Source of the DNA: Streptomyces neyagawaensis
GTDB lineage: Bacteria; Actinomycetota; Actinomycetes; Streptomycetales; Streptomycetaceae
Direction of reading: 5' to 3'
NCBI RefSeq assembly: GCF_023516595.1
Contig: NZ_JAMGBG010000052.1
Location: 62,001-126,000 of the forward strand
DNA length: 64,000 bases
The translations under genes and the position numbers were made by a program. Of this stretch, positions 1 to 64,000 are shown one piece after another. Positions within the stretch are counted from its first letter, which is position 1, and the number at the start of each line of letters is the position of its first letter. The notes under the pieces are model-generated. The model saw nothing but the letters and a program-made list of their open reading frames with translations. It was not told where the DNA came from and ran no database searches.

Positions 1-1369
1 CCGCCGTGAGCGCCGCACGCTGGCGGGCGGTGGGCCGCGCCGGGAAGTAGAGGTAGCAGACACCGCCGGTGCCGGAGACGACCTTGCCGGAGGCGTTGTA
101 CCGCTTGGTCCGCAGCCAGATGTTCTCCCACTCGCGCCGCAGGTAGACGCGGCGCACGGCCTCGTTGGTCGGGGAGTTCGGGTCGTTGGCGACGACGTCC
201 CCGGCGGCGGTGAAGCCGATCACCGTCATCAGGTGACCGGGCGTGCCGTAGCCCGCCCCGGTCAGCTCGCTTGCGAGGAACGACTGGGAGGTGATCACCG
301 GGATGCCCGCCGCGATCAGCTTCTCCAGGTCGGTGAGCGAGCCCAGCCGGGTCACCACGCCCTGGAGGTCCCGGTAGGTGGCGGCGTAGGCGGCGTTGAA
401 GGGCCAGTTGCCGCAGCCCTCGTACGCGTAGTCGTAGGTGAACCGGGCGGCGTGGCACACCTGCGGGTCCGCGAACTCCGGATCGACCCAGGACAGGTCC
501 TCGGCGCTGGGCCTCCGCCCCCAGTACTCGATGATCATCTGGGAGGACGTGGGGCTGCACCAGGCCTCGCCGCCGTTGTCGTACTCCGGGTACTGGCCCT
601 TGTGGGTCTCCTGGGAGTAGCGCGGGACGTCCAGTTCGCGGGCGAGGCCGGGAGCGGAGGCCGGGACGGTGAAGCGGTCGGGGACGTCGGAGCCCATCGC
701 GCCGAGGCGCCAGACCGTGGGGGTGAGTCGGGTGCCGGGGGTGCGGTGGAGGGTCAGCCGCAGGCGGTACGAGGCGAGGCGCAGCCCCGTGGCCGGATCG
801 TCGATTGCGAAGGTGTCCGTCCAGACGCTGCTCCGGCCGTCCTTCTGCCCGTCGAGGGAGGTCCGCCGGATGTCCTTGTCCCCCGACGCCCACCGGCCCA
901 TGACGTACCAGGGGGTGTCGGTGCCGTCGGAGTAGGTGCCCCGCAGTTCGATCTGGACCCAGGTGCCGTCGGGGGTGTGGGCGTTCCAGGAGGGGATGAC
1001 CTCGGTGGCGGGCACGGCGAGCCGGTGCACGGGCGACGTCCAGGTCGCGTACTCCCAGGTGGCCGTGCGGCCGGTGTGCGGGTCGGTGTAGTCGGTGGTG
1101 CCGGCCGGGGAGCCGATCACCAGCCCCGGCCGCTTCCCCGCCTGCGCGCGGGTGCCCTCGGAGGTGCCGCCGCACCAGTCGGCGTACGACGTCCAGCCGT
1201 GGTGGTCGACGAGGCGCTCCGGTGCGCGCGCCGGGCGCGCGGGGGCCTCGGTCCGGACCGGTGGCGCGGCGGCGGTGGCCGGGACGGCGGCCGCGCCTGC
1301 CGCCGCGGCGGCGGTGGCGACGGCTGCGGTCAGGACGGTCCTGCGGGACGGCTCGGAAAGTCTCGACAT
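1..1369 (-). CDS. Secreted C39-family peptidase (3' end outside window)
   Basis: The gene starts with ATG at 1369 and stays open to the left edge (456 codons visible), so its C-terminus is missing. The N-terminus has a twin-arginine-like motif (RRTVLTAAVA) and an alanine-rich hydrophobic stretch, which suggests export, possibly by Tat. About 200 residues of beta-rich sequence follow, and then a C39_2 papain-like domain: the catalytic cysteine lies in AWCSPTSSQM, a histidine in GHLMTVIGF, and an Asn/Asp in NDPNSPTN. It probably cleaves peptides or isopeptide bonds outside the cell; the substrate is unknown. It is divergent from the kinase-like gene at 1543, and a DasR-like palindrome lies between them. 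Confidence 0.85.
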   Translation of the reverse strand, partial: MSRLSEPSRRTVLTAAVATAAAAAGAAAVPATAAAPPVRTEAPARPARAPERLVDHHGWTSYADWCGGTSEGTRAQAGKRPGLVIGSPAGTTDYTDPHTGRTATWEYATWTSPVHRLAVPATEVIPSWNAHTPDGTWVQIELRGTYSDGTDTPWYVMGRWASGDKDIRRTSLDGQKDGRSSVWTDTFAIDDPATGLRLASYRLRLTLHRTPGTRLTPTVWRLGAMGSDVPDRFTVPASAPGLARELDVPRYSQETHKGQYPEYDNGGEAWCSPTSSQMIIEYWGRRPSAEDLSWVDPEFADPQVCHAARFTYDYAYEGCGNWPFNAAYAATYRDLQGVVTRLGSLTDLEKLIAAGIPVITSQSFLASELTGAGYGTPGHLMTVIGFTAAGDVVANDPNSPTNEAVRRVYLRREWENIWLRTKRYNASGKVVSGTGGVCYLYFPARPTARQRAALTA

Positions 1370-1485
1370 GGGCGGGTGACCCCCAGTGGTCCGGGAAAGA
1401 CAGTTCAGACGCACGACTGTTCGCCAACTATGGACGCCGGACGCGGACTTCTGCCAGCACCTCGGGCCTCGCCACGCCCTCCAAT

Positions 1486-1501
1486 ATTGGTCGATACCAC
1501 T
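1486..1501. promoter_or_regulatory. DasR-like operator (TGGT-N4-ACCA palindrome)
   Basis: The sequence ATTGGTCGATACCACT contains the palindrome TGGT-CGAT-ACCA and matches 13 of 16 positions of the DasR-box consensus as I remember it (ACTGGTCTAGACCACT). It lies 117 bp upstream of the secreted peptidase start and 42 bp upstream of the kinase start. DasR is the GntR-family GlcNAc/chitin regulator of Streptomyces. Binding is inferred from sequence only. Confidence 0.5.
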
Positions 1502-1542
1502 GGCACGTTCCGGCGTCACCCGTCCCGGTGTTCAATCGCCCC

Positions 1543-2196
1543 ATGCGCATCTCCCCCGCCTCCGAGGACCCCGCCGTCAGCGACCTGGCCGACCGGCTGC
1601 GGCTGCTGCCGCCCTCCTGCGGGCCGGTCCGGCTCATCGGCGTCGACGGGCACGCGGGCTCCGGGAAGACCACGTTCGCCGGGCGGCTGGCCCACGCGCT
1701 CGGAGACGCCCCCGTGCTCCATCTGGACGACATCGCCACCCACGAGGAACTGTTCGCGTGGACCGAGCGGCTGCTGGGCCAGGTGGTCGAACCACTGCGG
1801 CTCGGCGGGATCGCTCACTACGCCCCTTACGACTGGCGGCGGCGAACCTTCGGCCCCCGCGTCGCCCTGCCGCCGGAACCCGTGATCGTCGTCGAGGGGG
1901 TCGGTGCGGGACGCCGGGCGCTGCGGCCGTATCTGGCGAGGCTGGTGTGGATGGAGCTGCCGGGTAAGGAGGCGTGGGCGCGGGGGCGGGCGCGGGACGG
2001 GGCGGAACAGAGTGAGTTCTGGGCCGGATGGGTCAGGGCGGAACGCCGGCACTTCGCCGAGGATCCCTCCCGGCCGTTCGCCGATCTTCTGGTTCGTGGG
2101 GGAAAGACGGGATACGAGGTGCTGGCGGGACCTGGTGTGACTCCGCGTTCGAGGCCCGACCTCACTCAGGGTGACGACCCATCGGCAATGTGCTGA
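1543..2196 (+). CDS. Uridine kinase-like P-loop protein
   Basis: This 217-residue protein has a Walker A motif near residues 27-35 (GVDGHAGSGKTTF), the LDD and VVEGVGAG elements typical of the phosphoribulokinase/uridine kinase superfamily, and an Arg-rich lid region (ARGRARDG). The likely reaction is ATP-dependent phosphorylation of a nucleoside or other small molecule. The ATG at 1543 is chosen because coding character begins there (MRISPASEDP); the frame is open upstream but that stretch is intergenic in composition. It is cytoplasmic, with no obvious operon partner. The exact substrate cannot be assigned from sequence. Confidence 0.8.
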   Translation: MRISPASEDPAVSDLADRLRLLPPSCGPVRLIGVDGHAGSGKTTFAGRLAHALGDAPVLHLDDIATHEELFAWTERLLGQVVEPLRLGGIAHYAPYDWRRRTFGPRVALPPEPVIVVEGVGAGRRALRPYLARLVWMELPGKEAWARGRARDGAEQSEFWAGWVRAERRHFAEDPSRPFADLLVRGGKTGYEVLAGPGVTPRSRPDLTQGDDPSAMC

Positions 2197-2245
2197 ACTT
2201 GTGAAGACCCTCGCCCGAGAAGTTCCCCGAGTGCCTCAACTCGGC

Positions 2246-2275
2246 TTGACCGAGGGCCCGTACAGGTCTTACGTT
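2246..2275 (+). promoter_or_regulatory. Vegetative-type promoter
   Basis: A TTGACC hexamer at 2246-2251 is followed, after 18 bp, by TACGTT at 2270-2275, which fits the Streptomyces HrdB-type -35/-10 pattern. The predicted start is near 2280-2282, where an ATG (2280) and a GTG (2282) both occur. A strong terminator hairpin follows 30 nt later, so the promoter either drives a very short transcript or is attenuated before the AAA+ gene. Confidence 0.5.
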
Positions 2276-2311
2276 CTCAATGTGCGGCCCATGGGAGCCG
2301 CCCTCCTACGC

Positions 2312-2347
2312 GAAGCCCCCGGTTGTTCCCCCGTGATCGGGGGCTTC
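2312..2347 (+). terminator. Intrinsic terminator / attenuator hairpin
   Basis: A perfect 10-bp stem (GAAGCCCCCG, 2312-2321, with CGGGGGCTTC, 2338-2347) has a 16-nt loop and is followed by GTTCTG. It lies 36 nt after the promoter at 2246-2275 and 285 bp before the AAA+ gene. It could end a small RNA or attenuate the downstream gene. Confidence 0.6.
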
Positions 2348-2631
2348 GTTCTGCCCTCGGCCGGTCTCCGGACCCCTCCCGGCGCACGATTTCTTCACCC
2401 TCGGTCACCGTGCGCTATGCGCCCCGTCTGCTCCCACCTCGCAATTCGAGCCCTGCGGCACCCTTCGAAGGGCACCCGACCCGCAGGTACGATGCCCTGG
2501 GTGCGACCTTCGGACGGTTGCGGCAAACGTGACCACGCAACTCCCGTCCGCGGCACAGCGGTTCGAGAAGGCTGCCGACGGGCACCGGCCCGTTCGGTTT
2601 CCACACGGGGGCACGGTTTGTGGGGGACGTG

Positions 2632-4497
2632 ATGGACTTCGGCTCGCGGGGCCCCGAGGCTCCGGCCGACCTCGCCTGGCTGCGAGGCGTGGACGCCTAC
2701 ACCATGGGCGCGTATCCGCAGGCGGAGGAGGAGTTCCGCGCCGCGGTGCGGATGGATCCGGGCATGGCCGACGGCTGGCTCGGACTGCACGCGCTGCGGG
2801 TGGACACGACGACCGCCCTGCTGCGGATGTTCCGGCACCGGGAGCGCTTCGGGGAGCAGCGGGCCCGCCATCGGCGCACCCTCAATTCCTGGTACTGGCT
2901 CGGCTGGTGGGTCCAGCCGGTCCTGGAGACCCCGCGCGACCTGCTCCTCGCCCACGCCTCGCACTGGCTGGACGGGCGCCACGTCCCCGAACTGGACCGG
3001 GCGCTCGCGGGGCTGCCACCGGTGGACGCCGACTCCCAGGTGCGCTTCCTGCACGCCTGCCGCGCCTACCTCGTCAAGGACTGGGAGCAGCTGGTCCGGC
3101 ACACCGATCCCCTCCTCGACGATCCCCTGCTCGGTATCGAGGCCGGCCTCTTCGGCGGCATGGCCCGGGTCCGCCTGGAGACGTACGGGCAGGCCGAGCC
3201 GCTGCTGTCCGCGGCGCTGATGCGCTGCCGCAGCGAGCAGCCGCAGCGCAAGGAACTGCGGTACTGGCTGGCCCGGGCGCACGAGGGGACCGGACGCAGT
3301 GCCGCCGCGCTGCCGCTCTACCGGGCCGTGCACCGGGTCGACCCGGCCTTCATGGACACCTCCGCGCGGCTCGCGGCCATCGCCGAGGGGGACGGGTACG
3401 ACGACGCGGCCGACCTCGCGGCGATCGCGCTCGCCGGGATCGGGCAGGACGCGCTCGACGGGGGCGACGGTCTCGACCCGCTCTTCGACTCCGAGGGCCG
3501 GGACCTGAAGCTCTCCGATCCGGACCCCGTGCCGCCGGGCGGGCTGCCGCCCGAGGCGGGCGACACCTTCGTACGGCAGAAGTCCGTGGTGCGGATCGAT
3601 CCGCTGCCGGCCGGGCCGACCGATCCCGAACTGCTGGAGGAGGCGCTCGCCGAGCTGGAGCGGATGGTCGGCCTGGAACCGGTGAAGCGGCAGGTCAAGG
3701 CGTTGTCCGCGCAGCTGAACATGGCGCGGCTGCGGGCCGGGCAGGGGCTGCCCGTACAGCCCCCCAAGCGGCACTTCGTCTTCTCCGGGCCGTCCGGGAC
3801 GGGGAAGACGACCGTCGCCCGAATACTGGGCCGGGTCTTCTACGCGCTCGGGCTGCTGGGCGGGGACCATCTGGTGGAGGCCCAGCGGGCGGATCTCGTC
3901 GGCGAGTACCTGGGACAGACCGCCGTGAAGGCCAACGAGCTGATCGACTCGGCGATCGGCGGGGTGCTGTTCGTGGACGAGGCGTACTCCCTGTCCAACT
4001 CCGGGTACGGCAAGGGGGACGCGTACGGCGACGAGGCGCTGCAGGTGCTGCTGAAGCGGGCCGAGGACAACCGGGACCATCTCGTGGTGATCCTCGCGGG
4101 GTACCCGGAGGGGATGGACCGGCTGCTCGCCGCGAACCCCGGACTGTCGTCGCGGTTCACGACGCGGGTCGACTTCCCCTCCTACCGGCCGCTGGAGCTC
4201 ACCGCGATCGGTGAGGTGCTCGCCGCGGAGAACGGGGACGTGTGGGACGAGGAGGCGCTGGAGGAGCTGCGCTCCATCGCCGGACATGTCGTCGAGCAGG
4301 GGTGGATCGATGAACTGGGCAACGGGCGGTTCCTGCGGACGCTGTACGAGAAGAGCTGTGCGTACCGGGATCTGCGGCTGTCGGGGTATCCGACCGTGCC
4401 GACGCGGGACGACCTGTCGACGCTGCGGTTGCCGGATCTGATGCAGGCGTACGGGGAGGTGCTGTCGGGGCGGGGGCCACAGGATCCGTCGGCGTAG
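2632..4497 (+). CDS. TPR/AAA+ ATPase, CbxX/CfxQ (EccA-like) family
   Basis: This 621-residue protein has an N-terminal half of helical, TPR-like repeats (first ~300 residues) and a C-terminal CbxX/CfxQ-type AAA+ domain. The Walker A is GPSGTGKTTVAR, the Walker B is GGVLFVDEAYSL, and a likely arginine finger lies in GLSSRFTTRV. The architecture matches EccA, the cytosolic ATPase of type VII (ESX) secretion, but no ESX genes are nearby. The ATG at 2632 is preceded by GGGGGA with a 4-nt spacer; an in-frame GTG at 2620 is the alternative. It probably remodels or chaperones a protein partner that is not identifiable here. Confidence 0.85.
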   Translation: MDFGSRGPEAPADLAWLRGVDAYTMGAYPQAEEEFRAAVRMDPGMADGWLGLHALRVDTTTALLRMFRHRERFGEQRARHRRTLNSWYWLGWWVQPVLETPRDLLLAHASHWLDGRHVPELDRALAGLPPVDADSQVRFLHACRAYLVKDWEQLVRHTDPLLDDPLLGIEAGLFGGMARVRLETYGQAEPLLSAALMRCRSEQPQRKELRYWLARAHEGTGRSAAALPLYRAVHRVDPAFMDTSARLAAIAEGDGYDDAADLAAIALAGIGQDALDGGDGLDPLFDSEGRDLKLSDPDPVPPGGLPPEAGDTFVRQKSVVRIDPLPAGPTDPELLEEALAELERMVGLEPVKRQVKALSAQLNMARLRAGQGLPVQPPKRHFVFSGPSGTGKTTVARILGRVFYALGLLGGDHLVEAQRADLVGEYLGQTAVKANELIDSAIGGVLFVDEAYSLSNSGYGKGDAYGDEALQVLLKRAEDNRDHLVVILAGYPEGMDRLLAANPGLSSRFTTRVDFPSYRPLELTAIGEVLAAENGDVWDEEALEELRSIAGHVVEQGWIDELGNGRFLRTLYEKSCAYRDLRLSGYPTVPTRDDLSTLRLPDLMQAYGEVLSGRGPQDPSA

Positions 4498-4560
4498 TGA
4501 GGGGGCGCCCTGTAGCTCGGGGGTGCGCGTCGGTTCGGCGGGTGCGGGTGGTTCGTGGTT

Positions 4561-4672
4561 TCTCGCGCAGTTCCCCGCGCCCCTGAAGGGAACGGGCCTA
4601 CGGCCCGCCCCTTCATGAAAAGCACGGGGCGCAGCCCCGGTCGCATTTCAGGGGCGCGGGGCGGTGACACAT
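4561..4672. repeat. Streptomyces GC-rich REP-like palindromic element
   Basis: The arms CCCCGCGCCCCTGAA (4573-4587) and TTCAGGGGCGCGGGG (4647-4661) form a perfect 15-bp inverted repeat around a 59-nt interior that contains two further small hairpins. The core TCGCGCAGTTCCCCGCGCCC recurs near 36571 and 63170. The element lies between the convergent AAA+ and CNNM genes and could also act as a bidirectional terminator. I know the core from many Streptomyces intergenic regions, but its function is not established to my knowledge. Confidence 0.7.
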
Positions 4673-4733
4673 GCGGCTCCGCCGCGTGGGCGCGACCAGC
4701 CCCCACGCACCCGCTCGCACCCGCGCCCTACCC

Positions 4734-5822
4734 TCAGCTCGCCAGGACGTTCTCCGGGGATCCCGTCGTCCTCGGCTCAGCCAGACGTACCGGCGGAGCC
4801 TGCCGGTGGGCCGGGTCGCGGACCTCGCCCACCAGGAGTTCCAGGACGTCCTCCAGGGCGACCAGGCCGAGGACCTTGCCGGACGCGTCGACGACCTGCG
4901 CCAGGTGCGTGGCCGCGCGGCGCATGACCGTGAGCGCGTCGTCGAGGGGGAGTTCCGAGCGGAGGGTGGTCATGGGGCGCCACACCTGCTGGGGGACAGC
5001 CCGGTCGGAGTCCTCCACGTCGAGGACGTCCTTGACGTGGAGGTAGCGGCCCATGAACGCGCCGGTCTCCGCGACCACCGGGAAGCGGGAGTAGCCGGTG
5101 CGGGCGGTCAGGGCCACCACCTGCGCGGGGGTGACCGAGGGGCCCACCGTCACCAGCGAGTCGCGCTTGAGCAGGACGTCCGTGACCGGGCGGGAGCCCA
5201 GCTCCAGCGCGTCCTCCAGGCGTTCCTGTTCCTCGGGGTCCAGCAGTCCCGCCTGGCCCGAGTCCTCGACCAGCCGACCGAGCTGGACGCTGGTGAAGAC
5301 CGCCTCCACCTCGTCCTTGGGCTCGACGCGGAAGATCTTCAGAATGACCCGGGCGCAGGCGCCGAGGCCCACCGTGACCGGTCCGCAGACTCGCGCGAAG
5401 GCGACGAGGCCGGGGCTCAGCCACAGCGCCGTCTTCTCGGGCGCCGCCATCGCCAGGTTCTTCGGCAGCATCTCGCCGATGACGAGGTGCAGGAAGACCA
5501 CCACGGCCAGCGCGATGACATACCCCAGGGGGTGGATCATCCCGTGCGGCAGATGGATCGCCTCGAACACCGGTTCAAGCAGCTTCGCCACGGTCGGCTC
5601 GGCGACCGCGCCGAGCGTCAGTGAGCAGATCGTGATGCCGAACTGGGCCGCCGCCATCATCTGCGGCAGGTTCTCCAGGCCGTGGAGGACCTGTCGGGCC
5701 CGTGCCGTGCCGAGCGGTTCGATCTGGCTGCGGCGGACCGAGACCAGGGCGAACTCGGCGCCGACGAAGAAGCCGTTGGCGAGCACGAGGAGCAGGGCGA
5801 ACAACAGTTGGAGCGCGCTCAT
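4734..5822 (-). CDS. CNNM/DUF21 + CBS-pair membrane protein (short form)
   Basis: This 362-residue protein has an N-terminal DUF21/CNNM transmembrane region (LLFALLLVLANGFFVGAEFA, with two more hydrophobic segments up to ~150), followed by a CBS pair (about 190-330; ALEDVLELLVGEV closes the second CBS). It ends soon afterwards, so the CorC/HlyC C-terminal domain found in its upstream neighbour is absent. The family is linked to Mg2+/Co2+ efflux or homeostasis. Its start overlaps the stop of the neighbour by 4 bp (ATGA), which suggests translational coupling, and the two may form a hetero-oligomer. Confidence 0.88.
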   Translation of the reverse strand: MSALQLLFALLLVLANGFFVGAEFALVSVRRSQIEPLGTARARQVLHGLENLPQMMAAAQFGITICSLTLGAVAEPTVAKLLEPVFEAIHLPHGMIHPLGYVIALAVVVFLHLVIGEMLPKNLAMAAPEKTALWLSPGLVAFARVCGPVTVGLGACARVILKIFRVEPKDEVEAVFTSVQLGRLVEDSGQAGLLDPEEQERLEDALELGSRPVTDVLLKRDSLVTVGPSVTPAQVVALTARTGYSRFPVVAETGAFMGRYLHVKDVLDVEDSDRAVPQQVWRPMTTLRSELPLDDALTVMRRAATHLAQVVDASGKVLGLVALEDVLELLVGEVRDPAHRQAPPVRLAEPRTTGSPENVLAS

Positions 5823-7162
5823 CGGGCCGCCTCCGCCAGGCTGAGGGGTTCGGAGGCGGGAGCGGTGCGCACGAGGCGTACCCGCTCGGCTCGGTAGTGC
5901 CCGACCTGGCGCACCGCCAGCCGCCAGCCGGGCAGCTCCGCCTTGTCGCCCGGCGCCGGGATCCGGCCGAGCAGGTCGGCGACGAGGCCCGCGACCGTCT
6001 CGTAGGGGCCCTCGGGCACATGGAGGCCTATGCGCTGGAGCACGTCGACGCGGCAGCTGCCGTCGACGTCCCAGGCGGGGCGGCCTTCCTCGGGCGGGGC
6101 GACGGCCAGTTCGGGCAGGTCCTGCCCGTCGTGCTCGTCGCGGACCTCGCCGACCAGTTCCTCGACGATGTCCTCCAGGGTCACCACGCCGGCCGTGCCG
6201 CCGTACTCGTCGACGACGACGGCGATGGGCTGTTCGCTGCGCAGCCGGGCCAGGAGCGGCTGCACGGGCAGCGTCTCCGGCACGAGCAGCGGGGCCTTGG
6301 CGATATGGCCGACCGGGGTGTGCAGCCGGTCCTTGGCGGGGATCGCGAGGGCGTCCTTGAGGTGGACCATGCCGACGATCTCGTCGATCCGCTCCCGGTA
6401 GACGGGGAACCGGGACAGGCCGGTGGCGCGGGTCAGGTTGACCACGTCCTCGGCGGTGGCCGAGGACTGCAGGGCGCTGACCTTCACGCGGGGCGTCATC
6501 ACGTTCTCCGCGGTCAGCTCGCCGAGGGACAGCGTGCGGACGAAGAGGTCGGCCGTGTCCTGTTCCAGGGCGCCGGCCTGCGCGGAGTGGCGGGCCAGGG
6601 AGACCAGTTCGTCGGGGGTGCGGGCCGAGGCCAGTTCCTCGGCGGGTTCGACGCCGAGCGCGCGGACCAGCCGGTTCGCGACGGCGTTGAGGCCGGCGAT
6701 GACCGGGCGGAACAGGCGGGAGAAGACGTACTGGGGGCCCGCGACGAAGCGGGCGACCTGCATCGGCCTCGACACCGCCCAGTTCTTCGGGACGAGTTCG
6801 CCGATCACCATCTGCACGGCGGACGCCAGCAGCATGCCGACGACGACGGAGACTCCGGAGACCGCGCCTTCGGGAATGCCGAGCGCGGTGAACGGGCCGT
6901 GGAGCAGCTCCGCGAGCGCCGGTTCGGCGAGCATGCCGACGACGAGGGAGGTGATGGTGATGCCGAGCTGGGTGCCGGAGAGCTGGAAGGACAGCTCCTT
7001 GAGGGCGCCCACCACCTTGTGGGCCCGGCGGTCGCCCTCGGCGGCGGCCTTCTCGGCGTCCGGTCGCTCGACCGTGACGAGGCCGAACTCGGCGGCCACG
7101 AAGAAGCCGTTGGCGAGGATGAGGAGGAAAGCGGCTGCGAGCAGCAGCAGAGGGATGGTCAT
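5819..7162 (-). CDS. CNNM/CorC-type CBS-domain transporter (full length)
   Basis: This 447-residue protein has the full family architecture: DUF21 membrane domain (LLLLAAAFLLILANGFFVAA at the N-terminus), CBS pair (about 215-340; VTLEDIVEELVGEV), and a C-terminal CorC_HlyC domain (WDVDGSCRVDVLQRIG onward). The family was formerly called hemolysin-like; the accepted role is Mg2+/divalent cation export or its control, with CBS domains sensing nucleotides or Mg-ATP. It is the first gene of a two-gene operon and overlaps the next gene by ATGA. The upstream gap has a terminator for the his/rib operon and presumably its own promoter. Confidence 0.9.
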   Translation of the reverse strand: MTIPLLLLAAAFLLILANGFFVAAEFGLVTVERPDAEKAAAEGDRRAHKVVGALKELSFQLSGTQLGITITSLVVGMLAEPALAELLHGPFTALGIPEGAVSGVSVVVGMLLASAVQMVIGELVPKNWAVSRPMQVARFVAGPQYVFSRLFRPVIAGLNAVANRLVRALGVEPAEELASARTPDELVSLARHSAQAGALEQDTADLFVRTLSLGELTAENVMTPRVKVSALQSSATAEDVVNLTRATGLSRFPVYRERIDEIVGMVHLKDALAIPAKDRLHTPVGHIAKAPLLVPETLPVQPLLARLRSEQPIAVVVDEYGGTAGVVTLEDIVEELVGEVRDEHDGQDLPELAVAPPEEGRPAWDVDGSCRVDVLQRIGLHVPEGPYETVAGLVADLLGRIPAPGDKAELPGWRLAVRQVGHYRAERVRLVRTAPASEPLSLAEAAR

Positions 7163-7283
7163 GCCGCCGCCTCGATATGTCGGGAGGGGGCGGCGCAGGT
7201 ACTACAGGACGATCCGTCCATCGCTGGAAGGAGTCACTCCTCGAAGTAGCAGGGGGCCACTGGCGTACCCGGTGGCACAACAG

Positions 7284-7314
7284 TGGCGGAGGCGCAACGA
7301 AAACGCCTCCGCCA
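7284..7314 (-). terminator. Terminator of the rib-his operon
   Basis: A perfect 11-bp stem (TGGCGGAGGCG / CGCCTCCGCCA) has a 9-nt loop. It lies 136 bp past the stop of the PH-domain gene and 122 bp before the CNNM gene start, where the long minus-strand operon is expected to end. Confidence 0.65.
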
Positions 7315-7449
7315 ACAGATTAATCAAGACATGGGCCGGTGCGGCAGGGGCGGCGGCCCTGAGTCGGCCCTGATCTTGCCCTGCGTCGGCCCCGAGCCTG
7401 CTCGGGGGCGCCCCGGATGCGCTCGCTGTCAGTCCGGGGTCACTCGGTG

Positions 7450-7905
7450 TCAGCCCCGGGGCTGTTCGGGTTCACCGACGGAGTGGGCCTCGACCAGCGC
7501 GCTCAGGGTGCGGGCGTCCTCGATGGCGTGCTGCTTGGCGATGCCGGGCTGGATGCCGAGCGCGGGCAGGCTAGTGCCGTCGGTGAGGTCGAGGAAGACC
7601 CAGGGGTCGCCGACCCGCAGGTTCACCTGGACGATCTCCGCCCAGCCGAGCCGGCGCCTCCCGGTGATGTTGACGACGGTCACTCCGGACTCGTCGGCGA
7701 CCACCTTGGGCCGGGAGAGCAGACACAGCACCCCGGCGAGCAGGGCCGCCGTGAAGACGAAGCTGAGCCGCTCGCCCGGGCCGAGGGTCGGCAGCAGCAG
7801 GGCGACCACCGTGATGACCACGAAGATCGCCGCGGCGGCGGTCAGCAGGACGGCCCGGGTGCGCCCCGGCCGGAAGGTGACCGGCAGGGCGGGCAGATCC
7901 GACAT
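7450..7905 (-). CDS. PH-domain membrane protein at the end of the his/rib operon
   Basis: This 151-residue protein has two adjacent hydrophobic segments (about 19-38 and 48-62), then a small bacterial-PH-like domain (VVADESGVTVVNITGRRRLG, followed by VQVNLRVGDPWVFLDL). Such proteins sit in the membrane with the PH-like domain in the cytoplasm. It starts 20 bp after hisG stops, so it is probably cotranscribed. In several actinobacteria a gene like this follows hisG, but no enzymatic role in histidine synthesis is known. Function unknown. Confidence 0.75.
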   Translation of the reverse strand: MSDLPALPVTFRPGRTRAVLLTAAAAIFVVITVVALLLPTLGPGERLSFVFTAALLAGVLCLLSRPKVVADESGVTVVNITGRRRLGWAEIVQVNLRVGDPWVFLDLTDGTSLPALGIQPGIAKQHAIEDARTLSALVEAHSVGEPEQPRG

Positions 7906-7925
7906 CGCGTACGACTCCCCGGAAC

Positions 7926-8783
7926 TCAGAGGCGGCAGGCGTGGATGGCGGTGGTCAGGATGGCCCGGGCACCGATGTCGTACAGGTCGTCCATGATCCG
8001 CTGGGCCTCCTTGGCCGGGACCATGGCGCGTACGGCGACCCAGCCCTCGTTGTGCAGCGGCGAGACGGTCGGCGACTCCAGGCCCGGGGTGAGGGCGACG
8101 GCCTTCTCCAACTGCTCGACGCGGCAGTCGTAGTCCATCATCACGTACGTGCGGGCGACGAGGACGCCCTGGAGGCGGCGCAGGAACTGCTGCACCTTGG
8201 GCTCGTTCTCCGAGGAGGTGTCGGCGTCGACGCGGCGGATGACGACGGCCTCGGACTTCATGATCGGCTCGCCGAAGACCTCCAGGCCCGCGTTGCGCAG
8301 GGAGGTCCCGGTCTCGACGACGTCGGCGATGACCTCGGCGACACCCAGTTCGATGGCGGTCTCGACGGCGCCGTCGAGGTGGACGACGGAGGCGTCGATG
8401 CCGTGGTCGGCGAGGTGCCCCGCGACGATGCCCTCGTACGAGGTGGCGACGGTCTTGCCCTTGAGGTCCGCGACGCCGGCCGCCGTGCCGGGCTTGGCGG
8501 CGAAGCGGAAGGTGGAGCGGGCGAAGCCGAGCGGGAGGATCTCCTCGGCGTTGGCGCCGGAGTCGATCAGCAGGTCGCGGCCGGTGATGCCGATGTCGAG
8601 ACGGCCTGAGGAGACGTAGATCGCGATGTCGCGGGGGCGGAGGTAGAAGAACTCGACCTCGTTCTCCGGGTCGACGATCCGGAGTTCCTTGGACTCCCTG
8701 CGCTGGAGGTAGCCGGCCTCATGCAGCATCTCCCCCGCAGGGCCGGACAGGGAACCCTTGTTGGGGACGGCGATGCGCAGCAT
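7926..8783 (-). CDS. hisG: ATP phosphoribosyltransferase, long form
   Basis: It catalyses the first committed step of histidine synthesis, joining ATP and PRPP to give phosphoribosyl-ATP. The 285-residue length and the C-terminal regulatory domain (SPTVSPLHNEGWVAVRAMV, ending TTAIHACRL) identify the long HisG form, which is feedback-inhibited by histidine without HisZ. The PRPP-binding and periplasmic-binding-protein-like segments (DIGITGRDLLIDSGA, VVETGTSLRNAGLEVFGEPI) are present. The ATG at 8783 lies 53 bp after the hisE stop, so hisE and hisG supply steps 1-2 together; the other his genes are not in this window. Confidence 0.97.
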   Translation of the reverse strand: MLRIAVPNKGSLSGPAGEMLHEAGYLQRRESKELRIVDPENEVEFFYLRPRDIAIYVSSGRLDIGITGRDLLIDSGANAEEILPLGFARSTFRFAAKPGTAAGVADLKGKTVATSYEGIVAGHLADHGIDASVVHLDGAVETAIELGVAEVIADVVETGTSLRNAGLEVFGEPIMKSEAVVIRRVDADTSSENEPKVQQFLRRLQGVLVARTYVMMDYDCRVEQLEKAVALTPGLESPTVSPLHNEGWVAVRAMVPAKEAQRIMDDLYDIGARAILTTAIHACRL

Positions 8784-8836
8784 GAGGCAGGCTTCCTTCG
8801 TTCTCGTGGGTGCTCAGATGTGTGCGGGGTGACGGC

Positions 8837-9109
8837 TCAGAGGTGGGCGTACACGTCGTCCAGGGAGATGCCGCGGGCGACCATCATCACCTGGACGTGG
8901 TACAGCAGCTGCGAGATCTCCTCGGCGGCCGCTTCCTTGCCCTCGTACTCGGCGGCCATCCAGACCTCGGCGGCCTCTTCGACGACCTTCTTGCCGATGG
9001 CATGGACGCCCTTCCCGACCAGTTCGGCGGTGCGGGAGGTGGCGGGGTCGCCGTTGGCAGCCTTGTGCTGGAGCTCGGTGAAGAGCTCCTCGAACGTCTT
9101 CTTGGACAT
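8837..9109 (-). CDS. hisE: Phosphoribosyl-ATP pyrophosphatase
   Basis: This 90-residue all-alpha NTP pyrophosphohydrolase has the MazG-like motif pair ([20 protein letters not shown], then [14 protein letters not shown]). It removes pyrophosphate from phosphoribosyl-ATP, the second step of histidine synthesis. The start is placed at ATG 9109 (MSKKTFEEL), preceded by a GGGG run; a GTG at 9121 would add four residues. It lies between ribH and hisG on the same strand with small gaps. Confidence 0.95.
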
Positions 9110-9143
9110 GGTGGGCCCCACACTACGCCGTCACGGGCGTGCC

Positions 9144-9629
9144 TCAGCGCCAGGGTTCGGATACTGAGCGGAGCGTGGCCGCGGTGGCCACGGCCGCGGT
9201 CACCGCCTCGTGCCCCTTGTCCTCGTTGGAGCCCTCGATGCCGGCGCGGTCCAGGGCCTGCTCCTCGGTGTCGCAGGTCAGTACGCCGAAGCCGACGGGG
9301 ACGCCGGTGTCGACGGAGACCTGGGTGAGGCCCTGGGTGACGCCCTGGCACACGTACTCGAAGTGGGGGGTGCCGCCGCGGATGACGACGCCGAGGGCGA
9401 CGATGGCGTCGTAGCCGCGGCCGGCGAGGACCTTGGCGACGACCGGGAGCTCCCAGCTGCCGGGGACGCGCAGGAGGGTCGGCTCGTCGATGCCGAGGTC
9501 GTGCAGGGCGCGCAGGGCGCCGTCGACGAGGCCGTCCATCACCTTCTCGTGCCACTGGGCCGCGATGACCGCGACGCGCAGGTCGCCGACGTTGCTGACG
9601 GACAGTTCGGGTGCGCCCTTGCCGCTCAC
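9144..9629 (-). CDS. ribH: 6,7-dimethyl-8-ribityllumazine synthase
   Basis: This 161-residue lumazine synthase condenses 5-amino-6-ribitylaminouracil with 3,4-dihydroxy-2-butanone 4-phosphate. Family signatures are [24 protein letters not shown] and, near the C-terminus, [17 protein letters not shown] with the catalytic histidine. It starts with GTG at 9629 and lies 80 bp after ribBA. It forms an icosahedral or pentameric assembly in the cytoplasm. Confidence 0.97.
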
Positions 9630-9709
9630 GTTGCTCCTTGGTTCCTGAATCTCGGTTCGAGACGGTCGTGCTGTGGTTCTGGGGTTCGGTGGTTCTGGGG
9701 TCCGGCTTG

Positions 9710-10999
9710 TTACTGCTCGCCGCAGGTGGTCACGGTGGTCGTGTCCAGCCAGGGCAGGTCGTGGCCCATCCGGTCCCGCTTGGTGCGCAGGTAGCGGAGG
9801 TTGTGCTCGCCCGCGCGGACGGGCATCGGTTCGCGGCCGGTGACGGCGAGGCCGTGCCGGACGAGGGCGTCGGTCTTCTCGGGGTTGTTGGTCAGCAGCC
9901 GGAGGCTGCGGACGCCGAGGTCGCGGAGGATCTGGGCGCCGGCCCCGTAGTCACGGGCGTCGGCGGGCAGGCCCAGTTCGAGGTTGGCGTCGAGGGTGTC
10001 GCGGCCGCGTTCCTGGAGTTCGTAGGCGCGCAGCTTGGACAGCAGGCCGATGCCGCGTCCCTCGTGGCCGCGGAGGTAGACGGCGATGCCGCGACCCTCG
10101 GTGGCGATGCGTTCGAGCGAGGTCTCCAGCTGGGGGCCGCAGTCGCAGCGCAGGGAGTGGAAGACGTCGCCGGTGAGGCATTCGGAGTGGACGCGGACGA
10201 GGACGTCCTCGCCGTCGCCGATCTCGCCGTGGACGAGGGCGACGTGCTCGACGCCGTCGACGGTGGAGCGGTAGCCGTAGGCGGTGAAGTCGCCGAAGGC
10301 GGTGGGCAGCTGGGTCTTCGCCTCGCGCTTGACGGTGGGCTCGGAGGAGCGGCGGTAGGCGATCAGGTCCTCGATGGAGATGATCGTCAGGCCGTGCTTG
10401 CGGGCGAAGGGGATCAGCTCGGGCAGGCGCAGCATGCGGCCGTCCTCGCCCGCGATCTCGACGATCGCGCCGGCCGGGCGCAGGCCCGCGAGGCGGGCCA
10501 GGTCGACGGCGGCCTCGGTGTGGCCGTTGCGCACGAGGACGCCGCCGGAGCGGGCGCGCAGCGGGAAGATGTGGCCGGGGCGGACGAAGTCGGTGGGCCG
10601 GGCCGTGCCGCTCGCCAGCAGTTGGAGGGTGGTGGAGCGGTCGGAGGCGGAGATGCCGGTGGTCACGCCGTGTTCGGGGGCGGCGTCGACGGTGACGGTG
10701 AAGGCGGTGCGCATGGACTCGGTGTTCTGCTGCACCATCTGCGGCAGTTCGAGCCGGTCCAGCTCGTCGCCCTCCATGGGGGCGCAGATCATGCCCCGGC
10801 ATTCGCTCATCATGAAGGCGAGGATCTCGGGGGTGGCCTTCTCGGCGGCGATGACGAGGTCGCCCTCGTTCTCCCGGTCCTCGTCGTCGACGACCACGAC
10901 GGGGCGGCCGGCCGCGATGTCGGCGATGGCCTGCTCCACGGGGTCGAGCCCGAAGTTCTCGATGTCGTCGGTGCTGTAGAGAATCGGCGCCATGGTCAT
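9710..10999 (-). CDS. ribBA: Bifunctional DHBP synthase / GTP cyclohydrolase II
   Basis: This 429-residue fusion makes both riboflavin precursors. The N-terminal DHBP synthase half has [20 protein letters not shown] and the [10 protein letters not shown] segment. The C-terminal GTP cyclohydrolase II half has [20 protein letters not shown], whose three cysteines bind zinc, and [20 protein letters not shown]. The ATG at 10999 overlaps the ribM stop by 4 bp (ATGA), implying translational coupling. A second in-frame ATG lies 6 nt inside. Confidence 0.97.
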
Positions 11000-11628
11000 G
11001 CCGGAGCTCCTTCCAGGGCGGGCTTGCGGGACCGCAGCCACCAGTCGCGCATGCCCCACAGGACGAGCGCGCCGTAGATGATGTAGACGAAACCGGAGAA
11101 GGCGTAGCCGTTGGCGAAGTTGAGCGGTACGCCCACGAGGTCGACCAGCAGCCAGGCGAACCAGAACTCGACCATGCCGCGTGCCTGGGCGTACATGGCG
11201 ACGATGGTGCCGGTGAAGATGTACGCGTCCGGCCAGGGGTCCCAGGACAGGGTGGGGAACGCGGTGAAGAGTCCGCCGACGGCGAGGGTGCCGAGGGCGG
11301 CGCCGGCGAGGAGGTAGCCGCGTTCGCGCCAGGTGGCGAAGCGGGGGGCGATGGCGCCGTCCGCGGCCTGTCCCTTGGTGCGGTTCCACTGCCACCAGCC
11401 GTACGCGGCGACGGCCATGACGATGACCTGCTTGCCGGCGCTGCCGGTGAGGTGGCCGACGAAGGCGCCGAAGAGGACGAGGCCGGAGAGGAACTGCACG
11501 GGCCAGTTCCAGATGGAGCGGATCGCGCCGAGGGCGAGGGCGATGAGGCCCAGGATGTTCCCGATCATGTCCGACCAGAGGATCTGCTGGCCGAAGGCCG
11601 TGAAGGCGACCGAATTCAGCGAGTTCAC
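10996..11628 (-). CDS. ribM: PnuC-family riboflavin transporter (RibM/PnuX type)
   Basis: This 210-residue membrane protein has about seven hydrophobic segments and the PnuC-family aromatic signature YGWWQWNR near residues 77-84. PnuC homologues import nicotinamide riboside, but those inside FMN-riboswitch operons (PnuX of Corynebacterium, RibM of S. davawensis) import riboflavin or roseoflavin by facilitated diffusion. Its position between ribE and ribBA, with 4-bp overlaps on both sides (GTGA and ATGA), makes riboflavin the best substrate call. GTG start at 11628. Confidence 0.9.
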
Positions 11629-12227
11629 CGTGTCGCTCCCTGCGGTCCGAGGAGCCGCTCGACGTACTTGGCGATGACGTCGACCTCGAGGTTGACCGGG
11701 TCGCCGGGCTGCTTGCGGCCGAGGGTGGTCAGGTCGAGGGTGGTGGGGATGAGGCTGACGGTGAAGTGGTCGGTGCCGGCCTCGACGACGGTGAGGCTGA
11801 TGCCGTCGACGGTGATGGAGCCCTTCTCCACGACGTACCGGGTGAGGTCGGCGGGGAGCGAGATCTTGACGATCTCCCAGTTCTCGGACGGCTTGCGCTC
11901 GATGACCTGGCCGGTGCCGTCGACGTGGCCCTGCACGATGTGGCCGCCGAGGCGTTCGCCGACGGCCATGGGGCGTTCGAGGTTGACGCGGGAGCCGACG
12001 GTGAGAGCGCCGAGGCTGGAGCGGTCGAGGGTCTCCGCCATGACGTCGGCGGTGAACCAGTCGTCCTCGTGCTCCACGACGGTGAGACAGACGCCGTTGA
12101 CGGCGATGGAGTCGCCGTGCTTCGCCCCCTGGGTGACGACGGGGCCACGCAGTCGGAAGCGGGAGGAGTCGCCGAGATTCTCGACGGCGGTGACCTCACC
12201 CAGCTCTTCGACGATTCCGGTGAACAC
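11625..12227 (-). CDS. ribE: Riboflavin synthase, alpha subunit
   Basis: This 200-residue enzyme dismutates two lumazines to riboflavin. The two homologous lumazine-binding repeats are visible: [11 protein letters not shown] with [19 protein letters not shown], and [15 protein letters not shown] with [20 protein letters not shown]. The start is taken as GTG 12227 because MFTGIVEE is the invariant family N-terminus and AGGAGG lies 9 nt upstream; the open frame beyond it runs into riboswitch leader. First gene of the rib-his operon. Confidence 0.96.
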
Positions 12228-12387
12228 TTCCCGGGTCCTCCTGCCACGTAGGGCTCGGACTCCGGGGCTGTCGAAGACGACAGAGATCAGCGGACAACGG
12301 CACAGGGGGCGACGCCGTGTGGAGGACCCGCTCCTGCTGGAGCAGGCCGACAACAGTCGGCAGCGCGCACGCATGCCCGCCCGCCGC

Positions 12388-12514
12388 GCACTGCCTCCCA
12401 TCCGGACTTTAACCGTCGGTCCAGGAATTTCACCTGGTCAACCGGCCGCTGGAAGCGACCGGGTCGCGGACTGTAACCGCCGGTTCGGACTTTCACCGAC
12501 CCCGGAGTGCGCTG
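12388..12514 (-). ncRNA. FMN riboswitch (RFN element)
   Basis: Read on the minus strand, the conserved RFN segments appear in order: GGGGTCGGTGAAAGTCCGAA, CCGGCGGTTACAGTCCGCGA, a variable stem, GGTGAAATTCCTGGACCGAC, and GGTTAAAGTCCGGATGGGAG. It lies 160 bp upstream of ribE. FMN binding should reduce expression of ribE-ribM-ribBA-ribH and, if cotranscribed, hisE-hisG. The 160-nt region before ribE contains several GC-rich hairpins that could form the expression platform; I cannot tell transcriptional from translational control. Confidence 0.95.
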
Positions 12515-12712
12515 CTTCTGGTACATGGCCAGTGTGCCACGACTGATCGGCACCCATGCGGGTGATGACTGTGGGGTGGCTCACAGATGGTGTCACTGGA
12601 CTTCTACGGCGCGTGACGCGGCGGCCGCACCCTGACTGACCACGAGTCAATTTCCGCCCCGCCCGCCCCAGTCGAACCACGTCGAGCCCTGTCGAGCGGC
12701 ACGCCGGACCCA

Positions 12713-12742
12713 TTGACCGGGTTGGTCTAGTCCTTTTAAGGT
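12713..12742 (+). promoter_or_regulatory. Promoter with DasR-like box in the spacer
   Basis: TTGACC (12713-12718) and TAAGGT (12737-12742) are 18 bp apart. The spacer contains GTTGGTCTAGTCCTTT, matching 11 of 16 positions of the DasR-box consensus with an intact TGGTCTAG half. The next gene on this strand is 230 bp away and a strong hairpin intervenes. In S. coelicolor, as I recall, a GH18 chitinase gene (chiI) sits beside the riboflavin operon; no chitinase is present here. Confidence 0.5.
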
Positions 12743-12792
12743 CTGCGATCGCGGTTACTCGTCCCGAAGGCGCGCCGACCGCCCCCCAGTCG

Positions 12793-12833
12793 ACCCGGCG
12801 GCGGTGACGACGGCCCTTGCCCCGCCGCCGGGT
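12793..12833 (+). terminator. GC-rich hairpin downstream of the DasR-box promoter
   Basis: A 12-bp perfect stem (ACCCGGCGGCGG / CCGCCGCCGGGT) with a 17-nt loop is followed by a long pyrimidine-rich stretch to about 12860. It starts about 45 nt after the predicted transcription start, so it could end a short transcript or separate the promoter from the NmrA-type gene. Confidence 0.45.
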
Positions 12834-12973
12834 CCCCTCCCTTCCCCTCTCCCCCACCCCCGCGCTCGCCGTCCGGTGGGTTCTTCGCCCCGTGTCACAT
12901 TCCACGTGTGCTGTCCGGTCATAGCTACCGAAGGCGTTCCGTGGGGAGCGCCGATGTCGAAAGGCTGGACAGC

Positions 12974-13732
12974 ATGACCACGATCCTGGTGACCGGCGGG
13001 ACCGGTGCCCTCGGCCGGCGCCTCACCGAACGGCTGCGGGCGGACGGGCACGAGGTGCGGGTGCTCAGCCGGCACGCGCAGCCGTACGCCGTCGATCTGG
13101 TCGCGGGCGGGAGCGGGCTGGACTCGGCGCTGGCGGGGGTGGACACGGTGGTGCACTGTGCGTCCTCGCCGCGCGGGGGTGACGAGAAGGCGGCGGCGAA
13201 CCTGATCGCCGCGGCGCGGCGGGCCGGGGTGGGGCATCTCGTGTACATCTCGATCGTCGGCGTCGACCGGGTGCCGTTCGGCTACTACCGGAGCAAGCTG
13301 GCGGTCGAGCGGCTGATCGAGGAGTCGGGGCTGGCCTGGACGACGCTGCGGGCGACCCAGTTCCACGACCTGCTCGTGACGCTCTTCGAGGGTCTGTCGA
13401 AGTCCCCCGTCGTGCCGGTGCCCGCCGGGGTGAGCGACCAGCCGATCGCCGTCACCGAGGTCGCCGACCGCCTGGCCGAGCTCGCCGTGTCCACCCCCGC
13501 GGGCCGCGTCCCGGACATGGGCGGCCCGGAGGTCCTGAGCCTCCGCACGCTGGCCCGCACCTATCTGACCGCCACCGGCCGCCGCCGCGCCCTCCTGACG
13601 GTGCCCCTGTTCGGCAAGGCGTACGCGGGGTTCCGGGCGGGCGGTCATCTGACACCGGAGCGGGCGGTGGGCAAGGTGACGTTCGCGGAGCACGTGGCCG
13701 AACGGTTCGGCGGGGGCCGCAGGACAGGGTGA
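12974..13732 (+). CDS. NmrA/SDR-type NAD(P)-binding oxidoreductase
   Basis: This 252-residue protein is an atypical short-chain dehydrogenase. It has the N-terminal nucleotide-binding motif TGGTGALGRRL (residues 6-16), VDTVVHCASSP, and a YYRSKLAVE segment in the position of the SDR YxxxK, then an NmrA-like C-terminus (LRTLARTYLTATGRRR). Substrate unknown; such proteins act as NAD(P)H-dependent reductases or redox sensors. The ATG at 12974 is chosen by homology-like start (MTTILVTGGTG). The 3' end lies within a 41-bp tandem repeat whose first unit contains the stop codon. Confidence 0.85.
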   Translation: MTTILVTGGTGALGRRLTERLRADGHEVRVLSRHAQPYAVDLVAGGSGLDSALAGVDTVVHCASSPRGGDEKAAANLIAAARRAGVGHLVYISIVGVDRVPFGYYRSKLAVERLIEESGLAWTTLRATQFHDLLVTLFEGLSKSPVVPVPAGVSDQPIAVTEVADRLAELAVSTPAGRVPDMGGPEVLSLRTLARTYLTATGRRRALLTVPLFGKAYAGFRAGGHLTPERAVGKVTFAEHVAERFGGGRRTG

Positions 13733-13817
13733 GCCGGGGGCGCCGGATCGGCGGGAGCCACAGGACAGGGCGAGCCGGGGGCGCCGGATCGGCGGGAGCC
13801 ACAGGACGGGGCGAGCC
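13720..13817. repeat. 41-bp tandem repeat spanning a stop codon
   Basis: Units beginning CAGGACAGGG or CAGGACGGGG start at 13720, 13761 and 13802, giving an exact 41-bp period. Two units are nearly identical and a third is partial. The first unit includes the last codons and stop of the NmrA-type gene, so the repeat has expanded from coding sequence into the intergenic space. Confidence 0.85.
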
Positions 13818-13919
13818 GAGGGGGCGCCGGGACGGTGGGGATGCCGGGGACGGCCCAGGGTCCGGACTCCACCCGGCGGGGAATGCCGAGGGCGGCCTGG
13901 TTCACAGGAGCCGGCCGGC

Positions 13920-14262
13920 AGGCGTGAACGCCGAAGGCGAGGCGAGACGCGAAGCCTGACCGCCGGGCGGACGCCGAAAGCACGGCAAGCCACGGAGCCC
14001 GATCGGCAGGCGGACGCCCAAGGCGAGGCAAGACGCGAAGCCTGACCGCCGGGCGGACGCCCAAGGCGAGGCGAGACGCGGAGCCCGACCGCCGGGCGGA
14101 CGCCGAAAGCACGGCAAGCCACGGAGCCCGATCGCCGGGCGGACGCCGAAGGCGAGGCAAGACGCGAAGCCTGACCGCCGGGCGGACGCCGAAGACACTG
14201 CAAGCCACGGACCCCGAACGGCAGGCGGACGCCGAAGGCGAGGGGAGTCGCGCCGCCTGTTC
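13920..14262. repeat. 43-bp imperfect tandem array, about eight units
   Basis: The GGACGCC or AACGCC core recurs with a 42-43 bp period (starts near 13927, 13969, 14012, 14054, 14097, 14140, 14183, 14226). Two unit types are interspersed: one continuing with GAAAGCACGGCAAGCCACGG and one with AAGGCGAGGCAAGACGCGAA. Each unit carries a small palindrome around CCGCCGGGCGG. There are no unique spacers, so it is not CRISPR. The array fills the gap between two convergent genes; long open frames through it are artefacts of the repeat. Confidence 0.9.
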
Positions 14263-14313
14263 GGCGGCGGGATGCGGAGGGCGGGCCGGACCATGGGGCG
14301 CCCGCTGTCGGCC

Positions 14314-15684
14314 CTACCTCGGCGGTGGTGCGAACAGTTCGTCCTGGGCCGTGTCCCTCGCCATGAGCAGGGCCCCTCGGAGTACGGCGGCGCCGCCCAG
14401 GGCGCTGGGCCGGACCTCCGTGGGCAGCGGCGAGAGTGCAGCCAGCCGCGCCTCGACCCGGGCTGCGAGCACCTCCCCTCCGGCCTGCCCGACCTCCCCT
14501 CCGAGCACCACACAGCCGGGGTCGAGAACGGCGACGACGGAGGCGACACCGATGGCGAGTCGATCGGCCAGGGCGTCGAGGAAGCGGGCGTGGGCGTCGG
14601 CCGACCGCCGGGTGTCCGGGGCCGTGTCCGGGTCGCCCAAGGGGTGTACGGGAGTGTCCGTCCCGTCCGACGAGGCGTCGGCCCCACCCGCCGCGGGACG
14701 CGTCTGCGGGGCGTTCGAGCCGGCCGGTGCGGCCGCGTTTCCGCCCCTCGGGGCGTCGGGTCCGTCCGCCTGAGGTCGGCTCGTCGCCGCCTCCGCGGCT
14801 GCCCTCACCAGGGTGGCCGCGGGTGGCTCGTTGCCCGTGGGGGCGGGGGCCGGCAGGGCGTACTCCCCGGCCAAGGAGTCGATCGCGGCGGCGGCGCCCA
14901 GGGAGTGGAAGCCGCCCTCGCAGTCGGTGGCCGAGGGCAGGGTCGTGGTGCCCGGGACCGGGAGGAAGCCGATCTCGCCGGTGCCGCCGGAGGCGCCGCG
15001 ACGGAGGGTGCCGTCGAGGACGACGGCCGCGCCGGTGCCGAGGCCGAGCCAGAGGAGGACGAAGGTGTCGCGGTCGCGGGCGGCGCCGTCCCGCTGCTCG
15101 GCGAGCGCCGCGAGGTTGGTCTCGTTCTCGACGAGGACCCTGGCCGGGAGGCGTTCACCGAGGGCGGTGGCCAGCCGACGGTGCCATTCGGGCAGCCCGG
15201 TGCTGTCCCGCAGTTCGCCGGTGGCCGGGTCGATGAGCCCGGGGGCGCCGATCGCCACGGTGTGCAGCCGGTCGGCCCCCGCCTCCTTCCCGGCGCGCTC
15301 CACGAGGCCGACGGCCTGCTCGACGGCGGGCCCCGTACCCGCGTCGTCCGCGATCGGGACCGACGCCCGCGCCAGTTCCGTGCCGAGCAGATCGGCGACG
15401 ACGACCGTGACACCCTCGGTGCGCACGTCGAGCGCGGCGAGGTACGCGCGGTCGGCGACGATGCCGTAGAGGCGGGCGTTCGGCCCGCGCCGCTGCTCAC
15501 CCGACTCCCCCACCACCGAGATCAGTCCGGCCTCGGTGAGGCGCTCCACGAGATCGGCGACGGTGGGCCGGGACAGACCGGTGAGCTGCTTCAACTGCCC
15601 CGCCGTCAACGGCCCTTCCTCCTGCAGCAGCCGCAGGGCGAGCCGGTCGTTGATGGCCCGGGCGGTGCTGGGTGATGCGGGCAT
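14314..15684 (-). CDS. ROK-family transcriptional regulator with low-complexity insertion
   Basis: This 456-residue protein has an N-terminal winged HTH (LTAGQLKQLTGLSRPTVADL, residues 25-44) and a sugar-kinase-like ROK domain with GAPGLIDPATGEL and GLGTGAAVVLDGTL. The usual ROK zinc motif (CxCGxxGC) is not obvious. Between about residues 280 and 370 there is an Ala/Pro/Gly/Thr-rich stretch not found in typical ROK proteins, which explains the length over the usual ~400. It is divergent from an MFS transporter and probably represses it in response to a sugar or similar ligand. Confidence 0.87.
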   Translation of the reverse strand: MPASPSTARAINDRLALRLLQEEGPLTAGQLKQLTGLSRPTVADLVERLTEAGLISVVGESGEQRRGPNARLYGIVADRAYLAALDVRTEGVTVVVADLLGTELARASVPIADDAGTGPAVEQAVGLVERAGKEAGADRLHTVAIGAPGLIDPATGELRDSTGLPEWHRRLATALGERLPARVLVENETNLAALAEQRDGAARDRDTFVLLWLGLGTGAAVVLDGTLRRGASGGTGEIGFLPVPGTTTLPSATDCEGGFHSLGAAAAIDSLAGEYALPAPAPTGNEPPAATLVRAAAEAATSRPQADGPDAPRGGNAAAPAGSNAPQTRPAAGGADASSDGTDTPVHPLGDPDTAPDTRRSADAHARFLDALADRLAIGVASVVAVLDPGCVVLGGEVGQAGGEVLAARVEARLAALSPLPTEVRPSALGGAAVLRGALLMARDTAQDELFAPPPR

Positions 15685-15763
15685 GCCGGGATCCTCCCAG
15701 ATCGACGACGCGTACGGTTGCCGGCCTTGTGACAGCCGGGACAGACAATCCGACCGCCGGGCC

Positions 15764-15860
15764 CGTGACGCCGTACGGACAGCGCCCGTGACGCCGTACG
15801 GACAGCGCTCGTCACGCCGTACAGACAGCGCTCTCTATCTATCAGGCAGGGTTCCTGATA
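15764..15860. promoter_or_regulatory. Operator region between ROK regulator and MFS gene
   Basis: Two elements are visible. Three direct repeats of GTGACGCCGTACGGACAGCG (starts 15764, 15788, 15811; third copy diverged) have a 23-24 bp period. Immediately after them is a perfect inverted repeat TATCAGG-N7-CCTGATA (15840-15860) followed by GTTTAC. Either could be the ROK binding site; the palindrome is about 100 bp before the MFS start. Confidence 0.55.
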
Positions 15861-15961
15861 GTTTACGGCAGCGCGAGAGCAGGGTCGGGGGCCCGGAAAC
15901 GGGCGGGTAGGGCTGGAGTCCGAGTTCGAGGGCATTCAAGGAAGCCAGGGAGGGCGGAAAA

Positions 15962-17173
15962 TTGAGCGCAGTGGTCTACGAACGGCGCGATGTGCGGCGG
16001 GCCCGGTACGCCGTGGCCGCCGTTTTCGCCGTGCACGGAGCGGTGACCGGCTCGTTCGCGACCCGGGTGCCCTGGATCCAGGACCACGCCCAGCTCAGCG
16101 CGGGTCAGCTGGGGCTGGCCCTCGCGTTCCCGGCGATCGGCGCGTCCGTGGCGATGCCGCTCGCCGGCTATGTCAGCCACCGGCTCGGCGCCCGTACGGC
16201 GATGCGGGCCCTGATCGCGCTGTGGACCCTCGCGCTGATCCTGCCGTCCCTCGCGCCGAACCTGTGGACGCTGTGCGCCGCCCTGTTCGTGTACGGGGCG
16301 ACGGCCGGCATGGCGGACGTGGCGATGAACGCGCTCGGCGTCGAGGTCGAGGCCCGCCTCGGCAAGTCGATCATGTCGGGGCTGCACGGCATGTGGAGCG
16401 CGGGCGCCCTCGTCGGCTCGGCGGCCGGCACGCTCGCCGCGCACCTCGGCTCGGACGCCCGGCTGCACCACGCGCTCGCGGCGGCCACCCTCACCGTGCT
16501 CGGTCTGGTCGCCTGTCAGTGGGTGCTGGACATCCGGGCCACCGAGGACGAGGAGCCGCCACCGCGGTTCGCGCTGCCTCCCAGGTCGGCGCTGCTCATC
16601 GGCGCGATCGGGTTCTGCGCGGTCTTCGCGGAGGGGGCGGCCCTGGACTGGTCGGCGGTGTATCTGCGGGACGAGCTGGCGACGTCTGCGGGCCTCGCGG
16701 CGGCGTGCACCACCGGGTTCATGCTCACCATGGCGGTGGCCCGGCTGGTGGGCGACGCGGTGGTGAACCGTTTCGGCGCGGTGCGCACGGTACGGGCGAG
16801 CGGTGTCCTCGCGGCGCTCGGCGGTGTGCTGATCGTCGTCGCGAACCATCCGGCGGTCGCCATGGCCGGGTTCGCTCTGATGGGGCTGGGCATCGCCGTC
16901 GTCGTACCGCTCTGCTTCGCCGCGGCCGGGCGCAGCGGCCCGAATCCGAGCCAGGCCATCGCGGGCGTCGCGACCATCACGTACACCTCGGGGCTGATCG
17001 CGCCGAGCGCGATCGGCGGTCTGGCACAGCTGACCAGCCTGGTGGTGTCGTTCGGTCTGGTGACGGTGCTGGCGTGCGGGCTCGCCGTGTTCGCGGGGGT
17101 GCTGCGGGCCGGGGAGGGCGACCGGACGCGGATCAGTCGGCCGGACGCGGCGGTTCCCGACCCGAAGCCCTGA
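15962..17173 (+). CDS. MFS transporter
   Basis: This 403-residue protein has about 12 hydrophobic segments (for example AVAAVFAVHGAVTGSFATRV and ALMGLGIAVVVPLCFAAAGR) and an MFS A-like loop (GYVSHRLGARTAM), and resembles the YbjJ/fucose-permease-like group. It starts with TTG at 15962, supported by GGGAGGG 7 nt upstream; the next in-frame start is GTG 15974. It probably exports or imports a sugar or drug-like compound under control of the divergent ROK regulator. Its 3' end overlaps the gene remnant on the opposite strand by about 40 bp. Confidence 0.87.
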   Translation: MSAVVYERRDVRRARYAVAAVFAVHGAVTGSFATRVPWIQDHAQLSAGQLGLALAFPAIGASVAMPLAGYVSHRLGARTAMRALIALWTLALILPSLAPNLWTLCAALFVYGATAGMADVAMNALGVEVEARLGKSIMSGLHGMWSAGALVGSAAGTLAAHLGSDARLHHALAAATLTVLGLVACQWVLDIRATEDEEPPPRFALPPRSALLIGAIGFCAVFAEGAALDWSAVYLRDELATSAGLAAACTTGFMLTMAVARLVGDAVVNRFGAVRTVRASGVLAALGGVLIVVANHPAVAMAGFALMGLGIAVVVPLCFAAAGRSGPNPSQAIAGVATITYTSGLIAPSAIGGLAQLTSLVVSFGLVTVLACGLAVFAGVLRAGEGDRTRISRPDAAVPDPKP

Positions 17174-17276
17174 AGGCGTCGCTCCACTCGGTGGGCCGCA
17201 GGGTGTCCGCGTCCAGCCTGACCAGGACACGGGTTCCCTGCGCGTAGGTACGCGAGCCGTCGGCCGAGCAGAAGCA
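17133..17276 (-). pseudogene. 3' remnant of a probable acyl-CoA thioesterase-like gene
   Basis: On the minus strand a 47-codon open stretch ends in TGA at 17133-17135 and is closed upstream by an in-frame TGA at 17277-17279. It reads GSRTYAQGTRVLVRLDADTL, then RPTEWSDAFRAS, with coding-like codon use and a strand/turn pattern reminiscent of hot-dog acyl-CoA thioesterase C-termini. No start codon with a ribosome site is seen. It looks like the surviving tail of a deleted gene, overlapping the MFS gene end. The family call is from memory and weak. Confidence 0.4.
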
Positions 17277-17350
17277 TCAGCGCCGAACGGAACGCCCTCA
17301 TCCCAAGCAACCGCTCAGTGCGGGCCGGAGGCGTGGTGCTCAGGCCCCGC

Positions 17351-18550
17351 TCAGCCCCGTGCCAGTTCGTACGCGTACCCCGGTGAGAACTCGCCGGCCT
17401 CGCCCCGGCAGCCGTCGGACTCGCCCGGCAGTTTCACCCACAGATAGGCGTCGATGCGGGACTCGCCGGTGGTGAGCGTCGGCGGGCGGCCGAGGCCCCG
17501 GCCTGACGGGTCGCACCAGGCACCGTCGGTCGGCGGGCCGTTGCCGTTGCGGCTGGTGTCGATGACGGCGCCGAGGTCCGCCGGGCCGCCGAGGGCGTCC
17601 AGCACCTTGCGGGTGTAGGCGATCTCCGCGTCGGTGCGGTTGAAGTTCGACACGTTGCTGAAGACGCCGTCGGAGGAGCCCGGTGCGGCGGCGCCCGCGA
17701 GGCGGAGCAGGGTGGCCTGCTTGTCGGGCGGGTTCCACTCCGAGTGCCCGGCGTCGTAGTAGACACGTGCCTTGGGGGCGGCGTCCTTGAGGACGCGGCC
17801 GGCGCGGACGAGCGAGGTGAACCGGTCGGCCCGCTCGTCGGCGGAGAGGCAGTCGGACTGGGCGATCGCGTCGGGCTCCAGGATGACGATGACCTCGTCC
17901 TCGCCCAGCCCGGCGGCGAACGCGTCGATCCAGGCGTCGTAGGCGTCCAGGTTCTTGGCACCGCCCTGGGAGGCCCCGCCACAGTCGCGGTCCGGGATCG
18001 CGTACGCCACGAGGACCGGCACCCGGTCGTGCTCGGCACCGCCGGAGGCGACCGCGGCGACCTCGGCGGTGACGGTGGCCGGGTTCGGGTCGGTGAACCA
18101 GACGGCCGCGGGACGGTCGGCGATACGGGACTCGATGACGGCGCTGCGCGGGTCGTCGGGGTGGGCCCGCACCCAGTCGCGGACCTGGGACTCGGGGTGC
18201 CGGTAGAGCTTGACGGGGGCGTCCGGCCGGGGCCCGGTGTGCCGGCGGGTCTCCTCCGACGAAGGGCGCGCCTCGGGCGTCCGGGACGGTTCGGGTGATG
18301 CCGACGGTGCGGGCGAGGTCCTCGACGGGGACGGGGAGGCCGTGCTCGGGTGGGACGGCCGTCCGGGTGGGCCGCCGGACAGGGTCCGGGCCTCGGCGGC
18401 GCCTCCGTTGCCGTTCAGTCCGGCCATCGCGCCGGTGACGGTTCCGGCGACGGCCACGAGCGACGCGGCGGCGATCATGGCGCCGCGGCGCACCTTCCGC
18501 CTGTGCGCGGCGCGGCGTGCGGCCAGTCGCTGGGCGCGTAAGCCTGACAC
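17351..18550 (-). CDS. Secreted glycoside hydrolase family 6 (cellulase-like)
   Basis: This 399-residue protein has a basic N-terminus and a hydrophobic export segment (AMIAAASLVAVAGTVTGAMA, ~24-43), a Ser/Pro/Thr-rich linker (~55-105), and a GH6 catalytic domain. GH6 landmarks include VAYAIPDRDCGGAS with the likely acid aspartate, VIVILEPDAIAQSDC, and TSRNGNGPP with AWCDPSGRGLG near the end. The expected activity is hydrolysis of beta-1,4-glucan; whether endo or exo cannot be told. No carbohydrate-binding module is present. It is divergent from the DUF5995 gene across 136 bp. Confidence 0.9.
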   Translation of the reverse strand: MSGLRAQRLAARRAAHRRKVRRGAMIAAASLVAVAGTVTGAMAGLNGNGGAAEARTLSGGPPGRPSHPSTASPSPSRTSPAPSASPEPSRTPEARPSSEETRRHTGPRPDAPVKLYRHPESQVRDWVRAHPDDPRSAVIESRIADRPAAVWFTDPNPATVTAEVAAVASGGAEHDRVPVLVAYAIPDRDCGGASQGGAKNLDAYDAWIDAFAAGLGEDEVIVILEPDAIAQSDCLSADERADRFTSLVRAGRVLKDAAPKARVYYDAGHSEWNPPDKQATLLRLAGAAAPGSSDGVFSNVSNFNRTDAEIAYTRKVLDALGGPADLGAVIDTSRNGNGPPTDGAWCDPSGRGLGRPPTLTTGESRIDAYLWVKLPGESDGCRGEAGEFSPGYAYELARG

Positions 18551-18686
18551 GTGGTGCTCCCCCCTGCTCCCGGACCGTGACTCACCGGCTTCCCGGTACG
18601 CGCCGCCGAGCCCACGTTCCCCCGATCCGGGGATGTGCCGGGCACGGCGGCATCGGTGTCAGCCTAGGCCTGGGACCCTGCCCCTT

Positions 18687-19370
18687 ATGGCGCAGTTGGA
18701 ACATTTCACCAATTCCGTGGACTCGGTGGACGCCGTCGTCGCCCGTATGCAGGCCCTCGACGCCGCCCTGCCCGAGCGGGACGGGATCGCGGTCTTCAAC
18801 CGTGTCTACCTCACCGTCACGGAGGCCGTGGGCCGGCGTGTCGACGCCGGTTGCTTCGCGGATCCGCGGGCCGCGACCGCCCTCGACGTGCGCTTCGCGG
18901 AGCGGTACCTGCGGGTGGCGGAGGGCGGCCCCGCGCCCGCCTGCTGGCGGCCGCTGCTGCAGCTCCGGCGCCATCCCGGCGTACGTCCGCTGCAGTTCGC
19001 GCTCTCCGGCATCAACGCGCACATCGGGCACGATCTCGCGCTCGCCGTCGTGGACGCCTGTCGTACGCTCGGCTGTGAACCCGTCGACCTGGAGGACGAG
19101 TTCGAGCACGTGGGCGATCTCCTCGTCTCGCTGGAGGAGCGGGTCCGCGAGGAGCTGATGCCGGGCCCCGATCTCCTCCAGGTCGCCGACCCGCTCACTC
19201 ATCTGCTCGGGTCGTGGAGCCTGGAGCGGGCGCGCGAGGCCACCTGGGCGGCGGCCAGGGCGCTGTGGGCGCTGCGCGGACTCCCCGATCTCGCCGAGGA
19301 GTTGGCCCACCGCCTGGACGCGGCGGTGGGGTGCGCGGGGCGGATGCTCCTGACGCCGCTGTCGGACTGA
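18687..19370 (+). CDS. DUF5995-family protein
   Basis: This 227-residue, largely alpha-helical protein has no signal peptide or membrane segment. It contains motifs that I associate with DUF5995: RDGIAVFNRVYLTVTEAV, the long helix after DVRFAERYLR, and GINAHIGHDLALAVVDAC with conserved histidines. Function unknown; the paired histidines could bind a metal. ATG at 18687 gives MAQLEHFTNSV. A hairpin terminator shared with the convergent amine oxidase follows the stop. Confidence 0.8.
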   Translation: MAQLEHFTNSVDSVDAVVARMQALDAALPERDGIAVFNRVYLTVTEAVGRRVDAGCFADPRAATALDVRFAERYLRVAEGGPAPACWRPLLQLRRHPGVRPLQFALSGINAHIGHDLALAVVDACRTLGCEPVDLEDEFEHVGDLLVSLEERVREELMPGPDLLQVADPLTHLLGSWSLERAREATWAAARALWALRGLPDLAEELAHRLDAAVGCAGRMLLTPLSD

Positions 19371-19384
19371 GGGGCGACCGGCTC

Positions 19385-19428
19385 AGAGCCTGTGAACAAA
19401 CCCCGGTCCGGGCGCGGGCACAGGCTCT
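19385..19428. terminator. Bidirectional terminator between convergent genes
   Basis: A 10-bp perfect stem (AGAGCCTGTG, 19385-19394, with CACAGGCTCT, 19419-19428) with a 24-nt GC-rich loop lies between the DUF5995 and amine oxidase stops, touching the latter. Confidence 0.6.
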
Positions 19429-21140
19429 CAGTCCTCCGGGAGTTCCACGGGCGCGATCTCGTCGTACACGTCGCCGGGGCCGGGGTTGGCCGCGTCGGTG
19501 GTGCCGCCGAGGTGGTGCATGACGCCCCACACGGCATTGAGCGCGGTCTGGATCGCGCCCTCGGCCCAGCCGGCCGTCCAGGAGATGTCGTCGCCGGCGA
19601 GGAAGATGCCCCGCTTGTCCTCGGGCAGCCGGTCCTGCATGAAGTGGGTGAACAGGCGCCGCTGGTAGCGGTAGTGGCCGGGCAGGTTGGCCTTGAACGC
19701 GCCCATGAAGTAGGGCTCGTTCTCCCAGGAGACGGTGACCGGGCTGCCGATGATGTGCTTGCGGATGTCGACCTTCGGGTAGATCTCGCCGAGCGACTTC
19801 AGCATGACCTCCATCCGCTCGTTCGCGGACAGCGGCAGCCACTTCAGACTGTCGTCGCACCAGGTGTAGGACAGGCAGATGACGGCGGGCTTGTCCGGGC
19901 CGTCGTCGAGGAGGTACGTCCCTCGCGTCATCCGGTCGGTGAGCGTCATCGACATGACGTCCCGGCCCGTCGGGTTTCCCCTGTCGTCGACGGCCTTGTC
20001 GAGCCAGAAGGGCCGGTCGACGGGCACGAACAGCTTCGAGCTCTCCATGTAGTGGGTCCGCTCGATCGCCGTCCAGTGGTCGATCGGGAAGAGCGAGTCG
20101 TCGCAGTCGATCTTCGACAGCAGCATCCAGGACTGGGCGGTGAAGACGGCCGCCTGGTAGGTGCGGATGTCGCCGTTCGCGTCGGTCACGGTGATCCGGT
20201 TGCCGGCGGTGCGGTGCAGCCGGGTCACGGCCGGGCGGGGCTCGCCGTTCTCGTGCAGCGTGGCGAGGGAGGTGCCGTACGCCCAGTGCACGATCTTCTC
20301 GGGCTCGCGCTCCCAGAGGCGGAGCGGGAGCTGCTGGCTGCCGCCGACGATGCCGCGGTGGTGGTCGTCGGCCTCGGTGTAGACGACACGCAGGATCTCC
20401 AGGATGGAGTTCGGGAAGTCGGTGTCCCAGCCGCCGGTGCCGAAACCGACCTGGCCGAAGATCTCGCGGTGGCGGAACGACTTGAACGCCTCGGAGTCGC
20501 AGAGGAAGCCGTAGAAGGTCTGGTTGTCGAGCTTCTCCACGAGCCGCGCCCAGATCTCGCGGATGCGCGGGACGTCCCGCTCGCGCATGGCGCGGTTCAT
20601 GTCGGAGAAGTCGGCGCCCTCGTCGAGGCACTTGTTCCAGGCTTCGGCGACGTCGCGGTACACCTGCGGGAGGTCGGCGATCGTCTCGGCGTAGTGCGAC
20701 TCGCCCTTGAGGTCGACGACGGTCGAGGGCGTGGTCTCCGCGAGGGGGTTGGGGAAGGGCCGCGTCTCCAGGCCGACCAGGTCGATGTAGTGCTGGAGGG
20801 CGGTGGACGAGGGCGGGAAGCGCATGGCGCCCATCTCGGCGGTGAGCGAGGGGTCGCAGCCCTCGAAGCCCACCGTGCGCAGCCGTCCGCCGATCCGGTC
20901 GGCCTCGTACACGACCGGCTTGAGGCCCATCTTCATCAGCTCGTACGCGGCCACGATGCCGGACAGCCCGCCGCCGATGACGGCGACCTCGGTGCCGTGC
21001 TCGGTCGCCGGGATCTGGCCGAGGCCCGCCGGGTGGGCCAGGAAGTCGTCGTACGCGTACGGGAAGTCCGGGCCGAACATGGTGATCGGCGGCTGCTGCT
21101 CGTCTGCGTGCTCGATGGCGTTGGGCACGGTGGACGTCAT
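19428..21140 (-). CDS. Flavin monoamine oxidase / amino-acid 2-monooxygenase-like
   Basis: This 570-residue protein has an N-terminal FAD-binding Rossmann motif (VAVIGGGLSGIVAAYELMKM, ~52-71), GGRLRTVGFEG, and the C-terminal FAD segment GIFLAGDDISWTAGWAEGAI. Length and architecture fit the group containing L-amino-acid oxidases and tryptophan/phenylalanine 2-monooxygenases. The latter convert an amino acid to the corresponding amide with O2. It is downstream of a nitrilase-superfamily amidohydrolase in the same operon (54-bp gap), which supports an amide-forming role. No signal peptide. Oxidase versus monooxygenase cannot be decided from sequence. Confidence 0.87.
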   Translation of the reverse strand: MTSTVPNAIEHADEQQPPITMFGPDFPYAYDDFLAHPAGLGQIPATEHGTEVAVIGGGLSGIVAAYELMKMGLKPVVYEADRIGGRLRTVGFEGCDPSLTAEMGAMRFPPSSTALQHYIDLVGLETRPFPNPLAETTPSTVVDLKGESHYAETIADLPQVYRDVAEAWNKCLDEGADFSDMNRAMRERDVPRIREIWARLVEKLDNQTFYGFLCDSEAFKSFRHREIFGQVGFGTGGWDTDFPNSILEILRVVYTEADDHHRGIVGGSQQLPLRLWEREPEKIVHWAYGTSLATLHENGEPRPAVTRLHRTAGNRITVTDANGDIRTYQAAVFTAQSWMLLSKIDCDDSLFPIDHWTAIERTHYMESSKLFVPVDRPFWLDKAVDDRGNPTGRDVMSMTLTDRMTRGTYLLDDGPDKPAVICLSYTWCDDSLKWLPLSANERMEVMLKSLGEIYPKVDIRKHIIGSPVTVSWENEPYFMGAFKANLPGHYRYQRRLFTHFMQDRLPEDKRGIFLAGDDISWTAGWAEGAIQTALNAVWGVMHHLGGTTDAANPGPGDVYDEIAPVELPED

Positions 21141-21194
21141 GGGGTACGGACTCCTTGCGGGAAAGCGGCGGGGCGGGGCTGGCGGGAGAGAGGG

Positions 21195-21983
21195 TCAGAC
21201 GAGGGATCCGTAGAGACCGGGGCGGCGGTCCGTCAGATACGGGTTCGCCTCGCGGGAGGCCACGACGAACGCGGGGTCGACGTCGGCGAGGACGAGGTCC
21301 TCCTCGCGTCCGGCGCGGGTGCGCGCGACCCCGTCGGGCCCGGCCAGCGTGGACAGCCCGACGAACTCGAACTCCCCTTCCCGGCCGACCCGGTTGACGT
21401 ACGCGACGTACATCTGGTTCTCGAAGGCCCGCACCGGGATCATCGACTCGGCGACGAACTGGAACGGATGCATCTGGGCCGTGGGCACCACGAGCAGGTC
21501 GGTACCGGCGAGGGCGTGGGCGCGGACGTTCTCCGGGAACTCCACGTCGTAGCAGATCATGATCCCGACGCGGACGCCGTCCAGCTCGGCCTGGACGACG
21601 GGCTGCTCGCCCGGCGTGAAGTGGTCCCGCTCGAAGCAGCCGAAGAGATGCGTCTTGCGGTAGTTGGCGAGCCGGGTGCCGTCGGCGGAGACGAGCTGCG
21701 CCGAGTTGAAGACGACCTCGCCGGACCGCTCGGGGTAGCCGTACGCGACGGCGAGCCCGTGGCGTCCGGCGATCTCCGCGACCGCGTCGGCCGAGTCACC
21801 GTCGGCGGGCTCGGCGAACCGGGCGATGTCGTCGCCGATCGCGTACCCCGTCAGGAACATCTCGGGGGCGATCAGCAGCCCCGCGCCGGCAGCGGCGGCG
21901 CGGCCCGCGGCCTCGTCGAGCACCTTGAGGTTCTCGACGACCGAGCCGGGGCGGCCGGAGCTCTGGAGCAGGGCGATGCGCAT
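21195..21983 (-). CDS. Carbon-nitrogen hydrolase (nitrilase superfamily amidase)
   Basis: This 262-residue enzyme has the catalytic Glu-Lys-Cys triad of the superfamily: Glu in LIAPEMFLTGYA (~40), Lys in NYRKTHLFGCFE (~110), Cys in IMICYDVEFPEN (~145). It hydrolyses a carboxamide to acid and ammonia. It is first in an operon with the flavin amine oxidase, so a plausible job is hydrolysis of the amide that enzyme produces. The 226-bp upstream region contains three phased TTGCG half-sites like those in front of the Lrp/permease operon. Confidence 0.9.
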   Translation of the reverse strand: MRIALLQSSGRPGSVVENLKVLDEAAGRAAAAGAGLLIAPEMFLTGYAIGDDIARFAEPADGDSADAVAEIAGRHGLAVAYGYPERSGEVVFNSAQLVSADGTRLANYRKTHLFGCFERDHFTPGEQPVVQAELDGVRVGIMICYDVEFPENVRAHALAGTDLLVVPTAQMHPFQFVAESMIPVRAFENQMYVAYVNRVGREGEFEFVGLSTLAGPDGVARTRAGREEDLVLADVDPAFVVASREANPYLTDRRPGLYGSLV

Positions 21984-22063
21984 GCGCGTTCCTCACCGGA
22001 AGGAGGGGGTCTGGGGGTCATATAGACGGTACGGGCGGCTGACCAGGCCGGACAAGGAGGAGC

Positions 22064-22123
22064 CGTTGCGCGCCAGTGAGCGGTTCATTGCGTCCTGGGG
22101 CGGGTCCGCGGCGATTCGTTGCG
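22064..22123 (-). promoter_or_regulatory. Phased TTGCG half-sites upstream of the amidase operon
   Basis: TTGCG occurs on the plus strand at 22066, 22088 and 22119, that is 22 and 31 bp apart, close to two and three helical turns. A near-identical arrangement (21, 30, 21 bp) precedes the amino-acid permease/Lrp operon. Such spacing is typical of Lrp/AsnC octamer binding. Inferred, not demonstrated. Confidence 0.45.
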
Positions 22124-22156
22124 CGCCTCGGGCGGTGTTTTCCCGCCGTGCGGGGC

Positions 22157-22202
22157 CCCGTGGGGCTACCCAGTCACGGACGCGATGCGGCAGCCCCACG
22201 GG
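22157..22202 (-). terminator. Terminator downstream of the MFS transporter
   Basis: An 11-bp perfect stem (CCCCGTGGGGC, 22157-22167, with GCCCCACGGGG, 22192-22202) with a 24-nt loop begins 8 bp past the MFS stop at 22210, in the expected place for a minus-strand terminator. Confidence 0.55.
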
Positions 22203-22209
22203 GTGGGTG

Positions 22210-23433
22210 TCAGGTGCGCGCCCTGGACGTCCCCCTAATCGCCACCAGGACCAGCGCCGTCACCAGGTAGGGCACCGCGAACACCGCGAAGACGGTGCTG
22301 TGGGGGTGGTGGGCGCCGAGCAGGGCGTACCCGGCGAAGACGGCGACGGTCGCCAGTTCGGTGCCCATGCTCGCCACCGAGGTGAGGGTGGCCCGGTGCC
22401 CGCCCTCGATACGGTCCTGGAGCCGGGCGTCGACGAGGACGTTGACCAGCTGGAAGCCGCCGAAGGCGACACCCACGAGGGCGACGGCGGCGGGGGTCGC
22501 CGTCAGCGCTCCCCCGGCGAGGGCGAGCGCCGAGACGGCGAGGACCACCCCGAGCCCGGTCGTGCTCAGGCGTTCTCCCACGCCGGTCAGGAGGCTGCCG
22601 ATCGTGGGCCCGGCCCAGATCAGCAGCAGCAGGTACGGCACCGTCTGCTCGGCCACGCCGGTGTCGTGGGCCAGCAGCGGGGTGTACTCGTCGAGGGCAC
22701 CCCAGACCGCGCCGACCGCGGGAACGAGAAGCAGGGCTCCGCGCACGGAACGGTTCCGGCGGGCCTCGGCGAGCCCGGTCCGCAGGGTCGTGAGGGTGGA
22801 GGCACGGCGGGCGCCGCCGGCGGCCGTCGGACGGTGCTCGGGGAACCGGGTCGCCAGCGCCGCGGTCAGCACACAGACCAGGACGCTCGCCGCGCCGACG
22901 GCCGGGTAGCCGCCGAGGTCGAGCACCGGCCCGGCCAGCCCCATCGCCGCCATCACGGCGATCATCCCGGCCGCCTGGGCCCGGCCGATCACGCGCGCGT
23001 ACCGGTCGGCCGCGCCGAGCCGGTCCAGTTCGTCGTAGACCAGCGCCTCCAGGGCACCGGAGCCGAGCGCTCCGCGCACCCCCCACAGCACGAAGCCGAG
23101 GGCGAACGCCCAGTACGACGGGACGATCACCCACAGGGCGAAGCCGACGGCGGTGAGCAGCGGGCCGAGCCACAGCAGCAGCCGTCGGGAGACGGCGTCG
23201 GCCCAGGCACCGGACGGGACCTCCAGCAGGATCCCGGTGATCGACCACAGGGCGAACAGCGAGGAGACCTGCCAGAGGGACAGGCCGGTGTCGCTGAACA
23301 GCAGCGCGTACACCGGATAGAGCAGCACGAAGTCGTCGAGGAACGCGTAGCCGTACAGCGTGGCCGTCAGCCGGCGGACACCGGTGGTCCGGAGATCCGC
23401 GGCGCGGGGCGCACGCGCAGGTGAGAGTGTCAT
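22210..23433 (-). CDS. MFS transporter (DHA-like)
   Basis: This 407-residue protein has about 12 hydrophobic segments. The N-terminal half contains YGYAFLDDFVLLYPVYALLF and a loop-2/3 motif GAWADAVSRRLLLWLG, fitting drug:H+ antiporter-type MFS proteins. The ATG at 23433 is preferred (GGAAGG 4 nt upstream, MTLSPARAPRA) over an open extension to 23514. Substrate unknown. It is transcribed toward the amidase operon but separated by a terminator, so it is probably independent. Confidence 0.87.
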   Translation of the reverse strand: MTLSPARAPRAADLRTTGVRRLTATLYGYAFLDDFVLLYPVYALLFSDTGLSLWQVSSLFALWSITGILLEVPSGAWADAVSRRLLLWLGPLLTAVGFALWVIVPSYWAFALGFVLWGVRGALGSGALEALVYDELDRLGAADRYARVIGRAQAAGMIAVMAAMGLAGPVLDLGGYPAVGAASVLVCVLTAALATRFPEHRPTAAGGARRASTLTTLRTGLAEARRNRSVRGALLLVPAVGAVWGALDEYTPLLAHDTGVAEQTVPYLLLLIWAGPTIGSLLTGVGERLSTTGLGVVLAVSALALAGGALTATPAAVALVGVAFGGFQLVNVLVDARLQDRIEGGHRATLTSVASMGTELATVAVFAGYALLGAHHPHSTVFAVFAVPYLVTALVLVAIRGTSRART

Positions 23434-23595
23434 GAGGCCTTCCCGCAGGGGCGATTCGGACGTCGGAGGTACGGCGTCCGAGGCGGCCCTCGGGAGGCAC
23501 GGCTGGTGGATCAATGTCGCCAGGTCATGGCAGCGATGCTAGCCGGGCCGTCCCGCCCGGCCCAGGGGATTTCGGCCGTCATCCCTCGGCGGCCC

Positions 23596-25065
23596 TCACC
23601 CCTCGGCGGCCGTACCCAGCGCGAACGTCGTGACGACGGCCGCGTGGTCCGACGGCCAGTCGTTGTCCTCGACGTCCGGCCAGGTGCGGGGGGTGCCGCG
23701 CACATAGGTCCGGGAGTCGAGCACGGCCAGGCCCCGGTGCAGGACGAAGTCGATGCGGTCCTGCGGCTCCGGGCGGCCGCTGCCGTCCTCGTGCTCGACG
23801 TGGATCGGCGACCAGGTGTGGCCGGGGTCCCGCACGGGGTCGGGGTGGGCCTCGCGGTAGGAGTCGCGCAGACCCGCCGCCTCGGCGGCCCTGGTCACCG
23901 GCCAGTCGACCTCGGGCCGGTCAAGGTGCGAGGGGCTGTTGAAGTCGCCCACCAGGACGACCGGCACGGTGCCGTCGAGCCGGCGCAGGCAGTCCCGCAG
24001 CTGGCCGAGGCGCACCTCCTCGTGGGCGATCAGCTCGTCGGCGCCCAGCCCGTCGAAGGCGGCCTCGTAGGGCCCGTACGGCTTGTAGTCGAGGTGGACG
24101 GTCCACACGTCGACCTCGGTGCCGGTGCCGGTTCTGACGCGGACGCCCGCCGCCCCGTAGAAGCCGACGTCCGGGTCGCCGAGGCGGGCCGTGATCGGGT
24201 GGCGGCTGATGACGCCGAGGTTGTCGCCGGCCCGGTGGTGGTGCCAGCCGAGGGCCTCGGCGAGTTCCTCGGCGGCCGTGCCGTACGTCTCCTGGAGGCC
24301 CACCACGTCGGCCCCGGTCTCGGCGATCACCGCGAGCTGTTTGGCGCGGTGATCGCGGACCTTGGTGCCGCCGTGCCAGAGGTTCCAGGTCATCACGCGC
24401 AGGGTGGGGCCGTCGGGGGCGACCAGCCGGCACAGGCTCGCCGGGGTCACGTCCTCCAGGCTCTCCCGTACGGTCCGGCCCGGCGCCTCGTCGATCGGCG
24501 CGAGCGAGGGCACCGCGAGGACCACGCAGCCCGCCGCCTCGGCCGAGGCGACACCGGTCTCGGTGTCCTCGACGGCCACGCAGGCGGCCGGGTCGACGCC
24601 GAGGGCACGGCAGGCGGCGAGATAGGGGTCGGGGGCGGGCTTGGTGTGCTCGGTGTCGTCGGCGGTGACGGAGGCGGCGAACAGGTGACGGCCGAGGACG
24701 TCGAGGACGGTGTCGGCGACGGTACGCGGTGACGCGGTGACCAGGGCGGTGGGGACGCCCTCGCGGGCCAGGGCCCGCAGCAGCTCCAGGGCGCCCGGCC
24801 GGGGCACGATCCCGGTGCGGACCCGCTCGGCGAACTCCCGGTGGAGCGCGGCGGCCAGTTCGCCGAGCGGCGCGCCGGTGATCCCGGCGAGCCAGGCGGC
24901 GGTGTGCTCGACCGGGCGGCCGAGGACGTCCGGCTGGTCGGCCCCGGTCAGCGCGCGTCCGAGGCCGGCGGCCACCTCTTCCACCGCCTCCCACCAGAGC
25001 CGCTCGGTGTCGACGAGCGTGCCGTCCATGTCGAACAGGGCGGCCTGCAACGGGGGTCGGGACAA
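23596..25065 (-). CDS. HAD phosphatase fused to an endonuclease/exonuclease/phosphatase domain
   Basis: This 489-residue protein joins two hydrolase domains. Residues 1-220 are a beta-phosphoglucomutase-like HAD phosphatase: DMDGTLVDTE with the nucleophile Asp, ALVTASPRT, and TKPAPDPY with VAVEDTETGVASA. Residues ~225-485 are an EEP-fold hydrolase: TWNLWHGGTKVRD, VVGLQETYG, LVGDFNSPSHLD, DRIDFVL and PSDHAAVVTTF. The combination could cleave a phosphodiester and then a phosphomonoester. TTG start at 25065 has GAAG nearby. It lies 247 bp downstream of the ABC importer operon on the same strand. No signal peptide. Confidence 0.88.
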   Translation of the reverse strand: MSRPPLQAALFDMDGTLVDTERLWWEAVEEVAAGLGRALTGADQPDVLGRPVEHTAAWLAGITGAPLGELAAALHREFAERVRTGIVPRPGALELLRALAREGVPTALVTASPRTVADTVLDVLGRHLFAASVTADDTEHTKPAPDPYLAACRALGVDPAACVAVEDTETGVASAEAAGCVVLAVPSLAPIDEAPGRTVRESLEDVTPASLCRLVAPDGPTLRVMTWNLWHGGTKVRDHRAKQLAVIAETGADVVGLQETYGTAAEELAEALGWHHHRAGDNLGVISRHPITARLGDPDVGFYGAAGVRVRTGTGTEVDVWTVHLDYKPYGPYEAAFDGLGADELIAHEEVRLGQLRDCLRRLDGTVPVVLVGDFNSPSHLDRPEVDWPVTRAAEAAGLRDSYREAHPDPVRDPGHTWSPIHVEHEDGSGRPEPQDRIDFVLHRGLAVLDSRTYVRGTPRTWPDVEDNDWPSDHAAVVTTFALGTAAEG

Positions 25066-25198
25066 GGGCTTCTCTTTCCGTGGGGGTGTCGGGACGGTGC
25101 CCGGCCGAGGGAGCCGGGCGGGGTCATCGGTGTGGCACGTAGGCCGGGTGGCCGTCAGTGGGTGACACGCGGTCTGGGCGGGCGGCGCGTGGCACGCA

Positions 25199-25300
25199 GG
25201 GCTCGGTTGCAGCGCGCCCCAGGGCTCGGTTGCAGCGCGCGGCCCCCAAGGCTCGGCGGCCGCCCGCCGCCCGCACGGCTCGGTGGCAACGCGCCACGTG
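25199..25300. repeat. Short direct repeats in the gap before the HAD/EEP gene
   Basis: GCTCGGTTGCAGCGCG occurs at 25201 and 25224 (23-bp period), with degenerate copies at 25251 and 25277 (GCTCGGTGGCAACGCG). The gap between the ABC ATPase stop and the HAD/EEP start otherwise shows no gene. Confidence 0.6.
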
Positions 25301-25312
25301 AGGCGGGGCGGG

Positions 25313-26395
25313 TCAGCGTGTGGTGCGCGGGGCGACCAGCACCGGTCGCTCCGGGAGGCTCACGGTCACGGCCGTTCCCGCGCCGAGGGTCGCCGCCTCG
25401 TGGGTGGGCAGGTCGGCCTTGACCTCGGTGCCGTCGGCGAGCCGTACGGTGAGGCGGGTGGCGGCGCCGAGGAACGCGGAGGCGACCACACGGGCGTCCC
25501 CGGCGTCGTCGGGCCGTACCCCGACCGCCTCCGGGCGCAGGAGGACGTCCACCTCGTCGCCGGCCGGCGCCGTCCCGTCCACGGGCAGCCGTCGGCCGAG
25601 CACCTCGACCGTGGTGCCGTCCAGCCGTCCGGGGATCCGGCTCATCGTGCCGACGAACTCGGCGACGAAGGCCGTGGCCGGACGCCCGTACAGCTCGACG
25701 GGTGCCGCGCACTGTTCGAGCCGCCCGGCGTGCATCACGGCGACCCGGTCGGCCATGGACAGCGCCTCCTCCTGGTCGTGGGTCACGAACAGGGTGGTGA
25801 TGCCCAGCTCCTGCTGGAGTCGGCGGATCTCCTCGCGGAGGGTGAGCCGCACCTTGGCGTCGAGGGCGGACAGGGGTTCGTCGAGCAGCAGGACGCGGGG
25901 CCGCAGGGCGAGCGCCCGGGCGAGGGCGACGCGCTGCTGCTGACCGCCGGAGAGCTGGTGCGGGTACCGGTCGCCCTTGTCGGCGAGGCCCACGAGGTCG
26001 AGCAACTCGCCTGCGCGAGAGCGCCGTTCGGCCGTGCGCACCTTGCGCATGCGCAGCCCGAACGCCACGTTGTCGAGGGCGCTGAGGTGCGGGAAGAGGC
26101 TGTACGACTGGAAGACCATGCCGGCGTCGCGCCGGTGGGCCGGGACGCGGGTGACGTCCTCCCCGTCGACGAGCACCTCGCCGGCGTCGGGGTGTTCGAA
26201 GCCGGCGAGCATCCGCAGCGCGGTGGTCTTGCCGCAGCCGGAGGGGCCGAGCAGGGCGAGCAGTTCGCCGGGCCGGACGGTCAGGTCCAGCCCGTCGAGA
26301 GCGACGGTCGTCCCGAACTCGCGGCGCAGTCCCCGGAACTCGACGGTGGCTGCCGTGTCGGTGGTATCGGTGGCGGTGGTCTCAAGCACGGTCAT
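25313..26395 (-). CDS. ABC importer ATP-binding protein (Pot/Fbp/Phn type)
   Basis: This 360-residue ATPase has Walker A GPSGCGKTTALRMLAG (~50-65), the Q-loop in MVFQSYSLFPHLS, signature LSGGQQQRVALARAL, Walker B VLLLDEPLSALDAK, and a switch histidine in LFVTHDQEEA. The C-terminal ~120 residues form a TOBE-type regulatory domain. It energises the two permeases encoded just upstream; the adjacent permease stop is 3 bp away. The subfamily imports polyamines, ferric iron, thiamine or 2-aminoethylphosphonate. Confidence 0.93.
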   Translation of the reverse strand: MTVLETTATDTTDTAATVEFRGLRREFGTTVALDGLDLTVRPGELLALLGPSGCGKTTALRMLAGFEHPDAGEVLVDGEDVTRVPAHRRDAGMVFQSYSLFPHLSALDNVAFGLRMRKVRTAERRSRAGELLDLVGLADKGDRYPHQLSGGQQQRVALARALALRPRVLLLDEPLSALDAKVRLTLREEIRRLQQELGITTLFVTHDQEEALSMADRVAVMHAGRLEQCAAPVELYGRPATAFVAEFVGTMSRIPGRLDGTTVEVLGRRLPVDGTAPAGDEVDVLLRPEAVGVRPDDAGDARVVASAFLGAATRLTVRLADGTEVKADLPTHEAATLGAGTAVTVSLPERPVLVAPRTTR

Positions 26396-26398
26396 GGT

Positions 26399-27244
26399 TC
26401 ATCCCCGTGAGGCGGAAGCGGTTCGGGCGCGTCCGCCGAAGGAGGCGAGCGCGAGGAGCATGGCCCAGGTGACGAGCAGGCTGAGCACCGAGACGGCGAC
26501 GGAGAGCTGGGCCTGCGAGCCGCTGACGTTGACGATCCACACGGCGAACGGCCTGAAGCCCAGCAGTTGGGCGACGGTGAACTCACCGAGCACGAGAGCC
26601 AGGGTGAGGAACGCGGAGTTCAGCAGGGCCCCGCGCAGATTGGGCAGCACGGCCCGCACCAGCGCCTGCGGCCAGTTCGCCCCGCAGCTGCGGGCGGCCT
26701 CGACGAGGGTACGGACGTCCATGGCGCGCAGCCCGGCGTCGAGGGCCCGGTACACGAAGGGCAGCGCCATCACCACGTAGGCGAGGACCAGCACCACGGG
26801 GAAGTCGGGGTTCTGGATCGCGACGAACGTCTGGAACAGCGGGGTGCGGGAGAGGTGTTCGGGCCCCCACTTGAGCACGGTGCCGAGCCCGGCGACGAAC
26901 GCGATCGGCGGCACCACCAGCGGCAGGGAGCACACCACCTCCACGACGGGCCGCAGCCGGGGCGCGCCGAGCCGCAGCGCGACCATGGCGGGCACCATCA
27001 GCAGCAGGACGACGGCGATGGTCGCGGCGGCCAGCTCCAGCGACAGCAGCAGGCTGGAGACGAAGCCTTCGGTGCCGAGGATCTGCGTGTACGCGTCGAA
27101 GGTGACGCCCTCGCCGGGGACGTCGACCGTGAAGATCACGGAAGCGGCGAGCGGGACGAGGAAGTACAGCCCGGCGCAGACGAGGACGAGGGGGCGCCAC
27201 AGGGCGGGGCGCCGCGCCGCGCGCCCGGGGTTCAGGCCAGCCAT
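26399..27244 (-). CDS. ABC importer permease 2
   Basis: This 281-residue membrane protein has six predicted helices and the EAA loop (VEAARSCGANWPQALVRAVL) that contacts the ATPase. It begins at ATG 27244 (MAGLNPG), overlapping the preceding permease by 13 bp, so the two are translationally coupled and form a heterodimer. Binding-protein-dependent transport family 1 (BPD_transp_1). Confidence 0.9.
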   Translation of the reverse strand: MAGLNPGRAARRPALWRPLVLVCAGLYFLVPLAASVIFTVDVPGEGVTFDAYTQILGTEGFVSSLLLSLELAAATIAVVLLLMVPAMVALRLGAPRLRPVVEVVCSLPLVVPPIAFVAGLGTVLKWGPEHLSRTPLFQTFVAIQNPDFPVVLVLAYVVMALPFVYRALDAGLRAMDVRTLVEAARSCGANWPQALVRAVLPNLRGALLNSAFLTLALVLGEFTVAQLLGFRPFAVWIVNVSGSQAQLSVAVSVLSLLVTWAMLLALASFGGRARTASASRG

Positions 27245-28134
27245 CGGGCGCTCCGTCGTTGCAGGGGCAGGTAGACGGCCATGACGAGTCCGGCGATGAG
27301 GACCATGTCGAGGCTGAGGGCGAGCGCCACGTTCTCCTGGCCGACGAGGACGTTGCCGGAGATGGCGTCGGCGATCTGGAGGGTGACCAGCGGGATCGAG
27401 CTGCCCACCATGGCCGCGGCGGTGGCGTACGCGGCGAAGGCGCTGCCGAAGAGGAGGACGAGCCCGCCGAGCAGCGAGGGCGCGAGCACGGGCAGGGCGA
27501 CGTGGAGCCAGTACTGCGGGCCGGTGGCGCCGTTGTTCTGGGCGGCCTCCCGCCACTGGACGCGCAGTCCGTCGAGGGCGGGGGTGATGGTGAGCACCAT
27601 CAGCGGGATCAGGAAGTACAGGTAGACGATGACCAGGCCCCAGAAGCTGTAGAGGTCCCAGCCCTTGTCCGTGAGGCCCAGCTGCCGGGTCAGTACACCG
27701 GAGTTGCCGAGGGTGGCGACGAAGGCGAAGGCGAGCGGGACGCCGCCGAAGTTGGCGAGCACCCCGGAGGCGGTGAGCACGGCCTCGCGCAGCGCCGGGA
27801 AGGGGGAGGTCACCACGGCCTGGGCGAGCGGCAGACCCAGGACGGCGGCGAGACCCGCCGAGACGGCGGAGAGCTTCACGCTGCCGAGCATGGCCGTGAG
27901 GTAGGCCCCCTGCACGGAGGCCGTCATGTTCGCCGTGGTGTACGACGTGGCCCCGCTGCTCTGGTCCTTGACGGTGAACGCGCCGTTCAGCATGGCGAGG
28001 GCGGGCAGCCCGAAGGCGATGGCGACGAAGGCCAGCAGCGGGAGGACGGCGAGCCAGCCGCCGGCGCGGGGCCGCCGCTTCGGGGAAGCGGCGGCCACCA
28101 GCGGGGTGTCGGCCTCGGTGACGACGGCGGTCAC
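27232..28134 (-). CDS. ABC importer permease 1
   Basis: This 300-residue membrane protein has six main hydrophobic segments and an EAA-type loop (WREAAQNNGATGPQYWLHVA). GTG start at 28134 (VTAVVTEADT) overlaps the binding-protein stop by 4 bp (GTGA). It pairs with the permease encoded at 26399-27244. The large segment between helices 1 and 2 (TYTTANMTA region) resembles iron/AEP-type importers. Confidence 0.9.
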   Translation of the reverse strand: MTAVVTEADTPLVAAASPKRRPRAGGWLAVLPLLAFVAIAFGLPALAMLNGAFTVKDQSSGATSYTTANMTASVQGAYLTAMLGSVKLSAVSAGLAAVLGLPLAQAVVTSPFPALREAVLTASGVLANFGGVPLAFAFVATLGNSGVLTRQLGLTDKGWDLYSFWGLVIVYLYFLIPLMVLTITPALDGLRVQWREAAQNNGATGPQYWLHVALPVLAPSLLGGLVLLFGSAFAAYATAAAMVGSSIPLVTLQIADAISGNVLVGQENVALALSLDMVLIAGLVMAVYLPLQRRSARWLA

Positions 28135-29282
28135 CCGGAGACCGCCTTGGCCCAGCCCTGTCCGAGCACGTCCTTGGCCTTGGTCTGCTGGTCCTCGGTC
28201 GGGAACTCGGGGGTGCCCTCCACCTTGGGCAGCTTGGCCGCGGCCGCCTTGTCGAGCGTGCCGGCCTTCTCCATGGCGGGCATCAGGGCCGGGCGGGCGT
28301 ATCCGGCGAGCCACAGGTTCTGGCCCTCGGCGCTGTAGAGGTACTCCTGCCACAGCCGGGCGGCGGCCGGGTGCGGCGCGTCCTTGTTGATCGCCTGGGA
28401 GTAGTACTGGGAGAACTTGCCGTCCTCCGGGACGACGACCTTCCAGTCGACGCCCTTGGACTTGAACTCGTCGGCGTACCCGGCGTTCAGGTAGTCCCAG
28501 TCGATGCTGATGGGCGTCTCGCCCTTCTCGACGGTGGCCGGGGTGGACTCGACGGGCGTGTAGTTGCCGTTCTTCTTCAGCTTGGCGAAGAAGTCGAGGC
28601 CCGGCTGGATGTCGTCGAAGGAACCGCCGCTCGCCAGGGACGCCGCCCACACGCCGCCGAAGGCCGAGCCGGACTTGGTGGGGTTGCCGTTGAGGGCGAC
28701 CTGGCCCTTGTACTTCGGCTTCAGCAGGTCGGCGAAGGTCTCCGGGCACTCCTTGACGCGCTTGGCGTCGCAGCCGATGGATATGTAGCCGCCGTAGTCG
28801 TTGTACCAGCGGGCCTTCGGGTCCTTCTGGCCCTCGGGGATGTCGGCGAACGCGGCGACCTTGTAGGGCGCCAGCAGCCCCTGCTGGGCGGCGCTCAGCG
28901 CGAAGGAGCTGCCGAGGTCGAGCACGTCGGGCGCGCGGTCCTGGCCCTTGCGGGAGGTGACGGCGTTGATCTCGTCCTGGCTGGCCCCGTCCGGGTTCTC
29001 GACTTCGATCTTGATTCCGTACTTCTTCTCGAAGCCGTCGATCAGCGCGCCGTAGTTGGCCCAGTCGCGGGGCAGGGCGATCGCGTTGAGCTCGCCCTCC
29101 CGCTTGGCGGCGGCGATCAGCTGGTCCATGCCGCCGAAGTCCTCGGCCGAGGTCGCTTTGGCCGCGTTGACGCCGTCGCCGCTGGTGGTGGTCTCGGGTG
29201 CCGCGCCACAGGCGCTGAGGGTGAGGACGGCGGCGGCGAGGGCGCCGCCGATGACGGCGGTTCTCGGCGGGAAGAGGTTCAC
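28131..29282 (-). CDS. ABC importer substrate-binding lipoprotein
   Basis: This 383-residue protein has a lipoprotein signal: hydrophobic AVIGGALAAAVLTLSACGAA with lipobox LSAC, so it is anchored outside the membrane. The mature part is a PotD/FbpA-like periplasmic-binding fold (FEKKYGIKIEVENPDGAS, RAPDVLDLGSSFAL). GTG at 29282 is chosen with GGAG upstream; an ATG at 29348 would add 22 residues that run through the operator. Ligand not identifiable; neighbours suggest an organophosphate or phosphonate. Confidence 0.88.
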   Translation of the reverse strand: MNLFPPRTAVIGGALAAAVLTLSACGAAPETTTSGDGVNAAKATSAEDFGGMDQLIAAAKREGELNAIALPRDWANYGALIDGFEKKYGIKIEVENPDGASQDEINAVTSRKGQDRAPDVLDLGSSFALSAAQQGLLAPYKVAAFADIPEGQKDPKARWYNDYGGYISIGCDAKRVKECPETFADLLKPKYKGQVALNGNPTKSGSAFGGVWAASLASGGSFDDIQPGLDFFAKLKKNGNYTPVESTPATVEKGETPISIDWDYLNAGYADEFKSKGVDWKVVVPEDGKFSQYYSQAINKDAPHPAAARLWQEYLYSAEGQNLWLAGYARPALMPAMEKAGTLDKAAAAKLPKVEGTPEFPTEDQQTKAKDVLGQGWAKAVSG

Positions 29283-29323
29283 GGGCTCTCCAGGGGTACG
29301 CGCAGGGACGATCTGGGTGGAGC

Positions 29324-29339
29324 ACTTGTCTGAACAAGT
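29324..29339. promoter_or_regulatory. GntR-type palindromic operator
   Basis: ACTTGT-CTGA-ACAAGT is a perfect 6-bp inverted repeat with a 4-bp centre, containing GTCTGAAC, which fits the GT-N(4)-AC core of GntR/HutC operators. It lies 42 bp upstream of the binding-protein start, between it and the divergent GntR gene. Confidence 0.6.
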
Positions 29340-29520
29340 TGGCCTCATTAGGTCCGCGCTTCATATCACGCACGTAAACTCCGGCGAAATACTCGTGCAC
29401 GGTTTCCCGCACAATCGCTGGCGGACGCGCTCCTTCAGCGGCCTCTTCCCCGGCTGGTTAGGCTGGTCGCGCTGTACACAGCCGGTGATCGGATCACGGA
29501 GCGGACGACGGAGGGGGACC

Positions 29521-30261
29521 ATGGCGGCCCGACACGAGGAGATCGCCGAGGCGCTACGGCGGGCGATCGACCGTGAGGACTACACGGTGGGGAGTCTGCT
29601 GCCCCCGGAGACCGAACTCGCGGCCCGCTACGGCGTCTCGCGCGGCACCGTCCGCCAGGCGGTGGCGACGCTGACCGCCGAGGGGCTCATCGGCTCACGC
29701 CAGGGCGCGCGCCGGGTGGTGCTGGCCGGCCGACGCAGTCAGAGCTTCGCGGAGCTGCGGAGTTTCGCGCAGTGGGCGCGGGCGATGGGCCGGGAGGCGA
29801 CGGGCCGGGTGATCACCCAGGAGTGGCGCACGGCCACGGCGGAGGACCGGGTCCGCCTCCAGCTCGACCCGGGCGCCCGCGTCCTGCACGTTCTGCGGCT
29901 GCGCGGTCTCGACGGGCAGCCGGTCCTGCTGGAGCGCACGGTCTATGCGGACTGGATCTCCCCCGCCGTCGAACACATCGAGGCGGACTGCCCGTCGGTC
30001 ACCCAGCGTCTGCTGGACGACACCGGGCTGGTCTTCGCCTACGGCGAGCATGTCATCGACGCGGTGGCCGCCGGTGCCCGCGACGCCGAGCTCCTCGCCG
30101 TACGCCGCACGAGCCCCCTCCTCCGCGTCCGACGCGTCACGACCACCCGCGAGGGCCGCCCGGTGGAATGGTCCGACGACCGCTACCGCCCGGACGCGGT
30201 GAGCTTCAGCGTGCACAACTCGATCGGCAACAACGCGCTGGCCAGGAAGACCGCGGAGTGA
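29521..30261 (+). CDS. GntR/HutC-family transcriptional regulator
   Basis: This 246-residue regulator has an N-terminal winged HTH (LPPETELAARYGVSRGTVRQ, ~29-48) and a C-terminal UTRA ligand-binding domain with VLLERTVYADW and the terminal FSVHNSIGNNALA. ATG at 29521 directly follows a GGAGGGGGACC ribosome site. It is divergent from the ABC importer operon, so local repression relieved by the imported ligand is the likely mode. Confidence 0.92.
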   Translation: MAARHEEIAEALRRAIDREDYTVGSLLPPETELAARYGVSRGTVRQAVATLTAEGLIGSRQGARRVVLAGRRSQSFAELRSFAQWARAMGREATGRVITQEWRTATAEDRVRLQLDPGARVLHVLRLRGLDGQPVLLERTVYADWISPAVEHIEADCPSVTQRLLDDTGLVFAYGEHVIDAVAAGARDAELLAVRRTSPLLRVRRVTTTREGRPVEWSDDRYRPDAVSFSVHNSIGNNALARKTAE

Positions 30262-30271
30262 CGTGGAGCTC

Positions 30272-30724
30272 TCAGGCGGGCGACCCGGAAGAGAAACGCC
30301 GCAGCAAGGGCGAGAGAACGAGCACGGATTTCGTCCGTTCCACGAACGGCTCCCCCGCGATCCGCTCCAGCACCCGCTCGAAGTGCCGCATGTCCGAGGC
30401 GAAGACCTGCACCACGGCGTCGGCCTCCCCCGTGACCGTCGACGCGGCGACGACCTCCTGGTAGCGCTCCAGCCCCCGCTGGATGGTCTCCGGCGACGTG
30501 TTGCGCCGGCAGTAGATCTCGACGAACCCCTCGGTCTCCCAGCCGAGCGCGGCGGGGTCCACCCGGACCGTGAACCCGGTGATGGCGCCGGTCGCCCGCA
30601 GCCGGTCCACGCGCCGCTTGACCGCGGGCGCGGACAGACCGACGAGTTGGCCGATGTCGGCAAAGGAGCGGCGGGCGTCCTCGGCGAGGGCGTGCACGAT
30701 GCGTTCGTCGAGATCGTTCAGCAC
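30272..30724 (-). CDS. Lrp/AsnC-family transcriptional regulator
   Basis: This 150-residue protein has an N-terminal HTH (SFADIGQLVGLSAPAVKRRV, ~20-39) and a C-terminal RAM/ACT-like effector domain (GEADAVVQVFASDMRHFERV). It starts with GTG 10 bp after the permease stop, so it is cotranscribed with an amino-acid permease. The effector is probably an amino acid. Shared TTGCG half-sites before the permease and the amidase/oxidase operons are candidate binding sites. Confidence 0.93.
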   Translation of the reverse strand: MLNDLDERIVHALAEDARRSFADIGQLVGLSAPAVKRRVDRLRATGAITGFTVRVDPAALGWETEGFVEIYCRRNTSPETIQRGLERYQEVVAASTVTGEADAVVQVFASDMRHFERVLERIAGEPFVERTKSVLVLSPLLRRFSSGSPA

Positions 30725-30734
30725 TGCGGGTGGA

Positions 30735-32201
30735 TCACTTCTCTGGAGTCGCGAGACGGGAACGGCGATAGCCGTAACTGAAGTAGAACACGAGCCCGAC
30801 GGCCATCCAGACCCCGAAGACGACCCACGTGATGGTGTCGAGGCTGCCCATCATCCACACGCAGAACGCGAGCCCGAGCGCGGGCAGCACCGGCGACAGC
30901 GGCACCCGGAACGTCCGCGGCATGTCGGGCCGCGTCCGCCGCAGCACCACGACCGCCACGTTGACCAGCGCGAACGCGAACAGCGTGCCGATGCTGGTGG
31001 CGTTGGCGAGCTCCCCGAGCGGAATGGCCGCGGCGAGCACACCGCAGAACAGCGACACGATGACGGTGTTCACCCGAGGGGTCCCGGTCTTCGGGTTGAC
31101 CCGCGAGAACACCTTGGGCACGAGCCCGTCCCGCGACATGGCGAAGAGGATCCGCGTCTGGCCGTAGAGCACGGTCAGCACGACGCTGGCGATGGCGATG
31201 ACCGCGCCGGCGGCCAGCAGCGTCCCCCAGAACGCGTCGCCGGTGACGTCCTTCATGATCCCGGCGAGCGCGGCCTCCGAGCCGTCGAAGCCCTTCCACG
31301 GCCGCGCCCCGACGGCGACGGCGGCGACCAGCACGTACAGCGCGGTCACGATGATCAGCGACAGCATGATGGCCCGCGGCAGGTCCCGCTGCGCGTTCTT
31401 CGCCTCCTCGCCCGCGGTGGACGCGGCGTCGAACCCGATGTACGAGAAGAAGAGGGTCGCCCCGGCGGCGCTGACGCCGGCCATGCCGAGCGGCATGAAG
31501 TTCTCGTAGTTGCCGGAGCGGAAGCCCTGGATGCCGATCAGGCAGAACAGCAGCAGCGCGGCGATCTTCACGACCACCATGATCGTGTTGGCGCGGGCGG
31601 ACTCACGGGCGCCGCCGAGCAGGAACGCCATGGCGAGCAGGACCACAATCAGGGCGGGCAGGTTGAAGATCCCGCCGTCCCCGGGCGGCGCCGACAGCGC
31701 GTCCGGGATGGTCACGCCGAGGGTCCCGTCGAGCAGTTCGTTCAGGTACTCGCCCCAGCCGACGGCCACGGCCGACACCGAGACGCCGTACTCCAGGACC
31801 AGACACCAGCCGCAGACCCAGGCGACCAGCTCACCCATCGTTGCGTACGCGTACGAGTAGGAGGAACCGGAGACCGGGATGCTGCCGGCCAGCTCCGCGT
31901 AGGAGAGGGCCGAGAACAGAGCGGTGAGGCCGGCGATCACGAAGGAGAGGGTGACGGCGGGCCCGGCCTTGGGGACGGCCTCGCCGAGGACGACGAAGAT
32001 GCCGGTGCCGAGGGTGGCGCCGATGCTGATCATCGTCAGCTGCCACATGCCGAGGGAGCGCCGCAGCGAGCCTCCCTCGCCCTGCCCACCCTCCGCGACC
32101 AGGCGTTCCACGGGCTTACGGCGCATCAGCCGTCCGGCGACACCGCCGGGTGGCGGGACGGGGTGACTCTGTTGCTGCGGGGGTGCGCCTTGGTCGAGCA
32201 C
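30735..32201 (-). CDS. APC-family amino-acid permease
   Basis: This 488-residue protein has about 12-14 hydrophobic segments and the APC signature near the N-terminus (ISIGATLGTGIFVVLGEAVP), plus FFSYIGFDAASTAGEEAKNA. It belongs to the cationic amino-acid transporter-like/YfnA group. GTG at 32201 has GAAGGAG 7 nt upstream. First gene of the permease-Lrp operon; a 291-bp upstream gap carries phased Lrp-like half-sites. Confidence 0.92.
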   Translation of the reverse strand: MLDQGAPPQQQSHPVPPPGGVAGRLMRRKPVERLVAEGGQGEGGSLRRSLGMWQLTMISIGATLGTGIFVVLGEAVPKAGPAVTLSFVIAGLTALFSALSYAELAGSIPVSGSSYSYAYATMGELVAWVCGWCLVLEYGVSVSAVAVGWGEYLNELLDGTLGVTIPDALSAPPGDGGIFNLPALIVVLLAMAFLLGGARESARANTIMVVVKIAALLLFCLIGIQGFRSGNYENFMPLGMAGVSAAGATLFFSYIGFDAASTAGEEAKNAQRDLPRAIMLSLIIVTALYVLVAAVAVGARPWKGFDGSEAALAGIMKDVTGDAFWGTLLAAGAVIAIASVVLTVLYGQTRILFAMSRDGLVPKVFSRVNPKTGTPRVNTVIVSLFCGVLAAAIPLGELANATSIGTLFAFALVNVAVVVLRRTRPDMPRTFRVPLSPVLPALGLAFCVWMMGSLDTITWVVFGVWMAVGLVFYFSYGYRRSRLATPEK

Positions 32202-32345
32202 GCGCCGGCTCCTTCATCGAATGGGTTCAGGGCGAGGGAGGACCGACACCACAGCAACCGAGGGCCACCGAGCAGGGGGTCCCCGCAACGCCACGTACAG
32301 CGCACGACCCTATGAGCCAGGGCTTTACATGCGTAATGCGGCAAC

Positions 32346-32423
32346 CTTGCGCAGCCACGCAAGATCGTTGCGTTCCTCGGGGAGGGGCGTGCGTTCGTTG
32401 CACGCCTGCTTCACACCGTTGCG
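32346..32423 (-). promoter_or_regulatory. Phased Lrp-like TTGCG half-sites upstream of the permease operon
   Basis: TTGCG or TTGCA occurs at 32347, 32368, 32398 and 32419 (steps 21, 30, 21 bp). The first is also one arm of a perfect inverted repeat CTTGCG-N6-CGCAAG (32346-32363). A further CGCAACG lies near 32451. The rest of the 291-bp gap shows nothing else I can identify. Confidence 0.5.
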
Positions 32424-32492
32424 ATCGGTGTCTTTCGGGGCCCGCATACGCGCAACGAAGCCACCCCTCGCTCCGAGGACGTTCGGCAGCCG

Positions 32493-34419
<1,927 letters not shown>

Positions 34420-34619
34420 CTCCGTACCGCCTTCGTCTCGGTACCGCCGTGACCGACGCCTGGTGGCGGTCGGCTTCCTGCGTCCCCCGCTTCCTTCGGG
34501 CCCCAGGCACGGGCCCGCCGAGAGCGCGAGGGGCGGACCGCCGCGGCACCTGCCGGTGCCACCGCGCCCGCCCCTGCCCGGCTCCCCGCCGGGACCGTCC
34601 GTTCTGCTCCCGTGGCCGC

Positions 34620-35639
34620 TCAGTGCCCGTCCGGGTCCGCGCGGTTGAGCGCGGGGCGGGGGGTCTGTCCGGCCATCAACAGGGAGTCCGCCGCCGAGGT
34701 GTCGGTGACGAGGCTGGTCACCAGCCCCGACCGGAGCACCGCGTCGATCGCCGCCGCCTTCCGCTGCCCGCCGGCGATCGCGACGACCTCCGGGATACGG
34801 CGGAGCTGGTCGGCCTTGACCGTGATGCACCGCTCCCCGAGGTCCCGCCCGACGCGGCGGCCCTCGGCGTCGAAGAGGTGCGCGGACATCTCGGCGGCGA
34901 CACCGAGGGAGGCGTAGTGGGCCCGCTCCTCGTCGCTGAGCATGTCGTGCACCGTGGAGATGCCCGCCTCCCAGGAGCCGATGGAGACGCAGGCGACCGT
35001 GACCTTGTCGAAGTACTCGAAGGCCCGGGCGATCCCCGTCTGGTGGCGCAGGGCGGCCGCGGTGGCCGCGTCCGGCAGCAGCATCGGCGCGTAGATGGGG
35101 TGGGCGTCTCCGCCCGACACCTGCGCGGCCCGCCGTACCGCCTCCACCGAGCCGCGCTCGGCGGTCCCCGCGTCGTAGACACCCGTCAGCTGCACCACCG
35201 TGCACGGCGGCAGCCGGTCGAGGGCGGCGGCCATGTGGATGGTCGAGCGCCCCCACGCCAGCCCGAGGACATCGCCCTCGTTGACCAGTTCACCGAGCAG
35301 GTCCGCGGCCACCTCGCCGAGGTTCTCGGGGTCGGGCGACTCCTCGGCCTCGGCCGGGGACTCGACGACCACGGCGTGCCGGAGGCCGTAGCGGGCACGC
35401 AGGGCGTCGGAGCGCTCGGCGTCCAGTTCCGCGGGGACTCGGATCTCGATACGTACGAGATCCCGTTCGAGGGCGGTCTCCAGGACACGGGCCACCTTGA
35501 AGCGGCTCACGCCGAACTCCTCGGCGATCTGGATCTTGGACTTGCCCTCGAGGTAGAAGCGGCGGGCCATTGCCGCCGCCTGAACCAGCTCAGCGGGTCC
35601 CATCCGCATGGCTGACCGGCCCGCCGACATACCCGACAC
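34620..35639 (-). CDS. SorC/DeoR-family sugar-binding transcriptional regulator
   Basis: This ~339-residue protein has an N-terminal HTH (SKIQIAEEFGVSRFKVARVL, ~35-54) and a large C-terminal sugar-phosphate-binding domain (GLAWGRSTIHMAAAL, VVAIAGGQRKAAAIDAVL). GTG 35639 is chosen because GAGGAG sits 6 nt upstream; an open frame to a GTG at 35663 lacks a ribosome site. Neighbouring rpe suggests a pentose- or triose-phosphate effector, but its own targets are not visible. Confidence 0.88.
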   Translation of the reverse strand: MSGMSAGRSAMRMGPAELVQAAAMARRFYLEGKSKIQIAEEFGVSRFKVARVLETALERDLVRIEIRVPAELDAERSDALRARYGLRHAVVVESPAEAEESPDPENLGEVAADLLGELVNEGDVLGLAWGRSTIHMAAALDRLPPCTVVQLTGVYDAGTAERGSVEAVRRAAQVSGGDAHPIYAPMLLPDAATAAALRHQTGIARAFEYFDKVTVACVSIGSWEAGISTVHDMLSDEERAHYASLGVAAEMSAHLFDAEGRRVGRDLGERCITVKADQLRRIPEVVAIAGGQRKAAAIDAVLRSGLVTSLVTDTSAADSLLMAGQTPRPALNRADPDGH

Positions 35640-35801
35640 GGCCATCTCCTCACTGCTCTTCACACATGGATACGCCGTTCATCCTTGCAGATCCGACGTT
35701 TTCGATCAGGCCGAAGGAACGCCGTTCACGTTTCCTTGGCCGGGAGGTCGCCTGACCTGCCCCCTTCGTCCGACGGCCGCACAGTAGTACGACAGGGTGC
35801 C

Positions 35802-36488
35802 TCAGTGCCCGCAGGCCCATCCGGCGGTGGCCGTGGTGGCGTCGGCCTGGGCGCGCAGGGCGCGGACCGCCTCGGCCGGGTCGTCGGCCCCGTACACCGC
35901 GGAACCGGCGACGAATACATCGGCGCCCGCCTCGGCGCAGCGCTCGATGGTGGACGCGGCGACGCCGCCGTCGACCTGGAGCCACAGGTCGAGGCCGTGC
36001 TTGCTGATCAACTCGCGGGTCCGGCGGATCTTGGGGAGCATGATGTCGAGAAAGGCCTGGCCTCCAAAGCCCGGTTCGACCGTCATGATCAGCACCATGT
36101 CGAGCTCGGGCAGCAGATCCTCGAACGGCTCGATCGGCGTCGCCGGCTTGAGCGCCATGGAGGCCCGGGCGCCCTTGGCACGGATCTCACGGGCGAGCCG
36201 CACCGGTGCGGCGGCCGCCTCGGCATGGAAGGTGACGGAACCGGCACCCGCTTCCACGTACTGGGGCGCCCACCGATCGGGGGCCTCGATCATCAGATGA
36301 CAGTCCAGCGGCGTCTGCGTCGCACGGGCCAGGGACTCTACGACCGGCACACCGAGCGTGAGGTTCGGGACGAAATGGTTGTCCATCACGTCTACATGGA
36401 GCCAGTCGGCCCCTTCGACCGCCTTCGCCTCGTCGGCGAGACGGGCGAAGTCGGCGGACAGGATGCTTGGGTTGATCTGCGCGGCCAT
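35802..36488 (-). CDS. rpe: Ribulose-phosphate 3-epimerase
   Basis: This 228-residue TIM-barrel enzyme interconverts ribulose-5-phosphate and xylulose-5-phosphate in the pentose phosphate pathway. Metal and catalytic landmarks: [48 protein letters not shown] and FVAGSAVYG. It also bears on riboflavin synthesis, since ribulose-5-phosphate is the RibB substrate. ATG at 36488. Confidence 0.97.
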
Positions 36489-36570
36489 GGACCAAGCCTG
36501 CCATGCCCTCCGGGGGTAGCGGGGCCGGGGTGGGCACCGTGGTACGTCGACCGCGGGCTGTCCGTGCCCG

Positions 36571-36612
36571 CTCGCGCGGTTCCCCGCGCCCCTGGGGCGG
36601 CCAGGTTGCGGG
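36571..36612. repeat. Copy of the Streptomyces GC-rich REP-like core
   Basis: CTCGCGCGGTTCCCCGCGCC followed by CCTGGGGCGG resembles the element at 4561-4672. This copy lacks the second long arm and sits immediately before the MMPL gene, its 3' edge almost touching the ribosome site. Confidence 0.55.
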
Positions 36613-36619
36613 GGTTGTC

Positions 36620-38737
36620 ATGACGAGGGGCCGGGGTGTCGCCCACCTGGTGTGCGGGCGGCGCGCGAAGTGGGTCGTGCTGGGGCTGTGGCTGGTCCTG
36701 CTCTTCGTGGTGGCACCGCTCGCCTCCAAGCTGACCGACGCGCAGGACAACGACGCGGCGTCGTGGCTGCCGGGCTCCGCCGAGTCCACCCAGGTGCTCC
36801 AGGCCTCCGAGGAGTTCCGGCCCGAGCAGATCCCGGCGGTCGTCGTGTACGCCAGGGAGAGCGGACTCACCGCCGAGGACCGGGCGCAGATCGAGGAGGA
36901 CGCCCGAGAACTCAAGCGGCTCACGGATCACGGCATCATCGGCGCCCAGACCCGGGGGCCGGTGTACGACCGGGAGACCGACCCGAGGGCCGCCCAGATC
37001 TACGTCCCGATCACGATGGACGAGAAGGGCTGGGAGCGGATCGCCCCCGCGGTCGACTCGATCCGCGACGACGTGGGTGAGGGCGGCGACGGGCTCGCCG
37101 TGCACATCACGGGTCCGGGCGGGACGAGCGCCGACTTCTCCGAGGCCTTCGAGGGCATCGACTCCACACTGCTGCTGTCGGCGATGGCCGTCGTCATCGT
37201 GATGCTGCTGTTCACGTACCGCAGTCCGACCCTGCTGGTGATCCCGCTGCTCGCGGTGGTCGCCGCGCTGTTCACGGCCCAGGCACTGATCTATGTGCTG
37301 GCCGAGCACGCGGGGCTGACCGTCAACGGGCAGAGCGCGGGCATCCTCACCGTGCTGGTCTTCGGCGCGGGCACCGACTACGCCCTGCTCCTCGTCGCCC
37401 GCTACCGCGAGGAGCTGCGCCGCCACGAGGACCGCCACGAGGCGATGGCGCTGGCCCTGCACCGGGCGGGTCCGGCGGTGATCGCCTCGGGCGCGACGGT
37501 CGTGCTGAGCATGCTGGTGCTGCTGGCCGCCGAGATGAACTCGACGAGCGGTCTCGGCCCGGTGGCGGCCATCGGCGTCACGGTCGCGCTGCTCGCGATG
37601 ATGACGCTGTTCCCCGCCCTGCTGGTGATCGTGGGCCGCTGGATCTTCTGGCCGGCGATCCCGCACTTCGGCACCGCCGACCCCACCGAGCGCGGCGTGT
37701 GGGCGCGGATGGGCCGGCGGATCGCGGGCCGTCCGCGTACGACCTGGGTCGCCACGGCGGCCGCCCTGGCCCTGTGCTCGCTGGGCCTGATCCAGCTGCG
37801 CGCCGAGGGCATCTCCAACGCGGACGCGTTCACCGGGAAACCCGACTCGATCGTCGGTCAGGAGGTCTCCGCACGCTACTTCCCCGCGGGCAGCGGTGAC
37901 CCCTTGGTGATCATCAGCAACCAGGCGCAGGCCCGCGAGGTGGGCCGCACGGTCGCCGACACCGAGGGGGTCGTACCGGACTCCCTCGGACTGCCACCGG
38001 GCACGAAACCCTTCCACGACGGCAAGGTCCTCTTCGAGGCGACCATGTCCGACCCGGCGGACAGTGAGGCCGCGAAGGACACCGTCGAACGGGTCAGGGA
38101 CGCCGTCCACGCGGTCCCGGACGCCGACGCGCAGGTCGGCGGCGGTACGGCGGCCCTGCTGGACATGGACAGGGCCACCACGCACGACAATCTGCTGATC
38201 ATCCCGCTGGTGCTGCTCGTGGTCCTGCTGATCCTCTGCGCCCTGTTGCGTGCGCTGATCGCCCCACTGGTGCTGATCGGCACGGTGATCCTGTCGTTCG
38301 CGGCGGCCCTCGGCATCAGCGCGCTCGCGTTCCGCCATCTCTTCGACTACGCGGGGGAGACGACGGACTTCCCGCTCTTCGTCTTCGTGTTCCTGGTCGC
38401 GCTGGGCATCGACTACAACATCTTCCTCACCACCCGTATCCGTGAGGAGGCCGCCCATCTGGGCACCCGCCAGGGTGTCGTGACGGGCCTCGCGGCCACG
38501 GGCGCGGTCATCACCTCGGCGGGCCTGGTCCTGGCCGGCACGTTCGCCGCGCTCGCCACCCTGCCCATGGTCGCCTTCGCCGAGATCGGCTTCGCGGTCG
38601 CCCTCGGCGTCCTCCTCGACACCCTGATCGTCCGCTCCGTCCTCGTCACGGCCCTCTTCCTGGACATCGGCCCGAAGGTGTGGTGGCCGCACCGGCTGGC
38701 CCACGAGGACAACCCCCGGACCCCCTCGTCGGTCTGA
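36620..38737 (+). CDS. MMPL-family RND-type transporter
   Basis: This 705-residue protein has the MMPL architecture: first helix (WVVLGLWLVLLFVVAPLASK), an extracytoplasmic loop of ~150 residues, five helices including FGAGTDYALLLVARYREEL, a second loop, and a second helix bundle with ALGIDYNIFLTTRIREEA. The paired GTDY and GIDY motifs supply proton-relay Asp/Tyr residues. It probably exports a lipid or hydrophobic compound. ATG at 36620 has GCGGGGG 5 nt upstream. The 42-bp gap to the next gene suggests cotranscription. Confidence 0.9.
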   Translation: MTRGRGVAHLVCGRRAKWVVLGLWLVLLFVVAPLASKLTDAQDNDAASWLPGSAESTQVLQASEEFRPEQIPAVVVYARESGLTAEDRAQIEEDARELKRLTDHGIIGAQTRGPVYDRETDPRAAQIYVPITMDEKGWERIAPAVDSIRDDVGEGGDGLAVHITGPGGTSADFSEAFEGIDSTLLLSAMAVVIVMLLFTYRSPTLLVIPLLAVVAALFTAQALIYVLAEHAGLTVNGQSAGILTVLVFGAGTDYALLLVARYREELRRHEDRHEAMALALHRAGPAVIASGATVVLSMLVLLAAEMNSTSGLGPVAAIGVTVALLAMMTLFPALLVIVGRWIFWPAIPHFGTADPTERGVWARMGRRIAGRPRTTWVATAAALALCSLGLIQLRAEGISNADAFTGKPDSIVGQEVSARYFPAGSGDPLVIISNQAQAREVGRTVADTEGVVPDSLGLPPGTKPFHDGKVLFEATMSDPADSEAAKDTVERVRDAVHAVPDADAQVGGGTAALLDMDRATTHDNLLIIPLVLLVVLLILCALLRALIAPLVLIGTVILSFAAALGISALAFRHLFDYAGETTDFPLFVFVFLVALGIDYNIFLTTRIREEAAHLGTRQGVVTGLAATGAVITSAGLVLAGTFAALATLPMVAFAEIGFAVALGVLLDTLIVRSVLVTALFLDIGPKVWWPHRLAHEDNPRTPSSV

Positions 38738-38779
38738 ACCGTCGTCAGACGGTGGCGTACGGGGTCCAGGGGGCAGCCG

Positions 38780-39403
38780 GTGAGCTGGTTCGACCACATG
38801 ATGGACAAGCTGGAGGACGTTCTGGAGGCGGGCGACCCTGATCGTCTGTGGACGGACTTCCTGGGGGCGAGCCACGACGTCCACATCGCCGAGGAGGCGC
38901 TCCGCGAGGCCGAGGAGAAGCTGGCGGCCGCCCGGGAGCGCGCCCTGGAGGGCGATCTGGCGCCGGCGCTCAAGAAGGAGATGCGCAGGGGCAGGCACAC
39001 CCTGTCCGTGCTGGACCTGCTGCGCGAGGTGGGAGGTGACCACCCTGACCTGGTCCTCGCGCTGCTCCCGGAGCTGTACGACTGCTGTCTGGGCATCAAC
39101 AAGACGAGCATCTGGGGCCGCGAGATCCTGCGCGTCCTCGGCCGGACGACCGACCTCCACGACGCCCTCGCGCCGCTGGTCACGAGGACCCTGGGCGACA
39201 AGGACGAGCGGGAGGACCTGGAGGCGATGAACGGCCTCGGCATGCTCCTGGACGGCCTCGGCGACACCGCCCTCCTGGCCCGGTGGCACAAAGCGGTCCG
39301 CGCATCACAGGACCCCGACGTACGCGAACTCGCCGACGCCTACGAGCCGGACGACGAGACCACCGGGGAGGAGCCGCCCGGCGAGGCGGCACGGCGCGGC
39401 TGA
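38780..39403 (+). CDS. Hypothetical protein with coiled-coil N-terminal third
   Basis: I do not recognise this 207-residue soluble protein. Residues ~35-65 (AEEALREAEEKLAAARERAL) are charged and helical, likely a coiled coil; the middle (LPELYDCCLGINKTSIWGRE) looks like an armadillo/HEAT-like helical repeat. There is no signal peptide or membrane segment, and the C-terminus is acidic and disordered. GTG at 38780 has AGGGGG upstream. It may be cotranscribed with the MMPL gene. Confidence 0.75.
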   Translation: MSWFDHMMDKLEDVLEAGDPDRLWTDFLGASHDVHIAEEALREAEEKLAAARERALEGDLAPALKKEMRRGRHTLSVLDLLREVGGDHPDLVLALLPELYDCCLGINKTSIWGREILRVLGRTTDLHDALAPLVTRTLGDKDEREDLEAMNGLGMLLDGLGDTALLARWHKAVRASQDPDVRELADAYEPDDETTGEEPPGEAARRG

Positions 39404-39477
39404 GGCCCCGGAACCGGTCCGGAGGAGCCGTCACCGCCCTCCTGGCGCGAAGCCCGCCGCCGCGCGGAACCCGGTGT

Positions 39478-40908
39478 TCAGGCGGTGCGGCGGATCAGCG
39501 CCAGGTACATCGCGTCCGTGCCGTGCAGATGCGGCCACAGCTGTACGTCGGGGCCTTCGCCGAGCGCCGGTACGCCCTCCAGCATGGGCCGGGCGTCGAT
39601 GAGGTCGGCCGCGTCGCCGTACTGCTTGAGGACGTCCGCGACGACCGCGCGGGTCTCGGCGAGGTGCGGCGAACAGGTCGCGTACCCGACGACACCCCCG
39701 ACCCGCACGGACTCCAACGCGGTCCGCAGCAGGGCCCGTTGCAGCGGGGCGAAGTTCTCCAGGTCGTCGGGGCGGCGCCGCCAGCGCGCCTCGGGCCGCC
39801 GTCGCAGCGCCCCGAGACCCGTGCAGGGCACGTCCATCAGGACCCGGTCGAAGGAACCGGGCCGCCACGGCGGGCGCGTACCGTCGGCCGCGATCACCTG
39901 GTACGGCCCGGGGTTGCCGTCGAGCGCCTTGGCGACCAGGCCGGCGCGGTGCGGCTGCTTCTCGGAGGCGAGCAGGACGGCACCGCGTTCGGCGGCGAGC
40001 GCGGCCAGCAGCGCGGCCTTGCCGCCGGGTCCGGCGCACCCGTCCAGCCAGGCCCGGTCGGGCCCGTCGAGCGGCGCGTTCGCGAGGGCCAGCGCCACGA
40101 GCTGGCTGCCCTCGTCCTGCACACCGGCACGGCCTTCCCGTACGGCGTCGACGGCCCCCGGCTCCCCGCCCTCGGTGAGCCGCACGGCGTAGGGCGACCA
40201 GCGCCCCGGCATCGCGGAGTCCTCCCGGAGCAGTTCCTCGGTGGTGGCCCGCCCCGGCCGGGCGACCAGCGTGACCTCGGGCCGCTCGTTGTCCGCCTCC
40301 AGCAGGTCCTCGATCCCGGCCCGACCGCCGCCGAGCGAGTCCCACAGCGCGGAGACGACCCACCGGGGGTGCGAGTGCACGACGGCGAGGTGGTCCTCCG
40401 GGTCCTCGTCGTACGGCGGCGCGACCCGCTCCAGCCAGCCGTCGAGGTCGTGCTGGGCGATCTTCCGCAGCACGGCGTTCACGAACTTGGCGCGCCCGTC
40501 GCCGAGCACGACCCGCGCGAGGTCCACGGACGCGGAGACGGCCGCGTGCGTCGGGATGCGCGTCCCGAGCAGCTGGTGCGCGCCCAGGCTCAGCACGTCC
40601 AGCACCGGCGGGTCGACCTCGCGCAGCGGCCGGTCCACGCACTCGGCGATCACCGCGTCGTAGGTCCCCTGCCGGCGCAGCGTCCCGTACACCAGCTCGG
40701 TGGCCAGCGCCGCGTCCCGCGCGTCGAAAGCGTCGGGTCCCTCCTTCTCCCGTGCCTTCCGCAGCAGCGGCGGCAGGACGAGATTCGCGTACGCGTCCCG
40801 CTCGTCGACGGCCCGCAACGCCTCGAAGGCGAGGAGGCGGACGGGGTCCTTCTGGGGCCGTCGGTACGGCTTGGCCGGCTTACGGGGAGGGCGGGACTGC
40901 TCACTCAC
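39478..40908 (-). CDS. rsmB: 16S rRNA (cytosine-967-C5)-methyltransferase
   Basis: This 476-residue protein has an N-terminal NusB-like RNA-binding domain (VRLLAFEALRAVDERDAYAN, ~20-150) and a C-terminal RsmB/NOP methyltransferase domain. The SAM-binding motif is DGCAGPGGKAALLAAL, the general Cys lies in MDVPCTGLGALRRRPE, and the catalytic Cys in GYATCSPHLAE. It methylates C967 of 16S rRNA. GTG 40908 gives VSEQSRPPRK; the frame upstream is intergenic. Next to fmt, as in many bacteria. Confidence 0.95.
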   Translation of the reverse strand: MSEQSRPPRKPAKPYRRPQKDPVRLLAFEALRAVDERDAYANLVLPPLLRKAREKEGPDAFDARDAALATELVYGTLRRQGTYDAVIAECVDRPLREVDPPVLDVLSLGAHQLLGTRIPTHAAVSASVDLARVVLGDGRAKFVNAVLRKIAQHDLDGWLERVAPPYDEDPEDHLAVVHSHPRWVVSALWDSLGGGRAGIEDLLEADNERPEVTLVARPGRATTEELLREDSAMPGRWSPYAVRLTEGGEPGAVDAVREGRAGVQDEGSQLVALALANAPLDGPDRAWLDGCAGPGGKAALLAALAAERGAVLLASEKQPHRAGLVAKALDGNPGPYQVIAADGTRPPWRPGSFDRVLMDVPCTGLGALRRRPEARWRRRPDDLENFAPLQRALLRTALESVRVGGVVGYATCSPHLAETRAVVADVLKQYGDAADLIDARPMLEGVPALGEGPDVQLWPHLHGTDAMYLALIRRTA

Positions 40909-41010
40909 GAAAAAGGTGCTCCGGATAAGGGATGAGATGCCACGACCAGCGTACGACGCGGGTCGGCGGTGGGGGCGGGGCCCGTGGACGATACGTCCGG
41001 GCGGTGCGCT

Positions 41011-41131
41011 CGGTGCCGAGGAAGTGCCTCCAGGCGGTGTCCACGGTGCCGAGGGCCTACCTCCCAGCGGGTGCCCTCGGTGCCGAGGCCTTACCTCCAG
41101 CCGGGTGCCCTCGGTGCCGAGGAACCGCCCT

Positions 41132-41156
<25 letters not shown>
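41011..41156. repeat. 34-bp tandem repeat running into the 3' end of fmt
   Basis: CGGTGCCGAGG recurs at 41011, 41044, 41078, 41112 and 41146 (33-34 bp period). The last copy encodes the final residues of Fmt (GTEGTV), and the stop codon lies between copies 4 and 5. The array fills most of the 223-bp gap between fmt and rsmB. Confidence 0.85.
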
Positions 41157-43097
<1,941 letters not shown>

Positions 43098-43109
43098 CGA
43101 CCCCCAGAC

Positions 43110-43135
43110 TGCCTCCCGGCCCCCACCGGGAGGCA
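43110..43135. terminator. Bidirectional terminator between the HTH gene and priA
   Basis: A 10-bp perfect stem (TGCCTCCCGG / CCGGGAGGCA) with a 6-nt C-rich loop lies 12 bp after the HTH gene stop and about 95 bp past the priA stop on the other strand. Confidence 0.6.
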
Positions 43136-43228
43136 CCGCCGTACGCCGGCGACAACCCCGTACCAGGGCCCCGCCCTCATCCGCTCCCCACTCCCCGTAC
43201 AGCGACGCCCCGGCTTTTCTGATCCTCC

Positions 43229-45379
43229 TCACCCAATGTCGAGGGGATCCACCCGGATCCGAACGCCCTCGCCGCCCCCACGCGCCATCCGCGCGGCCTG
43301 CGCGGTCTTCAGCGCGGCGGCCAGCGCCGCACCGCTCCCCGGTGGCACCCGGACCAACGCACGCTCCCACGCCTCCCCCGGCGGCGGTGCCCCCACCCGC
43401 CGTGCCCGCCCCGTCTCCACGACGGGCAACGGCACGGGCCCCAACACCTCCGCGTCCGGCGGCAGTTCCATGCCGCCCAGGAAGTCGGCCACCGCCTGGG
43501 CCGTACCCGACACGGCCGCCATCCGGGACACCGGCGGAAACCCCAGCTCGGCCCGGTCCGCAAGCTCCCGTACCGCGTGCCCCACCGGATCCCACCGCAC
43601 GAGCGCCTGCACGGGCCGCAGTGTCGGCTCGGCGACCACGACGACCGTGCCGCCCACCCCCTGGTTCCGCACGAGCGCGGCCGCACCGATCCACCGGCGC
43701 AGCGCCTCCTCCCCGGCCCGCAGATCGGGGCGCCCGAGCATGGCCCAGCCGTCGAGCAGCAGAGCGGCCGCGTACCCGCCCTCGGCGATCGGTTCGGCGC
43801 CGGGTGTGCTCACGACCAGCGCGGGCGTGCCCGGCACGGTGTCGAGCACATGTTCCCGCCCGGAGGTCCGCACCGGCACGGCGGGAAAGGCCCGCCCCAA
43901 CTCCTCGGCAGTACGCCGCGCCCCCACGACCTGGGCCCTGAGCCGACGGCTCCCGCACTCAGGGCAGTGCCAGCCCTCCTCCTCACGCCCGCACCACCCG
44001 CACACCAGGGCACCGGCGCCCTCCCGCGCCTCCAACGGCCCCGCGCAGTGCCGGCACCGGGCGGGCTCCCGGCACTGCGCACAGGCCATCCTCGGCACGT
44101 ATCCCCGCCGGGGCACCTGGACGAGGACGGGGCCGTCCCGCAGTCCGTCCCGGGCGACCTGCCAGGCGAGGCTGGGCAGACGCGCGGCCCGGGCCGCCTC
44201 GTCGCGCGCCAACTCCCCGTCCCCGACGGTCCGCACCAGCGGCGCGACGGCCCGCACCTGCTCCCTGGTGGCGACGATCGGCGCGGCCCACCCGCTCTCG
44301 ACGAGCTGCGCGGCCTCCACGGTGCAGCTCCAGCTGCCCAGGAGGAAGGCACCCTTGTCCCGAGTCGCCCGCAGCTCCAGCACCTCCCGCACATGCGGGA
44401 AGGGGGCGTTGTCATCGCTGTGACTGGCGTCGCCGTCGTCCCAGACGACGACCAGTCCCAGGTTCCGCACGGGGGCGAACATGGCGGCCCGGGTCCCGAC
44501 GACGGCCCGTACCGCCCCCCGCCGCACCGCCAGCCACTCCCGGTACCGCCGCTCCTGCCCCGCGTCGGCGGTCAGCAGCGCGTGCTGCCCCTCCCCCAGC
44601 AGCTCCCGGAGGGCCTCGTCCACCCGCGCGGCGGGCCGCCCCGCCGGTACGACGACGAGCGCGCCCCGCCCGGAGGCCAGGGTCGCCTGCACGGCCCGCC
44701 CGATCTCCTCCGCCCAGTCGGGCCCCGGCAGGGCGGTCCACACCGCGCGCGGCGAACGACCGGCGGCCAGCGCCCGCAGGAACTCCGGGCCCCGCGCGTA
44801 CCTCGCCCAGGACCCCGGTTCCGGCGCGGCCGGAGCGGGGGGCGGCCCGCCCGTCTCGGCCGCCTCGGCACGACCGTGGCGCGGCGGCACGGCCAGCTGG
44901 AGCACATCCGCGAGGCTCCCCGCGTACCGGTCCGCCACCGCCCGTGCGAGCCCCAGCAGCTCCGGGCTCAGCACCGGCTCAGGTGACACGACCTGGGCGA
45001 GCGCGGCCAAGGGTCCCGCGTAGTCCGACTCGGCGACCCGCTCGACGAGGAACCCGTCGATCAGCGAGCCGCCCTCCCGCCGCCCCTCCCGGACATTGCG
45101 CCCCCCGGCCCCGAAACGCACCCGCACCCGCACCCCCGGCTGCGCGACGGCGTCCAGTTCCTCGGGCACGGCGTAGTCGAAGTACCGGTCGAGATGCAGC
45201 ACCCCTTTGTCGACCAGCACCCGGGCGACGGGCAACTCCTTCGCGAGGGCGGCCCCCCGCCACGTCCGCGGCTTGGCCCGCGGCGCCCGGGCCTTCTTCA
45301 CGGCCTCCCGAATGAGCGCGAGCTGCTCCGCCCCCGCACCCCCCGCGTCACCACCACGCGTCCCGTCCTCGCTGCTCAC
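43229..45379 (-). CDS. priA: Primosomal protein N' (PriA), actinobacterial ATPase-deficient form
   Basis: This 716-residue protein retains the N-terminal DNA-binding domain (VARVLVDKGVLHLDRYFDYA) and the zinc-binding cysteines (CAQCREPARCRHC ... CGWCGREEEGWHCPECGS). The helicase core is degenerate: where Walker A should read GSGKT it has LVVVPAGRPAARVDEAL, and the DEAH position reads WDDGD. Actinobacterial PriA homologues are known to lack helicase ATPase motifs, so it may act structurally in replication restart. GTG 45379 (VSSEDGTRGG) has GGGAG 9 nt upstream. Confidence 0.92.
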   Translation of the reverse strand: MSSEDGTRGGDAGGAGAEQLALIREAVKKARAPRAKPRTWRGAALAKELPVARVLVDKGVLHLDRYFDYAVPEELDAVAQPGVRVRVRFGAGGRNVREGRREGGSLIDGFLVERVAESDYAGPLAALAQVVSPEPVLSPELLGLARAVADRYAGSLADVLQLAVPPRHGRAEAAETGGPPPAPAAPEPGSWARYARGPEFLRALAAGRSPRAVWTALPGPDWAEEIGRAVQATLASGRGALVVVPAGRPAARVDEALRELLGEGQHALLTADAGQERRYREWLAVRRGAVRAVVGTRAAMFAPVRNLGLVVVWDDGDASHSDDNAPFPHVREVLELRATRDKGAFLLGSWSCTVEAAQLVESGWAAPIVATREQVRAVAPLVRTVGDGELARDEAARAARLPSLAWQVARDGLRDGPVLVQVPRRGYVPRMACAQCREPARCRHCAGPLEAREGAGALVCGWCGREEEGWHCPECGSRRLRAQVVGARRTAEELGRAFPAVPVRTSGREHVLDTVPGTPALVVSTPGAEPIAEGGYAAALLLDGWAMLGRPDLRAGEEALRRWIGAAALVRNQGVGGTVVVVAEPTLRPVQALVRWDPVGHAVRELADRAELGFPPVSRMAAVSGTAQAVADFLGGMELPPDAEVLGPVPLPVVETGRARRVGAPPPGEAWERALVRVPPGSGAALAAALKTAQAARMARGGGEGVRIRVDPLDIG

Positions 45380-45410
45380 GCCAGCATTCTCCCAAACCCC
45401 ACTGACAACC

Positions 45411-45447
45411 GACGGCGCCCGCCGGTCGGGGATCGGCGGGCGCCGTC
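45411..45447 (-). terminator. Strong hairpin downstream of metK (distal)
   Basis: A 14-bp perfect stem (GACGGCGCCCGCCG / CGGCGGGCGCCGTC) with a 9-nt loop lies between metK and priA. Together with the hairpin at 45463-45500 it forms a tandem terminator that should insulate priA from metK. Confidence 0.7.
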
Positions 45448-45462
45448 GGCCCGGTGACAACG

Positions 45463-45500
45463 CCGAGGCCCGGCGCCCCAGAGGGGACACCGGGCCTCGG
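45463..45500 (-). terminator. Hairpin downstream of metK (proximal)
   Basis: An 11-bp perfect stem (CCGAGGCCCGG / CCGGGCCTCGG) with a 16-nt loop begins 24 bp past the metK stop codon. Confidence 0.65.
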
Positions 45501-45523
45501 AAAGAACCGGAGGATTCCGCGTG

Positions 45524-46732
45524 CTACAGACCCGCAGCCTCGCGGAGGGCGTCCACACGGTCCGTGCGCTCCCACGTGAAGTCGGGGAGCTCACGGCCGA
45601 AGTGGCCGTACGCGGCGGTCTGGCCGTAGATCGGGCGGAGCAGGTCGAGGTCGCGGATGATCGCGGCGGGGCGGAGGTCGAAGACCTCGTCGATCGCCTT
45701 CTCGATCTTGTCCGTGTCGACCTTGGCGGTGCCGAAGGTCTCGACGAAGAGACCCACGGGCTCGGCCTTGCCGATGGCGTAGGCGACCTGGACCTCGCAG
45801 CGGGAGGCGAGGCCCGCGGCGACCACGTTCTTGGCGACCCAGCGCATCGCGTACGCCGCGGAACGGTCCACCTTGGACGGGTCCTTGCCGGAGAAGGCGC
45901 CGCCGCCGTGGCGGGCCATGCCGCCGTACGTGTCGATGATGATCTTGCGGCCGGTCAGGCCGGCGTCACCCATGGGGCCGCCGATCTCGAAGCGGCCGGT
46001 CGGGTTGACCAGGAGGCGGTAGCCCTCGGTGTCCAGTTTGATGCCGTCGTCGAGGAGGGCCTTCAGCTCCGGCTCGACCACGAACTCGCGGATGTCCGGG
46101 GCGAGCAGCGACTCCAAGTCGATGTCGCTGGCGTGCTGCGAGGAGACCACGACCGTGTCGAGGCGGACCGCCTTGTCACCGTCGTACTCGATGGTGACCT
46201 GGGTCTTGCCGTCGGGACGCAGGTAGGGGATGGTGCCGTTCTTGCGGACCTCGGACAGACGCTTGGACAGACGGTGCGCCAGGAAGATCGGCAGCGGCAT
46301 CAGCGTCGGCGTCTCGTCCGTCGCGTAGCCGAACATCAGGCCCTGGTCGCCGGCGCCCTGGCGGTCCAGCTCGTCCTCGTCGCCCTCGACCCGGTTCTCG
46401 TACGCCGTGTCGACACCCTGCGCGATGTCCGGGGACTGCGAGCCGATCGACACCGACACACCACAGGACGCGCCGTCGAAGCCCTTCTTCGACGAGTCGT
46501 AGCCGATGGCCAGGATCGTGTCGCGCACGAGCTGGGCGATCGGCGCGTAGGCCTTGGTCGTGACCTCGCCGGCCACGTGCACCAGGCCGGTCGTGATGAG
46601 CGTCTCCACCGCGACGCGGGACGTGGGGTCCTCGCGCAGCAGTGCATCGAGAATGGCATCGCTGATCTGGTCAGCGATCTTGTCGGGGTGACCCTCGGTC
46701 ACGGACTCCGAGGTGAACAGGCGACGGGACAC
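45524..46732 (-). CDS. metK: S-adenosylmethionine synthetase
   Basis: This 402-residue enzyme makes SAM from methionine and ATP. Signatures include [20 protein letters not shown] at the N-terminus, [17 protein letters not shown], and [22 protein letters not shown] 46732 gives [10 protein letters not shown], the family start. Reading upstream on the minus strand, TAAACT (46812-46817) is a possible -10 box, with the transcript starting shortly before the gene. I see no convincing SAM riboswitch in the 240-bp leader gap. Confidence 0.97.
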
Positions 46733-46972
46733 AACGCTCCCTGTGGTTGCAGCGGCTGCTGGCTGATCATTGGCGGACGGGACGGGGGCTGCGCCCGGCG
46801 TCGTCCGTGAACAGTTTATCGGTCGGTCTCGACCACCGGCCCACCTGTCTCGCCTCTCGGGAGCTCTGTGACCTGCGGCACGTGCATTCTGCCCAATGGC
46901 CGTCGCTGTCCGCCAGGGTCGCCACACCCCTAAGTTGCGTCCTGTTCACGGTCCGTGGTGCGAATGGAGCAG

Positions 46973-48175
46973 TCAGCCCAGTCGGTGGACGACCAGATCC
47001 CACACCGTGTCGGCCAGGGCTTCCTTCGGGCCGTGGGGCACGGGCGTCTCGCTGCCGTCGGCTCCCAGCACGACGGCCTCGTTCTCCTCGGAGCCGAAGG
47101 TCTTGCGTTCCCCCACCTCGTTCACCACGAGGAGGTCGCAGCCCTTGCGCGCGAGTTTGGCGCGGCCGTTGGCGAGGACGTCGTCGGTCTCCGCGGCGAA
47201 GCCGACGACCAGTTGCTCCGGACGGGGGCGGTTGGCCGCTATCTCGGCGAGGATGTCCGGATTACGGACCAGGACGATCGGCTCGGGGTCCTGGCCGTCC
47301 TTCTTCTTGATCTTGCCGGTGGCGTAGGTCTCCGGGCGGAAGTCCGCCACGGCGGCCGCCATGACCACCACGTCCGCGTCCGGCGCCGCCTTGAGCACCG
47401 CCTCGCGGAGCTGGACCGCCGTGCCGACGCGCACGACGTCCACGCCCGCCGGGTCCGGCAGGCCGGTGTTCGCCTCGATGAGCGTGACCCGGGCGCCCCG
47501 CGCGGCGGCCGTGCGGGCGAGGGCGTACCCCTGCTTGCCCGAGGAGCGGTTGCCGAGGAAGCGGACGGGGTCGAGGGGCTCCCGGGTGCCGCCGGCACTG
47601 ACTACGACGTGCCGTCCGGCGAGGTCCGGTCCGGCGGTGCCGCGAGCAAGCACCCGGCGGCAGACCTCGAAGATCTCGGCGGGGTCCGGCAGCCGGCCCT
47701 TTCCGGTGTCGACGCCGGTCAGCCGGCCCACGGCCGGGTCGATGACGAGGGCGCCGCGGCGGCGCAGCGTCGCCACGTTCTCCTGGGTGGCCGGGTGCTC
47801 CCACATCTCGGTGTGCATCGCCGGGGCGAACACGACGGGGCAGCGGGCGGTGAGCAGGGTGTTGGTCAGCAGGTCGTCGGCCAGGCCGTGGGCGGCCTTG
47901 GCGAGCATGTCGGCCGTCGCCGGAGCCACGACGACGAGGTCGGCCTCCTGGCCGATGCGGACGTGGGGCACCTCGTGGACGCCGTCCCAGACCTCGGTGG
48001 AGACCGGGTTGCCGGAGAGCGCGGACCAGGTGGCCGCACCGACGAAGTGCAGCGCGGAGTCGGTCGGCACGACCCGCACGTCATGCCCCGACTCGGTCAG
48101 CCTGCGGAGCAGCTCGCACGCCTTGTAGGCGGCGATGCCACCGCTGACCCCCAGAACGACCTTCGGCTTGCCCAC
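46973..48175 (-). CDS. coaBC: Bifunctional phosphopantothenoylcysteine synthetase/decarboxylase
   Basis: This 400-residue fusion makes 4'-phosphopantetheine for CoA. The N-terminal flavoprotein decarboxylase half has VVLGVSGGIAAYKACELLRR, FAPAMHTEMWEHPAT and the catalytic-His region. The C-terminal CTP-dependent synthetase half has GTREPLDPVRFLGNRSSGK and AAAVADFRPE. GTG 48175 is preferred (GGGGAGG about 4 nt upstream) over an open extension. It lies downstream of rpoZ past a strong hairpin. Confidence 0.96.
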   Translation of the reverse strand: MGKPKVVLGVSGGIAAYKACELLRRLTESGHDVRVVPTDSALHFVGAATWSALSGNPVSTEVWDGVHEVPHVRIGQEADLVVVAPATADMLAKAAHGLADDLLTNTLLTARCPVVFAPAMHTEMWEHPATQENVATLRRRGALVIDPAVGRLTGVDTGKGRLPDPAEIFEVCRRVLARGTAGPDLAGRHVVVSAGGTREPLDPVRFLGNRSSGKQGYALARTAAARGARVTLIEANTGLPDPAGVDVVRVGTAVQLREAVLKAAPDADVVVMAAAVADFRPETYATGKIKKKDGQDPEPIVLVRNPDILAEIAANRPRPEQLVVGFAAETDDVLANGRAKLARKGCDLLVVNEVGERKTFGSEENEAVVLGADGSETPVPHGPKEALADTVWDLVVHRLG

Positions 48176-48250
48176 CGGGCCTCCCCGCACTCGAACCCGA
48201 ACCTGACCGATGTACACCGCGGCTCGTCGGCGTACGCACCCATCACACAC

Positions 48251-48283
48251 CACAGGCCCGACAGTCGCGCTGTCGGGCCTGTG
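48251..48283 (-). terminator. Strong hairpin between rpoZ and coaBC
   Basis: A 14-bp perfect stem (CACAGGCCCGACAG / CTGTCGGGCCTGTG) with a 5-nt loop lies 56 bp past the rpoZ stop and 75 bp before the coaBC start. The A-rich flank is on the plus-strand 3' side, so termination efficiency on the minus strand is uncertain. Confidence 0.6.
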
Positions 48284-48339
48284 GAAAAACCTACCGCGGT
48301 TCGCGGATATGACTATCCGACGAAACCGTCGTGTGCTGC

Positions 48340-48609
48340 TTACGCGGGGCCGTCGACGGCCTCGGACGTCAGCAGACCCGCGTTGATCTCGCGCAGGGCG
48401 ATCGAGAGCGGCTTCTCGTGGACGTGCGTGTCGACGAGGGGACCGACGTACTCGAGGAGGCCCTCGCCGAGCTGCGAGTAGTACGCGTTGATCTGGCGGG
48501 CACGCTTGGCCGCGTAGATCACGAGGCTGTACTTCGAGTCGGTGGCCTCGAGGAGCTCGTCGATCGGCGGGTTGATGATGCCCTCGGGCGCGGAGATGGA
48601 AGAGGACAC
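48340..48609 (-). CDS. rpoZ: RNA polymerase omega subunit
   Basis: This 89-residue omega subunit assists beta' folding and RNA polymerase assembly. The conserved core reads [20 protein letters not shown], then [15 protein letters not shown], typical of actinobacterial omega. GTG start at 48609. It follows gmk by 51 bp, matching the common gmk-rpoZ-coaBC order. Confidence 0.96.
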
Positions 48610-48660
48610 GCTCTACCTTCCGATGGATGGGAAAGATTCAGTGTGCAGCGTCAGTGACGA

Positions 48661-49254
48661 TCACACAACGTCCATCAAGGCTAGCAGCTCGCGGGCCACG
48701 TCCTCGACGGAGGTGTTGACCAGGGTGACATCGAACTCCGGCTCGGCCGCGAGTTCGACCTTGGCCGCCTCCAGGCGGCGTTCGATCACCTCGGGCGGTT
48801 CGGTGCCCCGGCCGGTGAGCCGGCGGACCAGCTCGTCCCAGGAGGGCGGAGCCAGGAACACCAGCTGGGCGTCGGGCATGGTCTCGCGGACCTGCCGGGC
48901 GCCCTGGAGGTCGATCTCCAGCAGGACCGGCTCGCCACGCTCCAGGCGCTCGAGCACGGCGCCCCGCGGGGTGCCGTAGCGGTTGCCGGCGAACTCGGCC
49001 CACTCCAGCAGCTCGCCGTTGGCGATCAGCTTGTCCATCTCGTCGTCGGTGACGAAGAAGTAGTGGACGCCGTCCTTCTCGCCGGGGCGGGGCTTGCGGG
49101 TCGTCGCCGACACCGAGAGCCAGACCTCTGGATGCGCCTTGCGCATATGGGCGACGACCGTGCTCTTGCCGACCCCCGAGGGGCCGGAGAGCACGGTCAG
49201 CCGCGGACGTACGTCCGGGGGCTCGGGGGTCGTCCCCCGGAATGTTGCAGCCAT
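48661..49254 (-). CDS. gmk: Guanylate kinase
   Basis: This 197-residue enzyme phosphorylates GMP to GDP. The P-loop is [18 protein letters not shown] (~22-39), the GMP-binding segment [20 protein letters not shown], and [11 protein letters not shown] and [12 protein letters not shown] follow. ATG at 49254. Downstream of sIHF on the same strand (57-bp gap), as in other Streptomyces. Confidence 0.97.
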
Positions 49255-49311
49255 GCAGCGATTATTCCAGCAATCCCGGAGTGCCCGGGACTCCCTGACC
49301 GCAGTACCGGG

Positions 49312-49635
49312 TCAGGAACCGGTGCTGCCGAACTCACGCTCCAGGGATGCGATCTGGTTGGAGCCGAGGCCGCGCACACGACGGCTCTCGGAGATGCCGA
49401 GTCGCTCCATGATCTGCTTGGCGCGGACCTTGCCCACGCCGGGCAGCGACTCAAGGAGGGCGGAGACCTTCATCTTGCCGATGACGTCGTTCTCCTGGCC
49501 CTGCTTGATGACCTCGTGCAGGGAGGCGCCGGAGTGCTTGAGTCGATTCTTGACCTCGGCCCGCTCCCGGCGAGCCGCGGCGGCCTTTTCGAGCGCGGCT
49601 GCGCGCTGTTCAGGGGTAAGGGGCGGAAGAGCCAC
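49312..49635 (-). CDS. sihF: Streptomyces integration host factor (sIHF/mIHF)
   Basis: This 107-residue nucleoid-associated protein is specific to actinobacteria and unrelated to HU-type IHF. It has an N-terminal long helix (LTPEQRAAALEKAAAARRER) and a helix-two-turn-helix DNA-binding core (LPGVGKVRAKQIMERLGI) with a basic tail (SRRVRGLGSNQIASLE). It influences supercoiling, sporulation and antibiotic output. GTG 49635 gives VALPPLTPEQ and the 107-residue length I recall for S. coelicolor sIHF. Its 299-bp upstream gap (49636-49934) holds no gene I can see. Confidence 0.94.
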   Translation of the reverse strand: MALPPLTPEQRAAALEKAAAARRERAEVKNRLKHSGASLHEVIKQGQENDVIGKMKVSALLESLPGVGKVRAKQIMERLGISESRRVRGLGSNQIASLEREFGSTGS

Positions 49636-49934
49636 GCCTACGTCACCTCGGATGTCGAACTGTCGGATACGGACCGGTGAGGAACCTAGTCGCCCCACAC
49701 CTGGGGAGTACGAGCAACACGCCTGCCCGTTCTCCCCCTACTGCCTGGAGGGCGTGGGAGGTGCCCTCACTCGTCGGAGACTAGCGGCCAACTCCGCCAG
49801 AGTCAGCGAGAACAGCGGAAAAGTCCTGGTCAGCCTCCCTGGAGTCGGACATAAGCCGCATAATGCCCCGGATTTGAGGATGTATTCAGACTCAAGCCGT
49901 CCGGTAAGCGCCGCCGGAGCACTCATCGGAGGTC

Positions 49935-50783
49935 TCAGGCGACCTCCACGGCGGCCCTGATCTGGTCCGCGAAACGATCCGAGGCGTCACGCAGCGCGAC
50001 GACATCGGGACCGTGACGAAGAACACCCCGGCTGACATTGGGCACCACATGGCGCACGGCCGCCCCGAAGACCGCCGGGAGATCGGACGGGGTGGCCCCC
50101 TGCGCCCCGATGCCGGGCGCGAGGAGAGGTCCGTTGATCTGAAGGTCGTACGACGAGAGGTCGCCGAGCGTGGCGCCGACGACGGCACCGAAGGACCCCA
50201 TGGGCTCCTCCCCCGCGTTCTCGGCGGCCAGGTGCGCCAGCATCGTCGCCCCGACGTTCCGCCCGGCGGCGTCCTCCGTGCGCACGGCGTGCTGCACCTC
50301 GCCGCCCTCCGGGTTGGAGGTCAGCGCCAGTACGAACAGCCCGGCGCCGTTCTCCCGCGCGAGGTCCACGGCAGGCTTGAGGGAGCCGTAGCCGAGGTAC
50401 GGCGAGACCGTGAGGGCGTCCGAGAACAGGGGCGCGTCCTTGTGCAGGAAGGTCTCGGCGTACGCGGCCATGGTGGAGCCGATGTCGCCGCGCTTGGCGT
50501 CCATGACGACCAGCGCACCGGCGGCTCGCGCCTCCTCGACGGACTTCTCCAGGACGGCGATGCCGCGCGAGCCGAAGCGCTCGAAGAACGCGCTCTGCGG
50601 CTTGAGGACGGCCACCCGGTCCGCCAGCGCCTCGACGACGGTCCGGCTGAAGCGCTCCAGGCCCGCGATGTCGTCGTTCAGGCCCCAGGCGGTGAGCAGG
50701 GCGGAGTGCGGATCGATCCCGACGCAGAGCGGGCCGCGCTCGTCCATGGCGTGGCGCAGTCGCGCGCCGAAGGGCTCGGTCAT
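49935..50783 (-). CDS. pyrF: Orotidine-5'-phosphate decarboxylase
   Basis: This 282-residue enzyme catalyses the last step of UMP synthesis. It is the longer type-2 (actinobacterial/myxobacterial) form: LCVGIDPHSALLTAWGLND, VAVLKPQSAFFERFG, and the catalytic VVMDAKRGDIGSTMAAYAE with Asp-Lys-Asp. ATG at 50783 overlaps the pyrD stop by 4 bp (ATGA), so it is coupled. Last gene of the pyr operon. Confidence 0.97.
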   Translation of the reverse strand: MTEPFGARLRHAMDERGPLCVGIDPHSALLTAWGLNDDIAGLERFSRTVVEALADRVAVLKPQSAFFERFGSRGIAVLEKSVEEARAAGALVVMDAKRGDIGSTMAAYAETFLHKDAPLFSDALTVSPYLGYGSLKPAVDLARENGAGLFVLALTSNPEGGEVQHAVRTEDAAGRNVGATMLAHLAAENAGEEPMGSFGAVVGATLGDLSSYDLQINGPLLAPGIGAQGATPSDLPAVFGAAVRHVVPNVSRGVLRHGPDVVALRDASDRFADQIRAAVEVA

Positions 50784-51889
50784 GCCGTCTTCTTCCTCAC
50801 GTCGGCGCCGACCGCGTCGGCGAGGGTGGCGTACGGGCTGGTGCGCAGCCGGGCGGCGAGGCCCTTGTGGACGGCGCGCGCCCAGAAGGGGCCCTCGTAG
50901 ACGAAGGCGCTGTAGCCCTGGACGAGGGTGGCGCCGGCGAGGATGCGCTGCCAGGCGTCCTCGGCGTTCTCGATGCCGCCGACGCCCACCAGGGTGATCC
51001 GGTCGCCCACGCGCGCGTAGAGGCGGCGCAGGACCGCGAGGGAGCGTGCCTTCAGCGGGGCGCCGGAGAGGCCGCCGGTCTCCTTCACGAGAGAGGGTTC
51101 GGAGGTCAGACCGAGTCCCTCGCGCGCGATGGTGGTGTTGGTGGCGATGATCCCGTCCAGGCCCAGCTCCACGGCGAGGTCGGCGACGGCGTCGATGTCC
51201 TCGTCGGCGAGGTCGGGGGCGATCTTCACCAGCAGCGGCACCCGGCGGGTGCGCACCGTGCGGTCGGCGGCCTCGCGGACGGCGGTCAGCAGGGGCCGCA
51301 GCGCCTCGGTGGCCTGGAGGTTGCGCAGACCGGGCGTGTTGGGCGAGGAGACGTTGACGACCAGGTAGTCGGCGTACGGGGCGAGGCGCTCGGTGGACTT
51401 CACGTAGTCCGCGGCGGCCTCCTCCTCGGGGACGACCTTGGTCTTGCCGATGTTGACGCCCACGACCGTCCTGAAGACGGGGTTGCGGGAGGCCAGTCGG
51501 GCGGCGACGGCCAGGGAGCCCTCGTTGTTGAAGCCCATGCGGTTGATCAGCGCCCGGTCGCCGACCAGGCGGAACAGCCGCTTCTTGGGGTTGCCGGGCT
51601 GCGCCTCGCCCGTGACCGTGCCGATCTCGACGTGGTCGAAGCCCAGCATCGTCATCCCGTCGACGGCGACGGCGTTCTTGTCGAAGCCGGCGGCCAGCCC
51701 GAACGGGCCGTGCATGCGCAGGCCGAACGCCTCCGTGCGCAGCTCCTCGTAGCGGGGCGCGAGCGCGGCCGCGAGGCAGGTGCGCAGCACGGGGATCCGG
51801 GCGGCGAGACGGATCCAGCGGAAGGCCAGGTAGTGGGCCTCCTCCGGGTCCATCCGGGTGAAAACCAGACGGAAGAACAGCTTGTACAT
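50780..51889 (-). CDS. pyrD: Dihydroorotate dehydrogenase (quinone), class 2
   Basis: This 369-residue FMN enzyme oxidises dihydroorotate with quinone as acceptor. The N-terminal helices ([20 protein letters not shown]) mark the membrane-associated class 2 form. FMN/substrate motifs: [38 protein letters not shown] (with the catalytic Ser), and GGLSGAPLK. Separated from carB by a 95-bp gap containing a strong hairpin, which is unusual inside this otherwise overlapping operon. Confidence 0.97.
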
Positions 51890-51947
51890 CTCGAAGTCCT
51901 CGGGTCCTCATGAGGGCTCACGGCCTCATGACAGGTGTCCTCATGAA

Positions 51948-51977
51948 GAGGGGGACACCGTTTCCGGTGTCCCCCTC
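51948..51977 (-). terminator. Intra-operon hairpin between carB and pyrD
   Basis: A 13-bp perfect stem (GAGGGGGACACCG / CGGTGTCCCCCTC) closes a tetraloop TTTC, 8 bp past the carB stop. Beside it CCTCATGA occurs three times (51906, 51924, 51939). It could partially terminate or stabilise the upstream message, lowering pyrD-pyrF relative to carAB. Confidence 0.65.
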
Positions 51978-51984
51978 AGGGCTG

Positions 51985-55285
<3,301 letters not shown>

Positions 55286-55293
<8 letters not shown>

Positions 55294-56443
55294 GCTGGCC
55301 CTCCATCAGGGATACGAAGCGGTCGAACAGGTAGGCGGCGTCGTGCGGGCCGGCTGCCGCTTCGGGGTGGTACTGGACGCTGAAAGCCGGGCGGTCGAGG
55401 AGCTGGAGTCCCTCCACCACGTTGTCGTTGAGGCACACGTGGGAGACCTCGGCGCGGCCGTAGGGGGTCTCGGAGACCTTGTCGAGCGGGGCGTCGACGG
55501 CGAAGCCGTGGTTGTGCGCGGTGACCTCGACCTTGCCGGTCGTACGGTCCTGCACCGGCTGGTTGATGCCGCGGTGGCCGTACTTCAGCTTGTAGGTGCC
55601 GAAGCCGAGGGCGCGGCCGAGGATCTGGTTGCCGAAGCAGATGCCGAACAGCGGGGTGCCGCGCTCCAGGACCGCCCGCATCACGGAGACCGGGTGGTCG
55701 GCGGTGGCCGGGTCACCGGGGCCGTTGGAGAAGAACACGCCGTCGGGGTTCACGGCGTACACCTCGTCGGCGGTCGCCGTGGCGGGCAGCACGTGCACCT
55801 CGATGCCGCGCTCGGCCATGCGGTGCGGGGTCATGCCCTTGATGCCGAGGTCGACGGCGGCGACGGTGAACTTCTTCTCGCCGATCGCGGGGACGACGTA
55901 CGGCTCCTTGGTGGCGACCTCCGCGGAGAGGTCGGCGCCCTTCATCTCGGGGGCCTGGCGGACCTCGGCGAGCATGGTGCCCTCGTCGGGCAGGGCGTTG
56001 CCGGAGAAGATGCCGACGCGCATGGCGCCGCGTTCGCGCAGATGGCGGGTGAGGGCGCGGGTGTCGACGCCGCTGATACCGACGACGCCCTGCTGGGCGA
56101 GCTCCTCGTCGAGGGTGCGCCGGGAGCGCCAGTTGGACGGCACGCGCGCGGGGTCGCGCACGACGTAGCCGGCGACCCAGATCCGCTGCGACTCGGGGTC
56201 CTCGTCGTTGACGCCGGTGTTGCCGACGTGCGGGGCGGTCATCACGACGACCTGGCGGTGGTACGACGGGTCGGTGAGGGTCTCCTGGTAGCCGGTCATA
56301 CCGGTGGAGAACACGGCCTCGCCGAAGGTCACCCCCACGGCCCCGTAGGCGCGGCCGCGGAACGTCCGGCCGTCCTCCAGGACGAGTACGGCAGGAAGCG
56401 CCCTTGTCCTCTGCGAGGCGTTCCCCTGAGTGGAGGTCGTCAT
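55286..56443 (-). CDS. carA: Carbamoyl-phosphate synthase small subunit
   Basis: This 385-residue glutaminase subunit supplies ammonia to CarB. The triad-type class I amidotransferase motif is [20 protein letters not shown] with the catalytic Cys, followed later by the His/Glu in [20 protein letters not shown]. The start is at ATG 56443 ([11 protein letters not shown]) rather than an open extension to 56497. ATGA-type 4-bp overlap with the membrane-protein gene upstream. Confidence 0.97.
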
Positions 56444-57006
56444 CGTGCGCCTTCCGTTTCCGTCTTCTTGATCATCTGGTTCAGGGTCTCGACCCACTCG
56501 TTGTGTTCGGCCGCGTGGTCGGAGCGGAACCCGGAGTCGAGGAGCTTGTCGCCGTGTGCCCAGGTGACGACGAGCAGTCCGCCCTCGGTGAGGACCTTGC
56601 CGGCGATGCCCTTGTCGAGCCGGGCCTCGCGCAGCGCCTCACGGGGGACGAAGAAGTCCGTCGCTCCGGGCCGTACGACGTCCAGGCCCGCGTCCGTCAG
56701 GGTGAGCTCCACCCGGCTGCGGGTGCCCAGGCCGTGCGCCACGATGCGGTCGAGCCACTGCCCGGCGGTGGTGGAGCCGTGGTAGCGGCCGCTCATCGTC
56801 AGTCTGGCCTCACCGGGCGACTCCGGCGCGGTGGGCAGCTCCGGAAGGTCGCTCTGGAGCGTGCCCCGCCACTTCCAGCCCTCGCGCATCAGCCAGTAGA
56901 CGAGGGCGACGAAGAGGGCGAGCCCGACGACCCAGCCGATGCGTCCGGCCCAGTTGGTGACCTCGGCCGACTCCTTCTGGGCGGCCAGCAGCATTACAGG
57001 TGTCAC
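56440..57006 (-). CDS. Membrane protein of the pyr operon (Rv1382-like)
   Basis: This 188-residue protein has one clear transmembrane helix ([20 protein letters not shown], ~21-40) and a soluble C-terminal domain with a PH-like strand pattern ([36 protein letters not shown]). A homologue occupies the same place between pyrC and carA in mycobacteria (Rv1382), so its link to pyrimidine synthesis is conserved, yet it is not an enzyme of the pathway. It starts with GTG at 57006, overlapping the pyrC stop by 4 bp (GTGA). Function unknown. Confidence 0.85.
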
Positions 57007-58289
57007 GTGAGCTTCCCGTCGACGAGCGTGGCCTTGCCCCGCAGCCACGTGTGCGTGACACGGCCCGGCAGCTCGCGGCCCTCGTACGGGGTGTTGCGGC
57101 TGCGCGAGGCGAAGCCCGCGGGGTCCACCGCACCACGGTATGCGGTGTCGACGAGCGTGAGGTTGGCGGGCTCACCTGCCGAGACGGGACGGCCGTGACC
57201 GGCGGCCTGCCCGATGCGCGCGGGCGTGAACGACATGCGGTCCGCGACGCCCGCCCAGTCGAGCAGCCCGGTCTCGACCATCGTCTCCTGGACCACCGAC
57301 AGGGCGGTCTCCAGGCCGACCATGCCCATGGCGGCCGCGGCCCACTCGCAGTCCTTGTCCTCGTGCGGGTGGGGGGCGTGGTCGGTGGCGACGATGTCGA
57401 TCGTGCCGTCGGCGAGCGCCTCGCGCAGGGCCAGCACGTCGCGCTCGGTGCGCAGCGGCGGGTTGACCTTGTAGACCGGGTTGTACGAGCGCACCAGCTC
57501 GTCGGTGAGGAGCAGGTGGTGCGGGGTGACCTCGGCGGTGACGTCGATGCCGCGGGACTTGGCCCAGCGGACGATCTCGACGGACCCGGCGGTCGACAGG
57601 TGGCAGATGTGGACGCGGGACCCGACGTGCTCGGCGAGCAGGACGTCACGGGCGATGATCGACTCCTCGGCCACCGCGGGCCAGCCGCCGAGCCCCAGCT
57701 CGGCGGAGACGACGCCCTCGTTCATCTGGGCGCCCTCGGTGAGCCGCGGCTCCTGGGCGTGCTGGGCGACGACTCCGCCGAAGGCCTTCACGTACTCCAG
57801 GGCGCGGCGCATGATCACCGCGTCGTGCACGCACTTGCCGTCGTCGGAGAAGACGGTGACGCCGGCGGCCGACTCGTGCATGGCGCCCAGCTCGGCGAGC
57901 TTCTGTCCTTCGAGGCCGACGGTGACGGCGCCGATGGGCTGGACGTCGCAGTAGCCGTGCTCCTGGCCGAGCCGGTAGACCTGCTCGACCACACCGGCGG
58001 TGTCGGCGACGGGGAAGGTGTTGGCCATGGCGAACACGGCGGTGTAGCCGCCGGAGGCCGCCGCGCGGGTGCCGGTGAGGACGGTCTCGGAGTCCTCGCG
58101 ACCGGGCTCGCGCAGATGGGTGTGCAGGTCGACCAGGCCCGGCAGGAGGACCTTGCCGTCGGCCTCGACGACCTCGGCGCCGTCGGCGGACAGCCCGGTG
58201 CCCACCTCGGCGATGGTCTCGCCGTCGATCAGCACGTCCTGCGGCTCGCCGCCGAGCACCTTCGCACCACGGATCAGGATCTTGCTCAT
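57003..58289 (-). CDS. pyrC: Dihydroorotase
   Basis: This 428-residue class I amidohydrolase cyclises carbamoyl aspartate to dihydroorotate. Metal ligands: LPGLVDLHTHLREPGREDS (HxH), later histidines in VHICHLSTAGSVEI and VTAEVTPHHLLLTDE, and Asp in DIVATDHAPHPHEDKD. It starts 5 bp after the pyrB stop, and its own stop is overlapped by the next gene. Confidence 0.97.
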   Translation of the reverse strand: MSKILIRGAKVLGGEPQDVLIDGETIAEVGTGLSADGAEVVEADGKVLLPGLVDLHTHLREPGREDSETVLTGTRAAASGGYTAVFAMANTFPVADTAGVVEQVYRLGQEHGYCDVQPIGAVTVGLEGQKLAELGAMHESAAGVTVFSDDGKCVHDAVIMRRALEYVKAFGGVVAQHAQEPRLTEGAQMNEGVVSAELGLGGWPAVAEESIIARDVLLAEHVGSRVHICHLSTAGSVEIVRWAKSRGIDVTAEVTPHHLLLTDELVRSYNPVYKVNPPLRTERDVLALREALADGTIDIVATDHAPHPHEDKDCEWAAAAMGMVGLETALSVVQETMVETGLLDWAGVADRMSFTPARIGQAAGHGRPVSAGEPANLTLVDTAYRGAVDPAGFASRSRNTPYEGRELPGRVTHTWLRGKATLVDGKLT

Positions 58290-58294
58290 CTGTC

Positions 58295-59275
58295 TTACTT
58301 CTCCTCGGTGGTGCGGGTGTGGGTGACGGCGGGCTCGTTGCCCCCGAGCAGCAGGTACAGGACGGCCATGCGGATGGAGACGCCGTTGGCGACCTGTTCG
58401 ACGACGGTGCAGCGGTCGGAGTCGGCGACCTCGGCGGTGATCTCCATGCCGCGGACCATCGGGCCGGGGTGCATCACGATCGCGTGCTCGGGCATCCGCG
58501 CCATGCGGTCGCCGTCGAGGCCGTAGCGCCGGGAGTACTCCCGCTCGGTGGGGAAGAACGCGGCGTGCATGCGCTCGCGCTGCACGCGCAGCATCATCAC
58601 GGCGTCGGACTTGGGCAGCGTGCTGTCGAGGTCGTACGACACCTCGCAGGGCCAGGACTCGATGCCGACCGGCAGCAGGGTGGGCGGCGCGACGAGGGTG
58701 ACCTCGGCGCCGAGGGTGTGCAGCAGGTCGACGTTGGAGCGGGCGACGCGGCTGTGCAGGACGTCGCCGACGAGCGTGATCCGCTTGCCGGACAGGTCCT
58801 GGCCGAGGCCGGTGTCCCGGCCGACGAGGCGGCGGCGCATGGTGAAGGCGTCGAGCAGGGCCTGGGTGGGGTGCTGGTGGGTGCCGTCGCCCGCGTTGAT
58901 GACGGCGGCGTCGATCCAGCCGGAGTTCGCCAGGCGGTACGGCGCTCCGGAGGCGCCGTGGCGGATGACGACGGCGTCGACACCCATGGCTTCGAGGGTC
59001 TGGGCGGTGTCCTTGAGGGACTCGCCCTTGGACACGCTCGATCCCTTGGCGGAGAAGTTGATGACGTCCGCGGAGAGGCGCTTCTCGGCGGCCTCGAAGG
59101 AGATCCGGGTACGGGTGGAGTCCTCGAAGAAGAGGTTGACGATCGTGCGGCCGCGCAGGGTCGGCAGCTTCTTGATCGGCCGGTCGGCGACCCGGGCCAT
59201 CTCCTCGGCGGTGTCGAGGATCAGGACGGCGTCGTCGCGGGTGAGGTCGGCGGCCGAGATGAGATGACGCTGCAT
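58295..59275 (-). CDS. pyrB: Aspartate carbamoyltransferase catalytic subunit
   Basis: This 326-residue enzyme joins aspartate and carbamoyl phosphate. The carbamoyl-phosphate loop is [20 protein letters not shown], followed by [20 protein letters not shown] and [13 protein letters not shown]-like segment ([20 protein letters not shown]). No PyrI regulatory subunit is nearby, as usual for actinobacteria. A 127-bp gap separates it from pyrR, within which I see no clear terminator. Confidence 0.97.
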
Positions 59276-59402
59276 CTGTCAGGCTCCGTAAAGGCGATTC
59301 GGTGTCGGGAGGCGAGGCCCGGTCGGCCGGTCACAGCCGGGCGGGCGGGCGCGCGGGTGGGCGACGCGGGGCGCACGGCAGGGCCGTACGCCGGGGTGGT
59401 CG

Positions 59403-59999
59403 CTAGTGCTGCGCGCCCCGGGCGGCCGGCTTCGCACCGAGCAGCACGGTGTCCCGACCGTCCTCCTCGGCGAGCTGGACCTTGACCGTCTCCCGCAGCG
59501 ACGTGGGGAGGTTCTTGCCGACATAGTCGGCGCGGATGGGCAGTTCGCGGTGGCCGCGGTCGACGAGGACCGCGAGCTGGACGGCGCGCGGGCGGCCGAT
59601 GTCGTTCAGCGCGTCGAGCGCGGCGCGGATGGTGCGGCCGGAGAAGAGGACGTCGTCGACGAGGACGACGAGGCGGCCGTCGATCCCGTCACCGGGGATC
59701 TCCGTGCGGGCCAGCGCACGCGGCGGGTGCATGCGCAGGTCGTCGCGGTACATGGTGATGTCGAGCGAGCCGACCGGGATCTTGCGGTCGGTGATCTCCG
59801 CCAGCTTGTCGGCGAGCCGCCGGGCGAGGAAGACGCCCCGGGTCGGGATGCCGAGGAGCACCACGTCGTCGGCGCCCTTGGCGCGTTCGACGATCTCGTG
59901 GGCGATGCGGGTCAGTACGCGTGCGATGTCGGGGGCCTCGAGGACGGGCCTGGCATCGGACGGCTGCGGATCCTGTTGCGGATTTTCCTGCGTGTCCAT
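59403..59999 (-). CDS. pyrR: Pyrimidine operon regulator / uracil phosphoribosyltransferase
   Basis: This 198-residue PRT-fold protein has the PRPP-binding motif [20 protein letters not shown] and [12 protein letters not shown], and the basic RNA-contact region ([20 protein letters not shown]). PyrR binds UMP and then the pyr mRNA leader to repress the operon. ATG at 59999 has AAGGAGGT about 10 nt upstream, buried in the proposed PyrR-binding loop, so control is probably translational, as described in mycobacteria. First gene of the pyr operon. Confidence 0.96.
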
Positions 60000-60002
60000 A
60001 CG

Positions 60003-60070
60003 AAACGGACCTCCTTCTCCGCCTCACGGGACGGACCTTAAAGGACGTCGGATTTGCGCCATCCACGGTA
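60003..60070 (-). promoter_or_regulatory. pyr operon leader with PyrR-binding loop and Shine-Dalgarno
   Basis: On the minus strand a possible -10 box TACCGT (60070-60065) is followed by a leader of about 58 nt. It contains GGTCCGTCCCGTGAGGCGGA next to GAAGGAGGTCC. The GTGAGG...GGAGAAGGAGG arrangement is the kind I associate with actinobacterial PyrR RNA sites, and it overlaps the ribosome-binding site. Promoter assignment is weak (no good -35). Confidence 0.55.
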
Positions 60071-60153
60071 GCAGGCCCCTGGAACGCCCCTGATCACCCC
60101 CCTGGCCCAATGGAGAGCGTTTACCACGGAAGAGTCGGTCCGGACCATTCGGC

Positions 60154-60183
60154 TTGACGGGGCAGAGTCACGCTGCGTAACCT
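60154..60183 (+). promoter_or_regulatory. bldD: bldD promoter
   Basis: TTGACG (60154-60159) and TAACCT (60178-60183) are 18 bp apart, a good vegetative promoter, with the predicted transcript start near 60190, about 30 nt before the bldD ATG. Confidence 0.65.
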
Positions 60184-60186
60184 CAC

Positions 60187-60197
60187 AGTGAGTCACC
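60187..60197 (+). promoter_or_regulatory. BldD autoregulatory operator
   Basis: AGTGAGTCACC fits the BldD-box pattern AGTGA-N-TCACC and covers the predicted transcription start of bldD; it overlaps a second small palindrome TCACAGTGA (60183-60191). BldD is known to repress its own promoter in S. coelicolor. Confidence 0.7.
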
Positions 60198-60218
60198 AGC
60201 CTTCGTCCGGGGAGCTAT

Positions 60219-60719
60219 ATGTCCAGCGAATACGCCAAACAGCTCGGGGCCAAGCTCCGGGCCATCCGCACCCAGCAGGGCCTTTCCCTCCACGGTGTCG
60301 AGGAGAAGTCCCAGGGACGCTGGAAGGCGGTCGTGGTCGGTTCGTACGAGCGCGGCGACCGCGCCGTCACCGTGCAGCGCCTTGCGGAGCTGGCGGATTT
60401 CTATGGGGTTCCTGTGCAGGAGCTGCTTCCCGGGACGACCCCCGGTGGCGCGGCCGAGCCGCCGCCGAAGCTGGTCCTCGACCTGGAGCGCCTGGCCAAC
60501 GTCCCGGCCGAGAAGGCGGGCCCGCTCCAGCGGTACGCCGCGACGATCCAGTCCCAGCGCGGTGACTACAACGGCAAGGTGCTCTCCATCCGCCAGGACG
60601 ACCTGCGCACACTCGCCGTCATCTACGACCAGTCCCCCTCGGTCCTGACCGAGCAGCTGATCAGCTGGGGTGTCCTGGACGCGGACGCGCGTCGCGCCGT
60701 CTCCCACGACGAGGGCTGA
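60219..60719 (+). CDS. bldD: Developmental master repressor BldD
   Basis: This 166-residue protein has an N-terminal XRE-type HTH (QQGLSLHGVEEKSQGRWKAV, ~19-38) and a C-terminal cyclic-di-GMP-binding domain. The known c-di-GMP signature RGD-X8-RQDD is exact: RGD at 114-116 and RQDD at 125-128. In Streptomyces a tetramer of c-di-GMP brings two BldD together, so that they repress sporulation genes during vegetative growth. ATG at 60219. Divergent from pyrR; a strong terminator follows. Confidence 0.97.
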   Translation: MSSEYAKQLGAKLRAIRTQQGLSLHGVEEKSQGRWKAVVVGSYERGDRAVTVQRLAELADFYGVPVQELLPGTTPGGAAEPPPKLVLDLERLANVPAEKAGPLQRYAATIQSQRGDYNGKVLSIRQDDLRTLAVIYDQSPSVLTEQLISWGVLDADARRAVSHDEG

Positions 60720-60748
60720 CCCCTCGGGCGAGACTCAGCAGAAACGTG

Positions 60749-60796
60749 CCGCCGGGGTGGCCGGAACCTTTCGGTTCGGGCCACCCCGGCGGTTTT
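60749..60796 (+). terminator. bldD intrinsic terminator
   Basis: A 14-bp perfect stem (CCGCCGGGGTGGCC / GGCCACCCCGGCGG) with a 16-nt loop that is itself partly self-complementary is followed by TTTTCTGT, 29 bp past the bldD stop. Confidence 0.85.
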
Positions 60797-60844
60797 CTGT
60801 CTCCAGGGACGCCGATGGGGACGCGGGCGGGCCGACGTCTCCGA

Positions 60845-60864
60845 GGGCCTCCCATGGGAGGCCC
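60845..60864 (-). terminator. nusB-side palindrome
   Basis: GGGCCTCCC-AT-GGGAGGCCC is a perfect 9-bp inverted repeat 9 bp past the nusB stop, in the place expected for the terminator of the minus-strand pepQ-like/efp/nusB unit. Confidence 0.55.
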
Positions 60865-60873
60865 GGAGGTCCC

Positions 60874-61308
60874 CTATTCGGCTTCCCTGCGGAGCGACGG
60901 CTTCAGGTCCTTCAGGCGCCCGAGCAGTCCGTTCACGAACGACGGGGAGTCGTCCGTGGAGAACTCCTTCGCCAGCTGCACCATCTCGTCCAGCACCACC
61001 GCGTCGGGGGTCTCGTCGACCCAGATCAGCTCGTAGGCGCCGAGCCGCAGGATGTTGCGGTCCACGACCGGCATCCGGTCGAGGGTCCAGCCCACCGAGT
61101 ACTGCGCGATCAGTTCGTCGATGCGCTTGGCGTACTCGGAGTACCCCTCGACCAGCTGCATCGTGTACTCGCTGACCGGCGGCTGCCTGGTGTCGGACCG
61201 GGAATGCCGGATCCAGTCCGCGAGGACGGTCAGGACGTCGGCCCCGCGCTGGTCGCCCTCGAAGAGGATCTGGAAGGCGCGCTTGCGGGCCGTGTTACGG
61301 GCAGCCAC
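60874..61308 (-). CDS. nusB: Transcription antitermination factor NusB
   Basis: This 144-residue all-helical protein binds NusE (S10) and boxA RNA in rRNA antitermination. Conserved features: the Arg-rich N-terminus AARNTARKRAFQILFEGDQR and the C-terminal FVNGLLGRLKDL. GTG at 61308 lies only 2 bp after the efp stop, so it is coupled with efp. Confidence 0.96.
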   Translation of the reverse strand: MAARNTARKRAFQILFEGDQRGADVLTVLADWIRHSRSDTRQPPVSEYTMQLVEGYSEYAKRIDELIAQYSVGWTLDRMPVVDRNILRLGAYELIWVDETPDAVVLDEMVQLAKEFSTDDSPSFVNGLLGRLKDLKPSLRREAE

Positions 61309-61310
61309 GG

Positions 61311-61877
61311 TTAGCTGTTCACCCGGCCGAGGTAGTCGCTGGTGCGGGTGTCGACCTTGATCTTCTCACCGGTGGTGATGAAGAGGGGCACCTGGATCTG
61401 GTGGCCGGTCTCCAGGGTGGCGGGCTTGGTGCCACCGGTGGAGCGGTCGCCCTGGACGCCCGGCTCGGTCTCCTGGATGACGAGCTCGACGGCGGCCGGC
61501 AGCTCGACGAAGAGCACCTCGCCCTCGTGCTGCGCGACGGTGGCGGTGAAGCCCTCGATCAGGAAGTTGGCGGCGTCGCCGACGGCCTTGCGGTCGACCA
61601 TCAGCTGGTCGTAGGTCTCCATGTCCATGAAGACGAAGTACTCGCCGTCCATGTAGGAGAACTGCATGTCGCGCTTGTCGACGGTGGCCGTCTCGACCTT
61701 CACGCCGGCGTTGAAGGTCTTGTCGACGACCTTCCCGGAGAGCACGTTCTTGAGCTTGGTGCGCACGAAGGCCGGGCCCTTGCCGGGCTTGACGTGCTGG
61801 AACTCGACGACGGACCAGAGCTGGCCGCCGTCGAGCTTGAGCACCATGCCGTTCTTGAGGTCGTTCGTGGAAGCCAC
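61311..61877 (-). CDS. efp: Elongation factor P
   Basis: This 188-residue factor relieves ribosome stalling at polyproline. Three beta domains (KOW-like, P/YeiP, and C-terminal [13 protein letters not shown]-like). The tip loop is VKPGKGPAF with PGKGP at 31-35, so Lys33 sits in the proline-rich loop described for actinobacterial EF-P that works without lysine modification. GTG at 61877. Followed closely by nusB. Confidence 0.97.
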
Positions 61878-61937
61878 GGTTGCTTCAATCTCCTGGACTT
61901 ACGTGGACGACCCCGGGGCACGCGCGCAGCTCAAGGG

Positions 61938-63044
61938 CTAGAGCGCGAGCAGCTCCTTGGTCGTGATGGTGAGTAGCTCGGGTCCGCCGTCCGCCTCGGG
62001 GCGTACGACGAGCGTGTCATCGATCCGGACACCGCCCCGGCCCGGGAGGTGGACCCCCGGTTCGACGGTGACCGGCACGCAAGCGTCCAGTTTACCCATG
62101 GCCGCGGGGGCCAACTGCGGGTCCTCGTCGATTTCGAGTCCCACACCGTGCCCCATCAGTGCCGGGAGGTCCGCGCCGTGACCCGCGGAGTCCAGTACGT
62201 GACGGGCCGCGCGGTCGACGGCGCGATAGGCGGCGCCGGGGACGAGGCTCTCGCGGCCGGCCCGCTGGGCTGCGAAGACGAGGTCGTAGAGCTCGATCTG
62301 CCAGTCGGCCGGCGAGGTCCCGATGACGAAGGTGCGGCCGATCTCGCAGCGGTAGCCGCGGTAGACGGCGCCGAGGCACACGGAGAGGAAGTCACCCTCC
62401 TCGACGCGGCGATCGGTGGGGAGGTGGCCGCGGCGGCCGGAGTTGGGGCCCGTGGCGACGGAGGTGGCGAAGGCGGGGCCGTCGGCGCCGTGGTCGACCA
62501 GGCGGCGCTCCAGTTCCAGGGCGAGGTGGCGTTCGGTACGGCCGACGAGGATCGACTCCAGGAGTTCCCCGAGGGCCTGGTCGGCGATCTCCGCGCCGAT
62601 GCGCAGACAGGAGATCTCCTCCTCGTCCTTGACGACCCGGAGCTGCTCGACCGCGCCGCCGAGGTCGGTGAGCCGCAGCCGGGGGGCGACTGAGCGGAGC
62701 GCCCGGTGCCGGGCCACGGTGAGGTGGTGCTCCTCCACGGCGAGGGACTCGGCGCCGGCGGCCGTGACGAGGTCGGCGGCCGCGACCGCCGGGTCGCCGC
62801 CGGGCTTCGGCAGCAGGTGGACGCGGACGGCGTCGTCGGGCCGCCCCTCGGAGCTGTCGCCCCTCGGGGGTGCGCCGCAGAGGAGGACGTCCTCGGCCGC
62901 GCCGAGCAGGAGGACGGCGCCGCGGGGGGCCGCGCCCGTGAGGTACCGCACGTTGGCCGGGCGGGTCACGAGAGCGGTGGCGCTGCCGCTCGCCTGGCAG
63001 CGTTCTCTCAGCCGGGTTCGGCGGGCGGCGTGGGCGTCTGACAT
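61938..63044 (-). CDS. M24-family peptidase homologue with altered metal ligands
   Basis: This 368-residue protein has the pita-bread M24 fold of Xaa-Pro aminopeptidase/prolidase: an N-terminal creatinase-like domain (~1-130) and a C-terminal catalytic domain. Aligned by hand to E. coli AMPP, the five metal ligands Asp, Asp, His, Glu, Glu become Cys223, Glu234, His299, Glu328 and Asp342 (VCLGAVYRGYRCEIGRTF; GHGVGLEIDEDP; VTVEPG; GGVRIDDTLVV). It may use a different metal or have lost activity. First gene of the efp-nusB operon (60-bp gap to efp). Confidence 0.85.
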   Translation of the reverse strand: MSDAHAARRTRLRERCQASGSATALVTRPANVRYLTGAAPRGAVLLLGAAEDVLLCGAPPRGDSSEGRPDDAVRVHLLPKPGGDPAVAAADLVTAAGAESLAVEEHHLTVARHRALRSVAPRLRLTDLGGAVEQLRVVKDEEEISCLRIGAEIADQALGELLESILVGRTERHLALELERRLVDHGADGPAFATSVATGPNSGRRGHLPTDRRVEEGDFLSVCLGAVYRGYRCEIGRTFVIGTSPADWQIELYDLVFAAQRAGRESLVPGAAYRAVDRAARHVLDSAGHGADLPALMGHGVGLEIDEDPQLAPAAMGKLDACVPVTVEPGVHLPGRGGVRIDDTLVVRPEADGGPELLTITTKELLAL

Positions 63045-63169
63045 GCCCCGAGCGTATGAGCTCCGCTGGTCGGGCGCCGGTTCAGTGCGGCCGAGTGGGG
63101 GTGCGGGGAGGGCCGGGGAGGGAGGGGGTGGGACTGGTGGTGTGCGGGGTGCGGGTGGGTGGGGGCTTG

Positions 63170-63320
63170 TCGCGCAGTTCCCCGCGTCCCTTGGGTTGCT
63201 GGGGCTGAGCGGTGGTCACCGGTTCCGTCGGTCTGCCTTGCCGCCCTCGACCTGCCTCGCCGCTCGTGTGACCTGCCTTGTCGGCCGCGACCTACCCTGC
63301 CGCCCTCAGAGCTGCCCTGC
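63170..63320. repeat. REP-like core copy followed by ~20-bp degenerate tandem repeat
   Basis: TCGCGCAGTTCCCCGCGTCC (63171 onward) is another copy of the core seen at 4561. It is followed by CTGCCTTGCCG-like units at 63233, 63252, 63273, 63292 and 63312 (19-21 bp period). The 284-bp gap between the M24 and kinase-like genes shows no gene. Confidence 0.6.
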
Positions 63321-63328
63321 CGGACTTG

Positions 63329-64000
63329 TTACCACTTCGGGGGGCTTGCTATTGATCTGGCCAGGACCTCGTCCAGGACTCGGGCCGTGGCGGGGACGTC
63401 CAGTTGGGAGTTGTCGATGATGGGGAGGCCCGAGCCGTACCAGCCGGCCATGCGGCCGTGGATGCGGGCGACCTCCTCGTCGGTGAGGCGGCGGTTGCCC
63501 GTGCGCTCCGCGTTGCGTTCGAGGACGATCTCCAGGCCGGGCAGGAGGACGACGGGGAGGAGGCCGGGGCCGACATGTCGCTTCCAGCCGCCGAGGCCGA
63601 CGACGGGGCGGTCGGGGAAGACCGCGTCGTCGAGGATGCAGGAGATGCCGTTGGCCAGGAAGTTCCGCGCGGCGAAGCCGCAGGTGCGGCGGGCGAGACG
63701 GTACTGCGCCTCGGAGTTGTCGTTCCACCCGGACTGCGGGTCGGCGAAGCCCGAGCGGACCCATTCGCGCACGTCGTCGAGGCTGATGTGCGCGGTGGGC
63801 ACCCGGCGGTGGTCCGCCCAGTACTTGGCGACGCTCGTCTTGCCCGCGCCCGCGGGGCCGATGAGGAGGACGGCGAGCGTGGTGGTCGTGACGTCCGGCG
63901 CGCCGGCGGCGGGCGGCGGGCTCGGCATGGTGACGGGGCCGCCCGGCGGCAGTTGCACGTGTCCGGTGGTGTCCCGGGGCACACCGGTGTGCTGCGGGGG
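63329..64000 (-). CDS. P-loop kinase-like ATP-binding protein (5' end may be outside window)
   Basis: The frame is open from the stop at 63329 to the right edge (224 codons). Possible starts inside the window are GTG 63982 and the internal ATG of MPSPPPAAG, but the proline/glycine-rich N-terminal region may continue outside. The core is a zeta-toxin/chloramphenicol-phosphotransferase-like AAA fold: Walker A LLIGPAGAGKTSVAKYWADH and downstream RNAERTGNRRLTDEEVARIH. It likely phosphorylates a small molecule; substrate unknown. Confidence 0.78.
   Translation of the reverse strand, partial: PPQHTGVPRDTTGHVQLPPGGPVTMPSPPPAAGAPDVTTTTLAVLLIGPAGAGKTSVAKYWADHRRVPTAHISLDDVREWVRSGFADPQSGWNDNSEAQYRLARRTCGFAARNFLANGISCILDDAVFPDRPVVGLGGWKRHVGPGLLPVVLLPGLEIVLERNAERTGNRRLTDEEVARIHGRMAGWYGSGLPIIDNSQLDVPATARVLDEVLARSIASPPKW

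Follow-up and report, generated by a model that had tools for sequence, protein, structure and literature searches.

The repeats described here lie between two genes of a 64,000-nucleotide stretch of DNA (the window, as the whole analysed stretch is called below) from a draft genome of 10,064,219 bases in 270 contigs (G000), which its genus mates and named relatives place in Streptomyces. On the left, an open reading frame on the plus strand at 12974-13732 encodes a predicted NmrA-type, NAD(P)-binding protein (Pfam NAD_binding_10 and NmrA); its start at 12974 is a choice within the longer open reading frame 12908-13732, and its stop codon occupies 13730-13732. On the right, an open reading frame on the minus strand at 14314-15684 encodes a predicted ROK-family protein with a MarR-type winged helix (Pfam). 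The two genes are thus convergent, with 581 bp between their stops. Further to the left, Rfam assigns an FMN riboswitch to 12384-12514 of the minus strand, adjoining minus-strand open reading frames that by eye read like riboflavin synthesis genes. Elsewhere in the window, a Streptomyces-metK RNA lies at 46737-46853, also on the minus strand.

Two tandem arrays, at 13703-13830 and 13927-14270, flank a non-repeated stretch (13831-13926) that is common to S. ossamyceticus. The original prediction of two minisatellites between convergent genes is borne out by TRF, by shuffled controls and by the pattern of the units; the interval first given for them, 13720-14262, marks the right locus but falls slightly short on both sides. 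In the first array, TRF finds 3.1 copies of a 41-bp unit with 91% matches and a score of 203: three successive copies (13703-13743, 13744-13784 and 13785-13825) are followed by a remnant. The last nine codons of the NmrA-type gene and its TGA stop fall inside the first copy, and copies 2 and 3 carry CGA where the first carries TGA. This repeat had been said to swallow a stop codon, which is right insofar as the first copy covers the stop, but overstated: the TGA is intact and is found at the same aligned position in all four of the sister species described below. Copies 2 and 3 sit behind the stop and leave the protein untouched.

The second array was fitted by TRF at 13928-14243 as 7.3 copies of a 43-bp unit (79% matches, score 394), or alternatively as 2.4 copies of a 129-bp unit (90% matches, score 492). 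For comparison, the top score reached in 1000 dinucleotide-preserving shuffles of 13733-14313, a stretch that includes the whole of the 43-bp array and only part of the 41-bp array, was 95. Both arrays exceed chance. A degenerate pattern, written from the array's own units, finds seven in-register units (U1 to U7) at 13927-14227 and none in 100 shuffles, and an eighth unit, U8, at 14228-14270 aligns with the other seven without gaps. A further degenerate unit preceding U1 was considered and dropped, with 12 of 43 bases agreeing in the register tried.

The division of about eight units into two interspersed types, as originally described, is also recovered. Units of type A (U1, U3, U4 and U6) have 39-42 of their 43 bases in common and units of type B (U2, U5 and U7) 36-41, whereas the two types share only 29-35 with each other; U8 stands apart, with 26-33 bases in common with the other units. 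The two subtypes are real, and their order is A B A A B A B, followed by U8. Across all eight units, 22 of the 43 columns are invariant. The higher score obtained at a period of 129 bp goes with the near identity of blocks U1-U3 and U4-U6, which agree at 39, 41 and 42 bases in their respective units, or 122 of 129; U3 and U6 differ at a single base.

The 43-bp unit was found at this locus only. When the 10-Mb genome was searched with the degenerate pattern, allowing up to three mismatches, all seven matches lay in the array and none outside it, and a reversed control pattern gave no match in G000. A similarity search of the genome, in which 40 of 174 candidates were scored, returned two weak partial matches, neither of which touches the 43-bp array: one aligns with the 41-bp region over 53 bp (79% identity), the other with 13829-13861 over 33 bp (91%).

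Relatives were compared at the level of species, with one genome for each; the named relatives are the best 80 of 236, a selection from which some of the genomes closest to the window's own may be absent. The four nearest are S. torulosus, strain MA5143a, S. ossamyceticus and strain HM190, whose NmrA-type proteins are 90-93% identical to that of the window, against 83% for the next relative. All four keep both flanking genes, and the spacers between them differ. In S. ossamyceticus, the spacer is 240 bp long rather than 581 bp, and contains one copy of the 41-bp segment and a diverged pair of 43-bp units, one of which agrees best with U1 (33 of 43 bases; 32 of 43 with U6) and the other with U8 (36 of 43). 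The difference in length is 341 bp, and two 41-bp units plus six 43-bp units make 340 bp. TRF does not report this diverged pair. Genome G139, whose spacer length and match coordinates are the same, is probably the same genome as S. ossamyceticus; when 392 genus mates were searched with the locus, it was the only one, among the matches listed, to match inside the spacer, the other listed matches all lying in the flanking genes or at their edges.

S. torulosus has its own two-copy 45-bp repeat of a related unit (TRF, 2.1 copies, 100% match). The spacer of MA5143a (L103) contains no 43-bp unit and no match to U1-U7; a single inverted match of 28 bp (89%) straddles the end of U8. The same spacer also carries 35 bp of the non-repeated stretch in the opposite orientation to that in the window, at 94% identity. 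HM190 shows weak traces, in the form of short matches of 27-65 bp at 72-89%, and in the spacers of L102, L103 and L104 no second copy of the 41-bp unit is reported by TRF at a score of at least 50. The count of 43-bp units across the five sister genomes is therefore about eight, two, two, none and weak traces, so that the variation in unit number anticipated among relatives is found among the species compared. An identical locus in all relatives, together with a unit found nowhere else, had been named in the original prediction as the mark of a fixed accident; the former was not seen, as the spacers differ in the four sister species, and the latter was. From these comparisons, the array is probably young, and it differs between sister species.

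Beyond the sister species, both gene ends could be found at 60 of the 80 named loci, the other 20 being dropped because no match to the ROK C-terminus was in place. Measured between the protein matches, the spacer in these 60 species ranges from 14 to 2217 bp, with a median of 152 bp. An array with a period of at least 20 and a score of at least 80 is present in 10 of the 60, S. torulosus among them, and in 11 if the score is lowered to at least 50; the remaining 50 species have none of score at least 80, although such counts of array-free spacers miss old, decayed pairs because TRF misses the pair in S. ossamyceticus. The periods include 27, 45, 47, 84, 96 and 209 bp, and outside the sister species none of the arrays in the 60 spacers resembles those of the window. 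At E <= 0.01, the spacers that match positions 13703-14313 are those of the four sister species and L107 and no others, the L107 match covering 31 bp at the gene end. A second genome set, which overlaps the named one, holds other arrays at the same place (46, 63, 69 and 96 bp). Because 50 of 60 named species do without such an array here, a conserved role for it is unlikely.

The position of arrays relative to the direction of their neighboring genes was also assessed, with genes called by a home-made codon-usage finder and with spacers shorter than 10 bp or longer than 1500 bp left out. In other Streptomyces (1.38 Mb), arrays number 0.53 per kb of convergent spacer, 0.22 per kb of codirectional spacer and 0.03 per kb of divergent spacer, and are carried by 10 of 142, 23 of 585 and 2 of 175 spacers, respectively. 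The corresponding values for G000 are 0.55, 0.51 and 0.23 per kb (9 of 96, 27 of 265 and 8 of 99 spacers). At the 80 named loci, arrays are present in 12 of 72 spacers between convergent genes, 1 of 114 between codirectional genes and 5 of 140 between divergent genes, the convergent ones being largely the NmrA-ROK spacer itself. This orientation bias is compatible with, rather than proof of, the tolerance of arrays where no promoter is disturbed; the argument rests on the other genomes, because convergent and codirectional spacers are nearly alike in G000. The NmrA-ROK spacer, with an array in 10 of 60 named species as compared with 10 of 142 convergent spacers in other Streptomyces, is not claimed as a special hot spot, because the two counts use different definitions of a spacer and the second includes some that are orthologous.

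Together, these observations make it very probable that the locus is a mutation-driven minisatellite of the VNTR type, specific to this place, which arose from an imperfect repeat already present in a spacer free of promoters. The ancestral spacer would have had a single 41-bp segment where the NmrA-type gene ends and, besides it, two imperfectly matching 43-bp units. S. ossamyceticus appears to have kept this arrangement, and the direction of change would thus be expansion from a pair. In the window's lineage the imperfect copies may then have multiplied to three and eight, by replication slippage or by unequal recombination among them, and a late step was probably the duplication of the three-unit, 129-bp block, which would explain why the two types look interspersed. 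The array would be tolerated on account of its position, since both neighboring genes end there: a promoter is not expected and neither gene is disrupted. No function of its own seems to be indicated. Of the earlier idea of a recombination hot spot, only a weak form holds, namely that the repeats are variable; recombination itself would be a presumed cause. If this reading is correct, the growth of a bacterial minisatellite can be traced here, with a sister species keeping the apparent starting pair and the window's genome the expanded array.

A different reading would make the array a bidirectional terminator or anti-collision buffer, in which repeated GC-rich hairpins halt RNA polymerase coming from both genes. 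The location between convergent genes is consistent with this, as is the density of arrays per kb, which in other Streptomyces is highest in convergent spacers. On the plus strand, the spacer RNA folds with a z-score of -1.87, and 3 of 100 shuffles fold as well; the minus strand, however, folds like its shuffles (z 0.10). The internal palindromes that had been attributed to every unit are present only as in any such GC-rich DNA: with loops of up to 12 and each unit extended by 12 bases, 34-88% of 500 mononucleotide shuffles contain an inverted repeat as good as the unit's best in seven of the eight units. Moreover, the palindromes differ from unit to unit, and among the aligned units none of the eight pairs of the consensus fold has changed on both sides. 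The sole inverted repeat above chance, reached by 5% of shuffles, is that of U8 at 14251-14269, with a 7-bp stem, a 5-nt loop and no T run, and it could help in ending transcription of the ROK gene.

An intrinsic terminator consists of a GC-rich stem followed by a T run, and no such site is found in 13600-14450 (mean of 0.3 in shuffles) by a scan that can miss terminators lacking the T run. No sigma-70-type promoter was found in a scan of the array region either; the consensus sequences for both kinds of signal fit Streptomyces poorly. No Rfam family reaches its gathering threshold in the array. Given also that 50 of 60 named species have no such array between these genes, and that their spacers are as short as 14 bp, a terminator or buffer is an improbable explanation. 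It is likewise improbable that convergent spacers of Streptomyces are preferred nurseries of minisatellites, where head-on transcription leads to breaks or stalls and arrays of this kind persist for some time by slowing or stopping polymerases that run through from either side.

A DNA-binding protein might instead attach to the repeats at regular intervals, as suggested by the constant period of 43 bp over eight units and by the invariant columns. Yet recent duplication also yields a constant period and shared columns, the unit is found at no other place in the genome, and 50 of 60 named species have no array of score at least 80 here. The protein-binding role once proposed for the palindromes also loses its footing, as they vary between units, lie at the level of chance in seven of eight and show no two-sided change. 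Binding sites are accordingly a very unlikely account of the array. An equally slight probability attaches to an erroneous copy number in the draft assembly, which would be compatible with the minisatellite reading: the genome is in 270 contigs, and collapse of repeats is possible because U3 and U6 differ at one base, but the units do differ from one another, a single contig carries the array together with its unique flanks on both sides, and related units occur in sister species.

Finally, it is hardly conceivable that the array belongs to the coding sequence of a repetitive protein, despite minus-strand open reading frames of 187, 261 and 482 amino acids through all or part of it and a 129-bp block of three units that is a multiple of three: the 43-bp unit is not, Pfam has no match for the 187- and 261-residue frames, little or none of the array is present in S. 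ossamyceticus and MA5143a, and the home-made gene finder calls nothing between the two genes, although its silence says little because frames overlapping the flanking genes are excluded on that ground alone.

In minisatellites, or VNTRs, a unit of about 10-100 bp is repeated head to tail, while CRISPR arrays are near-identical repeats with unrelated spacers between them, and MIRUs are dispersed over many loci. The present 43-bp units adjoin at 43-bp spacing with no spacers, which upholds the original view that they are unlike CRISPR. As in the bacterial VNTR loci used for strain typing, the units exceed 20 bp, stand head to tail above chance in few copies, are intergenic and vary in number among related genomes; unlike at typed loci, the variation seen here is between species only and the TRF matches are 79-91%. 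The part of PMC2884548 that defines minisatellite motifs counts those of at least 20 bp and at least two copies with at least 90% identity; the matches given by TRF here come to 79% for the 43-bp period, 90% for the 129-bp period and 91% for the 41-bp period. In its account of E. coli, the same source describes palindromic units (REP/BIME) as intergenic, 30-37 bp long and often clustered; the present array is likewise intergenic, but its unit was found at one locus only and has no conserved palindrome. MIRUs, presented in PMC3635867 as actinobacterial minisatellites with copy-number change, are similar in both respects. By contrast with a dispersed repeat, the window's unit was found at a single locus. 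No title on minisatellites in Streptomyces spacers stands among the titles listed for the topic, which is not to say that none has been published; PMC9195005 and PMC4239341 are among the listed papers that contain both words. The array adds no new kind of system, and might be of use for typing within this group of species.

Non-coding arrays are common but uneven in the sampled Streptomyces DNA, with G000 at the upper end. In 739 kb of this genome there are 80 arrays of period at least 20 and score at least 80, among which the 43-bp array ranks sixth and the 41-bp array fourteenth. Samples of 400 kb or more contain 15-71 non-coding arrays per Mb. The rest of G000 has 71 (the window itself 78), 20 other genomes 55, the 80 named loci 40 and the G108 spread sample 15. 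In the sisters the values are 50 and 80 for HM190, 83 for S. ossamyceticus (24 kb), 33 for MA5143a and 14 for S. torulosus, and in six 60-kb orthologous stretches they are 0, 33, 33, 67, 17 and 17. If only periods not divisible by 3 are counted, the density is 40-47 per Mb in G000, compared with 21 for the 80 loci and 8 for the G108 spread sample. That G000 might be unusually rich in arrays was considered and rejected: the excess is strong only against G108 (71-78 against 15 per Mb), which is low, while the other samples are intermediate and the density is about 1.3 to 1.9 times that of two multi-species samples. This excess is not built on, because the stretches come mostly from contig starts and are not random. 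Further arrays in the window lie at 41002-41156 (34 bp), 42930-43018 (36 bp), 25181-25294 (27 bp) and 15761-15831 (23 bp), and the top-scoring array in the sampled part of G000 is one of 7.0 copies of a 98-bp unit with 99% match, on contig C2 at 54983-55669 in the coordinates of the joined stretches.
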